From Bacteroidales bacterium (GTDB lineage: Bacteria; Bacteroidota; Bacteroidia; Bacteroidales; VadinHA17), in contig JALONT010000024.1 of the NCBI GenBank assembly GCA_025454795.1, forward strand, positions 1 through 57,067: 57,067 nucleotides of DNA, in the 5' to 3' direction. The notes under the pieces are model-generated. The model was not told the DNA's origin and did no database searches. It saw only the letters and a list, made by a program, of their open reading frames with translations. Within the stretch, counting starts at the first letter, position 1. Every line of letters starts with the position of its first letter. The position numbers and the translations under genes are program-made. Positions 1-57,067 of the stretch are shown here, piece after piece.

Positions 1-105
1 CCTTAAACCTTAAACCTTAAACCTTAAACCTTAAACCTTAAACCTTAAACCTTAAACCTTAAACCTTAAACCTTAAACCTTAAACCTTAAACCTTAAACT
101 TTAAA
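1..105. repeat. 7-bp tandem array, unit CCTTAAA
   Basis: Fourteen perfect CCTTAAA units fill 1-98, followed by a degenerate CTTTAAA at 99-105. The window opens inside the array, so its true length is unknown. It ends 25 bases before the ATG of the sugar transferase gene and so forms or abuts its leader. Confidence 0.97.
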
Positions 106-130
106 CTTATCAGTTATACCTCTTTTGATT

Positions 131-1582
131 ATGGATATTTTTAGTTCCCTTGTTCGTCTTAAAATAATTCCGTTTTTAAAGAAATGGAATTTATTGAACA
201 GTATCCTGGGTGCTATTGACATTCTTGCAATTACGCTTGCTTTCCAGTTCTCATATTATATTAATTACCTTTCTACCGGAGGCTTCTTTTTCACTGAAAG
301 AAATTTCCTTTTTCTTTACCTCTCTATTATGCCTTTATGGCTGATAGTACTATACTTTATTAATATTGCAGAAATCCCCAGAACTAAAAGGTACCGTGTC
401 CTGTTTCTGGAATATTTTCAATCCGCTTTAGTAATTGGTATTCTTCTTCTGCTTGTTTATTTCATGTTTAAGATGGCCTGGATCTCCAGGCTGTTTTTGA
501 TAGAATTCACCATTCTGGGATTCGTATTCCTGTTAACTGTCAGGGTTCTTGAATATAAAGTATTTAAAATATACAGGGCGAAAGGATATAATTATGTTAA
601 TGTCGTTCTGATAGCAGATGATTCTTCCATACCATTTATTGAGAGACTGATAGCAAATCCGGAATGGGGATACAGGATAATTTCAATATTCAGCGAATCC
701 GTTAAGGTTAAAGAAAAATACGAAAAAACAATAATTCTTCTTCAGGAGGAGTACCTGGCAGTTCTCCATGACCTCATGGAAGGTGATATTATTGATGAAG
801 TTCTTTACGTTAAAAGCAAGGTTGTACCGTCTGAAGTACGTAATGTAATCAGATCATGTGAAGAGCTGGGAGTCACATTCAGACTTAAATATGATGATGA
901 CAGACTTAACCTGACAAATGCAATAAAAACAAATATTGAGAATGAAAAATTCCTGACCTTCATTAATGTACCCTATAACTCATATGCCCTGACTGTGAAA
1001 AAGATCATGGATATAACTTTATCGCTCCTTCTGATTATTCTCTTATCTCCTCTCCTTTTAACTATCTCAATATTGATAAAAATTACCTCGAAAGGGCCAT
1101 TGATATACAAACAATCCAGGGTAGGTCTTCGCGGACGCCAGTTCGATCTCTATAAATTCAGGACAATGATCATAAATGCAGATCAGCTAAGGCAGGAGCT
1201 GGAATCAAAGAATGAAGCTGATGGACCTGTATTCAAAATAAAAGATGATCCCCGTGTAACCGGTATTGGCAATTTTTTGCGAAAAACAGGATTTGATGAA
1301 CTGCCACAGCTGATCAATGTGCTTAAAGGGGAGATGTCGTTAATAGGTCCGCGTCCGCCCCTGAAGGAGGAGACAAAACATTACAAGCGATGGCAGCTGA
1401 GACGCCTCTCTGTTAAACCTGGATTATCGTGTTTCTGGCAGATAAAACCCGACAGGAACAGCATTAAGTTTGAAAAATGGATGGAGATGGACCTGGCATA
1501 TATTGATAACTGGTCGCTCAGGTTAGATTTTATTATCCTTATTAAGACAATCAGGACTGTTTTTCAGAGAACAGGGTTGTGA
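131..1582 (+). CDS. Exopolysaccharide initiating glycosylphosphotransferase (WbaP/WcaJ type)
   Basis: This polyprenyl-phosphate sugar-1-phosphate transferase should start repeat-unit assembly on undecaprenyl phosphate at the inner membrane. The first ~150 residues hold about four to five hydrophobic segments, followed by a soluble nucleotide-binding-like middle part and, from about residue 285, another membrane helix plus the bacterial sugar transferase domain. Visible motifs are KFRTMI, DELPQL, GEMSLIGPRPP and KPGLSCFWQ, all typical of the family. The 483-residue length is normal for full-length members. I chose the ATG at 131; an in-frame TTG at 125 would add two residues. The gene lies just downstream of a CCTTAAA array and is followed by a 9-bp array. 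Which sugar it transfers cannot be read from the sequence. Confidence 0.93.
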   Translation: MDIFSSLVRLKIIPFLKKWNLLNSILGAIDILAITLAFQFSYYINYLSTGGFFFTERNFLFLYLSIMPLWLIVLYFINIAEIPRTKRYRVLFLEYFQSALVIGILLLLVYFMFKMAWISRLFLIEFTILGFVFLLTVRVLEYKVFKIYRAKGYNYVNVVLIADDSSIPFIERLIANPEWGYRIISIFSESVKVKEKYEKTIILLQEEYLAVLHDLMEGDIIDEVLYVKSKVVPSEVRNVIRSCEELGVTFRLKYDDDRLNLTNAIKTNIENEKFLTFINVPYNSYALTVKKIMDITLSLLLIILLSPLLLTISILIKITSKGPLIYKQSRVGLRGRQFDLYKFRTMIINADQLRQELESKNEADGPVFKIKDDPRVTGIGNFLRKTGFDELPQLINVLKGEMSLIGPRPPLKEETKHYKRWQLRRLSVKPGLSCFWQIKPDRNSIKFEKWMEMDLAYIDNWSLRLDFIILIKTIRTVFQRTGL

Positions 1583-1595
1583 AGAAAGTGCCTAG

Positions 1596-1680
1596 AGTAC
1601 TTAAAGTACTTAGAGTACTTAGAGTACTTAGAGTACTTAGAGTGCCTTGAGTACTTAGAGTTAGAAGACGGAAGACGGAA
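1596..1680. repeat. Composite array: AGTACTTAG 9-mers then GAAGACG 7-mers
   Basis: Seven 9-bp units related to AGTACTTAG occupy 1596-1658. AGTTAGAAG and two GAAGACG-type 7-mers follow. The junction word at 1650-1667 (agtacttagagttagaag) recurs exactly at 3044-3061, in the same orientation, on the other side of the DUF4143 ATPase gene. Confidence 0.93.
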
Positions 1681-1684
1681 GATC

Positions 1685-1702
1685 GTTCCGCTATCGCGGA
1701 AC
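1685..1702. repeat. Hairpin GTTCCGC-TATC-GCGGAAC at the ATPase 3' end
   Basis: This is a perfect 7-bp stem with a 4-base loop. The stop codon (1691-1693) and last codons of the minus-strand ATPase lie inside it. No T-run follows, so I do not call it an intrinsic terminator. Similar short GC-rich palindromes occur at 3531-3548, 18861-18878 and 51438-51453. Confidence 0.8.
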
Positions 1703-2911
1703 CTTCAATTTCAAAAACTCCCAGACAGGTATAACATGGGCAGTCAGTCCATTAGCGGTGAATGTGTCAGTCTGGTTCAGAGTTATGATTATCCCTTCAT
1801 TCAGTTTGAAAAAAGCAAGCGCCTCATACAATCCTTTAAGCTCCCTGTCAAGATTATCCCTGTCAAGGGTATGACATACCTGGAAAGCCAGAGGTTTCTT
1901 TCCTTTTTGCGTCACTATAAAATCACATTCACTTTTCCCTGAGAAATAGAATATAGACTTGTATAATGAACGAAGCTTATTATATACGGTATTCTCCAGC
2001 TTCCGGCCCCGGTCATCGGTAAATGATGCAGAGTTGATGGTAATCAGACCGTTATCAGCAGAATAAATTTTTCGCGGACTTATCATTTGGGATCTTACGG
2101 AATAACTGAAGCAGGGCACAAAGTGAAACAGGTATGATGATTCAAAATGTGAGAAATACTCAAGGATAGTGCTGGTTGATGCTATGCCTACAACTTGTTT
2201 CAGTTTAGAGCCGGTTACCCGGTTACCTATGTTTGAAATGAGCCACAGGGCAAGTCTCTGTAATCCTTTTATGTCCCTTATCCCATATCTTACGACAATG
2301 TCACGTATAAGAATATCCTCAAAAAGGTCTGCCAGTATCTCTTCCCTTCCGGCAGTGATAAACTCCGGGAAACCTCCTGTATTCATGTACATTGCTGCAG
2401 ACGTTTCACCGGCTTTCATTTTTGTCGCTTTCAGAAACTCGCTATAGGAGAACGGAAAGAGCTCGATGTCTATGTGGCGGCCTGTCAGCTTAGTTCCAAG
2501 CTCCCGGCTCAGGAGAGATGCATTTGACCCGGTTATGACTACTTTATAGTTCTCATCCAGTTTCTGACGTATATATCTTTCCCAAGCTTTTACTTCCTGT
2601 ATTTCGTCAAAAAAGAGTATTCGTGAACCTGAATCGATTATCACTTCATCAAGACGCAGGAAATCATTATTGTCAAACCCATAGAGCCGGTTATCGTCAA
2701 AATTAAGGTAAAAGGCATCAGGATATTTTTTGGCAATAAGCTGATAGAGCAAAGTACTTTTGCCACATCGTCTTATGCCTGTCAGAATGAGCGTATACTT
2801 CCCGGGGATTTGAAAACCGGACAATGCATCACGGGGAACACCTGTTTTAGCCTTTGAAACCGCCTCTTTCTGGAGTTCCCATATTTTTTTTATATCAGAC
2901 TTCAGTAACAT
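1691..2911 (-). CDS. AAA_14/DUF4143 family ATPase
   Basis: This P-loop ATPase belongs to the multicopy Bacteroidota AAA_14 plus DUF4143 family, whose biological role is not settled. Walker A is GIRRCGKST at residues 45-53, and Walker B with the family DEIQ signature is RILFFDEIQ near residue 100. The C-terminal third carries a DUF4143/nuclease-fold-like segment with SECDFIV and then FQVCH where relatives often read EVK, so a nuclease-like lysine may be missing. At 406 residues it is of normal length. It starts at ATG 2909-2911. The gene is bracketed by same-orientation composite arrays at 1596-1680 and 3033-3143 and ends inside a hairpin, which suggests an acquired cassette rather than part of the polysaccharide locus. 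Confidence 0.88.
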   Translation of the reverse strand: MLLKSDIKKIWELQKEAVSKAKTGVPRDALSGFQIPGKYTLILTGIRRCGKSTLLYQLIAKKYPDAFYLNFDDNRLYGFDNNDFLRLDEVIIDSGSRILFFDEIQEVKAWERYIRQKLDENYKVVITGSNASLLSRELGTKLTGRHIDIELFPFSYSEFLKATKMKAGETSAAMYMNTGGFPEFITAGREEILADLFEDILIRDIVVRYGIRDIKGLQRLALWLISNIGNRVTGSKLKQVVGIASTSTILEYFSHFESSYLFHFVPCFSYSVRSQMISPRKIYSADNGLITINSASFTDDRGRKLENTVYNKLRSLYKSIFYFSGKSECDFIVTQKGKKPLAFQVCHTLDRDNLDRELKGLYEALAFFKLNEGIIITLNQTDTFTANGLTAHVIPVWEFLKLKVPR

Positions 2912-2952
2912 GAATTATTGTTTGTTACAAATCTACAAATTTGTTTGTTATT

Positions 2953-2992
2953 ATCAAACATAATTGTATTCTACTATCAAACAAAATTGTAT
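2953..2992 (-). promoter_or_regulatory. Candidate Bacteroidota promoter with 17-bp direct repeats
   Basis: On the minus strand TTTG (2982-2985) is followed after 19 bases by TATGTTTG (2955-2962), matching the Bacteroidota -33/-7 pattern TTTG...TAnnTTTG, about 44 bases before the ATPase ATG. The region also holds two 17-bp direct repeats (2953-2969 and 2976-2992) that differ at one base. They could be an operator. Confidence 0.4.
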
Positions 2993-3032
2993 AAGCAATA
3001 TTTAAAAGAAATTAATCTTGTCTCACCAGCCC

Positions 3033-3143
3033 TGAGTACTTAGAGTACTTAGAGTTAGAAGTCGGAAGACGAAAGTCGGAAGACCGAAGACAAAAGACAA
3101 AAGACCCAAGAACCAAGTCGGAAGTCGGAAGTCGGAAGACGGC
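3033..3143. repeat. Second composite array: AGTACTTAG then (A)AGTCGGA 7-mers
   Basis: Two AGTACTTAG units lead into the same AGTTAGAAG junction found at 1659-1667, then a degenerate run of 7-mers (gaagtcgg, gaagacg, aaaagac variants) to about 3143. The order and orientation match the array on the other side of the ATPase gene. The next 600 bases up to the second ATPase hold only repeats and no supportable gene. Confidence 0.9.
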
Positions 3144-3344
3144 CACCTATGCTAAATCTTCGGTGGTTAAAAGAAGACGGAAGACACATCATTTTAAAAT
3201 TTCTTCCCGGCCTTGCTCCGCCACTTTCGTCTACCATAGGTCGACTTCGACGACCGAAGGCCGAAGCGGCTATGCGAAGACGATGGAGGAGCTACCCTTT
3301 ATACACATCTCTTACAAATTCAAAAATAATCACCGGGTCAGTAG

Positions 3345-3401
3345 GAGATTCCTCATTTCGTCAACCTTCACTTTGTTCAGGTTGGCTTCATTCGGAATGA
3401 C
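3345..3401 (-). repeat. REP-like element, GTCATTCCGAA...GAGGAATCTC skeleton
   Basis: Read on the minus strand the segment runs from GTCATTCCGAATG to GAAATGAGGAATCTC, a short dispersed element of a type common between genes in Bacteroidota. Short open frames across it have no protein-like composition. Confidence 0.6.
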
Positions 3402-3421
3402 AGGGTATTTTATTTCTAAGG

Positions 3422-3502
3422 GGGGAGGGAAGCAGGGGCGTTTCGAACAGGAGTTGGCACAGTCAAGAAAAAATTATACGAAACGCCCCTGCTTCCCTCC
3501 CC
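3422..3502. repeat. Perfect 24-bp inverted repeat with a 33-base spacer
   Basis: The arm at 3422-3445 (begins GGGGAGGGAAGC) is exactly complementary to 3479-3502, with a 33-base AT-rich spacer between them. A transcript would fold into a very stable stem-loop. No poly-T tract follows, and the spacer is too short for a transposase. It lies between REP-like elements of opposite orientation. Confidence 0.93.
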
Positions 3503-3520
3503 AATCCATCAAAGCAACTT

Positions 3521-3620
3521 GTCATCCCGAATCCCGCTTAGGCGGGATGAGGGATCTCATCGTATTATAAACCAATCGGTTACAAAATGTTGTCATAAGT
3601 AACGAAGTGAGGTATCTCCA
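3521..3620 (+). repeat. Two further REP-like elements
   Basis: 3521-3557 reads GTCATCCCGA, then a hairpin with 7-bp stem ATCCCGC/GCGGGAT (3531-3548), then GAGGGATCTC. A shorter derivative at about 3591-3618 reads GTCATAAGTAACGAAGTGAG then GTATCTCC. Both share the skeleton of the inverted copy at 3345-3401. Confidence 0.55.
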
Positions 3621-3737
3621 TCCCATTCCACAAATCATCCTTAATTGATTTAAAACAAGGCATTATCTTGTTATATTCCCATTTATGTTATATATTTACA
3701 TTCTTATGATACTCATTATGTATATATATTACATTAA

Positions 3738-5027
3738 ATGGAACGTAAAATTGATTTAAAATTAAAAAAGTGGATCAAAAGCAGAAAAAGACTGCCTCTC
3801 ATTGTCCAGGGAGCCAGGCAGGTTGGCAAGACTTTTTCTATCCTTTCGTTTGGCCGGAAGAATTTTGATTCCATGTTGTATTTTAACTTTGAGAGTAACA
3901 GGGAACTTCACAATATTTTTGAGCGTGATCTTTCACCCGTAAGAATAATGAAAGAGTTATCGGTACTTTCGGGCGAAACATTAATCAAGGGAAAAAGTCT
4001 GATCTTCTTCGATGAGATACAGGCATGCAGTAAGGCGATCACCGCATTGAAATATTTTGCAGAGGAGACTCCGGAATACCCGGTCATAGCTGCCGGCAGC
4101 CTGCTGGGTGTAGCCATTAACCGTGACGGCAACTCATATCCTGTAGGTAAGGTTGAAACTTTAAATATGTATCCCCTTGATTTTGAAGAATATTTATGGG
4201 CTATTGGCCAGAAAGAGGCAACAGAGCTGATACTGGATTCATTTACATCCTTCAGTTCCTGCTCTTTACATGATACTCTTATGGATCATTACCGTACGTA
4301 TCTTTTTACCGGGGGTATGCCACAGGTGTTAAGTGAGTATATTGTAACTAAGGATCAATTGATGACAGGTATTATTAAGAGGAACATCAACAATGCACAT
4401 ATTGCTGACATGGCGAGATATGCAGGAAAATCAGAGACTATCCGGATAATTTCTGCCTATAATTCATTACCCGCTCAACTTGCAAAGGAGAATCATAAAT
4501 TCCAGTATAAGGTGATAAAAAGCGGAGCCAGGGCTGCAGAATACGGATCTGCAATTGACTGGCTTAAAGCTTCAGGAATTGTTCTTTCATGTCACAGGAT
4601 ATCTTCAGGCAAAATTCCCCTCACAGCAAATTCCGATCCGGAGGCTTTTAAACTCTACCATTCCGATACCGGATTACTTACGGCTATGTCCGGTCTTGCT
4701 GAAAAAAACTTATTGGACATAAGCACTGTTGATAGCGGATTTAAGGGAGCTCTTGCTGAGAATTTTGCTGAGGTAGCGCTGACCGCATCAGGATATATAC
4801 CCTTTTACTGGGAATCAGAAGGCAGAGCAGAAGTGGATTTTGTTATTCAGATTAATGATAGTGTCATACCGATTGAAGTCAAGTCATCTGATAATGTCAG
4901 ATCAAGGAGCCTGAATGAATATGTCAGGCGTTTTAAACCGCCATTTTCATACCGTGTCTCAACCAGGAACTTCGGAAATGAAAATAATATAAGAAGCATC
5001 CCGTTTTATTCGCTTTTCTGTATTTGA
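3738..5027 (+). CDS. AAA_14/DUF4143 family ATPase, second copy
   Basis: This is a P-loop ATPase with a C-terminal DUF4143 domain, 429 residues. Walker A is GARQVGKT at residues 25-32, and Walker B is LIFFDEIQ near residue 90. Near residues 365-385 the C-terminus reads AEVDF...IPIEVKSS, a PD-(D/E)xK nuclease-like pattern that is complete here, unlike the copy at 1691-2911. The start at ATG 3738 follows an AT-rich leader. The two ATPases are clearly different subfamily members and are transcribed divergently across about 0.8 kb of repeats. An array of CCGCACG 7-mers begins two bases after the stop codon. The cellular role is unknown; such proteins are often found with toxin/antitoxin-like genes. 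Confidence 0.88.
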   Translation: MERKIDLKLKKWIKSRKRLPLIVQGARQVGKTFSILSFGRKNFDSMLYFNFESNRELHNIFERDLSPVRIMKELSVLSGETLIKGKSLIFFDEIQACSKAITALKYFAEETPEYPVIAAGSLLGVAINRDGNSYPVGKVETLNMYPLDFEEYLWAIGQKEATELILDSFTSFSSCSLHDTLMDHYRTYLFTGGMPQVLSEYIVTKDQLMTGIIKRNINNAHIADMARYAGKSETIRIISAYNSLPAQLAKENHKFQYKVIKSGARAAEYGSAIDWLKASGIVLSCHRISSGKIPLTANSDPEAFKLYHSDTGLLTAMSGLAEKNLLDISTVDSGFKGALAENFAEVALTASGYIPFYWESEGRAEVDFVIQINDSVIPIEVKSSDNVRSRSLNEYVRRFKPPFSYRVSTRNFGNENNIRSIPFYSLFCI

Positions 5028-5028
5028 A

Positions 5029-5110
5029 CCGCACGCCGCACGCCGCACGCCGTACACCGCATGCCACATGCCGGAATACAGTTTTCATTTAGCCAGCGCT
5101 CCCGCTCTGC
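5029..5110. repeat. CCGCACG 7-bp array plus conserved flank, copy A
   Basis: Six units of CCGCACG type (5029-5070) are followed by CCGGAATACAGTT and a further ~35 bases (to CTCTGC) that are also found after the array at 6178. The two copies have the same orientation and bracket the AbiEii-type gene pair. The remainder to 5282 is an AT-rich stretch with short GC-rich palindromic remnants and no gene. Confidence 0.9.
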
Positions 5111-5282
5111 TGGATTTGGCTTCGCCGGGCTCTCCGCCGGTTGGCGGATCGGTTTGTCGCTTTTATCTCAAAATTCGAAACCCACAATTGTTAATTCCTG
5201 TCCTTATATTTGTATTTTTGTAAAAACGATAATACCAGCTGGTTAATATCAAAACAAATAAGACTCATAAACAGCAGAGACT

Positions 5283-5588
5283 ATGGATCAATCAGAGAGG
5301 GATAAGCTTTTAAGGCAAATAATGTGGGATTAAAGTATTAATGAAGAGGATGTTTTAGCTCTTTTTTCAGGGGAAAAAGATAAGGCTGGTCATTATAACC
5401 GGACGTTACTTTTTCAGAAAATACTTGAATCATACTCATGGTTTACTGTTTTAAATATTTATACCCCTGAAGAGATAAATAAGATGTTAACAGCTGATGT
5501 TATTGCCAGACTCAGAGTTCCATCCTTAAGAAAAAAGTATGAATTTGTTAAAAAAAGATTACAGGAAGTTATACCTGTTACAGGATAA
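5283..5588 (+). pseudogene. Broken small partner protein of an AbiEii-type pair
   Basis: From ATG 5283 the frame reads 16 codons ending in IMWD, then TAA at 5331-5333, then continues as a coherent protein (about 85 further residues, ending VIPVTG) to TAA at 5586. Similar small proteins encoded just before AbiEii-like nucleotidyltransferases in Bacteroidota have an aromatic residue after WD, so a single TAT-to-TAA change would explain the stop. The 3' end overlaps the next gene by 50 bases, as expected for a coupled pair. The role as antitoxin-like partner is inferred from position; I recognise the family only by its usual context. Readthrough or an internal start is possible but unsupported. 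Confidence 0.65.
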
Positions 5589-6075
5589 GTTTTTAAGATG
5601 GTGGATCAATCTGGGATTACCTTTTTATTTGACAGGAGAGACAGCCCTGGGACATTTTTATTTAAACCATCGCTGCAGCGAAGACCTTGATTTTTTTGTG
5701 AACAGAGATCCTCTGTATTTTGGCCTTCCTGACACTCCCCTGAATATATTATCGAATAAAATGACAGCTATTTTATTAAGGGATGAGCCAAAAGACATTT
5801 TCGACATTGTCCATATTGCGCTCAATTATTCTTTTAACTGGCAGGCTATCTTCGATGATGCAAAACAGAATTCAGCTATAAATGAGATTGACATTGAAGA
5901 GAGATTATGCAGCTTCCCTCCTGAAATGTTTAAATCCATAGACTGGAATATTGTACCTGTCGACATGGAATTTTTCAGCAAGACACTGCGCCGGATCGCG
6001 GATGACTTCCTTTTAGGTCGCGATAATTCACTTTGCCAGATTATCAATCCTTTATCTGAAGCTAAACCTTTATAA
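5539..6075 (+). CDS. AbiEii/AbiGii-type nucleotidyltransferase, internally deleted
   Basis: The N-terminus has the family pattern LTGETALGHFYL...HRCSEDLDFF, that is, the G-T-A-L segment and the D-x-D metal site. It then jumps after VNRDPLYFG almost directly to PLNILSNKMTAILLRDEPKDIFDI, which in relatives comes much later. The region between, which in full-length members carries the third catalytic acidic residue, appears to be missing, and 178 residues is short for the family. The gene overlaps the broken upstream partner and is bracketed by direct repeat copies at 5029 and 6178. I therefore read it as a decayed toxin-like gene that probably lacks activity, although the frame itself is open. 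Confidence 0.72.
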   Translation: MNLLKKDYRKLYLLQDKFLRWWINLGLPFYLTGETALGHFYLNHRCSEDLDFFVNRDPLYFGLPDTPLNILSNKMTAILLRDEPKDIFDIVHIALNYSFNWQAIFDDAKQNSAINEIDIEERLCSFPPEMFKSIDWNIVPVDMEFFSKTLRRIADDFLLGRDNSLCQIINPLSEAKPL

Positions 6076-6177
6076 TAGTTGTCCCGGAATTATTTTCCGC
6101 AATTAATGCTCTTCCCATTAAATTATGAGGCTTTGAGGTTTTATGTCCTGGATCTGGTGGTTTCGGTTCAGTACCTA

Positions 6178-6246
6178 CCGCACGCCGCACGCCTCATGCC
6201 GCATGCCGGAATACAGTTGGCAGTTATCCAGCCGCTCCCTCTCTGC
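6178..6246. repeat. CCGCACG 7-bp array plus conserved flank, copy B
   Basis: Four CCGCACG-type units (6178-6205) are followed by CCGGAATACAGTT and a flank matching that of copy A at 5029-5110. The direct orientation on both sides of the 5283-6075 gene pair is clear. Confidence 0.9.
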
Positions 6247-6450
6247 GGGAAGTAGTCTCCCGATTCTCGGGATTTCGTAACTTCGTTCCTCAACTTCCGA
6301 TTTCCTAATTCGGAAATAAGCTGGCAGTTGGCTGATCACATTCAGAAATCGACAGTACACAATCCACAATCCGCAATCCGAAATACCTTCGAACCTCCAC
6401 ACTGTCAAACCTTCGAATCTTCGAATTCTCGAACTTTCGAACAGTCAGAC
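6247..6450. repeat. Repeat-rich gap before the AMP-ligase gene
   Basis: It contains a hairpin around CCCGATTCTCGGG (about 6258-6272), three 7-mers of ACAATCC type (6359-6379), and a degenerate run of CGAATCTT-like 8-mers up to about 6440. No protein-coding signal was seen. Confidence 0.6.
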
Positions 6451-6502
6451 ATGTTGCACTATAATTTTTTTGCTTAATTTAGAACAATTCAAACAGATAG
6501 TT

Positions 6503-8206
6503 ATGTCAAACGCTGGTTCATACGAAGAAAGACTGAAAGATTTTGACTGGTCGATCGCTGAAAATGAACTTGGCTATCATAAAGGAGATTTAATCAATAT
6601 TGGCTGGTATTGTTCCGACAGGATATGTCTGAAAGGTAAGGCTGATAAAATGGCTCTTTATTATGAGGGCTATGATGGCATTGAAAAGAAATATACATTT
6701 AACGATATCCGCCTTGCCGGGAATACAATTGGAACATTCCTCAGAAATCTCGGATTGCAGAATGAAGACAGGATTTGCCTTTTTATGGACCGGATCCCTG
6801 AATTATATCTTTCGTTCCTTGGAATCCTTAAAATAGGTGCCATCGTCCAGCCCTTGTTTTCTGCTTTTGGCGATGAGTCGCTATTTGTCAGACTTGAAGA
6901 TGCTCAGACACGTGCAATCATTACTCAAAGGAAACATCTACCAAAAGTCCGGAAAATAATAGATAAATTACCCTTTCTTGAATTCGTGATTATTGTTGAT
7001 AATGACCAAAAGAAAACTTTAGAAAAAAAAGAACTGCCATTCGATCTTGAATCTGCATCTCCTGTCGAGAACTTTGAAATATTTCCTTCCGTTGCCGAGA
7101 CACCTTCATTATTACACTACACTTCAGGTACAACAGGGCAGCCCAAAGGTGTCCAGCATGTTCATTACTCAATTGTTTCACAGTACCTTACTACAAAATG
7201 GATTCTTGATTTACAGGATGATGATATTTACTGGTGCACAGCTGATCCCGGATGGGTAACAGGAACTTCCTATGGAATTATAGGTCCATGGAGTATGGGA
7301 ATTACACAGTGCGTACTGGATGCTGGTTTCTCAGCGCAAACCTGGTATAAATTCATTGAGAAATATAAAATTTCGATGTGGTATTCAGCGCCCACGGCAA
7401 TAAGATCCCTTATGAAAGCCGGAGAAGATATCGTAAAGGATTTTAATCTTACAAGTTTAAGGCACCTTGCAAGTGTCGGGGAACCATTAAACTCTGAAGC
7501 AGTCATCTGGTCTGAGAAAGTATTCGGTAAACCATTTCATGACACATTCTGGCAAACAGAGACCGGATCTATAATGATTTCAAATTTCCCAGGAATGAAG
7601 ATTAAGCCAGGATCAATGGGGAAACCATTCCCCGGAATAACCGGAGCTGTTCTGGAGCCAAAAACATTTACACCTATTCCAGACAACGGTAAGATTGGAC
7701 TTATTGCATTCAAGCCCGGATGGCCTGCAATGATGAGAGGATACTGGAAAAAAGAAGAAAAATATCGTGAGAAATTTGTAAACGGGTGGTATCTGACCGG
7801 AGACAGAGCCACAATTGACAAGGAAGGTTATTTCTGGTTTATTGGAAGGGATGATGATGTCATTAATACCGGAGGACATCTTGTAAGTCCTTTTGAAGTT
7901 GAATCTGCACTTCTTGAACACCCAGCTGTTGCAGAATCGGCTGTAGTTGCAAAGCCTGATGAAATAATGATGGAAGTAGTTAAGGCATTTATCACACTTA
8001 AACCAGGATTCGAATCTCATCCTGACCTGGAGCTGGAAATCATGAATTTCATCAGGAAAAAGTTGTCCTCAATGGCGATGCCTCAGGAAATAGAATACAT
8101 GGATAAGCTTCCAAAAACAAGAAGCGGTAAGATTATGAGGAGGGTCCTTCATGCAAAAGAATGGGGTGAAGAAATTGGTGATATTTCGACACTTGAAGAT
8201 GATTAG
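6503..8206 (+). CDS. AMP-forming acyl/acetyl-CoA synthetase family enzyme
   Basis: This ANL-superfamily ligase activates a carboxylate as acyl-AMP and transfers it to CoA or to a carrier-protein thiol. The A3 P-loop is YTSGTTGQPKG, followed by HTxYW-like and WQTETG motifs, then YLTGDRA, the GRDDDVINTGGHLVSP hinge region and the C-terminal lysine motif PKTRSGKIMRR. Sequence style and length resemble Bacillus-type acetyl-CoA synthetase AcsA. The ATG at 6503 gives 567 residues; a TTG at 6470 would add 11. A carrier protein gene follows at 8307, separated only by a 7-bp array, so loading of that carrier is a plausible job. The substrate cannot be read from sequence. Confidence 0.85.
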   Translation: MSNAGSYEERLKDFDWSIAENELGYHKGDLINIGWYCSDRICLKGKADKMALYYEGYDGIEKKYTFNDIRLAGNTIGTFLRNLGLQNEDRICLFMDRIPELYLSFLGILKIGAIVQPLFSAFGDESLFVRLEDAQTRAIITQRKHLPKVRKIIDKLPFLEFVIIVDNDQKKTLEKKELPFDLESASPVENFEIFPSVAETPSLLHYTSGTTGQPKGVQHVHYSIVSQYLTTKWILDLQDDDIYWCTADPGWVTGTSYGIIGPWSMGITQCVLDAGFSAQTWYKFIEKYKISMWYSAPTAIRSLMKAGEDIVKDFNLTSLRHLASVGEPLNSEAVIWSEKVFGKPFHDTFWQTETGSIMISNFPGMKIKPGSMGKPFPGITGAVLEPKTFTPIPDNGKIGLIAFKPGWPAMMRGYWKKEEKYREKFVNGWYLTGDRATIDKEGYFWFIGRDDDVINTGGHLVSPFEVESALLEHPAVAESAVVAKPDEIMMEVVKAFITLKPGFESHPDLELEIMNFIRKKLSSMAMPQEIEYMDKLPKTRSGKIMRRVLHAKEWGEEIGDISTLEDD

Positions 8207-8216
8207 AATCCTAAAG

Positions 8217-8250
8217 GTGAGTGGTGAGTGGTGAGTGGTGAGTGGTGAGG
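8217..8250. repeat. GTGAGTG 7-bp tandem array
   Basis: Between four and five GTGAGTG units lie 10 bases after the stop of the AMP-ligase and before the carrier-protein gene. The word is the complement of the CTCACCA units found inside the second AMP-ligase gene at 18914. Confidence 0.93.
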
Positions 8251-8306
8251 TAAACTTGAAACCTGAAAGTAAAAACTCAAATTAAACAGAAATAAATAAT
8301 TGAATA

Positions 8307-8567
8307 ATGGAAAAGATGAAAAATGAAGAGATGAAAGATCTCATTCTGAACTATGTGATCAAAGAATACCTCGAAGATGAGGATAAAGAAATAACGTATG
8401 ATACTCCATTGATCTCAAGCGGGTATATTGATTCATTTTCAATGGTCTCGCTTCTGGTCTTTCTGGAGAAAAGATTTCAGATAAAAATACCGCCAAGCAA
8501 AGCTAGCCCTGAGGCGTTTGATAGTGTAAATAAGATTGTAGAACTTGTAAACCAGTTTACTAAATAA
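8307..8567 (+). CDS. Acyl carrier protein
   Basis: This 86-residue acidic helical protein has the phosphopantetheine attachment pattern GYIDSFSM, with the modified serine at residue 43. After modification by a 4'-phosphopantetheinyl transferase it would carry a thioester-bound acyl or aminoacyl group. DSF replaces the DSL of fatty-acid ACPs, which fits a specialised carrier. It follows the AMP-ligase gene (6503-8206) and precedes a flippase-like membrane protein. A second carrier of the same style is at 14610. Start ATG 8307. It is likely not the housekeeping AcpP, because it sits in a polysaccharide locus and lacks fab neighbours. Confidence 0.88.
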   Translation: MEKMKNEEMKDLILNYVIKEYLEDEDKEITYDTPLISSGYIDSFSMVSLLVFLEKRFQIKIPPSKASPEAFDSVNKIVELVNQFTK

Positions 8568-8724
8568 ATGGGAAACTTTTCATTTCTTTTATTAAACAAA
8601 GAATAAATGACAATTTTGATTTAATTAATAAAGTACATATTCCTGGAATTAGTTTAAAATCAAATTGAAGAATGGTTAAGTTTGACTGCCCATCTTCAGA
8701 ATTTAAATATTCAATTAGTCATAA

Positions 8725-9732
8725 ATGGATAGGAAAAGAATTTTCACCTCCCTGGGTTTTTTTATCACAGGTATTATACTTTTCTGGGTTGTATACCGTG
8801 GTTTTGATTTGAGGCAGCTTAAGGTGGCCATTCAGGAACTCAGGTTCAAATGGATTATAATCTCAATTGCAATTGGATTACTCAGTCATTTTTTGCGAGC
8901 TGTGAGATGGAAGATGCTTATAGAAACACTGAAGTATAAAGCAGGCATTAAGAATCTCTTCCTTTCTGTATTAGTTCTCTATTTTACAAATCTTATCATT
9001 CCGAGAGGAGGCGAAATATCGAGATGCGCAGTCATTTCCAAATACGAAAAGATTCCGTTCGTAAAACTTATAGGCACAGTTTTTATAGAGAGATTAACTG
9101 ATCTGATAGCATTCCTGATTATCTTCCTGATAATTTTATTCTGGCAATTCGGTTTTTTTAAAACTGTATTCAGCTATCCAGAATTCAGACTTGATTTTTC
9201 CGATATTCACAGCAACCTTTTGATACTTTTGATGGTGGTTGCTCTGATATCCGTCATAATATTCATTCTCGTCAAATTTAAGTTTACCGGGAAAATATTG
9301 TTAAAATTCAGGAAGCTGAAAGAGGAGTTTATTGAGGGTATACTAGTAATTATCCATATGAAAGGCAGGTTAAAATATATTATTCTTACGCTGCTTATAT
9401 TTCTTTTATGGGTACTGATGTACTATGTTGTTTTCTTAGCTTACCCACCAACAGATAAGTTATCATTTAGGGTGGCAGTTCTTACTTATGCCTTTGGAAC
9501 GCTGGCTTATCTTTTACCAATCCAGGCCGGAATCGGAGCCTGGCATTTTATTATAATCAGCTGCTTGTACTTCTACGGCATTGATAAAGAGACCGGTATG
9601 ATTTTCGCGCTGGTTGCTCATACTTTTACTAACTTAATTTTCCTGGTATTCGGACCAATTGCGCTTGCACTTTTACCAATAATTAACGGAAAAACATCAA
9701 TAGCGAAGGAGAGTATACCGTTGAAAGCTTAA
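8725..9732 (+). CDS. Flippase-like membrane protein (LPG synthase TM/UPF0104 family)
   Basis: This 335-residue integral membrane protein has about eight hydrophobic segments. It belongs to the family that shares the transmembrane part of lysylphosphatidylglycerol synthase (AglD2-like, flippase-like domain). Conserved-looking features are the early FLRAVRWKMLI segment, the IIPRGGEISRC loop with Arg-Gly-Gly-Glu, and a late LPIQAGIGAWHF stretch. No soluble aminoacyl-transfer domain is present. Members often sit beside glycosyltransferases and are thought to move lipid-linked substrates, but the exact activity here is unknown. It is transcribed toward gmd, with only 11 bases between the convergent gene ends. 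Confidence 0.82.
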   Translation: MDRKRIFTSLGFFITGIILFWVVYRGFDLRQLKVAIQELRFKWIIISIAIGLLSHFLRAVRWKMLIETLKYKAGIKNLFLSVLVLYFTNLIIPRGGEISRCAVISKYEKIPFVKLIGTVFIERLTDLIAFLIIFLIILFWQFGFFKTVFSYPEFRLDFSDIHSNLLILLMVVALISVIIFILVKFKFTGKILLKFRKLKEEFIEGILVIIHMKGRLKYIILTLLIFLLWVLMYYVVFLAYPPTDKLSFRVAVLTYAFGTLAYLLPIQAGIGAWHFIIISCLYFYGIDKETGMIFALVAHTFTNLIFLVFGPIALALLPIINGKTSIAKESIPLKA

Positions 9733-9743
9733 ATTGGCAGAAT

Positions 9744-10901
9744 TTATTCGAAATAATTCAGCGTTTTGTATCCGCCCTCTTTAATATAATGCTCCTTCTT
9801 CATTAAAATCATGTCTGAAGTAACCATGTCGGCAATAAGTCCGTCGAGATCATATTCAGGAGACCAACCGAGTATCTTTCTTGCTTTTGAAGAGTCTCCA
9901 AGAAGAAAATCAACCTCTGTAGGTCTGAAATAAACAGGATCTACTTTGACGAAAACCGGATTATTCTTCATCCTGTTCTTAATATCGCTTAGGTGGGCTT
10001 CACCGACTTTTTCACAGAATAGATTTTCATCCACAGCCTTCATCACTCCAGTCTCTTCCAGATTTTCTCCGAAAAAAGCAATATCTACACCGATGAAAGC
10101 AAATGCATTCCTTATAAATTCACGAACTTCCGTAGAAATCCCGGTAGCTATGACATAATCGTCGGGTTTATCCTGCTGAAGTATAAGATACATGGCTTTT
10201 ATATAGTCCTTTGCATGGCCCCAGTCACGCCTTGAAGAAAGATTCCCCATATATAGGATATCCTGCATTCCAAGGGCTATGCGTGCAAGTGCCCTTGTTA
10301 TCTTTCGTGAAACAAAAGTTTCTCCCCTGATTGGTGATTCATGATTAAAAAGGATACCATTACTCGCATGTAATCCATAGGCTTCCCGATAGTTAACTGT
10401 AATCCAGTAACTGTACAGTTTGGCAACGGCATATGGACTTCGGGGATAGAAAGAAGTTTTTTCAGTTTGTGGTATTTCCTGAACCAGACCATAAAGTTCA
10501 GAAGTACTTGCCTGATATATTCGTGTTTTACTTATCATTCCAAGAAGTCTTACAGCTTCAAGTATCCTGAGCGTTCCAATCCCATCAGTATTAGCGGTAT
10601 ATTCAGGAATGTCAAAGCTGACTTTGACATGGCTCATTGCACCAAGGTTATAGATCTCATCTGGCTGGCTCTCCTGAATAATACGTGTAACATTCATGGA
10701 ATCACTCAGATCACCATAATGAAGAATGAGGTTTCTCTTCTCAACATGAGGATCCTGGTACAGATGATCAATCCTGTCAGTGTTCAGGAGAGAACTTCTT
10801 CTCTTAATCCCATGAACGGTATAGCCTTTCTTAATAAGAAACTCTGCAAGATATGCTCCATCCTGTCCGGTAATGCCTGTTATTAATGCTGACCTTGCCA
10901 T
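9744..10901 (-). CDS. gmd: GDP-mannose 4,6-dehydratase
   Basis: Gmd converts GDP-D-mannose to GDP-4-keto-6-deoxy-D-mannose, the first step toward GDP-L-fucose, GDP-colitose and related sugars. This extended short-chain dehydrogenase shows the cofactor loop [10 protein letters not shown] near residue 10, STSELYG, the catalytic YxxxK in [12 protein letters not shown], and the Gmd signature [17 protein letters not shown]. Its 385 residues are within range. It stands alone on the minus strand between plus-strand genes. Enzymes that could use its product (Fcl/ColC-like, histidine-type 3-dehydratase) lie at 22223-24342. Start ATG 10899-10901. Enzymes for making GDP-mannose itself are not in the window. 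Confidence 0.96.
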
Positions 10902-11392
10902 GTTGTATTTTTATAAGAATTAATATATATAATTATTTCTAATAAATATTATTTATAGTGTTTTAAGATTATATAAAATCATTAAGTTATAAGAAATTAA
11001 GGCATAAACAATAATATCCCAACAATTTCGATTCTTCTCATGACAAAAATCGAAAAAAAAATTAACAAATTTCTGCAATTTTGATGAATAGCAACATTAG
11101 TCATGCAGATGATAATACATAATTGATATACATTATATAAATTCAGATTAACAGAATTGATTTTATCAGGTTTTTGTGAAACTGAACAAAAGATATTTGC
11201 TGATAGTTATTGAAATGATTAATTTTCCGGCTTAAATAAAGAAAAATGAAAATATTTTCCATTGCTATAACAAAGGATCCGGTTTTAATCGGTGATTCCT
11301 GAATCAGGGGGACTCTGATTAGAACATGCATATTTTTCTGCCATTCTAATGGTAGTAATTAATTAACAGTATATTATTAACACGTGAAACTT
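10902..11392. other. 491-bp divergent intergenic region
   Basis: This AT-rich region separates gmd (minus) from the export/copolymerase genes (plus), so it should contain both promoters, but I could not pick a convincing -7/-33 pair. At about 11290-11325 there are overlapping small inverted repeats (GATTCCTGAATC and AATCAG...CTGATT) that could form a leader hairpin ahead of the export gene. The short minus-strand frame here does not look coding. Confidence 0.4.
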
Positions 11393-12163
11393 ATGAAAAA
11401 GACATTAAATTACAGTTCAATTAGTTTAAGTTTTGCATTAATACTGATACTGTCCTTTTCGTGTGTTCCGTATAAAGATACGACTTACTTTAACGACATA
11501 GACAATATTGAAGAACCTGTTGCAAATCCAAGGGAACAAAAAGTGATCATGCCTTTTGATAAATTATACATCAGGGTCTTAAGCACAGATCAGCAAACAG
11601 CAAATATTTTAAATTTTGCAGAAAGCAGTCAGAACAGCAGTTCCCCGGGAATGGCAGGTTACATGGTTGATGAGAAAGGGAATATAGCTTTCCCGTTCGC
11701 CGGTGAGATAAAAATTGCAGGACTTTCGCTTTCCCAGGCAGGTTCTGTTATTCAGAAAGTTCTTAGCAGTATAATCTCCAATCCTGTTGTAATTGTTAAA
11801 TTCATTGAAACTCAGGTTACTATCATGGGTGAAGTAAATAGTCAGGGGGTTTATCCAATCACCCAGGATAAGATAAATATTTATGAGGCTCTTGCCCTTG
11901 GCGGAGGGCTTACCAGGTATGGCGATCGCAGCAAAGTGATACTGATACGGCAGGAAGACAATAAACCCGTACACTACAGACTGGATCTTTCAAATTCGAA
12001 GGTTGCAGGAACAAAGCTATTTTATGTTTTACCTAATGATGTTATAATTGTAGAACCCCGAAAGAGTATTTCGGGGACCACCCAGAGTAATCTTTACTCT
12101 ACTATTCTTACAACAATTACTTCATTGTTTACAATTTTTTATATTACCCGTTACGGGCTATAA
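11393..12163 (+). CDS. Outer-membrane polysaccharide export lipoprotein (Wza/OPX family)
   Basis: This protein should form the outer-membrane exit channel for the polysaccharide. The ATG at 11393 gives a signal peptide whose lipobox LSFSC places the acylated cysteine at residue 24; a GTG at 11384 would add three residues. A Poly_export domain follows (about residues 45-130), then an SLBB-type segment (VTIMGEVNSQGVYPI...ALALGGGLTRYGDRSKVILIR). A C-terminal hydrophobic helix near residues 225-250 fits the Bacteroidota form, where the channel is completed by a helix. At 256 residues it is a compact member. The Wzc-like partner starts 23 bases downstream, the usual pairing. Confidence 0.92.
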   Translation: MKKTLNYSSISLSFALILILSFSCVPYKDTTYFNDIDNIEEPVANPREQKVIMPFDKLYIRVLSTDQQTANILNFAESSQNSSSPGMAGYMVDEKGNIAFPFAGEIKIAGLSLSQAGSVIQKVLSSIISNPVVIVKFIETQVTIMGEVNSQGVYPITQDKINIYEALALGGGLTRYGDRSKVILIRQEDNKPVHYRLDLSNSKVAGTKLFYVLPNDVIIVEPRKSISGTTQSNLYSTILTTITSLFTIFYITRYGL

Positions 12164-12186
12164 AGCAATTAAATTTCACTTTAATT

Positions 12187-14565
12187 ATGACAAAAGCTAG
12201 AACACCTGAACCAACAATCTTTTCAAGTAATAAACAGTTTATCCTGCAGGTAATTTCATTGAAATACTTTTTTATTGCCTGCCTTCTGTTTTTTATCACT
12301 ATAGCATTTCTTTTTAACCGCTATTCTAAAAAAGAATACGAGACTTATGCTACCATCAGCCCGGTTAATAACGATGCTTCATCCATATTAAGTTCAAACG
12401 ATCTTTTCAGAGGACTTCAAACGTTTCAGGCTTATAATGAAATTGAAAACGAAATAAGCAACCTGAAGTCATTTACACTGATTTCTTCTACTATAAGCAA
12501 GCTTAATCTTGAGTTGGGATATTTCAGTGAAAAAAAGAAACTATTTAAGGAGACAACTGAAATATCAGATAACTCTCCTTTTTATATCAATGTCGATAAA
12601 TCACATGTGCAACCAATCGATACACGATTTTATGTTTCCATCCTCAACGATTCAATATTCCGGTTAACATCAGACGAGAAGGATGTTTCCTTATATAACT
12701 ATATTGACAATAAGGTTATCAGTGAAAATAACCGCATAAAAACAGATACAATCTGCAGATTTAACGAAACAATAAGTAACAGAAATTTTAAATTCTCGGT
12801 TACATCCAATAAAAAATTCCAAATACAAAGGTCAAGAGGAGAAGTTCAGTATTTTTTTGAGTTTTACAATCTCGACCTTCTTGCAAAGGATTACCTGGAA
12901 AAACTTATTGTTTCAAGAGTATTCACATCATCAATATTAAATATTCAGCTAAGTGGTGAGAATATTGAAAAAGTCATCATATTTTTGAATAACTACCTCA
13001 ATTTTTATTTTGAAGAGAGTCTGATAAAAAAGAATAAAATAGCTGTAAATACAATTAATTTCATCGATTCCCAGATCTCAGAAATATCTGATTCCCTGGT
13101 ATTGTCAGAATCCAAACTCAGAAATTTCAAATCTGCTCATCAGGTTACGAACCTCAGTTACCAGGGGCAGATGGCTTACGACCGTTTACAACAGGTTGAT
13201 GCAGAAATAACAGATATGAAGACCCAGGAACGTTATTATGACTACATCATTGACTATTTTAAGAAAAATTCCGATATGTCCGGGGTAGTACCACCATCGT
13301 CTATGAATGTGGAAGATCCGATATTGAATCAGTTAATCGGAGAACTGCTTGCTTTAAATACTGAAAGATCGAATATTATTAATAACAGAGGTGCAAGAAA
13401 CCTTTTTCTTGGGGAAATTGAAAATAAAATAAATACACAGAAACAGGCGATCATTGAGAATGTAAATAATAACATGAATACTTTGAATCTTACCCTCAAT
13501 GAGCTTAATTACAGGGCTGAAAAACTCTCAAATGAGATATCGAACCTGCCAAGGACAGAACTGAATATGGTAAGCATTCAGAGGAAGTTCAATATTGATG
13601 ATGCCATCTATACTTACCTTCTTCAGAAAAGATCAGAAGCAGCCATTACAATGGCTTCCAATTACCCGGACTATGAGATACTGGAACCGGCTCGCGAGGT
13701 AACTTCTGAAATGGTTGCGCCAAGGACCATATTCAATTACCTTGTTGCCTTATTACTTGGTTTACTCATCCCGATTGCTTATATTGTAGTCAGAGAACTC
13801 TTCAATAATAAAATACAGAACGTTCAATTCATTGAACACCTTTTAGATCGTTCAGTACTCGGAATCGTTTATTCCAATGACAGAAAAAGTGAGTCTGTTT
13901 TAATCGATTACCCAATATCCGCAGTGTCAGAATCTTTCAGAAATCTGCGAAGCAATATATTCATGAAATTCAAATCTCCTGAGTCAAAAATTATCCTGGT
14001 CACTTCCTCCCAACCCCGCGACGGGAAGAGCTTCATTTCATTTAACCTGTCTGTTGCAGTTGCTACAGTCGGTCATAAAACCTTAATTATTGACGGCGAT
14101 TTGCGTCGTCCTACCATTCATGAAAAATTCAAAACTGATAATGTATCCGGACTCTCAAACTATATGACAAAAGGAGCCATAGTCAGTGAAATTATTCATG
14201 AAACAACTATTGAGAACCTTTCCTTTATTCCCGCCGGACCTGTATTACCAAATCCGCCTGAAATAATCGAATCAGGCGTGCTTGATGAACTGATAGACTA
14301 CCTAAAAAACAAATACGAATATATTATTATTGATACAACTCCTGTAGGAATAGTGGCTGATGCAGTTCTCCTGATGAGGTACGCTTCTCATATTCTTGTT
14401 GTTACAAGGAAAAATTATACACGAAAAGATGTTCTTACAAATGTTACAGAGACTCTCGAAACGCATAAATTTGAAAATTATGATATTGTCTATAATGATA
14501 TGAACATAAAGGAGAGCCCTTACAGATTATACAGCAATTATTATATCAAGAATATAAATTCCTGA
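12187..14565 (+). CDS. Polysaccharide copolymerase/tyrosine autokinase (Wzc type)
   Basis: This inner-membrane protein controls chain length and export with the OPX channel. Two transmembrane helices (about residues 25-45 and 508-530) bound a large periplasmic Wzz/GNVR region with coiled coil. The cytoplasmic part carries a BY-kinase ATPase: Walker A in SSQPRDGKSF near 606-616, Walker A' LIIDGDLRRP near 632-642, and Walker B YIIIDTTP near 711. The last ~25 residues are tyrosine-rich (YRLYSNYY), the expected autophosphorylation cluster. At 792 residues it is a normal fused Wzc. No matching Wzb-like phosphatase was found in the window. Confidence 0.93.
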   Translation: MTKARTPEPTIFSSNKQFILQVISLKYFFIACLLFFITIAFLFNRYSKKEYETYATISPVNNDASSILSSNDLFRGLQTFQAYNEIENEISNLKSFTLISSTISKLNLELGYFSEKKKLFKETTEISDNSPFYINVDKSHVQPIDTRFYVSILNDSIFRLTSDEKDVSLYNYIDNKVISENNRIKTDTICRFNETISNRNFKFSVTSNKKFQIQRSRGEVQYFFEFYNLDLLAKDYLEKLIVSRVFTSSILNIQLSGENIEKVIIFLNNYLNFYFEESLIKKNKIAVNTINFIDSQISEISDSLVLSESKLRNFKSAHQVTNLSYQGQMAYDRLQQVDAEITDMKTQERYYDYIIDYFKKNSDMSGVVPPSSMNVEDPILNQLIGELLALNTERSNIINNRGARNLFLGEIENKINTQKQAIIENVNNNMNTLNLTLNELNYRAEKLSNEISNLPRTELNMVSIQRKFNIDDAIYTYLLQKRSEAAITMASNYPDYEILEPAREVTSEMVAPRTIFNYLVALLLGLLIPIAYIVVRELFNNKIQNVQFIEHLLDRSVLGIVYSNDRKSESVLIDYPISAVSESFRNLRSNIFMKFKSPESKIILVTSSQPRDGKSFISFNLSVAVATVGHKTLIIDGDLRRPTIHEKFKTDNVSGLSNYMTKGAIVSEIIHETTIENLSFIPAGPVLPNPPEIIESGVLDELIDYLKNKYEYIIIDTTPVGIVADAVLLMRYASHILVVTRKNYTRKDVLTNVTETLETHKFENYDIVYNDMNIKESPYRLYSNYYIKNINS

Positions 14566-14609
14566 AAATATTATAAAAATCCTGTCACAAAGTTTCATTT
14601 ACCGACATA

Positions 14610-14861
14610 ATGATAGAGAATCAGACAATAAAAAAGAGAGTAAGGGATTATTTGGTGCAGGCAACGTTTGCAGGTCATGATAAAATAAAAGATGATTCCC
14701 TGATATTTAAAGAAGGTTATTTTGATTCTATGGGTTTTATTACTTTAATCACATTTATAGAGGAAGAGTTCGGAGTAAAAACTGTTGATGCCGATCTTGT
14801 TGAAGAAAACTTTGAATCAGTTAACGCAATATCTGACTTCATTATCCGGAAAACACCATAA
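14610..14861 (+). CDS. Acyl carrier protein, second copy
   Basis: This 83-residue carrier protein has attachment motif GYFDSMGF, with serine 40 as the likely phosphopantetheine site. It begins 44 bases after the Wzc gene and ends 6 bases before the asparagine synthase gene, so it looks co-transcribed with asnB, the NAD-synthase-like gene and, beyond a four-helix-bundle cassette, a second AMP-ligase (18476-20062) that may load it. Like the ACP at 8307, it is probably dedicated to a substituent of the polysaccharide or to another thioester intermediate, not to fatty-acid synthesis. Confidence 0.87.
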   Translation: MIENQTIKKRVRDYLVQATFAGHDKIKDDSLIFKEGYFDSMGFITLITFIEEEFGVKTVDADLVEENFESVNAISDFIIRKTP

Positions 14862-14867
14862 GCAGAT

Positions 14868-16835
14868 ATGTGTGGTATAGCCGGTAAAATAGATTTTGCC
14901 CCTGATGCTGCGCGGAAACAAGTTGTTGAAAGTATGCTGACAGCTATTGGTCATCGCGGACCTGATGATAGCGGCATTTATGATTCTCCATATGCAACAA
15001 TAGGGAATGTCAGACTCAGCATAATTGATATTGAAGGTGGCCATCAACCGATGGCTGATCAGTCCGGTCGTTTTTTTATAGTATTTAACGGGGAAATATT
15101 TAATTATCTGGAGCTCCGTAAGGATCTGGAAATAAAAGGCTATGTATTTCATACTCAGTCCGACACTGAGGTCCTGGTACAATTATTTTCTGTTTATGGG
15201 GAGAAGTGTCTCCGTCTTTTAAACGGACAGTTTGCTTTTGCGATCTGGGATAAATTAAATGAAGAATTATTTCTAGCACGCGATAGGGTCGGAATCCGTC
15301 CTCTATTTTATCATAAAGGGATTGCAGGATTTTCTTTTGCTTCGGAAATAAAAGCTTTATTCAGGGATAACTCAATTCCAAGGTATCTGAATCCGGAGGG
15401 TCTTTTGCAGATTTATACATTCTGGGCTGCACTTAACCCTAATACTCCATTTAAGGATATCTTCGAATTGTCACCGGGATATTTCCTGGTTTACAACAGA
15501 AAAGGAATAAGAATAGAAAAATACTGGGAACTTGATTTTGAAAATAAAGAGCCTTTACTCTCTCTTGAAGACTCTATAAATAATTTTGATGAATTATTTA
15601 AAAATTCTGTAAGATTAAGATTAAGAGCAGATGTTGAAGTTGTTGCCTATCTTAGCGGAGGGATTGATTCAGGCGCAACAGTAGCCTATATTAAAGATAT
15701 TGAACCAGGGATATTGAATACTTTCTCGATCGGTTTTGAAGAAAAGGCATTTGATGAAACATCCTACCAAAAAGATGCGGTTAAGTTTTTCAAAACCAAT
15801 CACAATTACCTGACCTGTTCTTCAGGTGATATTGCAGAATATTTTCCGAAAGTTATCTGGCATTCTGAAACACCTGTTTTGAGGACTGCTCCTGCCCCGA
15901 TGCTTATTCTTTCTCAGCTGGTCAGAGAAAATAATATTAAAGTCATCATAACAGGCGAGGGCTCTGATGAAATATTAGCAGGATATGACATTTTCAAGGA
16001 AGCAAAGATCAGGAGATTCTGGGCTTCGGGACCTGATTCAAGATTAAGACCTCTTTTACTTAAGAAGATCTATCCTGATATTACTCATCTTAAGAATTCA
16101 GGACTTAATACCCTGAAAATGTTTTTCGGATACAGGCTTAATGATATAAACGACCCTTTTTATTCTCATTTATTAAGGTGGAACAATTCAAATAATATCA
16201 GGAAGCATTTTTCAGGTGGATTTGAGAATGAACTGAAAAATTATTCTCCCTTTGAAGAGCTGAGAGAGAAATTACCTGAAAAATTCAATTCCTGGGATCC
16301 ACTGTCAAAATCACAGTGGCTTGAAACAACAATCTTTATGTCAGGCTATTTGCTCTCCTCCCAGGGGGACAGGATGGCAATGGCTAACTCGGTTGAAGGA
16401 AGGTACCCCTTTCTCGATTACAGGTTAATTGAGTTTTGTTCAAAGCTTCCGGAGAATTATAAGCTTAACGGTCTTAATGAAAAGTATCTCTTAAAAAAAC
16501 TTCTTTTGAACAGGATCCCTGAAAGTATTCTTAAACGGCATAAACAGCCTTACCGGGCTCCTGTCAGAAGTGTTTTCCTTTCAGAAAATCCACCTGAATA
16601 TGTACGGGTTATGTTATCTGAAGACTACACTAGAAAAGCTGGCATTTTTGATTTTGATTCGTTTTCCTCTATGCTAAAAAGAATAGAAAAAACAGGCATT
16701 TCATCCGAAGTGGATAATATGGTACTTACCTCAGTAATTTCAACTCATCTCCTGTATTATCAGTTCATTGAGAATTATAATGAGGAATTTAAAGGCGGTA
16801 CTTTAAAAAATATGAAAATAATTGAAGATTTTTAG
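14868..16835 (+). CDS. asnB: Asparagine synthase (glutamine-hydrolysing) family amidotransferase
   Basis: The class II glutamine amidotransferase domain starts with the catalytic Cys2 (MCGIAGKI), followed by HRGPDDSG, RLSIID and FNGEIFNY. The synthetase half carries the PP-loop YLSGGIDSG near residues 262-270 and later GEGSDEILAGY. It activates a carboxylate with ATP and forms an amide with glutamine nitrogen. In O-antigen and capsule loci, AsnB homologues commonly amidate uronic acids; in exosortase-associated loci a similar enzyme sits beside ACP and AMP-ligase genes, as here. At 655 residues it is slightly long. The start at ATG 14868 is fixed because Cys2 must be exposed. The true acceptor is not known. 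Confidence 0.92.
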   Translation: MCGIAGKIDFAPDAARKQVVESMLTAIGHRGPDDSGIYDSPYATIGNVRLSIIDIEGGHQPMADQSGRFFIVFNGEIFNYLELRKDLEIKGYVFHTQSDTEVLVQLFSVYGEKCLRLLNGQFAFAIWDKLNEELFLARDRVGIRPLFYHKGIAGFSFASEIKALFRDNSIPRYLNPEGLLQIYTFWAALNPNTPFKDIFELSPGYFLVYNRKGIRIEKYWELDFENKEPLLSLEDSINNFDELFKNSVRLRLRADVEVVAYLSGGIDSGATVAYIKDIEPGILNTFSIGFEEKAFDETSYQKDAVKFFKTNHNYLTCSSGDIAEYFPKVIWHSETPVLRTAPAPMLILSQLVRENNIKVIITGEGSDEILAGYDIFKEAKIRRFWASGPDSRLRPLLLKKIYPDITHLKNSGLNTLKMFFGYRLNDINDPFYSHLLRWNNSNNIRKHFSGGFENELKNYSPFEELREKLPEKFNSWDPLSKSQWLETTIFMSGYLLSSQGDRMAMANSVEGRYPFLDYRLIEFCSKLPENYKLNGLNEKYLLKKLLLNRIPESILKRHKQPYRAPVRSVFLSENPPEYVRVMLSEDYTRKAGIFDFDSFSSMLKRIEKTGISSEVDNMVLTSVISTHLLYYQFIENYNEEFKGGTLKNMKIIEDF

Positions 16836-16863
16836 AGAGTAAAATCAATTAATCATTTATCAC

Positions 16864-17847
16864 ATGACCCACTTTTCAAAAGATATAATACAGCTTCAGA
16901 ATGTTGAAGCTGTTGTAAATGAGATTGTTCAAAAGCTACGGGATGATGTCTTGCAAAAACTCAGACGATTAGGAGCAGTTGTGGGAATAAGCGGAGGAAT
17001 TGATTCTTCCGTATGCCTTGCACTTGCCGTAAAGGCATTTGGATCTGAAAAAGTAATGGGGATAATGATGCCGGAAAGAGATTCAAACCCTGACAGTGAG
17101 AGGCTGGCCAGAGAGTTAGCTCTCAAATTAAGAGTAAAAGCTGTCAAAGAGGATATAACTGCCGCTCTTATCGGGTCCAGATGTTATGAAAGACGTGATG
17201 AAGCTGTAAAGAGAATATTCCCGGAGTATGATCCGGGAACATATACAATGAAAATCGGCTTAAAAGAAACAGGGTTATTCAACTATCTTCCTCCTGTTTT
17301 TCATCTAACCATAATAGATAAGGAGCAAGTTATTCACGAGAAGATTCTTCCTGTAAAAGAATATCTTCAGATTGTTGCCGCTTCCAATTTTAAGCAACGG
17401 ACACGTATGTCGATATTATTTTATCATGCTGAATTACTGCATTATGCAGTTATTGGTACACCAAATAAGCATGAACAGGAACAGGGATTTTTTGTAAAGT
17501 ACGGAGATGGTGCTGCAGATGTTATGCCAATATGCAACCTGTACAAAACTCAGGTTTACCAGCTGGCTGATTATCTTGGTATTCCGAAAGAAATAGTTGA
17601 AAGAACGCCGACCACAGATACTTATTCTGCAGAACAAACACAGGAAGAGTTTTTTTATCAGTTACCGTTTGACCTTATGGATTTGTACTGGTACGGTTTT
17701 GAAAATGGTTATCCGGCAAAAGAAGTTGCTGAAGTTATGGGGGAAACTACTGACCGGGTTGAAGCGTTATTCCGGAACTTTGACAGGAAGAGAAAAACTA
17801 CAGAGTATTTGAGAATGCAGCCTATCAGGGATTACTTTGGAGTATAA
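16864..17847 (+). CDS. nadE: NAD(+) synthase-like amide ligase, ammonia-dependent type
   Basis: The adenylating PP-loop GISGGIDSSV is near residues 42-51. Downstream NadE-like motifs are GTPNKHE, KYGDGAADVMPICNLYKTQV and the C-terminal DRVEALF-KRK-like segment. There is no nitrilase glutaminase domain, so ammonia would be the nitrogen source. At 327 residues it is longer than a plain NadE (about 250-280), with extra sequence around residues 95-165. It sits inside a polysaccharide operon directly after asnB, so it may be a dedicated amide-forming enzyme rather than, or in addition to, an NAD biosynthesis enzyme. A 24-unit GCGCAGA array begins immediately after its stop codon. Confidence 0.82.
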   Translation: MTHFSKDIIQLQNVEAVVNEIVQKLRDDVLQKLRRLGAVVGISGGIDSSVCLALAVKAFGSEKVMGIMMPERDSNPDSERLARELALKLRVKAVKEDITAALIGSRCYERRDEAVKRIFPEYDPGTYTMKIGLKETGLFNYLPPVFHLTIIDKEQVIHEKILPVKEYLQIVAASNFKQRTRMSILFYHAELLHYAVIGTPNKHEQEQGFFVKYGDGAADVMPICNLYKTQVYQLADYLGIPKEIVERTPTTDTYSAEQTQEEFFYQLPFDLMDLYWYGFENGYPAKEVAEVMGETTDRVEALFRNFDRKRKTTEYLRMQPIRDYFGV

Positions 17848-17848
17848 A

Positions 17849-18016
17849 GCGCAGAGCTCAGAGCGCAGAGCGCAGAGCACAGAGCGCAGAGCGCAGAGCG
17901 CAGAGCGCAGAGCTCAGAGCGCAGAGCGCAGAGCTCAGAGCTCAGAGCGCAGAGCGCAGAGCTCAGAGCTCAGAGCGCAGAGCGCAGAGCGCAGAGCGCA
18001 GAGCGCAGAGCGCAGA
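17849..18016. repeat. GCGCAGA 7-bp tandem array, 24 units
   Basis: Exactly 24 units fill 168 bases: mostly GCGCAGA, with GCTCAGA at units 2, 10, 13, 14, 17 and 18, and GCACAGA at unit 5. The pattern at units 11-18 is itself duplicated, as two GCGCAGA then two GCTCAGA. The array starts one base after the NAD-synthase-like stop and ends 33 bases before the four-helix-bundle gene. The open frame through it is repeat-encoded and not a gene. Confidence 0.97.
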
Positions 18017-18049
18017 GTAAAAAAGAAGAAAGAATAGAATTAATGAGAT

Positions 18050-18406
18050 ATGGAAGATTTTAGATTTGAAAATTTAGAGATCTGGAAAGAAGCGATTGAA
18101 CTCTCGGACATATTATTCGATTATGCTGATATAGCTGATAAAAAGAGATTATTTAAGTTTGCAGAGCAATTAAGGGCAGCAACTATGAGTATTTCAAATA
18201 ATATTGCTGAAGGCTCTGGTTCTTTTTCAGATAAGGAATTTGGAAATTTTCTAAATATTTCAAGAAGATCTGTCTTTGAATGTGCCAATATTCTTTTCAT
18301 TTTTGTTAGGAGAAAGGTTATTACTATGGAAGAAAAATCAAAAATATATGCTAAACTTCTGACATTAAGTAAAATGATAACCAATTTTCGTAAATCACTT
18401 GTCTAA
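18050..18406 (+). CDS. Four-helix-bundle protein (S23/Avd-like), copy 1
   Basis: This 118-residue helical protein belongs to the S23/TIGR02436 family, first known from 23S rRNA intervening sequences and related to the Avd accessory protein of diversity-generating retroelements. Recognisable family features are LEIWKEAIEL near the start, FAEQLRAATMSISNNIAEGSGS in the middle, FLNISRRSVFE, and a last basic helix. No rRNA or reverse transcriptase is nearby. It is bracketed by 7-bp arrays at 17849-18016 and 18422-18471, and the whole unit interrupts an otherwise compact plus-strand operon between the NAD-synthase-like and AMP-ligase genes. Function is unknown; nucleic-acid binding is plausible from the family. 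Confidence 0.9.
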   Translation: MEDFRFENLEIWKEAIELSDILFDYADIADKKRLFKFAEQLRAATMSISNNIAEGSGSFSDKEFGNFLNISRRSVFECANILFIFVRRKVITMEEKSKIYAKLLTLSKMITNFRKSLV

Positions 18407-18421
18407 ATTGCCAAAGCTTTA

Positions 18422-18471
18422 GGCTCAATGCTTCATGCTCTGAGCCCTGAGCCCTGCGCCCTGAGCCTATC
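18422..18471. repeat. GCCCTGA 7-bp tandem array
   Basis: About seven degenerate 7-mers (GCTCTGA, GCCCTGA, GCCCTGC, GCCCTGA and neighbours) end 4 bases before the AMP-ligase ATG. The array is open in the ligase frame, so an upstream ATG at 18428 could appear to be the start, but the protein family begins at 18476. Confidence 0.88.
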
Positions 18472-18475
18472 AACT

Positions 18476-20062
18476 ATGAATGCCTTCGATTACTTCTTTG
18501 AAAACACATCACATCTCGACAAGGATTTTCTGGTCGGCAAAGAAACGATCACTTACAAAGATCTCCACTCAACGTGCATTGACCTTGCAGCCTGGATAGA
18601 AAAAGAGGTTGGCCAGAACAAGCATATCTTACTTCTTTCAGTAAACAACTTATTTCTTCTAAAGGTCTACCTGGCAGTAATTAAGTCGGGTAATATAATT
18701 ATTCCTCTCGATCCGAATATTGAGAATGAAAACTACAGGTATATTTCAAACCTTACTAATCCAGAATTAATATTCCTTACACGAGACGTTGAGAAAAGAT
18801 TATCCGTTAACCCCGATAAATCTATCTTCCCGGACACTCCTATGGCGACCGGCAACCGGCTCCCGATAGCTATCGGGACGGCATCCGGCACAAAAAGACC
18901 TGAACTGTCTCCACTCACCACTCACCACTCACAACTCACCACTCACAACTCACTACTCACTACTCCCCACTCACAACTCACCACTCACCACTCACCACTC
19001 AATCCTGAACTCTTTCCTTTCGACAAGGAACGCTGTGCCGAAATAATCTTTACCTCCGGTTCAACAGGAAAGCCAAAAGGTGTAATGATAACACATAAAA
19101 ACCTTAAAGCAAATACAGAAACAATTATAAGCTATCTGAAGTTATCACTAGACGACAGGATGCTTGTTGTGTTGCCTTTTTATTATTGCTACGGCCTTTC
19201 ATTATTGCACACTCATTTACGTATCGGCGGCTCGATAGTGCTTAACAATTCATTTATGTTTCTTGGAACTGTAATAAACAATCTTCTCGACTACAGATGT
19301 ACAGGATTTGCCGGTGTTCCAAGTCATTTTCAGATTATCCTGAGAATGTCGGACTCCTTTAAGAAAACAAAATTCCCGGATCTGAGGTATGTTACACAGG
19401 CAGGAGGTAAGCTTGCCCCTGTTTTCATTGATGAGTTCCGGAAAAGCTTTACGGATATATTATTTTATGTAATGTATGGTCAGACAGAAGCTACTGCACG
19501 TCTTTCCTATTTACCCCCGGATCTTTATGAAAAGAAAAAAGGATCTATCGGGAGAGGTATCCCGGGTGTCGAGTTAAAGGTTGTTAATGAGAAAGGAGAA
19601 ACCGTAAAGCCAGGGGAATTGGGTGAAGTTGTAGCCTGTGGTGATAATATAATGATGGGTTATTTTGCTGATAATCAAGGCACCAGAAATGCAATACGAA
19701 ATGGCTGGTTATATACCGGCGATCTTGGGACAGTCGATGATGATGGTTTCATCTTCCTTACAGCCCGAAAATCGGAAATAATTAAAGTGGGGGGGAAACG
19801 AGTCAGTCCTAAGGAAATCGAGGATGTAATCCTTCGGATACCGGAAGTAGTTGACTGCTCAGTTGAAGGAGTTGAAGACAAGCTTCAGGGTGAAGCTCTC
19901 AGGGCGACAGTAGTATTGCGCAAGGGAACAATGAATAATATTAATGAAGAGACAATCAAACAACATTGTTCAAAACACCTTGCATTATTTAAGATCCCGA
20001 AGATTTATGAAATTAAAGATCAAATTATAATAAGTCCTACCGGGAAAAAAATTAAGAACTAA
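18476..20062 (+). CDS. AMP-dependent ligase interrupted in frame by a 7-bp array
   Basis: This ANL-superfamily ligase has P-loop IIFTSGSTGKPKG near residues 189-201, MYGQTEATARLSYLP, WLYTGDLG, the GRK-like hinge ARKSEIIKVGGKRVSP, and a C-terminal SPTGKKIKN. It probably loads the carrier protein of 14610. Between residues ~129 and ~174, just before the P-loop, it contains an 18-bp palindrome and twelve CTCACCA-type units, 84 bases that translate to a low-complexity Leu-Thr-Thr-His-Ser segment without breaking the frame. This region is a variable linker in the superfamily, so the enzyme may still fold. ATG 18476 fits the family; the upstream ATG at 18428 lies in an array. Confidence 0.88.
   Translation: MNAFDYFFENTSHLDKDFLVGKETITYKDLHSTCIDLAAWIEKEVGQNKHILLLSVNNLFLLKVYLAVIKSGNIIIPLDPNIENENYRYISNLTNPELIFLTRDVEKRLSVNPDKSIFPDTPMATGNRLPIAIGTASGTKRPELSPLTTHHSQLTTHNSLLTTPHSQLTTHHSPLNPELFPFDKERCAEIIFTSGSTGKPKGVMITHKNLKANTETIISYLKLSLDDRMLVVLPFYYCYGLSLLHTHLRIGGSIVLNNSFMFLGTVINNLLDYRCTGFAGVPSHFQIILRMSDSFKKTKFPDLRYVTQAGGKLAPVFIDEFRKSFTDILFYVMYGQTEATARLSYLPPDLYEKKKGSIGRGIPGVELKVVNEKGETVKPGELGEVVACGDNIMMGYFADNQGTRNAIRNGWLYTGDLGTVDDDGFIFLTARKSEIIKVGGKRVSPKEIEDVILRIPEVVDCSVEGVEDKLQGEALRATVVLRKGTMNNINEETIKQHCSKHLALFKIPKIYEIKDQIIISPTGKKIKN
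18861..18878. repeat. Perfect 18-bp palindrome inside the AMP-ligase gene
   Basis: TCCCGATAGCTATCGGGA is fully self-complementary and lies 35 bases before the in-frame CTCACCA array. Related GC-rich palindromes occur between genes elsewhere in the window, so its presence inside a coding region suggests insertion together with the array. Confidence 0.93.
18914..18997. repeat. CTCACCA 7-bp array, 12 units, inside a coding sequence
   Basis: Twelve units (CTCACCA, CTCACAA, CTCACTA and one CTCCCCA) make 84 bases, a multiple of three, and contribute 28 codons to the AMP-ligase. Gain or loss of units in numbers other than three would shift the frame. Confidence 0.97.
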
Positions 20063-20076
20063 GAACAATGCCTGAA

Positions 20077-20880
20077 TTATTTTCTCCGGAACAGGTTGTT
20101 AAGATAAATCAGCAGATGGATAGCAACCTTTTCGGAACCGATTTTATTTAAATGCCCGTTATCAAAAGTATATTCTTTTAATAAATATTCTACCCTGAGA
20201 TCCTGAGTATCATTTTCATGATGAGATTCCAGATAAGCTATATCAAAAATATTTATATCAGCGGTTCCTCTGATGAGATTATTGAATTGATTACGTTTTC
20301 TGTTGTGATCCTGCCTGCCAAGGAGTGTTTTTATTAATCTTTTTATATAATTGTCTTTTGCGGTTAATGGAACAGTAGAAAAAACGAATTTTATATCATC
20401 ATGTTTTTCCTCCAGGTCTCTGATCCTGTTTATATAAGTGTTATACCGTAAATTTATATCCGTATTCCGGTTAATATCAACAAAACAAAACTTCAGTAGA
20501 GCCGCATCAATCTGGCAGAGGCTATCAATCCTGTATTGAAAATCGTCGAGTTTCAATTCCGGAAATTCATTTTTTCCAATCTGGGAATGAACAAAATAAA
20601 AAGATTTATCATCTTCATCAACCTTTAACTTAAGGTATTCCTCAAAAGTAACTATCTTAATGAAACTCAAATCTTTATTGTTCAGGACTATGCCATGCAA
20701 CCCTTCTATAATATTATAACCTACAGACTGATGAGCAAAATAGAACCGTTTGCCCGAAAGTGAATTAAATTCTGATATATCTATCATTTTATCTGTATTT
20801 AAGTCATTATCACGATTCACAGGATTACATCCTGAGACTAAATATCCCACGAATATAAGTGTAAAGTATTTTATTGTCAT
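20077..20880 (-). CDS. Putative SGNH-hydrolase-like lipoprotein
   Basis: This 267-residue secreted lipoprotein has lipobox LVSGC with cysteine 18. The mature part starts with FYFAHQSVGYNIIEGL, a pattern in place of the usual GDSL block, and ends with FDNGHLNKIGSEKVA, which supplies a D-x-x-H pair like the SGNH catalytic Asp-His. A middle stretch KFVFSTVPLT resembles the strand that carries the family's Asn/Gly block. No close family comes to mind, so the SGNH assignment is tentative. It is the last gene of the long minus-strand run and converges on the AMP-ligase with 14 bases between them. It may trim or carry acyl groups on the surface polysaccharide. Confidence 0.5.
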   Translation of the reverse strand: MTIKYFTLIFVGYLVSGCNPVNRDNDLNTDKMIDISEFNSLSGKRFYFAHQSVGYNIIEGLHGIVLNNKDLSFIKIVTFEEYLKLKVDEDDKSFYFVHSQIGKNEFPELKLDDFQYRIDSLCQIDAALLKFCFVDINRNTDINLRYNTYINRIRDLEEKHDDIKFVFSTVPLTAKDNYIKRLIKTLLGRQDHNRKRNQFNNLIRGTADINIFDIAYLESHHENDTQDLRVEYLLKEYTFDNGHLNKIGSEKVAIHLLIYLNNLFRRK

Positions 20881-20889
20881 ATAAAATAT

Positions 20890-21477
20890 TTATTTGGCAA
20901 TGTCATTAATGTGATTCCATTGCATAATTTTAGACTGAGCCGGGTAAACAGTACAATTATCCGGGACATCCTGAAAAACTGTTGCATTGGCTCCAATTAC
21001 AGAGTTATTGCCAATTGTAATATCACCAACAACTATAGCTCCTGAATTTATTGTAACATTATCCAGAATTGTTGGATACCCATTGAAAGTTCCAATTGTC
21101 ACCTGCTGATTAATAGTGCAGTTTTCGCCTATTGATTTTGATCCGATTAAGGTTGCATACCCATGCCAGATGAATAATCCCTCACCGATTGTCTGATTTC
21201 TGTAAATATAGAGTGAAGATATCTCAGAACAGAAAATATTCAGAATGGATTTCAAAGTCCCGATTCTGAAATAAAACACATTCCTGAAAGGTTTGTGAAA
21301 TGACAATAGGTAAATAAATCCAACCGGGATACTATAACGCTTCTCCAGCAGTGAAAGTGACCGGATTACATCGGCACGAATTATTGAATTATTCCTGTGC
21401 AAATAGAAGATAATCAGATGGGGAAAACATCTGATGAATTCAAGGAAAAACTTAATATTTTTTAATACGTTGTGCAT
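20890..21477 (-). CDS. Serine-acetyltransferase-like hexapeptide transferase
   Basis: The C-terminal half (from about residue 95) is a left-handed beta-helix of hexapeptide repeats (IGEGLFIWHG, IGSKSIGENCTI, VTIGTF, VVGDITIGNNSVIGAN) like serine O-acetyltransferase and capsule acetyltransferases. The catalytic histidine of this group is likely the one in WHGYAT. The N-terminal 90 residues are helical and basic. It would transfer acetyl from acetyl-CoA to a sugar or amino sugar. It lies one base from the next acetyltransferase gene (21479-22126), so the pair is co-transcribed. The acceptor is unknown; a true cysteine-biosynthesis CysE is unlikely in this context. Confidence 0.78.
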   Translation of the reverse strand: MHNVLKNIKFFLEFIRCFPHLIIFYLHRNNSIIRADVIRSLSLLEKRYSIPVGFIYLLSFHKPFRNVFYFRIGTLKSILNIFCSEISSLYIYRNQTIGEGLFIWHGYATLIGSKSIGENCTINQQVTIGTFNGYPTILDNVTINSGAIVVGDITIGNNSVIGANATVFQDVPDNCTVYPAQSKIMQWNHINDIAK

Positions 21478-21478
21478 A

Positions 21479-22126
21479 CTAAAAAGCTTTATTCCCAGAA
21501 CTCTCCCAATCTTTTTTAATGATCACCCTGCAAGGATTTCCGATTGCAATGGAGTTCCTTGGAATATTTTGAATCACAACACTGTTAGCTCCGATAACCG
21601 AGTTTTCGCCAATTATGACACCCTTCAGGATCGTACAATTAAATCCTATATATACATTATCTTCGATAACAACCGGTCTGGCAATATAATTATCAACAAT
21701 ATATCGTTTGGACGGATCAGTATTATGAAAATCATTATCAATTATAGTGCTGTGAGCCCCAATAAGAACATTATTGCCAATCCTCACACTTTCAGCTGCA
21801 ACAATTACTAACCCGGAGGCTCCTGATTTATTTCCGAAAACGATTTTTGCATCTTTCCTGGCAGTAATAAAAGTGCATCGCTTTGACAGTTTAATTATTA
21901 TTGAATGTGGTGAAGAATTAAACTCACAATTATCTCCGATTAATATATGTGAACCGGGATACTTTCTTATTACCGGGAATCCGTTGAATTTTACATTTTT
22001 GCCAACAATGACTCCCTTGATATAACATAGAAGATGGATAAGTTTGTTAAACATTAAAATATTGGATTGTCCCCGGATAAAAGTTGAGTACCAAAAAAAA
22101 TTTCCTGTCAGATCTCTGAAATTCAT
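21479..22126 (-). CDS. Hexapeptide-repeat sugar acetyltransferase
   Basis: This 215-residue left-handed beta-helix acetyltransferase is of the WbbJ/maltose-acetyltransferase type. Repeats run through IGDNCEFNSS, IGNNVLIGAHSTIIDNDFHNTDPSKR, IEDNVYIGFNCTILKGVIIGENSVIGANSVV and end with the family tail IAIGNPCRVI. The DNDFHN segment contains the conserved catalytic histidine. It would O- or N-acetylate a sugar during repeat-unit synthesis. Similar enzymes are encoded at 29034-29627 and, less closely, at 20890-21477. About 97 bases separate it from the aminotransferase-like gene upstream. Confidence 0.86.
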   Translation of the reverse strand: MNFRDLTGNFFWYSTFIRGQSNILMFNKLIHLLCYIKGVIVGKNVKFNGFPVIRKYPGSHILIGDNCEFNSSPHSIIIKLSKRCTFITARKDAKIVFGNKSGASGLVIVAAESVRIGNNVLIGAHSTIIDNDFHNTDPSKRYIVDNYIARPVVIEDNVYIGFNCTILKGVIIGENSVIGANSVVIQNIPRNSIAIGNPCRVIIKKDWESSGNKAF

Positions 22127-22222
22127 AAAGTTAATTTTCGATAATTTAACTTCTGATAATATTTTACGCCTCTGTAATTAGTATATGTCAATTTAAGTCA
22201 GATAAAGCGATTATAGTCATCT

Positions 22223-23398
22223 TCAATATTTAAACAGGCAACTGGTGATGGTCTCCATATCAGTCTCGGTCAATTCGGGATAGTTACCGCAATAGAATCC
22301 ATTTTTATGCAGATAATCAGCACCGGGGAGATCATAGAGTCTTTTTACATACTTCTTATAAAAGGGTTGCTCCTGGATATTACCTGCAATCATTGGTCTG
22401 ATTTCAATACCAGCTCCTGAAAACTGGGACAGGTACTTATCTCTTAACTGCGGAGACTTGCAAACTACAGGCATTGCAAATGTTGAAAGCAATGTAATAT
22501 GGTCATGCTTCAGAACTAACAATTCATCATTCTTTTTCACTATATTTTCTATACACAGGTAGTTTTTTTCACGTGTTTTGCTGTTTTCATCCAGAAACTT
22601 TAATTGTAAAAGACCGAGAAAACCTGTTATTTCAGTAGGTCGGAAGTTAAATCCCAGATCATAAAATGTATATTTTGCTTCAAACTCAGAATTAATGTTG
22701 TTACTTTTTCTCCATTTAAGCTGCTGGCGGGCGTTGAGATTCCTGTCCCACCCGTTGGCTCTTACAATCCTGAGCATCTCGGCCAGTTCTTCATTATCGG
22801 TACAAACCATACCTCCCTCAATGGTCGACATATGATGAGCTACAAAGAATGAAAAGGATGATGCAAGTCCGAAATTACCGCTTTTCCCCGACTTTAGTTC
22901 GGTGCCCAAAGCTTCACAATTGTCTTCAATAAGAATTATCCCATTTCTGTCACATAAGTTTTTAATTTCATCGAGATCACCGGTAAAACCCAGGGCATTA
23001 GTTATAAAAAAGGCACTGAGTTTAACTTGTTTGATCCGTTCCGAAAGATGGTACGACATTGAATTCAATGTTGACGGTTCACAGTCTATTGCCACAGGAT
23101 TCATCCCCATCTGAATAACTGGCATTGTATTTGTCGACCACGTAAGAGCAGAAAATCCTATATTATCATTATCCTTTAATATTTCCATGTTTTTCAAAGC
23201 CTGAAGTATGGCCAGGTTAGCGCTTCCGCCGCTGTTAAACAGAACTGCATCTTTCCTGCCCTGCTTCCCTGCAAAGACCCTTTCGAACTCAAAACAGTTC
23301 CGGTCCATGCTCAATCGACCACCGTTCAGAATAAAATCCGCCAGGGCTTTTCTGGTTTCGACCTCATTCAAAAAGGCATTTTTCATTAATGGTATCAT
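22223..23398 (-). CDS. DegT-fold sugar 3-dehydratase with His in place of the PLP lysine (ColD-like)
   Basis: The fold and motifs are those of DegT/DnrJ/EryC1/StrS enzymes (FNSGGSANLAIL, GFSALTWSTNTMPVIQ, IEDNCEALGTELK), but the lysine that normally binds PLP is replaced by histidine in SFFVAHHMSTIEGGM. That change is known from ColD (GDP-4-keto-6-deoxymannose 3-dehydratase) and RfbH, which remove the 3-hydroxyl rather than transaminate. The length of 391 fits ColD, and I see no clustered cysteines of the RfbH iron-sulphur type. The gene starts 8 bases after an Fcl/ColC-like gene, and gmd is in the same locus. The set would suit GDP-colitose or another 3,6-dideoxyhexose. Confidence 0.82.
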   Translation of the reverse strand: MIPLMKNAFLNEVETRKALADFILNGGRLSMDRNCFEFERVFAGKQGRKDAVLFNSGGSANLAILQALKNMEILKDNDNIGFSALTWSTNTMPVIQMGMNPVAIDCEPSTLNSMSYHLSERIKQVKLSAFFITNALGFTGDLDEIKNLCDRNGIILIEDNCEALGTELKSGKSGNFGLASSFSFFVAHHMSTIEGGMVCTDNEELAEMLRIVRANGWDRNLNARQQLKWRKSNNINSEFEAKYTFYDLGFNFRPTEITGFLGLLQLKFLDENSKTREKNYLCIENIVKKNDELLVLKHDHITLLSTFAMPVVCKSPQLRDKYLSQFSGAGIEIRPMIAGNIQEQPFYKKYVKRLYDLPGADYLHKNGFYCGNYPELTETDMETITSCLFKY

Positions 23399-23406
23399 AT
23401 TCCTGA

Positions 23407-24342
23407 CTATTTTTTTAAGTGCGTTTGTTTATATATATCAATCATCTGGTCAATCCCCTTGCTTAATGTGATTTCAGGATTAAAGTTTAATGCCTTCATC
23501 CTGCTAACGTCGAGGCATTTTCGGAGCATCCCGTCAGGTTTTGTATTATCCCATTCTATTGTTCCAGTGTAACCTGTTTTCTGAGCTATTTTTTCGGCCA
23601 GCTCTTTAACTGTTATATCCACACCCCATCCAATATTAATAAATTCCGGGGACCTGTAATTTTCAAAAATATGAACTATTGCCCTTGCAGCATCATCAAC
23701 ATGCATAAACTCTCGGCGTGCAATTCCTGAACCCCACAGTACAAGTTCAGGCTGTTTGTTTTCAGCAGCATCACAAAAACGTTTAACCAGTGCTGAAAGC
23801 ACATGTGAATTCTGCAGGTCAAAGCTGTCATTTGGGCCATAAAGGTTGCACGGCATTACACTTACACATTCAAATCCGTATTGACGGTAATAATATTCGC
23901 ACATTTTAAGCCCTGCTATTTTTGCAATAGCATATCCTTCATTGGTTGGTTCCAGTTTCCCACTCATGAGATATTCTTCCTTCATAGGTTGAGGTGATTC
24001 CCTTGGATAAATGCAGGAGCTGCCTAAAAATACAAGTTTTTTCACTCTACTTAACCAGGACTGATGGATTATGTTATTTTGAATCTGCAGGTTATCGTAT
24101 AGGAATTCCGCAGGATGATTCATATTCGCATTTATTCCTCCAACTTTTGCTGCAGCCAGAATAACATATTCTGGTTGTTCATCCGAAAAGAACTTATTAA
24201 CACTCCTTTGATCACGCAGATCGAGCTCTTCAAGAGACCTGACAAGAAGATTTGTAAAACCTCTCTTTTGCAGAAGCCGGAATACTGCTGAACCTACCAT
24301 ACCTTTATGGCCGGCAATGTAGATCTTACTGTTTTTATTCAT
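23407..24342 (-). CDS. fcl: GDP-4-keto-6-deoxymannose epimerase/reductase (Fcl or ColC-like)
   Basis: This extended short-chain dehydrogenase has cofactor loop GHKGMVGSAV near residue 12, FLGSSCIYPRE, and catalytic YAIAKIAGLKMCEYY, all strongly Fcl-like; NPAEFLYDNL-type and RREFMHVDD segments also match. Fcl makes GDP-L-fucose from the Gmd product in two steps at one active site. ColC, a close relative, performs the same chemistry on the 3-deoxy intermediate to give GDP-L-colitose. Because the gene directly precedes a ColD-like 3-dehydratase, either role is possible and sequence alone does not decide. At 311 residues it is normal for the family. Confidence 0.9.
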   Translation of the reverse strand: MNKNSKIYIAGHKGMVGSAVFRLLQKRGFTNLLVRSLEELDLRDQRSVNKFFSDEQPEYVILAAAKVGGINANMNHPAEFLYDNLQIQNNIIHQSWLSRVKKLVFLGSSCIYPRESPQPMKEEYLMSGKLEPTNEGYAIAKIAGLKMCEYYYRQYGFECVSVMPCNLYGPNDSFDLQNSHVLSALVKRFCDAAENKQPELVLWGSGIARREFMHVDDAARAIVHIFENYRSPEFINIGWGVDITVKELAEKIAQKTGYTGTIEWDNTKPDGMLRKCLDVSRMKALNFNPEITLSKGIDQMIDIYKQTHLKK

Positions 24343-24353
24343 TTATTTCTTAA

Positions 24354-25073
24354 TTATTTTGAACTTTTAAATTTTTCTTTTAAAACATACCAGATAAATT
24401 TTGGATTGCCAATTATATACCTTTTCCAAAGACGCTTTGGTTCCATTATCAGCCTGTACAGCCACTCCATCCCTATTCTGACCATCCATTCCGGGGCACG
24501 TTCTACAGTTCCCGCATAGAAATCGAAGGTTGCGCCGATACATCCTACATGTTTAACATTCAGCTTTTCAAAATTGGCAGCTGACCATTTCTCCTGTTTA
24601 GGAGCCGTCATACCTACAAATAGGACCTCAGGGGAGAACTCATTGACGGCCTGGATCATAACTTTATTATCTTCTTCACTGAATACAGGTTTATATGGAG
24701 GCGAATATGTAGCTATACTGATATTTGGATACTCTATGGCTGCCCGCTTCTTTACCAGATCCAGCACTTTATCGGAACTTCCCAGGAAAAAGCATTTCCC
24801 TCCTACTTTGTTCAGATTCTCAAATTCATATATCATCAGGTCGTAAGCAGCAATTTTCCTGATTTTAATATTCTTTAGAAACCTCAGGGCAAACACAATT
24901 CCAATACCATCCGGGATTAATATATCAGATTTCAGCAATGCATTATAAAATTCGATATCTTTTAGAGCAACATTAAAAGAATGAGAATTTATGGTATTTA
25001 TTAATATCTTCTTTTCATATTTTTCTCCCATTTTGAGACCTGATGTCCAGGTTTTAGAAAGTAATTTATTCAT
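24354..25073 (-). CDS. WecG/TagA/CpsF family glycosyltransferase (GT26)
   Basis: This 239-residue GT26 enzyme transfers a sugar such as N-acetylmannosamine or its uronate to a lipid-linked primer. Family signatures are LIPDGIGIVFALRFL (with the Asp of DG), CFFLGSSDKVLDLV, LFVGMTAPKQEKW and IGATFDFYAGTVERAPEWM. The basic C-terminal tail LWKRYIIGNPKFIWYVLKEK is typical of membrane-associated members. It lies 11 bases before the fcl-like gene in the transcription direction. It is probably the second or a later enzyme of repeat-unit assembly. Confidence 0.92.
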   Translation of the reverse strand: MNKLLSKTWTSGLKMGEKYEKKILINTINSHSFNVALKDIEFYNALLKSDILIPDGIGIVFALRFLKNIKIRKIAAYDLMIYEFENLNKVGGKCFFLGSSDKVLDLVKKRAAIEYPNISIATYSPPYKPVFSEEDNKVMIQAVNEFSPEVLFVGMTAPKQEKWSAANFEKLNVKHVGCIGATFDFYAGTVERAPEWMVRIGMEWLYRLIMEPKRLWKRYIIGNPKFIWYVLKEKFKSSK

Positions 25074-25112
25074 AGTGTTTTAACATTAGTCACCAATACG
25101 CAATTTGCCTGA

Positions 25113-26201
25113 TTATATAATTGTCTTGTCAATGCAAATCTGATAAATTCTGTTAAGATCATCAATATATCTTGAGGCATCATTAGTCCTAAAAATTTGT
25201 TTTATCGCATTTTTACTCAGCATTTCTCTTAATTCAGGTTCTTCCGAAAGCTTTCTGATTGCAAAGATAATATCTTCTGATGATCTTTTACGCACCAAAA
25301 TCCCTGTCTCTCCGTCAATTACCAGATACTTTATTGAACCTGCATTTGTGGTTACAGGGATTAAACCAAATGCCATGCCTTCGATCAGCGACATTGGCAA
25401 TCCTTCGTGGAAAGATGGCAAAATATATACATTACAATTCTTAAGCAATTCCATCTTTTGATCACCAAGTACTACGCCTTTAAATTCAAAATCCTGCCCC
25501 AACAATATGTTGAACTTCTGAATATAATCAGTTGCTTCAGACCCTGCTCCTGCAACAATAAATTTAAATCTGCAACCCTGTTTTCGCAGAGCAGTTAATG
25601 CTTTATAAATAAATTCCAATCCCTTGTTTACTGAGATCCTGCCTAAGAATAATATCCTGAGAATATCATTTTCTTTATAATTGCGCTTGAATTTTCTGGC
25701 TTCCCGTAAATCGATGCAATTTGGCAGGACAAATATCCTTTTTGTACCAATCTTCTTTATAAGAGTTTCCTTTTCAAGAGAACTTAAAACTATTACAGGA
25801 GTTTTGGAAGAAATGGAATATCTTAAAATCATTCTAAATATCCAGGGCGAGTCCTCCTGCATAAGCAATCTCCCTCCATGAATGTGAACAACCGTCTTTC
25901 TGTTAAAGATCCTGGCCAACTGAATTAATGGGATATCTCTTAAAATTGATAATTCATTCAAGGCAAGATTAAAATGAATAAGCCCGTCTTTGGACTTAAT
26001 GATTAACTGAATCCAGTTGATATATGCTCTCAGAATCTGTATAAACCATTTAATATTCCGTATTTCATTATCCTTTTTACCAAGCTTGAAATGGGAATAT
26101 TGATGTCCTTGATTATGATCAATAATAAACTGAACGACCGATGAAATACCACTCACATTCTGGTTTGGATCAAGGGAAGGAGAGGTTATTATAATCTTCA
26201 T
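25113..26201 (-). CDS. Glycosyltransferase, GT4 family
   Basis: This two-domain GT-B enzyme has 362 residues. The C-terminal donor-binding domain shows LFLGRISVNKGLEFI near the domain start, GVVLGDQKMELLKNCNVYILPSFHEGLPMSLIEGMAFGLIP, with the E-x7-E retaining glycosyltransferase signature, and a following TTNAGSIKYL. The N-terminal acceptor domain starts with MKIIITSPSLDPNQNVSGISS. It should add one sugar to the lipid-linked repeat unit at the inner face of the membrane. It lies between the GT26 gene and gmm. Donor and linkage cannot be deduced. Confidence 0.9.
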   Translation of the reverse strand: MKIIITSPSLDPNQNVSGISSVVQFIIDHNQGHQYSHFKLGKKDNEIRNIKWFIQILRAYINWIQLIIKSKDGLIHFNLALNELSILRDIPLIQLARIFNRKTVVHIHGGRLLMQEDSPWIFRMILRYSISSKTPVIVLSSLEKETLIKKIGTKRIFVLPNCIDLREARKFKRNYKENDILRILFLGRISVNKGLEFIYKALTALRKQGCRFKFIVAGAGSEATDYIQKFNILLGQDFEFKGVVLGDQKMELLKNCNVYILPSFHEGLPMSLIEGMAFGLIPVTTNAGSIKYLVIDGETGILVRKRSSEDIIFAIRKLSEEPELREMLSKNAIKQIFRTNDASRYIDDLNRIYQICIDKTII

Positions 26202-26265
26202 TTAATAAATCGGCTCGTACTACTTTATTGCACCACCCAAACAAGATGGAATATCTGTACCCTTA

Positions 26266-26766
26266 TTATGCTTGCTTGCATACCTGAGGGGACGAAATTC
26301 TGTTGAAATAATTCTTAGTGTTAACATGAACCTCCTTATTGTCCAGTAATTCATGCACTGTCATCCATCTGAACTCAGAATGCTGATCATTCTCCTTTAT
26401 TCTGAAATTATTAAAATTATCTATCAGGTAAGCAAGAACAACATAATGTGTATCCAGATCCTGCAGTAAAAATCTATTCTCATTTTCATAAAAATGTTCG
26501 TAAATATCAACAAACCTGGCATTCCTCCGGTCAATTTCCTGGCTTAACTCTCCAAAAGTGATCCTTTTAAACGCATCATCAAGTCTTTCATTCTTCCTGA
26601 TACGTCCACCCGGAACAAACCACATATTTCTGGCCGGCCCATTCTTCCTGTAACCAAGTAGAGCTTCACCATTTTTATTCCTGACAATCAGGTCAATAGA
26701 TATAAGGGGACCATTCTTAATAAGCTGTATAAACTCATATTCATTCAAAACATTAGTATCTGTCAT
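26266..26766 (-). CDS. gmm: GDP-mannose mannosyl hydrolase, Nudix family
   Basis: This 166-residue Nudix enzyme is of the Gmm type, which hydrolyses GDP-mannose (or GDP-glucose) to the sugar and GDP and is thought to adjust GDP-sugar pools in capsule loci. The family's early signature LISIDLIVRNKNGEALLGYR and the modified Nudix box GGRIRKNERLDDAFKRITFG (ITFGEL where canonical Nudix enzymes read REUXEE) match Gmm rather than MutT. NMWFVPGGRI is also typical. It lies amid GDP-mannose-derived sugar genes (gmd, fcl-like, GDP-mannose epimerase-like). Confidence 0.9.
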   Translation of the reverse strand: MTDTNVLNEYEFIQLIKNGPLISIDLIVRNKNGEALLGYRKNGPARNMWFVPGGRIRKNERLDDAFKRITFGELSQEIDRRNARFVDIYEHFYENENRFLLQDLDTHYVVLAYLIDNFNNFRIKENDQHSEFRWMTVHELLDNKEVHVNTKNYFNRISSPQVCKQA

Positions 26767-26790
26767 AAAATAAATTATAATTTAAAATTC

Positions 26791-28020
26791 TCAATTAAGG
26801 TTATCTTTTATAAATTCAGCTAATTCTCTTGTCCTTTCAAGATAACCGAAGCACTTTAATGCTGTTTCCTTTCCTCTTTTCGCTACGCCAAGTGCACTAT
26901 CGTAGTTATTAAAAATGTAAACCGCTTTTTCAGCAACTGCTTTTGAGTTCTCCGCTTCTACAATGAACAGATCCTCATTATCCCTGAAGTAGAGTCCTAT
27001 ATCACTCACCTTTGTGGCAATAACAGGTCTGCCTGTCATACAATATTCTCCCAGTTTCCAGGGGAATCCATGGTTTGCAAAAGGGCTGTCAGAACGACAT
27101 ACCAGAAGGATGTCAGCCAGGTTATTATAGCATGACAGTTCTTCAGATTTAACAAAACCTGTCAGTATTATCCTGTTCTCAAGTCCTTTATTCCTAATAT
27201 ACTCTATTATTCTGTTCATAATAAGCTTATCATGATTTTTCCCTGTCATTATAAATAAAGTATCAGGGAAATCCCTTAAAATCAAATGAAATGAATCAAT
27301 AAGATAATATATCCCATCCTTTTCACCATATGAGCCATTGTATACAAGTAAATACTTGTAATTATACTCTCTTTTCAATCTTTCCTTAATCATACCAAAT
27401 ATCTCCTGATCAGGCACTTTAATCATTTCTGTTGATACCAGGACAGGATTTATAAGGATCTTTTTTTGTTTGATATACTTCAGATAGTGGCTATTCAGTG
27501 CTGTTGAAATTACAATTAGGCCATTACCAATCTTTGGAGAGATCTTTTCCGTAATCTTCTGACTTTGACGGTTAAGAAATCCGATTACTCCAGAAAAATC
27601 CTCAGACAGTGACATCTTTTCAACAAACCAGAAAAAGAGTGGAATCCTGAAAATTAGACAGGCAGCTATCACAGGGCTATCCCTGAGGATATCTGCTCCT
27701 GCAATTACCACTGCATCCAGTTTCTTCTTCTTTCTAAGACTTATTAAAATGGAAGCTGTCTTAAAAACACCCAGAAAAATATCAAGGAAGCGTAAGATTT
27801 TCCTTATATCCCTGTTTTTCCTAACAAAATAAAATGGTATACCCTCATGATGTCCAAAGTTCTGTCTTTTTGATGATATTTTTTCAAGTTTAGATCCGTA
27901 TGGTATAATAAGGACAGCCTCTACATGATTTTCTCGTAAACCTTTCATTAAAAGGCTGACATGTACGCTATGTGCACCACCAAAAGGGAAATCGACAGAA
28001 TCGACCAATGCTAATCTCAT
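26791..28020 (-). CDS. Glycosyltransferase, GT4-like
   Basis: This GT-B fold glycosyltransferase begins MRLALVDSVDFPFGGAHSVH, with a glycine-rich acceptor-domain loop. The donor domain contains YLLVYNGSYGEKDGIYYLID, RIILTGFVKSEELSCYNNLADILLV, and GFPWKLGEYCMTGRPVIATKV, in which the K-x2-E and GRPV elements correspond to the nucleotide-sugar site. I set the start at the ATG 28018-28020, 16 bases after the end of the epimerase gene; a start at 28050 would overlap that gene by 14 bases. At 409 residues it is normal. The acceptor is unknown. Confidence 0.85.
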   Translation of the reverse strand: MRLALVDSVDFPFGGAHSVHVSLLMKGLRENHVEAVLIIPYGSKLEKISSKRQNFGHHEGIPFYFVRKNRDIRKILRFLDIFLGVFKTASILISLRKKKKLDAVVIAGADILRDSPVIAACLIFRIPLFFWFVEKMSLSEDFSGVIGFLNRQSQKITEKISPKIGNGLIVISTALNSHYLKYIKQKKILINPVLVSTEMIKVPDQEIFGMIKERLKREYNYKYLLVYNGSYGEKDGIYYLIDSFHLILRDFPDTLFIMTGKNHDKLIMNRIIEYIRNKGLENRIILTGFVKSEELSCYNNLADILLVCRSDSPFANHGFPWKLGEYCMTGRPVIATKVSDIGLYFRDNEDLFIVEAENSKAVAEKAVYIFNNYDSALGVAKRGKETALKCFGYLERTRELAEFIKDNLN

Positions 28021-28036
28021 CAAAAAATCAATTAGT

Positions 28037-29005
28037 TTATCGATTGGCAACCTGTTCTGCTATCCAGGCATATGTCTTTATAAGACCGTCCCTTAGCGGT
28101 TCGGAAGGGGCCCATGATAGTTTTTCCATAATTAGTTTATTATCAGACTTTCTGCCTCTGACACCCAACGGACCTTTTATATGTTTAATATTAACCTTTT
28201 TATTGGCAATGCTCATAATGATCTCGGCCAGCTGATTTATTGTAACCATTTCTTCTGAACCAATATTTACAGGGCCAAGAAATGTAGTACTATCCATCAG
28301 TTTTCTTACTCCTGTAAGGCACTCATCAATATAAAGGAATGACCTTGTTTGTTTACCATCGCCCCATATTTCTATTTCACCCCCATCTTTTGCGGCAGCT
28401 ATTTTCCGACACATAGCAGCAGGTGCTTTTTCTTTTCCGCCATCCCATGTTCCTTCAGGGCCAAATACATTATGAAACCTGGAAATTCTGACTTCAATTC
28501 CATAATTTTTATGAAATGCCATATATAGTCTTTCACTGAATAACTTCTCCCATCCATATTCACTGTCAGGAGCAGCCGGGTATGCTGATTCCTCAGAGCA
28601 TTTTGGATTATCAGGATCCAACTGATTGTATTCGGGATAGATACAAGCAGATGAAGAATAGAATATCTTCTTGATTTTTGATTTAACCCCGTAATGAAGC
28701 ATATTTAGATTTATTGTCGCAGAGTTATGCATTACATCAGCATCATGTTCTCCCGTAAAAATATATCCGGCTCCACCCATATCTGCCGCCAGTTGATATA
28801 CTTCATCGTAAGGCATATTAACTACTCTCTGCACAAAAATCTGATCTCTCAGGTCCCCGATAATAAATTCATCAGCCAAAGTAGGGGAAAATTCGGGGTA
28901 CTTAAGATCCACACCTCTGACCCAGAAATCTTCCAGCTTTAATTTTTTTACAAGGTGGCTGCCAATAAAACCACCAGCTCCGCATACTAGTGCCAGTTTT
29001 TTCAT
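28037..29005 (-). CDS. GDP-mannose 3,5-epimerase-like dehydratase/epimerase family protein
   Basis: This extended short-chain dehydrogenase of 322 residues strongly resembles plant GDP-mannose 3,5-epimerase. The cofactor loop is GAGGFIGSHL near residue 9. AADMGGAGYIF, SSSACIYPEYNQL (with the cysteine that acts as acid/base in the plant enzyme), YGWEKL (YxxxK), HNVFGPEGTWDGGKEKAPAA, QTRSFLYIDEC, NIGSEEMVTINQLAE and GVRGRKSDN (with the active-site arginine) all match in order. The plant enzyme turns GDP-mannose into GDP-L-galactose and GDP-L-gulose. The context of GDP-mannose enzymes fits. A different epimerase specificity is possible. Confidence 0.82.
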   Translation of the reverse strand: MKKLALVCGAGGFIGSHLVKKLKLEDFWVRGVDLKYPEFSPTLADEFIIGDLRDQIFVQRVVNMPYDEVYQLAADMGGAGYIFTGEHDADVMHNSATINLNMLHYGVKSKIKKIFYSSSACIYPEYNQLDPDNPKCSEESAYPAAPDSEYGWEKLFSERLYMAFHKNYGIEVRISRFHNVFGPEGTWDGGKEKAPAAMCRKIAAAKDGGEIEIWGDGKQTRSFLYIDECLTGVRKLMDSTTFLGPVNIGSEEMVTINQLAEIIMSIANKKVNIKHIKGPLGVRGRKSDNKLIMEKLSWAPSEPLRDGLIKTYAWIAEQVANR

Positions 29006-29033
29006 AACAGATTAATTAATTTATATTTTAATA

Positions 29034-29627
29034 TTATTTATTGGATATGATTCTTATTACTTTACATGGATTTCCTGCGGCAATAACATTGGCAGGGATG
29101 TTTTTTGTAACTACACTGTTGGCACCGATTACTGCGTTTTCTCCGATATTAACTCCTTTAAGAACAACTGAATTCCCTCCGAGCCAGACATTTTCTCCAA
29201 TAATTACGGGTCTGGGAGAACCACTGCGGGAATCTTCCGGGTGCCAGTCTGAATCGGTTATCAGGACATTTGCACCGCTGCGTACATTTTTTCCGATTTT
29301 AATATACTTAAATGCCCCTATCACCGTTCCGCTGAATCCGCAGTTATCTCCAATTTCTATAATAGCCTCTTCAGCAAGCGTAGATATCATGCAGGGTCGG
29401 TTAATTCCAATCTGGTTTGAAAAAGCCCTTGAAAGGAACTGACAATTGTTGCCAATTGTAATTTCTGATCCAGGATATCTTTTAAAATAACATTTCCCGT
29501 CAAAACTTAGTCTCCTACCAGTTCTTATTCCCCACCACAAAGCAAATAACTTATTCCTGTTACCATAAAAAAAATGTAACCGTCTGATTAATACATCAGA
29601 TGAGTGCGATAAATTTCTGTACCTCAT
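29034..29627 (-). CDS. Hexapeptide-repeat sugar acetyltransferase (colanic-acid type)
   Basis: This 197-residue left-handed beta-helix acetyltransferase resembles WcaF/WbbJ. Repeats include ITIGNNCQFLS, IEIGDNCGFSGTVIG, IKIGKNVRSGANVLITDSDWHPED (with the catalytic histidine), IGENVWLGGNSVVLKGVNIGENAVIGANSVV and the tail IAAGNPCKVI. The N-terminus is short and basic. It probably acetylates a sugar residue of the repeat unit. It lies 29 bases before the epimerase-like gene and is about 40% similar by eye to the enzyme at 21479, so the two may modify different positions. Confidence 0.88.
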   Translation of the reverse strand: MRYRNLSHSSDVLIRRLHFFYGNRNKLFALWWGIRTGRRLSFDGKCYFKRYPGSEITIGNNCQFLSRAFSNQIGINRPCMISTLAEEAIIEIGDNCGFSGTVIGAFKYIKIGKNVRSGANVLITDSDWHPEDSRSGSPRPVIIGENVWLGGNSVVLKGVNIGENAVIGANSVVTKNIPANVIAAGNPCKVIRIISNK

Positions 29628-29725
29628 ATAAGGATTGAACTACAAAGTCTGTAAAATTTAAAAAGTTTTAGATTATTGATATTAAATAGAAAATTATTTA
29701 TATTCAATTCCGGTTTACCTGAGTT

Positions 29726-31042
29726 TCAAATAAAAGTAAGCATTTTTCGGAAATTATCGCGTACGAGATCCGCATCTTCTCTGGAGACAGCTATATCCCT
29801 GGCTCTCTCACCAAGATCACGCCTCAGATCAGGGTCGCTATATATTCTTTCAATAGCATCATAAAGCAACTTGTCGTTTCTTTCAGTAACTGTAAATGCC
29901 CATTTATCTTTTATTGCATATTCAGTAGTGGCAGTTTCAGCAGGAGCGTATAACAGGATGGGAGTACCTGAGATCATGTACTCAGTTATTTTGGTCGGGA
30001 ATGAGAATCTAAGAAAATTAATACTGTCAATATCAAAATCTATTGGCAATAGAAGAAGATCAACACTCGAGAATTTTTTTGGAAGTTCTTCATAAGCTAT
30101 CGGATCAACTCTCCGTACATTATCACTAAATTTCACCAGACCTTTTAATTCAGATATATCCCTGGTTTGAATTTCAAATATGATATCATAATAAACTAAT
30201 GATAATGTCGTAACTACCCTGGCAATGTCTTTAATTGATTGTTTCATACCCAAACCTATTCTCCCTGCATAAAGGATAGTAAATTTGTTTCTTACAGACC
30301 AGTCTTTCTTTGTGAAGGGAAGCCATTTATTGACTTCGATAGGATTGTGAAAAGGAATGAATTCCCTCTTGTATCGCAGTTTATATTCCTCGCTCATTGC
30401 ATCACAGATACTCATAAGTATAACTGAATTATCTATCAACTGCCTGAATTCCCTGTCAATTACTTTTTCCCAATATTTACTTAATAATCCGGGTTTATTA
30501 ATTGTGACCGGCCAATCATCCATAATATGCAATGCAACGGGTTTATTTGAGAGATCATGTATATCCTGTACCAGTCTTATTAAAGCTAATGTCGATAGTT
30601 GAGAATAAATTACATCCGGATTAAAATTAATTACCCATTTTTTAAATTCATTAGTTATTTTAATTTTATAGAGGAAGTTATAAACACCAGTAAAATTCAT
30701 AACAGATCTCAAAAGATTATAAATTGTCTTATATCTGCCGGGTTTCTGGATATTCCCGGTTGGAATATACATTAAACTCTCCATGTAAGAGATTGGGCCA
30801 CAATATAGTTTTGTAAGAATAAGACTTAACGGAAAGGGGTGTAATTTACCATTATATCCAAGCTGAAAATAGTATTTACAGATCGAAGTGTCAAGATTGT
30901 ACTGAAGATTAACATCAGATGCAAGAGCTATTTTTTCTATTGGCCAATTCTGAAATAAATTCTTCATTGTTATGCCACCTCCCTGAATATTATTAAAAGG
31001 TTCCCCGATTATTAAAACTTTGGGATATCTTAAATCACTCAT
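29726..31042 (-). CDS. Glycosyltransferase, GT4-like
   Basis: This 438-residue GT-B type glycosyltransferase has an N-terminal nucleotide-independent domain starting VLIIGEPFNNIQGGGITMKN, a typical acceptor glycine loop. The C-terminal domain has FTILYAGRIGLGMKQSI, YEELPKKFSSVDLLLLPID and SFPTKITEYMISGTPILLY, equivalent to the E-containing donor site of GT4. The last residues (RREDADLV-like) are helical. It would extend the lipid-linked oligosaccharide. The gene is preceded by ~130 bases free of other genes before the polymerase gene. Substrate unknown. Confidence 0.82.
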   Translation of the reverse strand: MSDLRYPKVLIIGEPFNNIQGGGITMKNLFQNWPIEKIALASDVNLQYNLDTSICKYYFQLGYNGKLHPFPLSLILTKLYCGPISYMESLMYIPTGNIQKPGRYKTIYNLLRSVMNFTGVYNFLYKIKITNEFKKWVINFNPDVIYSQLSTLALIRLVQDIHDLSNKPVALHIMDDWPVTINKPGLLSKYWEKVIDREFRQLIDNSVILMSICDAMSEEYKLRYKREFIPFHNPIEVNKWLPFTKKDWSVRNKFTILYAGRIGLGMKQSIKDIARVVTTLSLVYYDIIFEIQTRDISELKGLVKFSDNVRRVDPIAYEELPKKFSSVDLLLLPIDFDIDSINFLRFSFPTKITEYMISGTPILLYAPAETATTEYAIKDKWAFTVTERNDKLLYDAIERIYSDPDLRRDLGERARDIAVSREDADLVRDNFRKMLTFI

Positions 31043-31173
31043 TATTATGATTTTATTAAGTTTTTAGCAAACCTACTCGTTAATCTTATGATAACAAGAT
31101 TTCGAAATTTTAAAAAGCATCAGGGAATAAATATTGAAATAATTTACAAATACCTTCTATTGTCTATTTGTTA

Positions 31174-32442
31174 CTAACCATTTAAGGCCAGTTCTGCTTT
31201 TATTTGTTCATCTGTTTTTTCTCTGATTCCTGAATCATAACAAATACCTACTGATATCCATATTAATAAATAATTTATGATAAAACCATTTATTGTGGTC
31301 GGATATAAATATATAATAAATAATAAAATCCATATTGCGGCTGCTTTTGATAATAAGTTATTAGAATAAAAAAGTCCTTTGAAAATAGCTGGAATCAAAA
31401 TAAGAATATATAATCCTAGACTTACTAATCCTCCTTTCAAGACAATCTGTAAATACCCAGTCTCTATTACACTCCTGTTAACCGTAAAATTTCCAGTCTG
31501 TTCTTCAATCCCGGGACAATAATATTGCCCATTTATACCTTTGCCAATTATCCAATCCTTAAAATCCATGTCTCTGTAGAAATATTCTTCTACTCCCGTT
31601 CTGGTATCTTCGTCTATTCTTCCAGTAATTAAACCAAATAAGCCGTTACTATTCGAAGAATAAACTTCTTTCCCGTATATGAACATAAATATTATTAAAA
31701 AAAGTGATAATAATATCTTTAATAATCTCTCTTTGTTTGTAAAATAAAATATAATATAAGAAGTAAGGAGAATAGTAACAGTCATTAACATCAGACCTCT
31801 CCTGGCCCTTATTGCGGCCAGAAGGAATAGAAGGATAATTACAAATAGGGCAAAAATATTCTTTTTGCCGGAATGATATAAATATGTAAGTAAAATGAAA
31901 CCACTAGCAAATCCAAGAGTAGCAAAACCTTCAATAGCACCTGTAGATAAAAGGCGTCCACCAAAGCCCCAAATCAGTACTCGATAAAACATCATAACAT
32001 AGAAGATGAAGAAAATGCTTAAAATTACAACACTTGTAAATGTTTTTTTATAATATGATATTTTCTTTGGAAATAATAATACAAAAGGCGCAAAGTACAT
32101 GAAAATTCCTTGCATGGGATTAATAAGCATTGTTTTGATAAACTCATATTCAAACTGGAATCCTCTTATTATAATACTTAAAGACCATAGAAAATAAATT
32201 GTAAAAACCAATCTCAGATAATTATTATCAAATTTCCATTTGATTAATTTTAATGAAGCCGGTATAAATAATAGAAATCCTAAAATTTGTAATCCTTGTG
32301 TAATATAATAACTATAAAGGGTTGAGTTAAGGAAACAGGTATTTACCATATAAATTACAGAACCAAACCAAAAATAATTAAGTGCTTTGTTCACTTTATT
32401 CTCATAGCATCCATCCAAAATATTTTCGTGACTCTCTATCAT
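31174..32442 (-). CDS. wzy: Polysaccharide polymerase, Wzy/O-antigen ligase-like
   Basis: This 422-residue protein consists almost wholly of hydrophobic segments (about ten to twelve), with one larger soluble loop around residues 270-320, containing the arginine-rich GRIDEDTRTGVEEYFYRD and GKGINGQYYCPG. This layout is that of Wzy polymerases and WaaL-type ligases. A WIIGKGINGQ segment resembles the G-x-G motif common in the O-antigen ligase/polymerase fold. It should join repeat units on the periplasmic face. Its ATG shares one base with the stop of the upstream glycosyltransferase gene (TAATG overlap), showing translational coupling, and the flippase gene is next in the operon. Confidence 0.78.
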   Translation of the reverse strand: MIESHENILDGCYENKVNKALNYFWFGSVIYMVNTCFLNSTLYSYYITQGLQILGFLLFIPASLKLIKWKFDNNYLRLVFTIYFLWSLSIIIRGFQFEYEFIKTMLINPMQGIFMYFAPFVLLFPKKISYYKKTFTSVVILSIFFIFYVMMFYRVLIWGFGGRLLSTGAIEGFATLGFASGFILLTYLYHSGKKNIFALFVIILLFLLAAIRARRGLMLMTVTILLTSYIIFYFTNKERLLKILLSLFLIIFMFIYGKEVYSSNSNGLFGLITGRIDEDTRTGVEEYFYRDMDFKDWIIGKGINGQYYCPGIEEQTGNFTVNRSVIETGYLQIVLKGGLVSLGLYILILIPAIFKGLFYSNNLLSKAAAIWILLFIIYLYPTTINGFIINYLLIWISVGICYDSGIREKTDEQIKAELALNG

Positions 32443-33677
32443 TAATTATTTTCTAATCTTGTTAAACTTAGCAATAATTCCTTGTGCTTATTAACTATCA
32501 GGTCTTTTTGAAAAGTTGGTAAAATTTCCACCTGGATTTTGTTTTCAAGACAAAACTTAATCCCGAGTGCAAGATCTTCAGCATTCTTATATTTTGCAAG
32601 ATACCCATTTTCTTTGTGTTTAATCATATCCGGAATACCGCCAATATTAAATCCGACAACAGGTGTTCCACAGCACAAACTTTCTAGTACCATTGTAGGA
32701 AGATTATCAGCTAAGGAAGGTATAACAAAAACATTACTTGCATTATATGCTAATACAATTGAATATTCATCTCCCAAAAATCCCAGGAACTTTGTTTTAC
32801 ATGGGATTGATGCTTCAATTTGTTGATTATATCCACTTCCAAAAACTAAAACTGTTATTTTTTCAAAACTTCTAACTTTGCTTAATAATTCTATTGCTTT
32901 AAGTAAGTATGACCAACCCTTATATGGACTATTAATTGAAATAGCTCCAAATGATATTATGGTTTGATCAGTGTCGAGATTTAAGATTTGCCTTGCAACT
33001 TTTTTATCAAATGGCTTAAAAAGTCTATTATCAATAACATTGGGAATATAAAAAATAGGCTTGTCTTTAGTTAAAAATGATGACATAGCACAATCATATA
33101 ACCATTTGCTTGGAGACACAAAGTATAAATTATTATACCTTGTATAAAATTTCATTTTTTTATTAAAGAGCAGGGTTGATAAATCATTCTTTTTATTTGT
33201 CCGGAACATTTGACAATTATGGCATTTTACTTTATATTTCTCACATGTAAAGCTATGATGACATCCTCCTGTAATCGTCCACATATCATGCATTATGAAA
33301 ACTATTGGTTTGTGAAGTTTTGCAAGTTTCTCAATAATCGAAAGATTTAAGAATCCACCAAGCACCCAATGAAGATAAATAACATCTGCTTCAATAATTT
33401 GGTCCATTTTTACAATGTTTGTACCTAAAACCGGATACGAAAATGGACCAAATTTTTTGATTGCATTTCTTGTCAGAAATGATTGCAAAAAATAATCCAA
33501 CCTGCTTATTAGCCTTGACCATCCCCCCAAGAACTTTATTTTATCAATATCTATTGCTCCGTATTGCAGTGATATGATACTTGAATCAATACCAGTTTCT
33601 AAAAAGGCTCGCTGCAGTCGAAGACCTGCCCTCCCTGCAGATTCGATGGAAAACACTAATTGAACCACTTTAATCAT
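32442..33677 (-). CDS. Glycosyltransferase, GT4 family
   Basis: This 411-residue GT-B glycosyltransferase has an N-terminus with SIESAGRAGLRLQRAF as acceptor loop and a central cysteine-rich GGCHHSFTCEKYKVKCHNCQM segment. The latter matches the CHxC-type metal-site-like motif seen in several Bacteroidota and cyanobacterial GT4 enzymes. The donor domain carries FGAISINSPYKGWSYLL, LGFLGDEYSIVLAYNASNVFVIP and DNLPTMVLESLCCGTPVVGF with the E-x7-E signature. The gene ends in a one-base overlap with the polymerase gene and begins 8 bases after the flippase gene, so the three are co-transcribed. Confidence 0.9.
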   Translation of the reverse strand: MIKVVQLVFSIESAGRAGLRLQRAFLETGIDSSIISLQYGAIDIDKIKFLGGWSRLISRLDYFLQSFLTRNAIKKFGPFSYPVLGTNIVKMDQIIEADVIYLHWVLGGFLNLSIIEKLAKLHKPIVFIMHDMWTITGGCHHSFTCEKYKVKCHNCQMFRTNKKNDLSTLLFNKKMKFYTRYNNLYFVSPSKWLYDCAMSSFLTKDKPIFYIPNVIDNRLFKPFDKKVARQILNLDTDQTIISFGAISINSPYKGWSYLLKAIELLSKVRSFEKITVLVFGSGYNQQIEASIPCKTKFLGFLGDEYSIVLAYNASNVFVIPSLADNLPTMVLESLCCGTPVVGFNIGGIPDMIKHKENGYLAKYKNAEDLALGIKFCLENKIQVEILPTFQKDLIVNKHKELLLSLTRLENN

Positions 33678-33685
33678 TTATTTTA

Positions 33686-35065
33686 TTATTTTATCCATAT
33701 CCCATTTTTATTTTTATTGATAACCTGATAATACTGAATAGGAGCTAATATAAATCCGTTAAAATTTGCCAGAATGGAGGCAATGAAAAGTGAATAAACT
33801 CCCATTTCATAGTATTTTACTAGTATGATCGCGAAAGCTACATACAAAAATGGACTTATCAGACAAGCTAGAAATTGTATTCGTAAAGCGTTAATGCTGT
33901 TTAAAAAGTAAACATATTTTGACCCAAATATTAATATGTTAAAAAATAAAAACCCCCAAAATGAAAGCGAAAAAGGAATATCTACTTTCCCTTCTCCAAG
34001 CCAAAGACGATATACAGTTCCTGAAGATATCAACATAATAGTACCAATTAAAACTAAAAGAAGATTAAATTGATTATATTTCTTTATTCCATTTTTAATC
34101 CAACTTATGTCATTTTTTATATAGGCTTCAGTTGAAGCCGACCAAAATGGAGTCAAGAAAATGACAAATACCATATTTAAAGCACCAAAATACTTATATA
34201 CAATGTTATATAATGTTACATCAACAGTACTGAAATTTTGAGCAATTATAATATTTGCTGTCTGATACTGGACAACACCAGCAATTTGAATTACAAAAAA
34301 TATTAGTCCTAAATTAAAAAGACCTTTTGCATATTTAAAGTTTACTTTAAAAATTGCAGGACGGTACTGTTTGTATTTACCATTAAATAAAATAATATGT
34401 GAAAATATTAAAACTAATAATGGAGAAATACATAAAGCATAACCTAACCTTATAAGAGATCCCTCTGTTGTCTTTACAAGGATAAATACAATAATTAATG
34501 AAATCAATTGACCTAAAAGATCTATAAATGAGGCTTTTGCGGGTTGTTGATCAGCAGTTAAGATTGTACATATCATCCTGAAAACAAACGAAAGACAAAA
34601 ATATGTAAAGACAATTATTACAAGGAAAGAGATTTCAGATTGCCCAACTTCTGATATATTGAGTATTTTATTCCAGTTTAGATATGGATTAATAATTAAA
34701 AATATTAACCATACACTGAAGAATATAATGCACAATATAGCATAAGTAGTACTAACATATGCTTGTGCAATAGCATCATCGCCCACAGCTTTTGCTTCAG
34801 CAAATTTATTCCGTAATCCCTGGGTTAAACCAATATCAAAAAAGCTAAACCAGGCAACAATAGAACTTAACGTAAGCCAAATACCATAACGGGAAGGGTT
34901 AATATAGTTTATTGTTAAAGGTACAAGGATCATACTTATAACTATACTACAGCTTTTAATTATAAAAGTACCTAAAATATTTTTTTTTGCTTTAATACTC
35001 CTTACATGACCCCTACCTATAAAGCCTTTAAGAATTTTATTTATTTGTGCCCAAGGATAACCCAT
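33686..35065 (-). CDS. wzx: Repeat-unit flippase, Wzx (MOP superfamily)
   Basis: This 459-residue polytopic membrane protein has about twelve to fourteen predicted segments with the polysaccharide-flippase layout. It shows an N-terminal IKSCSIVISMILVPLTINYINPSRYGIWL segment (typical of Wzx starts), WFSFFDIGLTQGLRNKFAEA with conserved acidic and arginine residues, and paired six-helix halves. It would flip the undecaprenyl-linked repeat unit to the periplasm. It is the first gene of the minus-strand run that leads through GT4, Wzy and more, and is divergent from the T9SS protein gene at 35258, so the 190-base gap should hold promoters for both. Confidence 0.88.
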   Translation of the reverse strand: MGYPWAQINKILKGFIGRGHVRSIKAKKNILGTFIIKSCSIVISMILVPLTINYINPSRYGIWLTLSSIVAWFSFFDIGLTQGLRNKFAEAKAVGDDAIAQAYVSTTYAILCIIFFSVWLIFLIINPYLNWNKILNISEVGQSEISFLVIIVFTYFCLSFVFRMICTILTADQQPAKASFIDLLGQLISLIIVFILVKTTEGSLIRLGYALCISPLLVLIFSHIILFNGKYKQYRPAIFKVNFKYAKGLFNLGLIFFVIQIAGVVQYQTANIIIAQNFSTVDVTLYNIVYKYFGALNMVFVIFLTPFWSASTEAYIKNDISWIKNGIKKYNQFNLLLVLIGTIMLISSGTVYRLWLGEGKVDIPFSLSFWGFLFFNILIFGSKYVYFLNSINALRIQFLACLISPFLYVAFAIILVKYYEMGVYSLFIASILANFNGFILAPIQYYQVINKNKNGIWIK

Positions 35066-35257
35066 TATATCATAATATATTAATAACCAGTTCTTAAGAA
35101 TATTAATTTGTAGATATTTAAGATTTTAATACTTGGAATAGATTAAAACATAATCTTGCATAGATTTTTTTTTAGATTCTTTAATTCAGATTAAAGTGAT
35201 AACTTTATATAGTAATTATTTTTGATTATCTCAATTGTTAATAACGTAAATGCAATT

Positions 35258-37396
35258 ATGAAAAGGATTCTTCTAATATTTATGTTTTCGATAGGTACTC
35301 TATTGAAAGCTACAACTTATTATATTGATCCTAATGGAGATGATATAACAGGTACTGGGGCTATCAATTCTCCTTTCAGATCTCTATTCAAAGCTTGCGA
35401 AGTTGCCATATTTCTGGGAGACATCATACATGTAAACTCAGGAATATACAATGAAACAAAAACTTCAATGCTTGCAGTTGGCGTGAGTATTGAAGGAGTT
35501 GGAGTTACATCTGTTATTACATCTACAACCTTATCAACGGAAGGATATTCAATTTTGAGATTACTCTCTAATGAAATTGCAGACGGTAATCAATCAGTAA
35601 GTTATTTAAAGTTTGATGGGGGTGCGTTAACGGCTGCCGGAGCAATAAAAATTCAAAAAAGAAATGACGTAAAAATCCATAATTGCACTTTTGTAGATTT
35701 TCATTATTATGCAGTTGCGTGGGATGGTGACGGTGGAGATGAAATCAATCCTCCAACTAATTACGTTACGGGGAGTGAGTTTTATAATAATTCAATAACC
35801 AATTGTGCTGCTTATACAAGTTATGCTTACGGTGCATTATATATTGGAGGACAGGATGGTATGTTGATCCATGATAACAATATAAGTCAAAAAGGCAGAC
35901 CATCTGGTAAGAATGGTTGGCCTATAAAAATATGGGGTAACGGAGGATGGGCAAGGGGGTTAAAGATTTATAATAATACATTATTTCAAGATGATTACAC
36001 AAATTGGGATTTTTGTATTGAAGGTCTCCATTTTTATGGCTTAGAAATTTATAATAACACAATCACCGGAGCAATTGATTTAAACTACTGCTCAAAAGGA
36101 ACCTATGCTTTTGGGGCATATATCCATCACAATATTCTTGGCCATGAAATGCCAATTGAGAAATCAGGCACCGCAATTACACTTGAGTTTAATCAATCTG
36201 ATGTAATTATAAGTAATAATCGTATCAGAAATGTGGGTGTGGGAATTTATTATACTCCAAGAACTGGGAATACGGTTACAAATCAAATAGTAAGTTATAA
36301 TATTTTCGAAGATATAGGGGGAAATGATAATTTTTATTGGGGTGCAATAAGACTTTGGGCTGATACGGAAGATTTCATTTTAGGAAGTTATGAAGTCTAT
36401 AATAATGTTTTTTATTCAAATCCAACTCAACCAGTTTATTACGGGGTTGCTATTGGGGGATTTACTAATGGTTTAACTATTAAAATAATAAATAATATTT
36501 TTTTAAATTTCAATGCACGATGGTTATTATTAAAAAGTGCGAGTAATTTAAATGATTTATATGTGCAAAATAATATGTTTCATAATAATGGGAATAATAA
36601 TGTTCTAGCGCTTACTGGTAATCCGTCAAATTTTATAAACTCAGGAAATATAATAGATAATCCTGATTTTTATTCTGAATCTAATTATCATTTACAAGCT
36701 TCATCTCCAGCAGTTGATGCCGGTTTACAAATTCCAACATTAACTAAAGATTTTGATGGTACAGCAGTTAGTAATCCACCAAATATTGGATGTTTTGAAA
36801 CTATTGCAGAATTTTCCCCTCCAGAATATATTAAATCTGTTATTGAAAATGCGACACCCAATTTAATTGAAATAACTTTTGATATACCGCTTAAGGAAAC
36901 AATTCCAGAAGTGACTGATTTTGCTGTTAAAGTAAATTCTTTAGAAAGAATAATAAATTCAATTGCTATTATTGAAGGTAAAGTCCAATTGACTTTATCA
37001 AAAGCAATTTTTTTTGGTGATATAATCTCGATTTCTTATACAGTGCCTACACTAAACTCGTTAAAATCTATTTTCGACATCGAGGCTGAAAGTTTCAATT
37101 CACAACTAGTAATAAATAATGTAGGGAACACTCCTAATAATCCACTCATATCATTCTCTATCTATCCGAATCCCACAAGTAACAATTTCAAAATTTCAAT
37201 TATTGGAGATCCAATTTTTAATCCAATTAGTATTAAAATCTATGATCAATCCGGAAGAAAATGCCAAGAAAGCGTAATAAAAAATAATAACCAAGAAATT
37301 CCAATTTCCAATATTATTGAGTCAGGCTTATTCATCGTGCAGTTAACTTCAGAAAATATAATACTCGGAATTCAAAAACTCATTGTTAGTAGATAG
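35258..37396 (+). CDS. Secreted beta-helix protein with T9SS C-terminal sorting domain
   Basis: ATG 35258 gives a signal peptide (MKRILLIFMFSIGTLLKA) followed by TYYIDPNG, the start style of right-handed parallel beta-helix proteins of the DUF1565/polysaccharide-lyase kind. Many N-rich turns run through residues ~60-490. A SwmB-like beta-sandwich follows (about residues 530-620: ITFDIPLKE...VQLTLSKAIFFGD), and the last ~80 residues form a type IX secretion type A sorting domain (FSIYPNPTSNNFKISI...GLFIVQL). It is likely a cell-surface polysaccharide-binding or -cleaving protein. An upstream TTG at 35222 would add 12 residues before the signal peptide. It lies in reverse orientation within the glycan locus. 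Confidence 0.85.
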   Translation: MKRILLIFMFSIGTLLKATTYYIDPNGDDITGTGAINSPFRSLFKACEVAIFLGDIIHVNSGIYNETKTSMLAVGVSIEGVGVTSVITSTTLSTEGYSILRLLSNEIADGNQSVSYLKFDGGALTAAGAIKIQKRNDVKIHNCTFVDFHYYAVAWDGDGGDEINPPTNYVTGSEFYNNSITNCAAYTSYAYGALYIGGQDGMLIHDNNISQKGRPSGKNGWPIKIWGNGGWARGLKIYNNTLFQDDYTNWDFCIEGLHFYGLEIYNNTITGAIDLNYCSKGTYAFGAYIHHNILGHEMPIEKSGTAITLEFNQSDVIISNNRIRNVGVGIYYTPRTGNTVTNQIVSYNIFEDIGGNDNFYWGAIRLWADTEDFILGSYEVYNNVFYSNPTQPVYYGVAIGGFTNGLTIKIINNIFLNFNARWLLLKSASNLNDLYVQNNMFHNNGNNNVLALTGNPSNFINSGNIIDNPDFYSESNYHLQASSPAVDAGLQIPTLTKDFDGTAVSNPPNIGCFETIAEFSPPEYIKSVIENATPNLIEITFDIPLKETIPEVTDFAVKVNSLERIINSIAIIEGKVQLTLSKAIFFGDIISISYTVPTLNSLKSIFDIEAESFNSQLVINNVGNTPNNPLISFSIYPNPTSNNFKISIIGDPIFNPISIKIYDQSGRKCQESVIKNNNQEIPISNIIESGLFIVQLTSENIILGIQKLIVSR

Positions 37397-37446
37397 GTAC
37401 TTTTGATACTTTTTTGTTTTATTTAGCTAACTTGGGATAACCTAAA

Positions 37447-38376
37447 CTAAAGCAAGATTCTCTTTATATCCTCAACAAGTTTATCAGTGATTGTTTTGTT
37501 CCCCTTTGGATTAAGATGTATCTCATCATAAAAGAGATCGTATTGATCTTCAAATTCATCATTATAATTTATAAAATAGATATTGGGATATTTCTTAGAA
37601 TAGTTTTCAATCATTTTTATTGCCTCACTGTATTTTTCAGGGTCTGCCCTGTTTAGTATTCCTATTGTTGGAATCAGAACAAGGAACATTTTAACATTTC
37701 TTTCTGATATAAGTTGAAGAGTTTCTTCAAATTCTTCCTGAAGATTCCGGTCGAAGGTGATCTTTACAAAATCATTTTCCGCTATCCTCTGCTTGTATGC
37801 CACAGTGTCAATAGAACCTATCTTGATATTTGTATAAAAGCGCATATGCCCTCTTAATGAGCCATTCAGATTAAGATCAGTAAAGCGTGAGGTTCTTATC
37901 CATTTCTTTATGTAATAATCATATTCAGGCTTAGCTTCACTTTTTACATACTCTCTTATATAAGGATCATCCATAAAAGGGTAGAACAATTTATATGAAT
38001 TTATGCTTAAACCCATACCAGTCAGAAAAGTAGCGTCGACATCGTAGGTGATTATCTTAACTGAGTCACCATTCTGATGGAGGAAGTGCTTTATCATGGC
38101 GAGCCTGTCGGCTACATTAGCACCTTCCATAGCATATTTAGACACATTGCAATGCATCTCTTCCTCTATCAAGGTCTTATCCAGACCCAGCATTGTGTGG
38201 GAATGGCCTATCAGCAGCACTTTCGAAGGTTTATCAAGTCCGTAATACTTAATTAATCCTGAAGAAAGAAATTCTGAAATGCAAAAATCAATCAAAAGAA
38301 ATATAAACAGGAAAATAATATATCTTACTGCAAATGTTAGTATTTTTCGTAGTTTCGGATCCATGATCGTTGCCAT
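37447..38376 (-). CDS. SGNH-like membrane-anchored protein, partner of MBOAT
   Basis: This 309-residue protein has an N-terminal membrane anchor (about residues 15-38) and a periplasmic SGNH-hydrolase-like domain. The block I serine is in LLIGHSHTMLGLD, a substitute for GDS, and the C-terminal Asp-His pair is in YDEIHLNPKGNK. This fits an AlgX/AlgJ/DltD-like acyl-transfer helper, and the gene follows the MBOAT gene by 3 bases. Together they would transfer acetyl or another acyl group from a cytoplasmic donor across the membrane to the polymer. There is no strong similarity to a named protein, so the specific acceptor is unknown. Confidence 0.72.
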   Translation of the reverse strand: MATIMDPKLRKILTFAVRYIIFLFIFLLIDFCISEFLSSGLIKYYGLDKPSKVLLIGHSHTMLGLDKTLIEEEMHCNVSKYAMEGANVADRLAMIKHFLHQNGDSVKIITYDVDATFLTGMGLSINSYKLFYPFMDDPYIREYVKSEAKPEYDYYIKKWIRTSRFTDLNLNGSLRGHMRFYTNIKIGSIDTVAYKQRIAENDFVKITFDRNLQEEFEETLQLISERNVKMFLVLIPTIGILNRADPEKYSEAIKMIENYSKKYPNIYFINYNDEFEDQYDLFYDEIHLNPKGNKTITDKLVEDIKRILL

Positions 38377-38378
38377 TT

Positions 38379-39854
38379 TTAAAACTGGAAATATATAAAA
38401 CTACTTCCTCCGACGCCTAAAATGCTGATCGTTATAAGCAGGAAAATATAACCAGCCCATCTCAATGATTGTCTTAACCTTGTCTCTGAGAAATAGAGGG
38501 ATACCCATTTTCTGGATTGCAATATTTCTACGCCAATTAAAAATAAAACCAATAATATCGATAACAGTGTGATCCACTGGGATGCTCCGAGAAACAGTTT
38601 TGAAACAGGTTGTGTGAATATCCTTGACAGGATATACCAGGCTGTATCGACATCTTTTGCCCTGAAAAATATCCATGGGATACATATAAGTAAAAATGTG
38701 ATAATAATCCCGGATATATTATTGATCCTTTTTAATTTATCAATACCTGTAATCTTAGTGAACTTCTTTCTCAAATCTTTTGTAAAAACTCCAAAAATCA
38801 GATAGAATCCGTTTATTGCCCCCCAAATTACAAATGTCCAGTTGGCTCCATGCCAAATGCCTGTTAGTATCCAAATAACTGACATAGCAATTAAATAAAT
38901 AAACCTGTCGGACCTGATGAATAATACTTTCTTTTTTGTAATCTTCCAGGAAATACTGATTGTAAGAGGGAAGAATACATAATCCCTGAACCACGAGGTA
39001 AGCGAGATATGCCATCTCTGCCAGAATGACCTGACAGAATCAGCAAGATAGGGCAATCTGAAATTCTGCATTAATTTAAATCCCAAAATATGAGCGCAAC
39101 CAATCGCTATATCTGAATAACCACTGAAATCGCAATATATCTGGAATGCAAAGAATATTGTAGCCAGTATAAAAGTTGAACCTGAATGGGCGGTTGGATT
39201 GTTATAGACAGGATCGACATAAAATGCAAGCCTGTCAGCAATAACTACTTTCTTGAAAAATCCCCATAACATCATTTTTAGTCCTTCAGTAAATCGATCA
39301 ATATCAAAATAATGTCTTTCATGATACTGATGAAGCATATTCTGCGGCCTCTCTATCGGACCAGCAACAAGCTGAGGGAAGAACATCACATAGAGCGCAT
39401 AAATGCCAAAATGCCGTTCGGCTTTTTGATTTCCGCGATAAACCTCGATTGTATAACTCATTGCCTGAAAGGTATGGAATGATAGGCCAATTGGCAGAAT
39501 AATTGATAAATATGGAATGGGATTCTGAAAGTTAATACCTTGTAACAATACTGTCAAGTTCTCATTCAGGAAATTATAATATTTAAAGAAAGCCAGAACT
39601 CCTATATTTCCGCAAAGACTGGCAACTAAAAACCATTTTTTCTTCTTTCCCTGTGTTTTTTCAATAAATATCCCGGCAAAATAATCAACAATAGAAGTAA
39701 ATCCAAGTATTACTATATACACAGGGACAAAAGCCATATAAAAATAACAGCTGGCAGTCAAAAGGAGAAACCACCTGAATCTATTTGGTATCACAAAATA
39801 TGTAAAGGTAATAACTAAGAAAAAAACAATAAATTGATATGAATTAAAAAGCAT
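38379..39854 (-). CDS. MBOAT-family O-acyltransferase (AlgI-like)
   Basis: This 491-residue polytopic acyltransferase of the AlgI/DltB group has ten or more membrane segments. The family active-site region is visible as ITIYCDFSGYSDIAIGCAHILGF, RSFWQRWHISLTSWFRDYVFFPL and LTGIWHGANWTFVIWGAING, which contains the conserved histidine in WHGANW. It would move an acyl group to the periplasm for polysaccharide O-acylation with the SGNH-like protein encoded immediately downstream (37447-38376). It is full length, with no break. A second frame inside it is a shadow. Confidence 0.92.
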   Translation of the reverse strand: MLFNSYQFIVFFLVITFTYFVIPNRFRWFLLLTASCYFYMAFVPVYIVILGFTSIVDYFAGIFIEKTQGKKKKWFLVASLCGNIGVLAFFKYYNFLNENLTVLLQGINFQNPIPYLSIILPIGLSFHTFQAMSYTIEVYRGNQKAERHFGIYALYVMFFPQLVAGPIERPQNMLHQYHERHYFDIDRFTEGLKMMLWGFFKKVVIADRLAFYVDPVYNNPTAHSGSTFILATIFFAFQIYCDFSGYSDIAIGCAHILGFKLMQNFRLPYLADSVRSFWQRWHISLTSWFRDYVFFPLTISISWKITKKKVLFIRSDRFIYLIAMSVIWILTGIWHGANWTFVIWGAINGFYLIFGVFTKDLRKKFTKITGIDKLKRINNISGIIITFLLICIPWIFFRAKDVDTAWYILSRIFTQPVSKLFLGASQWITLLSILLVLFLIGVEILQSRKWVSLYFSETRLRQSLRWAGYIFLLITISILGVGGSSFIYFQF

Positions 39855-39963
39855 ATTTCATTCTTATTTTTAACAACATTGTCAGGGGAAAAAGAATCAA
39901 AACAAAAGAGGATGTGATAAATCTCGAATACTTCAAGATAAAGAATAAGATTGTTCTTATTTA

Positions 39964-40902
39964 TCAGAAATTATTTCTGTTTAATAAATGAAGATGATAA
40001 TTAAACTTTTGATATCTTCCTAATGAATCTAAAATCAATCCAATAGAAAAACATAACAAAGACATTATCATTAATCCTGTAGATAATATTGCCAAGGGAA
40101 CATGTGTTATATAATGTGTGTTAACAAATTCGATTATTACCGTTAGTCCAGAAAAGATAGCGGTTAAGAACAGGAGTATCGATATGAAAGTAAAAAAAAT
40201 AAAAGGTTTATAATATCTAAAAATTTGAAAAATTGTATTGATAATTTTAATCCCATCTTTTATAGTATTAATTTTAGAAAAACTACCTGCAGGCCTTTCT
40301 TCGTAAGTAATAGGCACCTCAGTGATTCTGAATTTTTTATCAAGTGCATGTAAAGTAATCTCTGTTTCTAATTCAAAACCATAGGTAAGAATTGGGAAAT
40401 TTTTAACAAAACATTTGTTAAAAATACGGTATCCTGAAAGTATATCGTTCAAATGAGCATCAAAAAGAAAATTAATTGTCTTCCGAACTAGATTATTACC
40501 GAACTTATGAAATAATCGCTTAGTCTCTTTCTGATAAGCCCCCGATTTATGTCTGTCACCAACCACCATATCAGATTCATTGTCTAAAACAGGCCGAAGT
40601 AGATTATATACGTCCATCCCTTTGTAAGTACTATCTCCGTCTATCATTATATAAATATCTGAATCTATAACTGAGAAAGCCGTCTTTATCGCATTCCCTT
40701 TACCCTGTCTTCTTTCAAATATTATTCTCCCATTTATGTTATTGGATTTAAATGTTTTTAATGTAATTGCAGCTGTTTGGTCCGTAGAGTTATTATCAAT
40801 AACAAAAAAAAGGGCTTCAGGCAGGTATTTATGAAAGTCTAATATTGTCTGTTCAATAGTAGCTTCCTCGTTAAATACCGGAATAATTACTGAAATAATC
40901 AT
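39964..40902 (-). CDS. GT2 glycosyltransferase, dolichyl-phosphate-mannose-synthase-like
   Basis: This 312-residue family 2 glycosyltransferase has a GT-A domain (ISVIIPVFNEEATIEQTI, FVIDNNSTDQTAA, IDGDSTYKG as DxD-like site, FELETEITLHA) followed by two C-terminal transmembrane helices (about residues 230-290). Such enzymes make polyprenyl-phosphate sugars or act directly at the membrane. It starts a run of five membrane glycosylation genes on the minus strand (39964-46250), so it may supply a polyprenyl-linked donor to the GT-C enzymes there. It lies 20 bases from the next gene. Confidence 0.88.
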   Translation of the reverse strand: MIISVIIPVFNEEATIEQTILDFHKYLPEALFFVIDNNSTDQTAAITLKTFKSNNINGRIIFERRQGKGNAIKTAFSVIDSDIYIMIDGDSTYKGMDVYNLLRPVLDNESDMVVGDRHKSGAYQKETKRLFHKFGNNLVRKTINFLFDAHLNDILSGYRIFNKCFVKNFPILTYGFELETEITLHALDKKFRITEVPITYEERPAGSFSKINTIKDGIKIINTIFQIFRYYKPFIFFTFISILLFLTAIFSGLTVIIEFVNTHYITHVPLAILSTGLMIMSLLCFSIGLILDSLGRYQKFNYHLHLLNRNNF

Positions 40903-40922
40903 TTCTTTTAAGTATAATAAAA

Positions 40923-42221
40923 TTATGAATTTTCACTTTTATTTTCAAAAACACGAGTCAATAAAAGTATAAAAGAAGTATAAATAAGAAAATCACAATA
41001 TGTAGTATATCTGTAAAACGTTAACGGTTGAACTAAAGCTACAATAGAAATATTTGAGAGAGACATCAAAAAGCAGATAACAATAAAAACAGCTAGCCTA
41101 TCTTCACTTCTAATTAATCTTAAAATAGAAAAAAGTAGAAAGATTGGGTAAAGGAATAACAACCTTTCATGCCCAATTCCTGCTACAATATTCATTATAT
41201 AAAATTTAAACCAATCTTTCAAATTGTTCTTGATTAAAGGGACAGTAATGTTTCTATTCATTCTATCATTTGAAATAAAACTAAAGTTAAGATCATCTAT
41301 CTTAAGAAACTGGCGTCCCTTTGCATCAATTGTAAAATTGGCAATAGCAGTCGAGTTCTTTGCATAAAAGGAGTATCCTCTGTCAGGATTTGTTTTTTTG
41401 TATTCATTTAAAGTTAAGCCAGCATTGGTTAATTCGCTATAGATATATTTAAAATAATCCTGTTCCTGCTTAATTTTAAATATTTTATAATCTTCTTCAT
41501 CAGAAACAAAGAATGGAAGCGTTGCTGTATGAATCCCAGTCCATGGAGTTGATACTAAATAGCCAAAACGAATTCTATGATAAGTTTTATCCACAAAATT
41601 ACTAACGAATGGTATTAAAAAGAAAACAATTATAATCAGCCCGTATTTCTTAATTGAATTATTCTTAAATGCCAAATAAACCATCATTAGAATGCTTATA
41701 GGTATGATAAACAAGAACTGACCTCTAGTCAAGATTAGTAAGAAAAGAATTGCTGCTGAAATGTATAACTTGTTGTTATTTCTAAGAAAAAAACCTGATA
41801 AAATGTTTGAGATAAATAAAAGAAATAATGGGTAAGTCAGTGCCTCAGTCAGGACTTCATTACCAATTTGTGATACATACAAATAGGGTGTAATAATTAT
41901 AAGTGAGATTCCAAACAAAACCCATTTATTAAGAGTAAATAAATTATTAATTGTCTTTGTGACATGGAAGGTTCCTATTAATCCTAAAAAAAGCTGTACA
42001 ATTAGTAACGGCATCTCAAATCCGTTTTTAAATACCAGTTGAAAGAAATCAATAAATAAAGGATAAATCGGAGATCTTATAATCCATGAATTAACATAAC
42101 TATCAGAATCTGGAGAATACTTAATCCCAAAACTGAATAAAATGATAAATATTATTATATATGTAATAACATAAATAATCTTAAATATATTATTTCTTAG
42201 AATCAGAAAGATATTGTTCAT
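40923..42221 (-). CDS. Polytopic membrane protein, probable GT-C glycosyltransferase
   Basis: This 432-residue integral membrane protein has about eleven hydrophobic segments and a periplasmic loop with acidic and tyrosine-rich parts (around residues 225-300, DEEDYKIFKIKQEQDYFKYIY). The first extracytoplasmic loop contains KYSPDSDSYVNSWI, which has the Asp-x-Asp-like arrangement (SPDSDSY) characteristic of GT-C glycosyltransferases and ArnT-type enzymes. No closer family is recognised. It lies between a DPMS-like GT2 and an ArnT-like protein, both 18-20 bases away, so a polyprenyl-phosphate sugar donor is likely. Confidence 0.65.
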   Translation of the reverse strand: MNNIFLILRNNIFKIIYVITYIIIFIILFSFGIKYSPDSDSYVNSWIIRSPIYPLFIDFFQLVFKNGFEMPLLIVQLFLGLIGTFHVTKTINNLFTLNKWVLFGISLIIITPYLYVSQIGNEVLTEALTYPLFLLFISNILSGFFLRNNNKLYISAAILFLLILTRGQFLFIIPISILMMVYLAFKNNSIKKYGLIIIVFFLIPFVSNFVDKTYHRIRFGYLVSTPWTGIHTATLPFFVSDEEDYKIFKIKQEQDYFKYIYSELTNAGLTLNEYKKTNPDRGYSFYAKNSTAIANFTIDAKGRQFLKIDDLNFSFISNDRMNRNITVPLIKNNLKDWFKFYIMNIVAGIGHERLLFLYPIFLLFSILRLIRSEDRLAVFIVICFLMSLSNISIVALVQPLTFYRYTTYCDFLIYTSFILLLTRVFENKSENS

Positions 42222-42239
42222 TTCTTTATAATTTGATTA

Positions 42240-43532
42240 TTATAATTCAAATTTTAATTTGACTGATACAGATTTTTGAAGACTGAAGGAAATCCATGTC
42301 AGCAAAACAGGTACAATAATTGTAAACATCCTTGTCTCAGCGCTTCCCAGTGTGCTTCCTCCAAGATATAACAGACTGAAAACCAACATGAACCTGACAG
42401 CAAATGGAATTTTCCTCCAGTTTATAATCGTTGGAATTAGGCAAAATAAGGCCAGAACCATTATGATCCCATTAAAAGGTAATCTGACAAGTGTGCGAGG
42501 TGTCTGTAATTTAAATGTATAAGGAAAATTGAAAATTATCCTCCCAAAATTACTTATGCAATTCATAAGAAACTTTACTGGATGAGCCTTTATGTTACAA
42601 ATAGCAATTTTTCTTAAAGCATCATCCTGTTCAACTCCTCTTAATGATAAAATTCCTTCATAATCTGATTTATGGTTTGACCTGACAATCTCCTCTCCTC
42701 CCGGGATCATGTAACTAAATTCAAGAGAGTCATTTTCGATATTATTATAATCATACCAGCTTCCATATTCTCCTTTAAACGGGGTAGTCATCCAGTATAA
42801 ATTATCTCCGCCAAAATTGCTCCAGTAAAATACTCTGCCTGTAAGGTTATAAGTATAGATAAGATATGGTGCATTAACTATAAATGCTGTAAACAGAATA
42901 ATCAATCCCTTCCTGTAGTTTATATTCTTAAAGTCTTTTAGCATTAAAAAAAACAGACCTAGAAACATGAAAATGAGAACATAACCAAAAACAGGTTTGG
43001 TAAGTACCAGATAGCCAATACAAATACCTGCAAGAATTAAGAATTTTTTCAATCCGGATAATATTCCCGTTTTGAAACCTTCTACAAGAAGATATATTAT
43101 TAATGACACCAGGAATACTGACAGCGTCTCGGGTACTACAAGAGGGATTTTTTCATAAGCATTGATATAACAAGCCATGAACAAACTGAATATCAATGAT
43201 AATCTGTAAGAGACGAATTGCATTAGAACTTTAAACAATAAAACAACAGACACATAATAAAAACCTGCATTTAGGAGGGTTATTACTAACAGAGGCAGCT
43301 TCATGGCTACAAATGGCATTATCAGTATTGAATAACCTGGTCCGTTACCCAAATCAACATCGGGGGCCGGTGGTGAGTAAAATCCTTTTAACAGGTTTCC
43401 GGCATAAATAAGGTACCTCGATTCATCGCCAAAATCGCCGTCAGTTTTGAAAATAAAAACAAGTGCGACATAAAGTATTATAAAAGGAGAAAAGAGTACC
43501 CATGGATTTTTATTAAACTTTTTAAGTTTCAT
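42240..43532 (-). CDS. GT39/ArnT-like GT-C glycosyltransferase
   Basis: This 430-residue membrane protein has about eleven segments. Its first external loop reads FKTDGDFGDESRYLIYAGNLLKG, with the acidic pair typical of GT39/PMT catalytic loops (DGDFGDE). GNGPGYSILIMPF follows, like the conserved HG/YPPG region of ArnT-like enzymes. It would transfer a sugar from a polyprenyl-phosphate donor to an acceptor on the periplasmic side. The gene is 26 bases from a GT2 gene (43559-44644) of the type that makes such donors. Substrate unknown. Confidence 0.72.
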   Translation of the reverse strand: MKLKKFNKNPWVLFSPFIILYVALVFIFKTDGDFGDESRYLIYAGNLLKGFYSPPAPDVDLGNGPGYSILIMPFVAMKLPLLVITLLNAGFYYVSVVLLFKVLMQFVSYRLSLIFSLFMACYINAYEKIPLVVPETLSVFLVSLIIYLLVEGFKTGILSGLKKFLILAGICIGYLVLTKPVFGYVLIFMFLGLFFLMLKDFKNINYRKGLIILFTAFIVNAPYLIYTYNLTGRVFYWSNFGGDNLYWMTTPFKGEYGSWYDYNNIENDSLEFSYMIPGGEEIVRSNHKSDYEGILSLRGVEQDDALRKIAICNIKAHPVKFLMNCISNFGRIIFNFPYTFKLQTPRTLVRLPFNGIIMVLALFCLIPTIINWRKIPFAVRFMLVFSLLYLGGSTLGSAETRMFTIIVPVLLTWISFSLQKSVSVKLKFEL

Positions 43533-43558
43533 TATTTGTGTAATTAAGTTTGGGATAT

Positions 43559-44644
43559 TTAAGAAATAGTTTTATTATCATAATCTATTTTCTTTTTGTC
43601 TTTTATAATTGAAGAACCAAGATGAAAAAGCTCATCAAAGTATCTTTTATTTTGCAGGGAGATAAAACTAAGGCTTAAAACCTGGATTGCTGCCAGCAGA
43701 GTTATACCGCCAACCAGAAAAGCATGGGGGTGCTTATCAAATACCAGGCCGATGGCATATGAAAACTTATCATCAAAGTATTCAGATTGTACTGTTACTT
43801 CAGACAGCACCCTGAAGGTGTTTATAAAAATCCAGACAATCATATAAAGTGCCAGGATAAGTAAAACCAGACCGATGGCCAGATAATAAATATAAGGTCT
43901 GAAAATGAATCCTGCCATGAGCCCGGAATAAAATGTCTTTACAAACCTCATTCCTGACTTCCTTTTTGTACCAATCTTATTTTGTTCAGTCCAGTCGAGG
44001 TGAGCAGGGATCTCAATTATTCTGGCTCTGAGTATCATCGATTTGTAAAGGATTTCCGGGTTGATCTCATAATCGGTGGTTTTTAAATTAAGGGTATTAA
44101 GAAATCCAGTTCTGTATCCTCTTACCATACACGTGAACGTTGAAAATTTTTGCTGAGCTACCATCCTCATGAACCTGTTCACCATACGGCTTAGTATTCT
44201 TCTGAAATATGGAACAGCGGTCACTTTGCCTCCCTTCATGTAAGGTGATGCAATAACCATGTCAGCTGCTGTTGCTTCCAGCGTATCCAGTATTTTACCA
44301 ATATGGTAAGGCGCATAGCTCAGATCAAGATCCAGCGTAACAGCATAGCACCCTTTGGCATGAGCAAATCCGGTCTTTAAAGCATTACCCAGATTAAGAT
44401 TAACTATATGATGTAAGACTTTAACCTTAGGATTTGTTCTTGCGAATTCATCGGCAAGTAATCCTGTTCTATCGGTACTGCCATCGTCAATTAAAAGAAG
44501 TTCCCATTGATATTTTTCTTCAAGTTCCTTCATATAATTACATATTACACTGAGGTTTTTTGTAATTATAGCCTCTTCATTGAATCCCGGGATTATTATG
44601 GATACCAGGGATTTTCCTTTTTTAAGTAAATTATCGTCTATCAT
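43559..44644 (-). CDS. GT2 glycosyltransferase with C-terminal membrane helices (DPMS-like)
   Basis: This 361-residue protein has a family 2 catalytic domain: VSIIIPGFNEEAIITKNL near residue 15, LLIDDGSTDRTGLLAD, VLHHIVNLNLGNALKTGFAHA, LDLDLSYAP as metal site, and DYEINPEILYKSMI. Two to three membrane helices follow near residues 245-345. It resembles dolichyl-phosphate glucose/mannose synthases and would make a polyprenyl-phosphate sugar for the GT-C enzymes encoded downstream. The gene is preceded by 235 gene-free bases. A promoter there is likely but not convincingly visible. Confidence 0.88.
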   Translation of the reverse strand: MIDDNLLKKGKSLVSIIIPGFNEEAIITKNLSVICNYMKELEEKYQWELLLIDDGSTDRTGLLADEFARTNPKVKVLHHIVNLNLGNALKTGFAHAKGCYAVTLDLDLSYAPYHIGKILDTLEATAADMVIASPYMKGGKVTAVPYFRRILSRMVNRFMRMVAQQKFSTFTCMVRGYRTGFLNTLNLKTTDYEINPEILYKSMILRARIIEIPAHLDWTEQNKIGTKRKSGMRFVKTFYSGLMAGFIFRPYIYYLAIGLVLLILALYMIVWIFINTFRVLSEVTVQSEYFDDKFSYAIGLVFDKHPHAFLVGGITLLAAIQVLSLSFISLQNKRYFDELFHLGSSIIKDKKKIDYDNKTIS

Positions 44645-44879
44645 TGTATAAGGAATGTTTTATAACTCAGATTTCAGGATATTGGAAGAATAATTTTAAA
44701 TTTTGAAAAATATAGACTAAATATAACTATTTAAATACGGAGAAATATTCTCTTCTTAAGAGTCAATTCTGCATCTTATCCCGGCAGGACAACTTTAGTA
44801 ACCTTATTATTTATCATATACTTAAAAAGCTTGGTAGAAATTCAAATTGCCATTCACAACAGAATTCAAATAACAACTG

Positions 44880-46250
44880 TTATTCAGTTAAATTAAAATC
44901 ATGTTTATTTCCGGAAGAATCTGATTTAAGATAGGAAAAACTGATAATCATAAGGGCAAGCCAAATTATTAAATATGCAAAAAATGTCTCCGTTCGTGTA
45001 AAACTCAAAGCCGGCATTAACAATACCCAGAAGTATTTTTCGCTATTCTCAACAAATAGAATGTATATAATCAGAGGAATAAGATAAACCATATAGTGAT
45101 TTAAAGAGCTGGGATATATTATTAACATGCAAGGTATGAACACTAAGAAAGAAATTTTCAGATTCATGATTAGTAGCTTCTTTGAAGCAAACATACTCAA
45201 CCCAATTAAAACAGTCGTAAGCAAAAAGTAACAAATATTTATTATGGATCCTGATAATCCATAAGATTTAAGGTTGCGAATTAATATACCGATCAATGAT
45301 TGATTATTATCCTGTTCGTACAGAAATGCCGGTAATCTGTTGGTTGGAGGTGAAATAAGAAAATCCATAATATTGTCAAAACCCCAGATTAATCCGGTTA
45401 TTAAGAAAAGTATGAATACTGTAACAATAAAATAAATTAAGGATCTCCAATTTTTATTTATGATAAAAAACAGAATCAAAATTCCAGAAACAGGTTTTAT
45501 TATCAAAGACAGAGCCAAAAAAATTCCTGAAGATGGTTTATTCAGGTTAAGCATAGTCAACAACAGGAAAAATAAAAGAAAAAAGTTTGTTTGATTATAT
45601 GAAACAGTGCTATTTGTTCCTGGTAAAATTATGATTATAATGAAAATGAATAAGAAAGAGTAAAATGATCTTTCTTTCTTCACGAATATAAGATTTGCCA
45701 GAAAAGAATTGATTATGATAAAAACAAATATCAAAATACTTAAAATAATTCTTGATGTTTCTAAATTTAATGAAGCTAATGGGGCAAAGAGAAGCATAGA
45801 AATAGGGGGAGACAAAAGACCGACATTCAGTATCTCAGATCTGAATGTGTCACTAAAAGTATACTGAAAATCCATCTTTCCGAGTATAACCGTAAAACTA
45901 TCAGGATTATAAAAATTAAGATTGTGTACACCAAGAAGTCCCTGCATATAAAAACACATAAAATCCCATTCCAAAGCTGATCTTGCCGCTTTCACCGTTT
46001 GTACGATAAGGAGCAATAACATCACTGCACCTAAACCGACAAGAATTCCTGATGAGATCCGTTTCCATGCTTCCTGTCTGATATTGCGAAAGGAATAGTA
46101 AGAAGCAATCAAACAAATTAACATGAAGAAAGTTTTACCACCGATATCATCTCTGAAAAGCAACAAAATTCCAGCGGAGATAAAGAATACAATAATTGCA
46201 ACAACAGTACTTTGCCAATTCTTAGAAATAAATCCTTGTGTTATTTTCAT
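44880..46250 (-). CDS. GT87-like (DUF2029) membrane mannosyltransferase
   Basis: This 456-residue polytopic protein has about twelve segments. The first external loop includes ARSALEWDFMCFYMQGLLGVHNLNFYNP, similar to the D-F...AG...G...LY pattern of GT87/DUF2029 polyprenyl-phosphate mannosyltransferases. SLIIKPVSGILILFF matches the conserved KP segment of that family. Its donor is likely a polyprenyl-phosphate sugar made by one of the neighbouring GT2 enzymes. It starts 7 bases after the polysaccharide deacetylase gene (46258-47196) and is likely in its operon. Confidence 0.78.
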   Translation of the reverse strand: MKITQGFISKNWQSTVVAIIVFFISAGILLLFRDDIGGKTFFMLICLIASYYSFRNIRQEAWKRISSGILVGLGAVMLLLLIVQTVKAARSALEWDFMCFYMQGLLGVHNLNFYNPDSFTVILGKMDFQYTFSDTFRSEILNVGLLSPPISMLLFAPLASLNLETSRIILSILIFVFIIINSFLANLIFVKKERSFYSFLFIFIIIIILPGTNSTVSYNQTNFFLLFFLLLTMLNLNKPSSGIFLALSLIIKPVSGILILFFIINKNWRSLIYFIVTVFILFLITGLIWGFDNIMDFLISPPTNRLPAFLYEQDNNQSLIGILIRNLKSYGLSGSIINICYFLLTTVLIGLSMFASKKLLIMNLKISFLVFIPCMLIIYPSSLNHYMVYLIPLIIYILFVENSEKYFWVLLMPALSFTRTETFFAYLIIWLALMIISFSYLKSDSSGNKHDFNLTE

Positions 46251-46257
46251 ATTGACA

Positions 46258-47196
46258 TTAACATTTATAAAAGGATAGATAATCTGACATGGGAGCTAAA
46301 CTATAGCAGATCTTTAATCTATTAAGTACAATTTTAAATACTTTTACTTTCTTCAATGTCATTACATTCATTCCCGGGAAAAAAGCCAGTTTATTAATCT
46401 GGTCTCCTCCAATAATATCCAGTGGGTGTAATAAAAAACTTATCGGAGTGTTTGTGATTTTGCAAAGGAAAATTGCAATATTCAGGTAAAGTTTCATTAA
46501 ACCGATAGAAATATTGCTTAGATAAATCAGGTAGCTTAAATGAAAGGGCAATTTAAATACCGGCATGGTTGTTACGGGAATTTCCAATATTTTCTTTCCA
46601 TCCCCAAGATCATGGTAGTAAGGTTTAAGCTTCCTGAAACCTTCACTGAATTTGCCGAACAGCTCTTTCCTTGAATTCCTTTCTTCCTTTGAAAGATCCG
46701 ATTTCCAGAAATAATAGAGTCTGGCAAACGGACCTAAAAATGTCGGTAAGGTAGAAGCATCGTACAAATATCCACGTTTTTCAAGTACTTTCAACAGATC
46801 TGTGCTCCAGCTGAAACCCGGTCCTCTGAATCCTTTGGGTTTCTGACCTGTTGCATTCTCAATAGCTACTTCAGCCGCAATTATTTCTTTTTCAATCTCT
46901 TCATACGAATATGATTGGAGCCAGGATTCATGATTATAAGAATGGTTACCTACTTCATGACCCCGTTCGGTGATCATTTTGAGATATTTCCTGTTTTCTT
47001 CCGATTCAGCATCTTTCCCGACAATAAAAAATGTAATTTTTAACTCCAGTTCATCTAAGATATCCAGAACATGCGGTATGAAAATATCGAAATAGGATGG
47101 ATATTTATCCCAGCCTTCATCCCCATGAATTTTCATATAAGACCACTGGTTGTCGAGATCGAGGGAGATTGAGGCTAGTGGTTTGTTTTTGGGCAT
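46258..47196 (-). CDS. Polysaccharide deacetylase (NodB homology domain)
   Basis: From ATG 47194-47196 (MPKNKPLASISLDLDNQ) the protein is 312 residues and begins directly in the NodB catalytic fold. The metal-binding aspartate lies in LDLDNQ and the histidine pair in GHEVGNHSYNHE; RGPGFSWS and LLHPLD supply the later motifs. It would remove N- or O-acetyl groups from the polysaccharide or a precursor. Upstream, 88 further in-frame codons to 47460 are open but come entirely from the 7-bp array and encode a repetitive Leu-Thr-Thr-His-Asp-Ser-Arg tract, so I do not include them. The upstream oxidoreductase is separated by two arrays. Confidence 0.87.
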   Translation of the reverse strand: MPKNKPLASISLDLDNQWSYMKIHGDEGWDKYPSYFDIFIPHVLDILDELELKITFFIVGKDAESEENRKYLKMITERGHEVGNHSYNHESWLQSYSYEEIEKEIIAAEVAIENATGQKPKGFRGPGFSWSTDLLKVLEKRGYLYDASTLPTFLGPFARLYYFWKSDLSKEERNSRKELFGKFSEGFRKLKPYYHDLGDGKKILEIPVTTMPVFKLPFHLSYLIYLSNISIGLMKLYLNIAIFLCKITNTPISFLLHPLDIIGGDQINKLAFFPGMNVMTLKKVKVFKIVLNRLKICYSLAPMSDYLSFYKC

Positions 47197-47205
47197 CTGG
47201 TCAAG

Positions 47206-47450
47206 TGGTGAGTGGTGAGTCGTGAGTCGTGAGTCGTGAGTCGTGAGTCGTGAGTCGTGAGTCGTGAGTCGTGAGTCGTGAGTCGTGAGTCGTGAGTCGT
47301 GAGTCGTGAGTCGCGTGAGTCGTGAGTCGTGAGTCGTGAGTCGTGAGTCGTGTGTCGTGAGTCGTGAGTTGTGAGTCGTGTGTCGTGAGTCGTGAGTGGT
47401 GAGTAGTGAGTGGTGAGAGGTGAGTTGTGAGAGGTGAGAGGTTTGAGAGG
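47206..47450. repeat. GTGAGTC 7-bp tandem array, about 34 units
   Basis: Units are mostly GTGAGTC, with GTGAGTG, GTGAGTT, GTGTGTC and GTGAGAG variants toward the right. One unit carries a 2-base insertion (at about 47312). The array starts about 9 bases before the deacetylase ATG. All reading frames in one direction stay open, so the gene appears extended by 88 codons. Confidence 0.97.
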
Positions 47451-47454
47451 TTAG

Positions 47455-47545
47455 TCTCATTTCTCATCTCTCATCTCTCATCTCTCATCTCTCATCTCTC
47501 ATCTCTCATCTCTCATCTCTCATTTCTCATCTCTCATTTCTCATC
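47455..47545. repeat. TCTCATC 7-bp tandem array, 13 units
   Basis: Thirteen units (TCTCATC with some TCTCATT) directly follow the GTGAGTC array in the opposite sense. The last 12 bases of the oxidoreductase gene, including its stop at 47534-47536, lie within it, so the array encodes that protein's terminal Arg-Asp-Glu-Lys. Confidence 0.97.
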
Positions 47546-48856
47546 TCTTAAAATTTCTTTCAGCTTTGTTTCAGCAACCTGCACAGTTTCGTTTACATTC
47601 AGGGTACCGTTAATTATCTGGGCAGAATTAATTATATAATACCCTTTTAAAGAGGTAGTTACAGAAGGAAGTTTTGCAGAGTAATTTAAGGTTGGAATCG
47701 CAAACACTCTCCTTGCTGAGGATACATTCCATGAGATAATATCACTTTCTGATAAATCCGGGTACATTTTGAAAAGAGCACCCAGGAAATATTCTCTTAT
47801 TTCATCATCTTTTTGGTTGAATAGTTCATTTCCCGGTTCTATATATTTCGGCAGATAAACAAGACTCCTGTTGCCCAATTCCCTGGTATCGACCAGCGCC
47901 GTCATCTCTATAATTCCGGTAAAAGGAGGCCAGGAATCAGTAATATTTGTAACATAATATTTTGAAACGGGCCGACTAAGCAAAATAGATGGACAAATAA
48001 CACCGAGATACCTGATAGAATTGTGCCTCTCAATCTCTTCTACGGATAAGGCGGATACAATCTTCACTGAAATATCCGAGGGAAGCGTGGATATTACTTC
48101 TTCAAAAATATATTCTTCAGAGGATAAAGTTGCAACTTTCATCCTGCCAGATGGATCTATAACAACCTGTTTTACAGGAACATTTAAAATTATTGCTACT
48201 CCCTCGCTTCTGAGTTTCTCTTCAAAAGCTGAATTGATCTTTTCATAGCCCCCTGTTACATATCCGAACATCTCTTTTTTCAATCCTGTCTTTCGGGCAG
48301 CATACATTCTCTGAATGGTTGTCCAGATAAAAGATGCTGAAGTTATTTTATAATGATCTCCCAGTTTGGATTTAAGTAAAGGAAGCCATATCTTTTGGAA
48401 TACTTTTTTCCCTGACCACTTCACAAGCCATTTTTCAACTGGAATAGCCTCCATTCTCTTCAAGTCTTTGATAAGGGAAGCCGCAATAATTGTCAGGCCA
48501 AGCCTTAACTTATCAAATAAATTAATTGGAGGAAATTTCAAAAACTCGAAAATATTTGACATCGAATACAATTTCCCGCCGGAATAGAATCCAGTTTTGG
48601 TTTCGACCCATTTCAATTCACTTTCGAGACCAATTTCCTTTATTATTCTTCTGGTGTTTAAATCAGATAATAATATAACATGATAAAAACGATCCCATTT
48701 AATTCCATCCATATCTATAGCGGAGGTTAGCCCACCCAGTTTCGGGGCAGACTCCAGTATTGTTACTCTATCTCCTTTCTGAGCAAGACGCAGGGCAAGT
48801 GTCATTCCCATTATACCACCGCCGATAATGCCCCAGGTTTTTTGGGGAGTTGTCAT
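47534..48856 (-). CDS. FAD/NAD(P)-dependent oxidoreductase, amine-oxidase fold
   Basis: This flavoprotein of 440 residues starts at ATG 48854-48856 ([17 protein letters not shown]). The dinucleotide-binding motif [24 protein letters not shown] is at residues 10-33. [25 protein letters not shown] follows, as in protoporphyrinogen-oxidase and UDP-galactopyranose-mutase-like enzymes found in glycan loci. A reaction on a sugar or lipid-linked intermediate is likely but unproven. A further 67 codons to 49057 are open but derive from an array and are excluded. The last codons fall in another 7-bp array. Confidence 0.82.
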
Positions 48857-48897
48857 ATTTGGATTTTTAGACAATAGTTTGTGAGTGTCGGGAGAAA

Positions 48898-49055
48898 AGC
48901 GGAGAGCGGAGAGAGGTGAGTTGTGAGCGGTGAGAGGTGAGTGATGAGTTGTGAGTTGTGAGTTGTGAGTTGTGAGTTGTGAGTTGTGAGTGATGAGTTG
49001 TGAGTTGTGAGCGGTGAGAGGTGAGTTGTGAGCGGTGAGATTTGAGTGGTGAGTC
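48898..49055. repeat. GTGAGTT 7-bp tandem array, about 21 units
   Basis: Units are mainly GTGAGTT, with GTGAGCG, GTGAGAG and ATGAGTT variants. A block of GTGAGCG-GTGAGAG-GTGAGTx appears near both ends, which implies duplication of multi-unit blocks. The array lies between the four-helix-bundle gene (stop 49061) and the oxidoreductase start. Confidence 0.96.
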
Positions 49056-49060
49056 AAGTT

Positions 49061-49435
49061 TCAATTGCACCATTTCTCAGGATTATTTATCATTGAAATT
49101 AACATTTTTCGTACTTCATCATATCCGGATAGAAGCTCTTTATGCTTCAGACTGGTGATATACTTGCAGTCCTTTGAATAATCAAGCCAGACTTCTGTTT
49201 CATTCTCTTCACTCAGCGAATCGGTGAGCTTATTTACAAAGGATTTTTCATATCTCCTCTTTGCCCATGACTCTGCGATACAGGCTGTTACAGATCGTGA
49301 TGACCGACGCATCTGATCAGTAAGAGAATACTTTTCCTCCTTTGGAAAACTTTTAGAGATTTCAAAGATCTCCATTGCCAGTTTATAAGCTTTCTGATAC
49401 ACAATTAAATCCTTAAAACTCTCTATTTTACTCAT
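49061..49435 (-). CDS. Four-helix-bundle protein (S23/Avd-like), copy 2
   Basis: This 124-residue helical protein has family signatures FKDLIVYQKAYKLAMEIFEIS at the N-terminus, SLTDQMRRSSRSVTACIAESWAKRR, and SEENETEVWLDYSKD in the third helix. It is the variety with a C-terminal tail (NNPEKWCN). It is flanked by a GTGAGTT array on the 3' side and an ACGTAGA-type array on the 5' side, and sits between co-directional oxidoreductase and nucleotide-sugar dehydrogenase genes. Its sequence is clearly different from the copy at 18050, so the two are not a recent duplication. Start ATG 49433-49435. Function unknown. Confidence 0.92.
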   Translation of the reverse strand: MSKIESFKDLIVYQKAYKLAMEIFEISKSFPKEEKYSLTDQMRRSSRSVTACIAESWAKRRYEKSFVNKLTDSLSEENETEVWLDYSKDCKYITSLKHKELLSGYDEVRKMLISMINNPEKWCN

Positions 49436-49460
49436 ATCTGGATAATCTAGAAATGATCTC

Positions 49461-49529
49461 TTTGCTTTACGCTTTACGCTATGTTTTACGTTCTGCGCTC
49501 TACGTTCTACGTTCTACGCTTTGCGCTTC
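49461..49529. repeat. TACGCTT/TACGTTC 7-bp tandem array
   Basis: About ten degenerate units run from 49461 to 49529. In the sense of the neighbouring minus-strand four-helix-bundle gene they read AGCGCAA, AGCGTAG, AACGTAG, AGCGCAG, closely like the AGCGCAG units upstream of the copy at 18050. The array encodes the last nine or so residues of the dehydrogenase, including its stop at 49500-49502. Confidence 0.92.
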
Positions 49530-51236
49530 AAAAGCACATTTCACCAAAATGCTGTTGAATCCATTATATTCAGGAATACTCTCTATCTTGCCAACATCCG
49601 CAATTTCACATCCTGTTGAGCAGGTTCTTGCAAGCTTCTGTACTTCAGAAAATTTTACTTTGTTAAAATCGTCAAATGCATAATTGGAGTTATAGAAATC
49701 AATTAAACCGGCCAGCTCATTTGCTAATCCTCTTCCCATTACCCGGAAACTTTCGAAGACGAAATCAATAAGTTCATTATCAGGCTTTAATGCACCTCTG
49801 CCGATTCCTGCATAATCGATTTTGCTATCTGAAAATTGTTTCGCAGAATAAATATTACATGCATCCATTAATCCTTTAATTCCATTGAAAGAGGCAATTT
49901 TTTCAAACTTTTCTATATAGTTTTTATGCGCAGTACACATAAAGACATAATCCGCATCCTGGAGCGCTTCATCCAAATCAGACGTAAAATGAATATCCTG
50001 ATTGAATCTGAGCAAGTTCTGGTCATCCTTCTTAACATAAGGATCATGCATTATATATGAGTAATTGTTTTCCCTAAGGTAGTTTGCCAGTGTCAGTGTC
50101 GGAGAGTTCCTTGAGTCTTCAGAATTAAATCTGTATGCGACTCCGAGCAGGGCGATTTTTTCCCCTTTCAAACTGCCGAACCTCTTTTCAGCATGCCTTA
50201 AAGCATAAACTGGTGATTCATCATTGATAATCCGGGAATTAAGTATCAGGCTATATGAAGTGTCAGTACCGCTTTCAATATTCCGCCACCAGAGAAGGAT
50301 TCCGTCCTTTGGCAGGCAATGTCCTCCAACGCCCAGCATCGGAACCAGTATACCACCACTTGGGACTGCATTTGGATCAGCAGAAGCATTATCAGCCTGT
50401 AACAGCCTTGAATTGACTTCATCTCTTACAGAAAAGAAATCAATATTTTCCTTATCACAATATCTTACAACCTCAGAAGAAAAAGCAATCCTGACATCGC
50501 GGTAAGCATTCTCGAGGGTTTTAACAATTTCAGCAGTAAGACTGTTGGATTGTAATACGGCGCCCTTTGTAACAATGTAATTATAGAGTTTTGAGATCAG
50601 TTTTGGAGATTCAGGATGTAACCCGCCTGCCAGCTTGTCAGAATCCTGTATTCTTTCCACCAGTCGACCGGGCATCACCCTGTTAGGACTGTTTCCCAAA
50701 AGAATATCCTTCCCTTCTTCAAGTCCGAATTTCTTAAAATGTTCTCTGATCAGAGTATCCATGGAAGTTGGAGCCAGTGTTGATTCAAATATTACCAGTG
50801 GTATTTTGCCGGCAGGTTTCCTTCTTAATGCTTCTCCCAGGCTCTCCAATGCTCCGAACATCGGACCATAATCAGGTTCAAAACCTTTTTTATCCGTTTG
50901 CACCGAAACAAGTATCACATCAGCATCGGACAGTTCATTAAAATCATGAGTTGCTGACAGAACTCCCTCAGATACAGATTCTTTAACAATATCATTTAAC
51001 CCCGGTTCGATCCCACCAATCACAGACTTTCCGCTTTTTATCGCATCAACCTTCCATCCTGAGTTGATTGATTTACGCTGAACCACAATGACTTTTGCAG
51101 GCTTGTCTGTTCCGATCTTTATTCTGGCATGAGCAAGCATGGCAGCCATTGGCATTCCAACAATACCGGGACCAATAACACCGATTTTTTCTACTTTCCA
51201 GTTTTCAGGAGAGAATGTTAATAATACTTTCCCCAT
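49500..51236 (-). CDS. Nucleotide-sugar dehydrogenase, UDP-glycosyl type, with C-terminal extension
   Basis: This NAD-dependent dehydrogenase oxidises C6 of a UDP-sugar (UDP-glucose, UDP-ManNAc or related) to a uronic acid. The cofactor motif is GVIGPGIVGMPMAAML near residues 18-33. FESTLAPTSMD, LAGGLHPESPKL, the mid-helix region around NAYRDVRIAFSSE, and catalytic cysteine in GVGGHCLPKDG are all visible, followed by a UDP-binding domain with LGVAYRFNSEDSRNSPTL. At 578 residues it is over 100 longer than usual. The extra sequence is mainly at the C-terminus (about 480-578), of unknown role, and the last nine residues or so are array-encoded. The uronic acid product would suit amidation by the AsnB proteins. 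Confidence 0.88.
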   Translation of the reverse strand: MGKVLLTFSPENWKVEKIGVIGPGIVGMPMAAMLAHARIKIGTDKPAKVIVVQRKSINSGWKVDAIKSGKSVIGGIEPGLNDIVKESVSEGVLSATHDFNELSDADVILVSVQTDKKGFEPDYGPMFGALESLGEALRRKPAGKIPLVIFESTLAPTSMDTLIREHFKKFGLEEGKDILLGNSPNRVMPGRLVERIQDSDKLAGGLHPESPKLISKLYNYIVTKGAVLQSNSLTAEIVKTLENAYRDVRIAFSSEVVRYCDKENIDFFSVRDEVNSRLLQADNASADPNAVPSGGILVPMLGVGGHCLPKDGILLWWRNIESGTDTSYSLILNSRIINDESPVYALRHAEKRFGSLKGEKIALLGVAYRFNSEDSRNSPTLTLANYLRENNYSYIMHDPYVKKDDQNLLRFNQDIHFTSDLDEALQDADYVFMCTAHKNYIEKFEKIASFNGIKGLMDACNIYSAKQFSDSKIDYAGIGRGALKPDNELIDFVFESFRVMGRGLANELAGLIDFYNSNYAFDDFNKVKFSEVQKLARTCSTGCEIADVGKIESIPEYNGFNSILVKCAFEAQSVERRT

Positions 51237-51299
51237 AAAAAATAATAGATGAAGAATAAACTAAAATTATTGCAAGAATCAATCTGGTCAGTTCTCGAT

Positions 51300-51475
51300 T
51301 AGAATTGTCTCACCCCCTCCGGTCCTTCGGTCCCATAAGAACGGGGGATGATTGTTTCTCTATAAAGGTCCACTATCCTTTGAGTGGGATTTGGAATGAG
51401 TTGATTTTCAAGTCCCTCCCTCCTGGGGGAGAGCATGTCCCGCTTCAGCGGGAGATTTAGGGAGAGGGAAGTTCT
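51300..51475. repeat. GC-rich palindromic repeats between genes
   Basis: The gap holds a CCGGTCCTTCGG-type hairpin and a CCCTCCCTCCTGGGGGAGAG stretch. A 7-bp stem TCCCGCT/AGCGGGA (51438-51453) follows, embedded in a GGGAGAGGG-rich tail. These are dispersed intergenic elements of a type common in Bacteroidota; no gene is visible in 51237-51487. Confidence 0.6.
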
Positions 51476-51487
51476 CTTAAGTAGGTT

Positions 51488-53374
51488 TTAGTGGTGCAAG
51501 TCGATGAACTGCTGAAACCATAATTCGAGGCAAAGAATTCCCCATAAGTCACGTCCGAACGGGCGTTCAGAAGTGACAAGTTTTTCGACATATTTTGAGT
51601 CAATAATATTTCTTCTCCTTGATTCATGAGAAAGCAAAGTATCCAGGATGAATCCTTTAGCTTTATTCCTAGCCCATAAATGCAACGGAACAGGGAATCC
51701 CATTTTTTCTTTTCTATTCATGATTTTCTTAGGAACAATATCTTTTATTGTTCTTTTAAGAAGGTATTTCATTTCACCTCCTTTGAATTTCATACCCGCT
51801 GGCATATGTGAAATAAGATCAACAATTCTTCTGTCCAGGAGAGGTACCCTTGATTCCAATGAGACAGCCATGCTTACCCTATCCTCAACCTGTAATAATC
51901 CTCGTAGGCTTGTAAGCATGTCGAAATGAGTCATTTTATTGAAAAAGCTCAAAGTATCCGGATGATTGAAAATACTTGAATAATTTTCATAGATTTCACC
52001 TCCATTATATTCTGCCATGAAATCCTTTGTGAGGTAAGATGCTAAAGATCCCATGCGATTTATCAGACGGAAATATCTCCTGTCCATTGGTTCAAATACT
52101 TCTTTCTCCATAAACCATTTAAACATAGGAGCGTAAGACTTTAAATAAGGTAAATTAGGAAGAATGGATTGCAGTGAAACAATATGCTCCTTCTCTTCGT
52201 TTGTCTCATAAATTGCTCCCTTAATAGCTTGTTCGAGGTAAGCTACAAGGTATCTGGTATATCCACCAAATATTTCATCACCTCCCTGTCCTCCAAGTAC
52301 TACCTTTACATGTTCTGAAGCAAGCTTTGAAACAATATACTGGGGGAATACTCCTGGCCCGGCCACAGGTTCGTCAAGGTGCCAGATGAGTTTTGGGAGA
52401 AGATCAATAAACTGCTCCTCTGTCGGGAATACCTCATATAGCTGAGAACTGGCAGCTTTTGCAGCTACCTTTGCATATTCAAGTTCATTAAATTCAGGTC
52501 CCTCCTGAAATGCTCCCGTGAAAGATTTAAACTGTTCTTTGTATTTTGATGCTGCGAAGATTGTCACAAAAGAAGAATCCAAGCCCCCGCTTAGGTAAGA
52601 ACCAAGGGGAACATCACTTCTGAGTTGCTGACTTATAGTCTGATCAAGAATTTCTCCCAGTCTGACAATAAAATATTCTTCTGTATGGTATCTGTCAATT
52701 TTGAAGTCAGGTTCCCAGTATTTTACTTTTTCAGAACTCCCTGCAGAAAGATTAAATATCATGTAATGACCCGGCAATAACCTCGAAATGTTTTTGAACA
52801 TAGTTCCTTCACCAAGAATGTATTGAAAAGTCAGGTATTCATTCAGGTTATTCCTGTCTGGTTCAATCATGACATCGGGATGTTGTATAATAGCTTTAAT
52901 CTCGCTCCCGAATACAATTCTATTATTATCCTGATACCAATAAAGAGGTTTTATGCCAAAATGATCCTTTGCAACAATCAATCTGTTCTTCAATTTGTCA
53001 TAAATTATAAAAGCAAACATTCCGTTCAAATCGTTTATAAAATTATCCCCATACTCAATATACATATGCAAAAGCACCTCTGTATCAGAGCTTGTGATAA
53101 AATTATGACCTTTTTTAATCAGGTCATTCCGAAGTTCGATATAGTTGTATATTTCACCATTATAAACGATTGTACATTCCCTGTAAGTCATTGGCTGGTC
53201 GCCTGTTGAAAGATCAATTATTGATAGTCGCATATGATAGAATCCTACTGACCCATCAATGAATATTCCCTCTCCATCAGGCCCTCTGTGTTTAATAACC
53301 GATGACATTTTGTTAAGAAGGCTGCTATCTGCTATTTTCCCGTCTTTATTAATAATACCAACGAAACCACACAT
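51488..53374 (-). CDS. asnB: Asparagine synthase (glutamine-hydrolysing) family amidotransferase, second copy
   Basis: Cys2 (MCGFVGII) is the glutaminase nucleophile, with HRGPDGEG, RLSIID, YNGEIYNY and DTEVLLH in order. The synthetase PP-loop is YLSGGLDSSF near residues 260-269, then GGQGGDEIFGGYTRY and ESRVPLLDRR. At 628 residues it is of normal length. It could make asparagine or, as in many O-antigen loci, amidate a uronic acid such as the product of the dehydrogenase encoded upstream at 49500-51236. It is clearly distinct from the AsnB at 14868. The start is fixed by Cys2. A divergent gene begins 57 bases away. Confidence 0.93.
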   Translation of the reverse strand: MCGFVGIINKDGKIADSSLLNKMSSVIKHRGPDGEGIFIDGSVGFYHMRLSIIDLSTGDQPMTYRECTIVYNGEIYNYIELRNDLIKKGHNFITSSDTEVLLHMYIEYGDNFINDLNGMFAFIIYDKLKNRLIVAKDHFGIKPLYWYQDNNRIVFGSEIKAIIQHPDVMIEPDRNNLNEYLTFQYILGEGTMFKNISRLLPGHYMIFNLSAGSSEKVKYWEPDFKIDRYHTEEYFIVRLGEILDQTISQQLRSDVPLGSYLSGGLDSSFVTIFAASKYKEQFKSFTGAFQEGPEFNELEYAKVAAKAASSQLYEVFPTEEQFIDLLPKLIWHLDEPVAGPGVFPQYIVSKLASEHVKVVLGGQGGDEIFGGYTRYLVAYLEQAIKGAIYETNEEKEHIVSLQSILPNLPYLKSYAPMFKWFMEKEVFEPMDRRYFRLINRMGSLASYLTKDFMAEYNGGEIYENYSSIFNHPDTLSFFNKMTHFDMLTSLRGLLQVEDRVSMAVSLESRVPLLDRRIVDLISHMPAGMKFKGGEMKYLLKRTIKDIVPKKIMNRKEKMGFPVPLHLWARNKAKGFILDTLLSHESRRRNIIDSKYVEKLVTSERPFGRDLWGILCLELWFQQFIDLHH

Positions 53375-53380
53375 TATTAA

Positions 53381-53414
53381 TTTGATTTAATGAAGATTGA
53401 TTCTGTTATCTTTA
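53381..53414 (+). promoter_or_regulatory. Weak Bacteroidota-type promoter candidate
   Basis: TTTG at 53381-53384 and TATCTTTA at 53407-53414, 22 bases apart, resemble the -33 and -7 elements with one mismatch. The ATG of the YdcF-like gene is 17 bases further on. The short divergent gap supports a promoter, but the match is weak. Confidence 0.25.
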
Positions 53415-53430
53415 CGAAAATTGTAATTAT

Positions 53431-54435
53431 ATGAAACTGCTGTCTGGGAGGAGAATACTTATTTTTATCATCTTAACCTTAATCCTCACCGGTAGTTTTT
53501 TGCTGCTCCCGACCATTTTTTATTTATCAGATCATCTTTCAAAAACTCATAAAGTTGATGCTAACATATTATTGGTCGAAGGATGGCTTCCATACCATTC
53601 TTTAGAAATGGCTGCCAGGGAGTTTGAAAAGAATGGCTACGATTATCTTATAACTACCGGGATTGAATCAGAATTTGAGTATACAATGCTATCGATGGAC
53701 GGTTACCTGATCTTTTATCCTGCTGCAAAAATTCCCCGGGATGATGTTGCTGCCACACATTTAATTGAGATTGATGCATATAGTGAGTTAGGTGGTGAGA
53801 ATTCTGCTCAATTTAATTTTTATGTCAATGATTCCCTTAATGCTGATTTCCGGGCTGTCAGGAAGAAGAGGAAATATTCAATGATCTGGGAAGGCAAACT
53901 ATCTGACATTGATTCTATTATGGTTCAATTTATAAACGATGGAGTCGGCGATTATGGCGACAGGAATCTATTTGTGAAACAAATTATTATCGATAAGGAC
54001 ATTTCAATCCCGTATCAGAATTTATCTGAATACGACATATTTGAACTGGATGGGAAGAATCGCATTAAAAACAATTTCAAATCATACGCCCAAAGAGCCA
54101 GGGAAATATTCATATCCCTGGGAATCGATTCTTCGAACGTTATATCAGTTCCGGGGGAGAGCGTTAAAATTAACCGAACTTTTACCAGTGCATTAGCTGT
54201 TCGGAACTGGCTTAAAACATCAGATATAGAGGTTAAGGGGATAAACATAATTAGTGTCGACTCACATTCCAGGCGAACCTGGATGACTTATAACAAAGTT
54301 TTGCATAAATCATTTAATGTAGGAGTCATTTCTCTGCCTAAGGACAATTTCCATTCCAGAACAGATAAGGGATTTAATATTCTCAAGGAAACTCTGGCTT
54401 TGGTCTACTACTGGGTAATTCTGATTCCTTTTTAG
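53431..54435 (+). CDS. YdcF/DUF218-like membrane-anchored protein with inserted CBM-like domain
   Basis: This 334-residue protein has an N-terminal membrane anchor (about residues 8-32). DANILLVEGWLPYHSLEMAAREFEKNGYDYLITTG then resembles the first half of the DUF218 (SanA/YdcF/ElyC) fold. The second half, with RAREIFISLGIDSSNVISVPGES, RTFTSALAVRNWL and VDSHSRRTWMTY, appears only after residue ~220. Between them (about residues 80-210) is an all-beta segment with QFNFYVNDSL and VQFINDGVGDYGDRNLFVKQI, which resembles calcium-dependent xylan-binding (CBM60-like) domains (FTND...DRNLYVDYI pattern). A carbohydrate-binding insert would suit a role at the envelope in glycan assembly. The DUF218 identification is moderate. 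Confidence 0.6.
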   Translation: MKLLSGRRILIFIILTLILTGSFLLLPTIFYLSDHLSKTHKVDANILLVEGWLPYHSLEMAAREFEKNGYDYLITTGIESEFEYTMLSMDGYLIFYPAAKIPRDDVAATHLIEIDAYSELGGENSAQFNFYVNDSLNADFRAVRKKRKYSMIWEGKLSDIDSIMVQFINDGVGDYGDRNLFVKQIIIDKDISIPYQNLSEYDIFELDGKNRIKNNFKSYAQRAREIFISLGIDSSNVISVPGESVKINRTFTSALAVRNWLKTSDIEVKGINIISVDSHSRRTWMTYNKVLHKSFNVGVISLPKDNFHSRTDKGFNILKETLALVYYWVILIPF

Positions 54436-54490
54436 AAAACTGAGGTATCGTCTGGAGTGAACTAAAGTGAGTTAAAACCCGGGACATTAA

Positions 54491-56641
54491 TCACTGCATT
54501 ACAATCGTAAAATCAATCCTTCTGTTTAGTTTTTTGCCGGCTTCAGTATAATTGGAAGCTATAGGTCTTACGCTGCCTAATCCTATTCCAGAAAGTCTCT
54601 TACCATCAATGCCCTTATTAATCAGATAATTAACCATTAATTGAGCGCGCCACTTGGATAAATTCAGATTGTTCTCAGGCGTCCATGAATTATCGGTATG
54701 CACTTCGATTTCGAATTTAGCACCCGGATACTTTGTCAATACTCTTACAATTTGATCTAACAGAAGATACCCATTGGAGGTCAACCTGTTATTGTTATCA
54801 AAATAAGTATCGGCCGACACTCCGAATAACTGTTTAAGATCATAAATCTCTTTTTCAGCAGGATCTTTAATGGGATATGTCCTGATTCGGGTGTTTTTAA
54901 AACCCAGTGAAATCATATCATTATAAGCAGGCAATGTGGCCATCAGATCCATTTCTCTGTCAACCACATAAGAATAGCTGTTTTCATCCGGAAGAAAAAT
55001 CTCCCTGACCTTGTATTTTAAAGGGATATTTTTGAAAGTAGCACTATTAATACCAAGCCTGGTTTTCGTGTTTGCCAGCTCAACAAGAAAAACAGCATCC
55101 TGAGTTAACTCATTTTCAGCAGAATACAAAGTATTAATGAATGCATGATCATAATCCCTGATGTCGACTTTGGGTGTCGATTCCTTAACTTTTGCTGCAT
55201 AAGATGTTGCTTCCTGTCTGGTATTAAAAACTGATATCTTTTTTGAGACACTTCTCTGAGAGATGATCCCTGTACCAGTCTGCCTGATTATTAACCCAAG
55301 TTTAACTTCCTGTGGCCCCTGTTCTTCAAATTTATGCTTTACACTGGCTCCGGTTGCTCTTTCGCCTTTACTGAACTGCCACATATAGGATAAAATTTCA
55401 TAACCTGGCAGATTTGACCTCAATCCGTCAAAACTGAGTTCCTCTCCGACTATTGCAGCATAAGGTGAATTAATATAAGGCTGCTCGACATCTTTAAGAT
55501 CAAGGTTATATGACAACTTTGTAAAGAGTTCTCTGCCGGTATTCCTGTCAATTAAGTTCAGTTTTACCATATAGGTACCAGGTCCCGGGAAACAGTGTTC
55601 AGCAATCTGTCCGGCTGCTTTGCTCCCGTCTCCGAAATTCCATTCATACCTGAGTAAATTATTGTCAATCCTGATGTTGCCTTCCTCATTGAATTTAAAG
55701 CAATATTGATTCTCTCTCTGTAAATCACTGTAAAATATCTGCGGCATGTTTGTTCTGAAATGGTATATATCATTTGACTTGCCCCTGCCTGATGAGAAAT
55801 ATCCCGAATTCAGTAGAGAATCAGTGATGATCCCGAAATCATCATATTCAGAATTTACGGGCGGGTTCAGATGTACTATAGGAAGCCAGGTTGTATCTGC
55901 AAACCGTGAAAAGAAAATATCCTTCCCTCCCATTCCCGGGTGCCCGTCAGATGCAAAATAGAGATCTCCGGCAGAATTAATGAATGGGTAAGCTTCATTT
56001 CCACTGGTATTTATTACCGGACCAAGATTCACCGGATCGCCCCAGTAATCTCCTTTCCACTCGCTGAAATATAGGTCAGATCCTCCATAACCCCCAGATT
56101 TATCAGATGCAAAATATAGTTTCTTACCATCCGGAGAGAGCCAGGGTGTGGTAACATTATACCATTCATTATTGAATCTCAGTTCGCGGATCTTTGTCCA
56201 GTTTTTACCATCAAGTACAGCACTGAATATGCCAAGCTTGTTCCTTCCTGTGGAAAGGTCAGAAAATTTACCTTCAACCTGCAGATTCCTGGAAAAATAT
56301 ATAGTATCCCCGCTTTTATTGAAAGTCACCGGTCCATCGTTTAAAGGTGTTTTAAGACTCTTTGAAAATAATCCTGATTTTCTCCAGGTGATCTTCTTCG
56401 TTGTATCAATATAACAGATCTCAAAAGTACCAATGCCGCCGGATGATGAATAATCAACGAATGAACCGGATCCACGGTTTGATGAGAAGACAATTCCATT
56501 CTTATAGAACACAGGGGAGTATTCGTCGTATTTGTCGGAGCTGAAGGGGGCCTTGGTTACAGTGTAGGTTTCCTGCTGGGCCGTGAGTGAAAGTTGGCAG
56601 CAAAGGAATATGATCAGTATTATCGGAAGTCTTTGTTTCAT
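54491..56641 (-). CDS. OmpA-family protein with PD40 repeats and PKD-like domains
   Basis: A signal peptide (MKQRLPIILIIFLCCQLSLTA) is followed by PD40/WD40-like beta-propeller repeats (residues ~30-300: YSPVFYKNGIVFSSNRG, WLSPDGKKLYFASDKSGGYGGSDLYFS, DLYFASDGHPGMGGKDIFFS). Two PKD-like domains come next (about 320-390 with YEWNFGDGS, and 400-475), then a linker and a C-terminal OmpA_C-like peptidoglycan-binding domain (about 600-716, IEVHTDNSWTPENNLNLSKWRAQLMVNYLINKG). At 716 residues it resembles Bacteroidota outer-membrane or gliding/T9SS-associated envelope proteins, which anchor complexes to peptidoglycan. A 9-bp array lies just before its start. Confidence 0.88.
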   Translation of the reverse strand: MKQRLPIILIIFLCCQLSLTAQQETYTVTKAPFSSDKYDEYSPVFYKNGIVFSSNRGSGSFVDYSSSGGIGTFEICYIDTTKKITWRKSGLFSKSLKTPLNDGPVTFNKSGDTIYFSRNLQVEGKFSDLSTGRNKLGIFSAVLDGKNWTKIRELRFNNEWYNVTTPWLSPDGKKLYFASDKSGGYGGSDLYFSEWKGDYWGDPVNLGPVINTSGNEAYPFINSAGDLYFASDGHPGMGGKDIFFSRFADTTWLPIVHLNPPVNSEYDDFGIITDSLLNSGYFSSGRGKSNDIYHFRTNMPQIFYSDLQRENQYCFKFNEEGNIRIDNNLLRYEWNFGDGSKAAGQIAEHCFPGPGTYMVKLNLIDRNTGRELFTKLSYNLDLKDVEQPYINSPYAAIVGEELSFDGLRSNLPGYEILSYMWQFSKGERATGASVKHKFEEQGPQEVKLGLIIRQTGTGIISQRSVSKKISVFNTRQEATSYAAKVKESTPKVDIRDYDHAFINTLYSAENELTQDAVFLVELANTKTRLGINSATFKNIPLKYKVREIFLPDENSYSYVVDREMDLMATLPAYNDMISLGFKNTRIRTYPIKDPAEKEIYDLKQLFGVSADTYFDNNNRLTSNGYLLLDQIVRVLTKYPGAKFEIEVHTDNSWTPENNLNLSKWRAQLMVNYLINKGIDGKRLSGIGLGSVRPIASNYTEAGKKLNRRIDFTIVMQ

Positions 56642-56649
56642 TTCATTAT

Positions 56650-56685
56650 AGTACTTCGAGTACTTCGAGTACTTAAAGTACTTAG
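56650..56685. repeat. AGTACTTCG/AGTACTTAG 9-bp tandem array, 4 units
   Basis: Four units (AGTACTTCG twice, AGTACTTAA, AGTACTTAG) occupy the gap between the third four-helix-bundle gene and the start of the OmpA-family gene. The same word forms the arrays at 1596 and 3033. Confidence 0.94.
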
Positions 56686-56691
56686 AGTTTA

Positions 56692-57051
56692 TTAAGTTTT
56701 TAATTTATTGCCGATTGAAGTAAAAATTGCCAGTAGTTCGTCAGCTTCCTTAATTCGAGGTTCAACCATATTTGGTTCAAGCCATTCCAGATCGTTAATG
56801 ATCTCCAACCAGTATATTGTTTCGTTTGATTCGCTTTCACAAATTTTAATTTTGTTTATAAAATCTGCCTTGCTTCTTGATCGGTTTGCTTCGCGATAAT
56901 TAGCCCCGATACTTGTCCCAGCCTTTGTTATCTGATTTCTAATTACCTTCCCTTCAGGTGTATTCGGCAGCGAAATAGACAGCTTTATTATGCTTATCGC
57001 AAATTTCTTTGTCCTGATCTCTAATTGTTTACTGAACTCCTTATTATCCAT
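56692..57051 (-). CDS. Four-helix-bundle protein (S23/Avd-like), copy 3
   Basis: This 119-residue helical protein starts at ATG 57049-57051 (MDNKEFSKQL); a TTG at 57058-57060 would add three residues. Family features are LEIRTKKFAISIIKLSISLPN, IRNQITKAGTSIGANYREANRSRSKADFINKIKICESESNETIYWLEI (the strongly conserved central helices) and a last helix ELLAIFTSIGNKLKT. This is the subgroup most common in Bacteroidota. The 3' side is bordered by a 9-bp array; the few bases beyond its start (ending CTCTAAG, complement of CTTAGAG) look like the beginning of another array cut off by the window edge. Function unknown. Confidence 0.93.
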   Translation of the reverse strand: MDNKEFSKQLEIRTKKFAISIIKLSISLPNTPEGKVIRNQITKAGTSIGANYREANRSRSKADFINKIKICESESNETIYWLEIINDLEWLEPNMVEPRIKEADELLAIFTSIGNKLKT

Positions 57052-57067
57052 TTCTCCCAACTCTAAG

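Follow-up and report, generated by a model that had tools for sequence, protein, structure and literature searches.

The locus studied here raises the question of why a gene of the S23 family (PF05635), encoding a predicted four-helix-bundle protein, is bracketed by two arrays of short tandem repeats between a NAD synthase gene and an AMP-binding ligase gene, and whether gene and arrays belong together. The original prediction, made from the letters of the window (the whole stretch of DNA analysed, 57,067 bp, which is contig 35 of a 3.29 Mb genome), described this arrangement, saw it recur at two further places and proposed that gene and arrays move or persist as one unit. The genome holds ten PF05635 matches in total, three of them in the window, and a PF05635 match is present in 35 of the 41 genomes of the relatives search, this genome counted.

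S23 cassettes of the window

All three S23 genes of the window score above the curated profile cut-offs (PF05635 and TIGR02436; 3/3), and the features are collected in Table 1. TRF and the profile searches agreed with the predicted succession of array, S23-like gene and array between the NAD synthase and AMP-ligase genes (cassette 1), the downstream array being short with 4 units, and arrays and S23 genes were also found at cassette 2 and, in part, at cassette 3, which is cut by the contig end. Cassettes 1 and 2 carry 7-bp arrays on both sides of the gene; cassette 3 has a 9-bp array downstream, and its upstream arm, if any, is out of view, as only 16 nt separate the start codon from the end of the contig. 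The upstream arm of cassette 1 begins directly 3' of the NAD-synthase stop codon, and the start of the ligase was taken as 18476. The CTGAGCC units downstream are the reverse complement of the upstream unit type, and the two arms align in inverted orientation over 30 bp with a score of 40. In cassette 2 the inverted match is 17 bp long with a score of 19, which is within the control range; of the two cassettes that can be viewed on either side, cassette 1 alone thus has clearly inverted arms. S23 is the sole gene between the arms in cassettes 1 and 2, with no nuclease or recombinase inside the unit. The cassette 2 protein also matches bAvd (PF22296) with 40.8 bits against a cut-off of 40, a margin of 0.8 bits, and its eight closest named relatives are from Bacteroidales MAGs (L199-L206), which makes a host among the Bacteroidales probable. 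Examples of S23 lineages are those of cassette 1, of the GTCTTGCA unit and of a Nostoc plasmid. Several S23 genes adjoin contig ends (G004:C155 2639-2953 of 3072, G002:C322 5-313, G006:C224 73-384 and 56692-57067 of the window), perhaps because the arrays break short-read assembly.

Table 1. Positions in the window of the S23 genes, their arms and the arrays away from S23 genes
Feature	Position	Strand	Basis and details
Upstream arm, cassette 1	17848..18017	+	TRF: 24.3 copies of AGCGCAG, score 291
S23 / four-helix-bundle gene, cassette 1, 118 aa	18050..18406	+	PF05635 87.5 bits (cut-off 33.8), TIGR02436 82.2 bits
Downstream arm, cassette 1	18437..18467	+	CTGAGCC units; TRF 4.0 copies at 18440-18467, score 49; alignment
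Downstream arm, cassette 2	48904..49054	-	TRF: AACTCAC-type units on gene strand, ~20 copies
S23 / four-helix-bundle gene, cassette 2, 124 aa	49061..49435	-	Profile search
Upstream arm, cassette 2	49479..49527	-	GAGCGCAGAACGTA, 7-bp based; TRF
Downstream arm, cassette 3	56646..56688	-	9-bp unit GTACTCTAA; TRF
S23 gene, cassette 3	56692..57051	-	PF05635 71.8 bits; start codon located
S23-less array, unit TAGAGTACT	1593..1661	.	TRF; best match S23-linked arms of L091
S23-less array, unit GGTGAGT	8216..8249	.	TRF; best match cassette 2 arms
S23-less array in AMP-ligase CDS, unit CCACTCA	18911..19001	.	TRF; best match cassette 2 arms
Two adjoining S23-less arrays, AGTCGTG x32 and TCTCATC x13	47204..47548	.	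TRF

Tandem arrays are enriched around S23 genes

The comparison was extended to 120 stretches around S23 matches which, together with the window, amount to 1.35 Mb. From 127 HMM matches, some of them broken, merged or end-truncated, 120 S23 genes were called, and the control genes came from the S23 stretches themselves and from 14 stretches of the same genome as the window. Two samples were used, namely 108 S23 genes for arrays of period 4-12, and 105 that lie at least 300 bp from the stretch ends for arrays of period 6-10. The prediction had called for a comparison with length-matched genes, and this comparison bore it out: arrays of period 6-10 within 150 bp were present on both sides of 36/105 S23 genes and of 0/132 ORFs of 240-480 bp (Fisher p = 3e-15). 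By the same criterion, 6/544 other genes had arrays on both sides after the neighbours of S23 genes had been removed. For period 4-12 within 150 bp, the 108 S23 genes divided into 39 with arrays on both sides, 26 upstream only, 22 downstream only and 21 with none, as compared to 30, 98, 110 and 662, respectively, among 900 other genes, S23 neighbours included. The array excess at S23 genes persisted in all six bins when gaps were matched by length; for example, in gaps of 60-120 bp the counts were 39/59 for S23 and 18/145 for controls. The array-flanked S23 gene is a real and general pattern.

A coincidence might be suspected in which heptamer microsatellites slip into any spacer and S23 genes merely occupy spacers, and 158 of the 310 arrays of period 6-10 do occur away from S23 genes. 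The controls matched by gap length and by gene length speak against it, as do the two properties of the arms described in the following sections.

At many S23 loci the arms mirror one another

The likeness of the arms was measured by aligning the 250 bp upstream of each gene to the reverse complement of the 250 bp downstream, with the threshold set at the 99th percentile of 2000 cross-locus pairs, at 113 S23 loci with flanks of at least 150 bp. Inverted arms above this threshold were found at 61/113 S23 loci and at 5/719 other genes, as compared to 11/113 and 16/719 for likeness in direct orientation; at three loci (L121, L062 and L043) the direct score exceeds the inverted one. Complementary ends around an ORF, which are a trait of the rRNA intervening sequences (IVS), are therefore present at those 61 loci, cassette 1 among them and cassette 2 not. 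Mirrored pairs such as AGATAAA / TTATCTT can be read from the listed units. An inverted score of at least 36 was reached at 57/105 S23 genes and at 2/132 length-matched ORFs, which again argues against coincidence. In a separate count, the period was common to both arms in 54 of 57 loci. The arms within one locus are closer to each other than to arms of the same lineage elsewhere, with mean scores of 38.3 and 22.9 (33 higher and 6 lower of 40, p = 1e-6).

Such arms could pair in a transcript. The cassettes might then be IVS-like RNA elements, in which RNase III would cut the paired stem so that the S23 piece leaves the operon mRNA, and the RNA stem would be what is selected. The complementary arms around the ORF would suit this, as would the sense orientation of S23 (57 sense and 10 antisense in co-directional gaps) and the folding of cassette 1, which beats 20 shuffles with z = -4.8. 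A precedent is the Coxiella IVS, whose 28-bp terminal stem is cut by RNase III according to the available text of PMC4990558. On the other hand, the arm mismatches at 71 loci comprise 128 transitions that G-U pairing tolerates and 131 that it does not, and there is hence no wobble bias and no sign of selection on RNA pairing; a selection for RNA wobble was rejected on these counts. The absence of a G-U bias suggests that the likeness of the arms is one of DNA copies. No rRNA was found in the 41 sources searched, and a cut inside an operon mRNA would part the host genes. We consider this RNA explanation quite improbable.

The repeat unit follows the S23 lineage

The repeat units were compared with the proteins at 102 S23 loci with an array and intact length, in 5046 pairs without detected flank homology, 105 pairs having been removed. 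Among pairs with a protein similarity (P) of at least 0.6, 47.4% of 154 had an array score of at least 30, and this fell to 9.2% of 120 at P 0.45-0.6 and to 0.2% of 2548 at P below 0.15. In the opposite orientation the figures were 7.8% for the most similar S23 pairs and 0.5% for the least similar. None of 500 Mantel permutations matched the association of array and S23 similarity. The relation of unit and protein is thus confined to near relatives, with an overall Spearman coefficient of only 0.16. The period of the arrays also clustered on the tree of 114 S23 proteins, where periods 7, 8 and 9 changed 20, 21 and 10 times as compared to 35.3, 30.2 and 14.3 times on shuffling, and for none of the three periods did any of the 500 shuffles give so low a number; 20 of the 114 rows of this tree carry no 7/8/9 label, and its support is limited by 124 columns.

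A second set, drawn from named genomes, comprised 80 loci of one S23 sublineage, 68 of them with arrays and from 13 named phyla, and 21 flank-homologous pairs were removed. Here again 0 of 500 Mantel permutations matched, with a Spearman coefficient of 0.31 over the 68 loci. Leaving out two loci of unknown phylum, an array score of at least 30 was found in 15/59 pairs from different phyla at P of at least 0.65 and in 0/205 at P 0.35-0.45, and the corresponding counts within a phylum were 38/136 and 0/30. Unit and orientation are thus common to similar S23 proteins at unrelated sites, even across phyla. Together with the matched controls, these lineage-specific units across phyla refute coincidence as a full explanation, and we give it next to no chance.

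The S23 protein is under purifying selection, with a median dN/dS of 0.13 (0.06-0.27) in the 41 of 183 pairs that were usable (dS below 2). The common units could in principle be leftover homology, if S23 genes and arrays only travelled together in larger transferred segments and nothing recognised the repeat, and common units do go with common S23 ancestry. The similarity nevertheless remains after removal of the flank-homologous pairs (105 and 21, respectively), and 23 of the 25 lowest-dS pairs listed, 9 of the 25 with homologous flanks, have dS above 1, at which unselected spacer DNA should be unrecognisable, yet unit and orientation persist. The likeness of units at such a distance points to upkeep rather than to leftover homology, and co-inheritance as the whole explanation is very improbable. 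Our results show that gene and arrays are inherited together as one unit, whose repeats are specific to the lineage.

Contents of intergenic sites in relatives

The prediction had also proposed to compare strains for empty and filled sites, and both states were found, between species rather than between strains. The gap between NAD synthase and AMP ligase measures 12 nt in genome G014 (L166) and 628 nt in the window, and at the same junction genome G001 holds a different S23 (38% over 73 aa), flanked by arrays of 8 bp. A further junction is occupied in L108 by a cassette whose S23 belongs to the GAGGGA lineage (10868-11242) and in L041, from the same genome as the window, by an S23-less inverted pair (11487-11636) whose units are similar to those of L108 (score 25, best of 200 shuffles 21); neither array nor pair is present at this junction in L079 and L141. 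The two versions in L108 and L041 would lend themselves to locating the ends of the element. L041 and L079 also have a junction in common at which each carries an S23 cassette, the lineage being different in the two. An S23 cassette in one relative and a solo array of a different family in the other were seen for L121 as compared to L056 and L075, and for L071 as compared to L110, although these pairings are less sure because one flanking gene is only 44-60% identical. The neighbour gene at the cassette 2 site has one other match, in G030, among 26 genomes. The states seen at intergenic sites are thus empty, solo array, S23-less inverted pair, and S23 cassette of one or another lineage, in relatives that are too divergent for base-level boundaries of the element. 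The nearest relative with P of at least 0.6 lay in the same genome for 11/93 S23 proteins and at another site of another genome for 68/93, and with only 11/93 of the former kind transposition bursts are not seen.

Arrays away from S23 genes

Among the 158 S23-less arrays of period 6-10, 22 have an inverted partner within 150 bp, where 0.2 were expected. In 380 kb of the genome of the window, 36 S23-less arrays were compared with S23-linked arrays elsewhere and gave a median best score of 46.5 against 25 for shuffled units, although only 12 of the 36 score above the 95th percentile obtained with shuffled units. A preference of S23-less arrays for the S23-linked arrays of the genome in which they lie was not seen (mean percentile 0.56, p = 0.16, in 96 of the 158).

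Some single observations may be recorded here. The CCACTCA array in the AMP ligase has 13 copies and is read through, and the homologs in G001 (L162) and G014 (L166) are without such a stretch in the sequence listed; just ahead of this array, at 18862-18877, stands the palindrome CCCGATAGCTATCGGG, as if two unrelated repeat elements had hit one spot. Two S23-less gaps (L082 3060-3405 and L083 4296-4594) have in common a hairpin-like sequence resembling CCCCCCTTCAGGGGGGCAGGGGGGC, which is a second repeat family in the genus.

The scattered arrays invite an operator model, in which S23 would be a ring-shaped RNA- or DNA-binding regulator like TRAP, the arrays beside the gene would serve autoregulation, the scattered arrays would form a regulon, and nothing would be mobile. 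TRAP is a ring that binds tandem units. Lineage-matched units of fixed period, upstream arms with many purines when the coding strand is read (A 0.31, G 0.32), sense orientation within operons and purifying selection are what such a model would lead one to expect, and the TAACTGA heptamers of Beggiatoaceae stand mostly just before start codons in the accessible part of PMC4679880. It accounts less well for the presence of the unit in both arms and in inverted orientation, since an operator in a 5' leader needs neither. Moreover, S23-less arrays have no gap-type bias, their density in divergent gaps (14 in 119) being no higher than where the neighbouring genes converge (13 in 116) or run in one direction (75 in 657), and the contents of the gaps vary between relatives. 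We therefore regard the operator model as unlikely on our reading of these points.

Distribution across bacteria

An S23 match at E of at most 1e-20 was present in 193 of the 296 genomes sampled across the phylum. Inverted scores of at least 30 were found at 11 of the 30 best-scoring S23 loci of this sample (1.7% of cross-locus pairs) and at 51/78 named loci of the set with other phyla (3.8% cross-locus; 78 of 80 usable). In the genomes of ten named records, of which 28/30 loci were used, the same score was reached at 7/11 cyanobacterial and 9/17 Bacteroidota loci (1.5% cross-locus); six of these loci, four of them cyanobacterial, are also in the 78-locus set, and 4/7 and 8/15, respectively, pass when the overlap is removed. 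Plasmid loci behaved alike, with 6 of the 10 fetched reaching this score (10 of the 35 plasmid records with a match), and as the pattern is present on complete Nostoc and Tolypothrix plasmids (L317, L319 and L324), draft assembly does not account for it. At 3/10 plasmid loci (L319, L324 and L325) S23 is followed directly by a gene for a tyrosine recombinase or integrase, a possible mobility partner. Phage carriage was considered for the cassette 2 lineage only and was not seen: the cassette 2 protein had no match in 50,697 phage records, and a six-sequence alignment of its lineage had none in viral contigs.

Discussion

Enrichment, site states, inverted arms and lineage-specific units all support the proposal that an S23 gene and its arrays form one unit, and this unit may move as a whole. 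The inverted arms, the unit that follows the protein lineage, and the solo and S23-less paired repeats go beyond what had been proposed. The tie to rRNA IVS made in the original prediction holds by protein family and architecture and fails by location in the 41 sources covered: searches of the window (no Rfam match at all) and of two sets of 20 S23 loci, the second of which gave two tRNAs only, yielded no match to rRNA.

The rRNA IVS of Leptospira, Coxiella and Salmonella encode a protein of the same family, PF05635, in an ORF between inverted terminal repeats, and a mobile or selfish nature has been proposed for IVS (PMC4990558, in the part available). As compared to them, the cassettes described here end in tandem arrays of 7-9 bp, occur in several lineages per genome and have a unit that goes with the lineage of the protein; in addition there are solo arrays and inverted pairs without S23. 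In organisation they resemble REPIN/RAYT systems. In these, copies of REP flank the RAYT gene. The available text of PMC3116915 describes repeats that occur singly and as inverted doublets, and a gene that is tied to a repeat family of its own; in our data singlets and inverted doublets likewise occur away from the gene and the repeat family is specific to the gene lineage, with S23-less arrays showing no preference for their own genome. The difference lies in the protein and the repeat, which are a Y1 (HUH) transposase and single palindromes in REPIN/RAYT, and S23 with no known catalytic domain and tandem arrays here. No Y1 match was found among the cassette genes of the window, and Y1/RAYT was rejected as the partner of the arrays in this genome, whose five Y1 genes have no array of period 6-10 within 300 bp. 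At one locus (L285 2692-2954), a 37-copy GCCGCAC array lies about 850 bp from a Y1 transposase gene.

The accessory protein Avd of DGRs belongs to a family related to S23 (PMC10053308, in the part available), and the cassette 2 protein is below the NCBIfam cut-off for Avd (31.8 against 80 bits). In this genome, the profile search led us to reject a reverse transcriptase on the contigs that carry S23: PF00078 matches lie only on contigs 79 and 85, and S23 is on contigs 25, 32, 35, 40, 42, 58 and 77. The two matches (G000:C79:63-512 and G000:C85:65-265) are contig-end fragments covering RVT_1 1-145 and 145-205 and are perhaps one retroelement gene split by the assembly. By protein and ends the S23 units are a variant of the IVS, by organisation they are REPIN/RAYT-like, and by the features tested they are neither.

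Arrays of 7-bp units, likewise mostly intergenic, have been described from several bacteria, such as GGGAATC in Xanthomonas, GGGGA(C/T)T in Nostoc and heptanucleotides in Calothrix (PMC4692102), and TAACTGA in Beggiatoaceae (PMC4679880), as given in the available text of these papers. Those of Xanthomonas also occur as inverted pairs (PMC4692102), and Xanthomonas campestris has an S23 protein, Xcc0516 (PMC4990558), both statements being from the accessible parts of these sources. In those parts the heptamer papers make no link to S23: the terms 's23' and 'four helix' occur zero times in PMC4679880, as do 'four helix' and 'xcc0516' in PMC4692102. The text available of PMC10910872 names the S23 family a single time, in the legend of a figure that deals with CRISPR associations. 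Inverted ends and a proposed mobile origin are topics of the IVS literature, solo and inverted arrays of the heptamer literature; in the open-licence PMC literature, so far as its text was accessible, we found neither a report of arrays flanking S23 genes nor a link that joins IVS or S23 with heptamer arrays.

These results suggest a single unit, selfish or regulatory, that consists of the protein and its repeats. As an explanation of the whole, we give a little better than an even chance to a single genetic element with the order array, S23 gene, inverted array, whose protein would recognise its own repeat and which would spread. Points against this reading are that 21/108 S23 genes have no array within 150 bp, that 52/113 loci are below the inverted-arm threshold, that the arms of cassette 2 are not convincingly inverted, that a direct likeness of the arms passes at 11/113 S23 loci, and that only 11/30 loci pass in the phylum sample. 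The scarcity of close S23 relatives within one genome (11/93), the lack of an own-genome preference among S23-less arrays and the 12 of 36 such arrays above the shuffled-unit level also speak against it. The S23 sequence profile matches the solved structures 2rld and 2gsc, and the S23 protein of Xanthomonas is a toroidal homopentamer (PMC4990558, in the part available). If the proteins studied here resemble this solved relative, S23 would bind the unit of its own lineage, several units at once along the array. Binding of this kind would account for the constancy of the period and also for a sequence that is specific to the lineage. By a rough estimate, a path of 7-9 nt per subunit would fit a ring of the size of S23, an argument from geometry that draws on the pentamer of the solved relative. 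Recognition of its own repeat by S23, and the mobility of the element, are probable in so far as this single-element explanation is.

The element would spread into intergenic spacers by means of its inverted, hairpin-capable ends, presumably through enzymes of the host or of other elements, because no catalytic domain is known in S23. Solo arrays and S23-less pairs may be remnants of the element or non-autonomous forms derived from it, and would then correspond to the REPs and REPINs of RAYTs. Insertion in sense orientation into operons would lead to co-transcription with the host operon, and the S23-bearing rRNA intervening sequences would be a special case that landed in 23S rRNA. More tentatively, and with somewhat less than an even chance in our view, the cassettes may represent a pan-bacterial class in which a ring protein without a known catalytic domain specifies its own repeat of 7-9 bp, one unit per subunit, the protein lineage and the repeat co-evolving by a recognition code that could be read; many heptameric arrays that so far lack an explanation in Bacteroidota, in cyanobacteria and possibly in xanthomonads would then be its solo and paired derivatives, and the S23-bearing rRNA IVS would be members that landed in rRNA.

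S23 proteins 'have no known function' (PMC4990558), and of heptameric arrays it was written that 'a potential functional role ... remains to be elucidated' (PMC4692102), in the parts of both papers available. The link between S23 and arrays gives each of these two puzzles a partner. The lineages are many and differ in their unit, and they would offer a natural panel on which to probe the specificity of a ring that binds DNA or RNA; the link could also bear on the origin of the rRNA intervening sequences.
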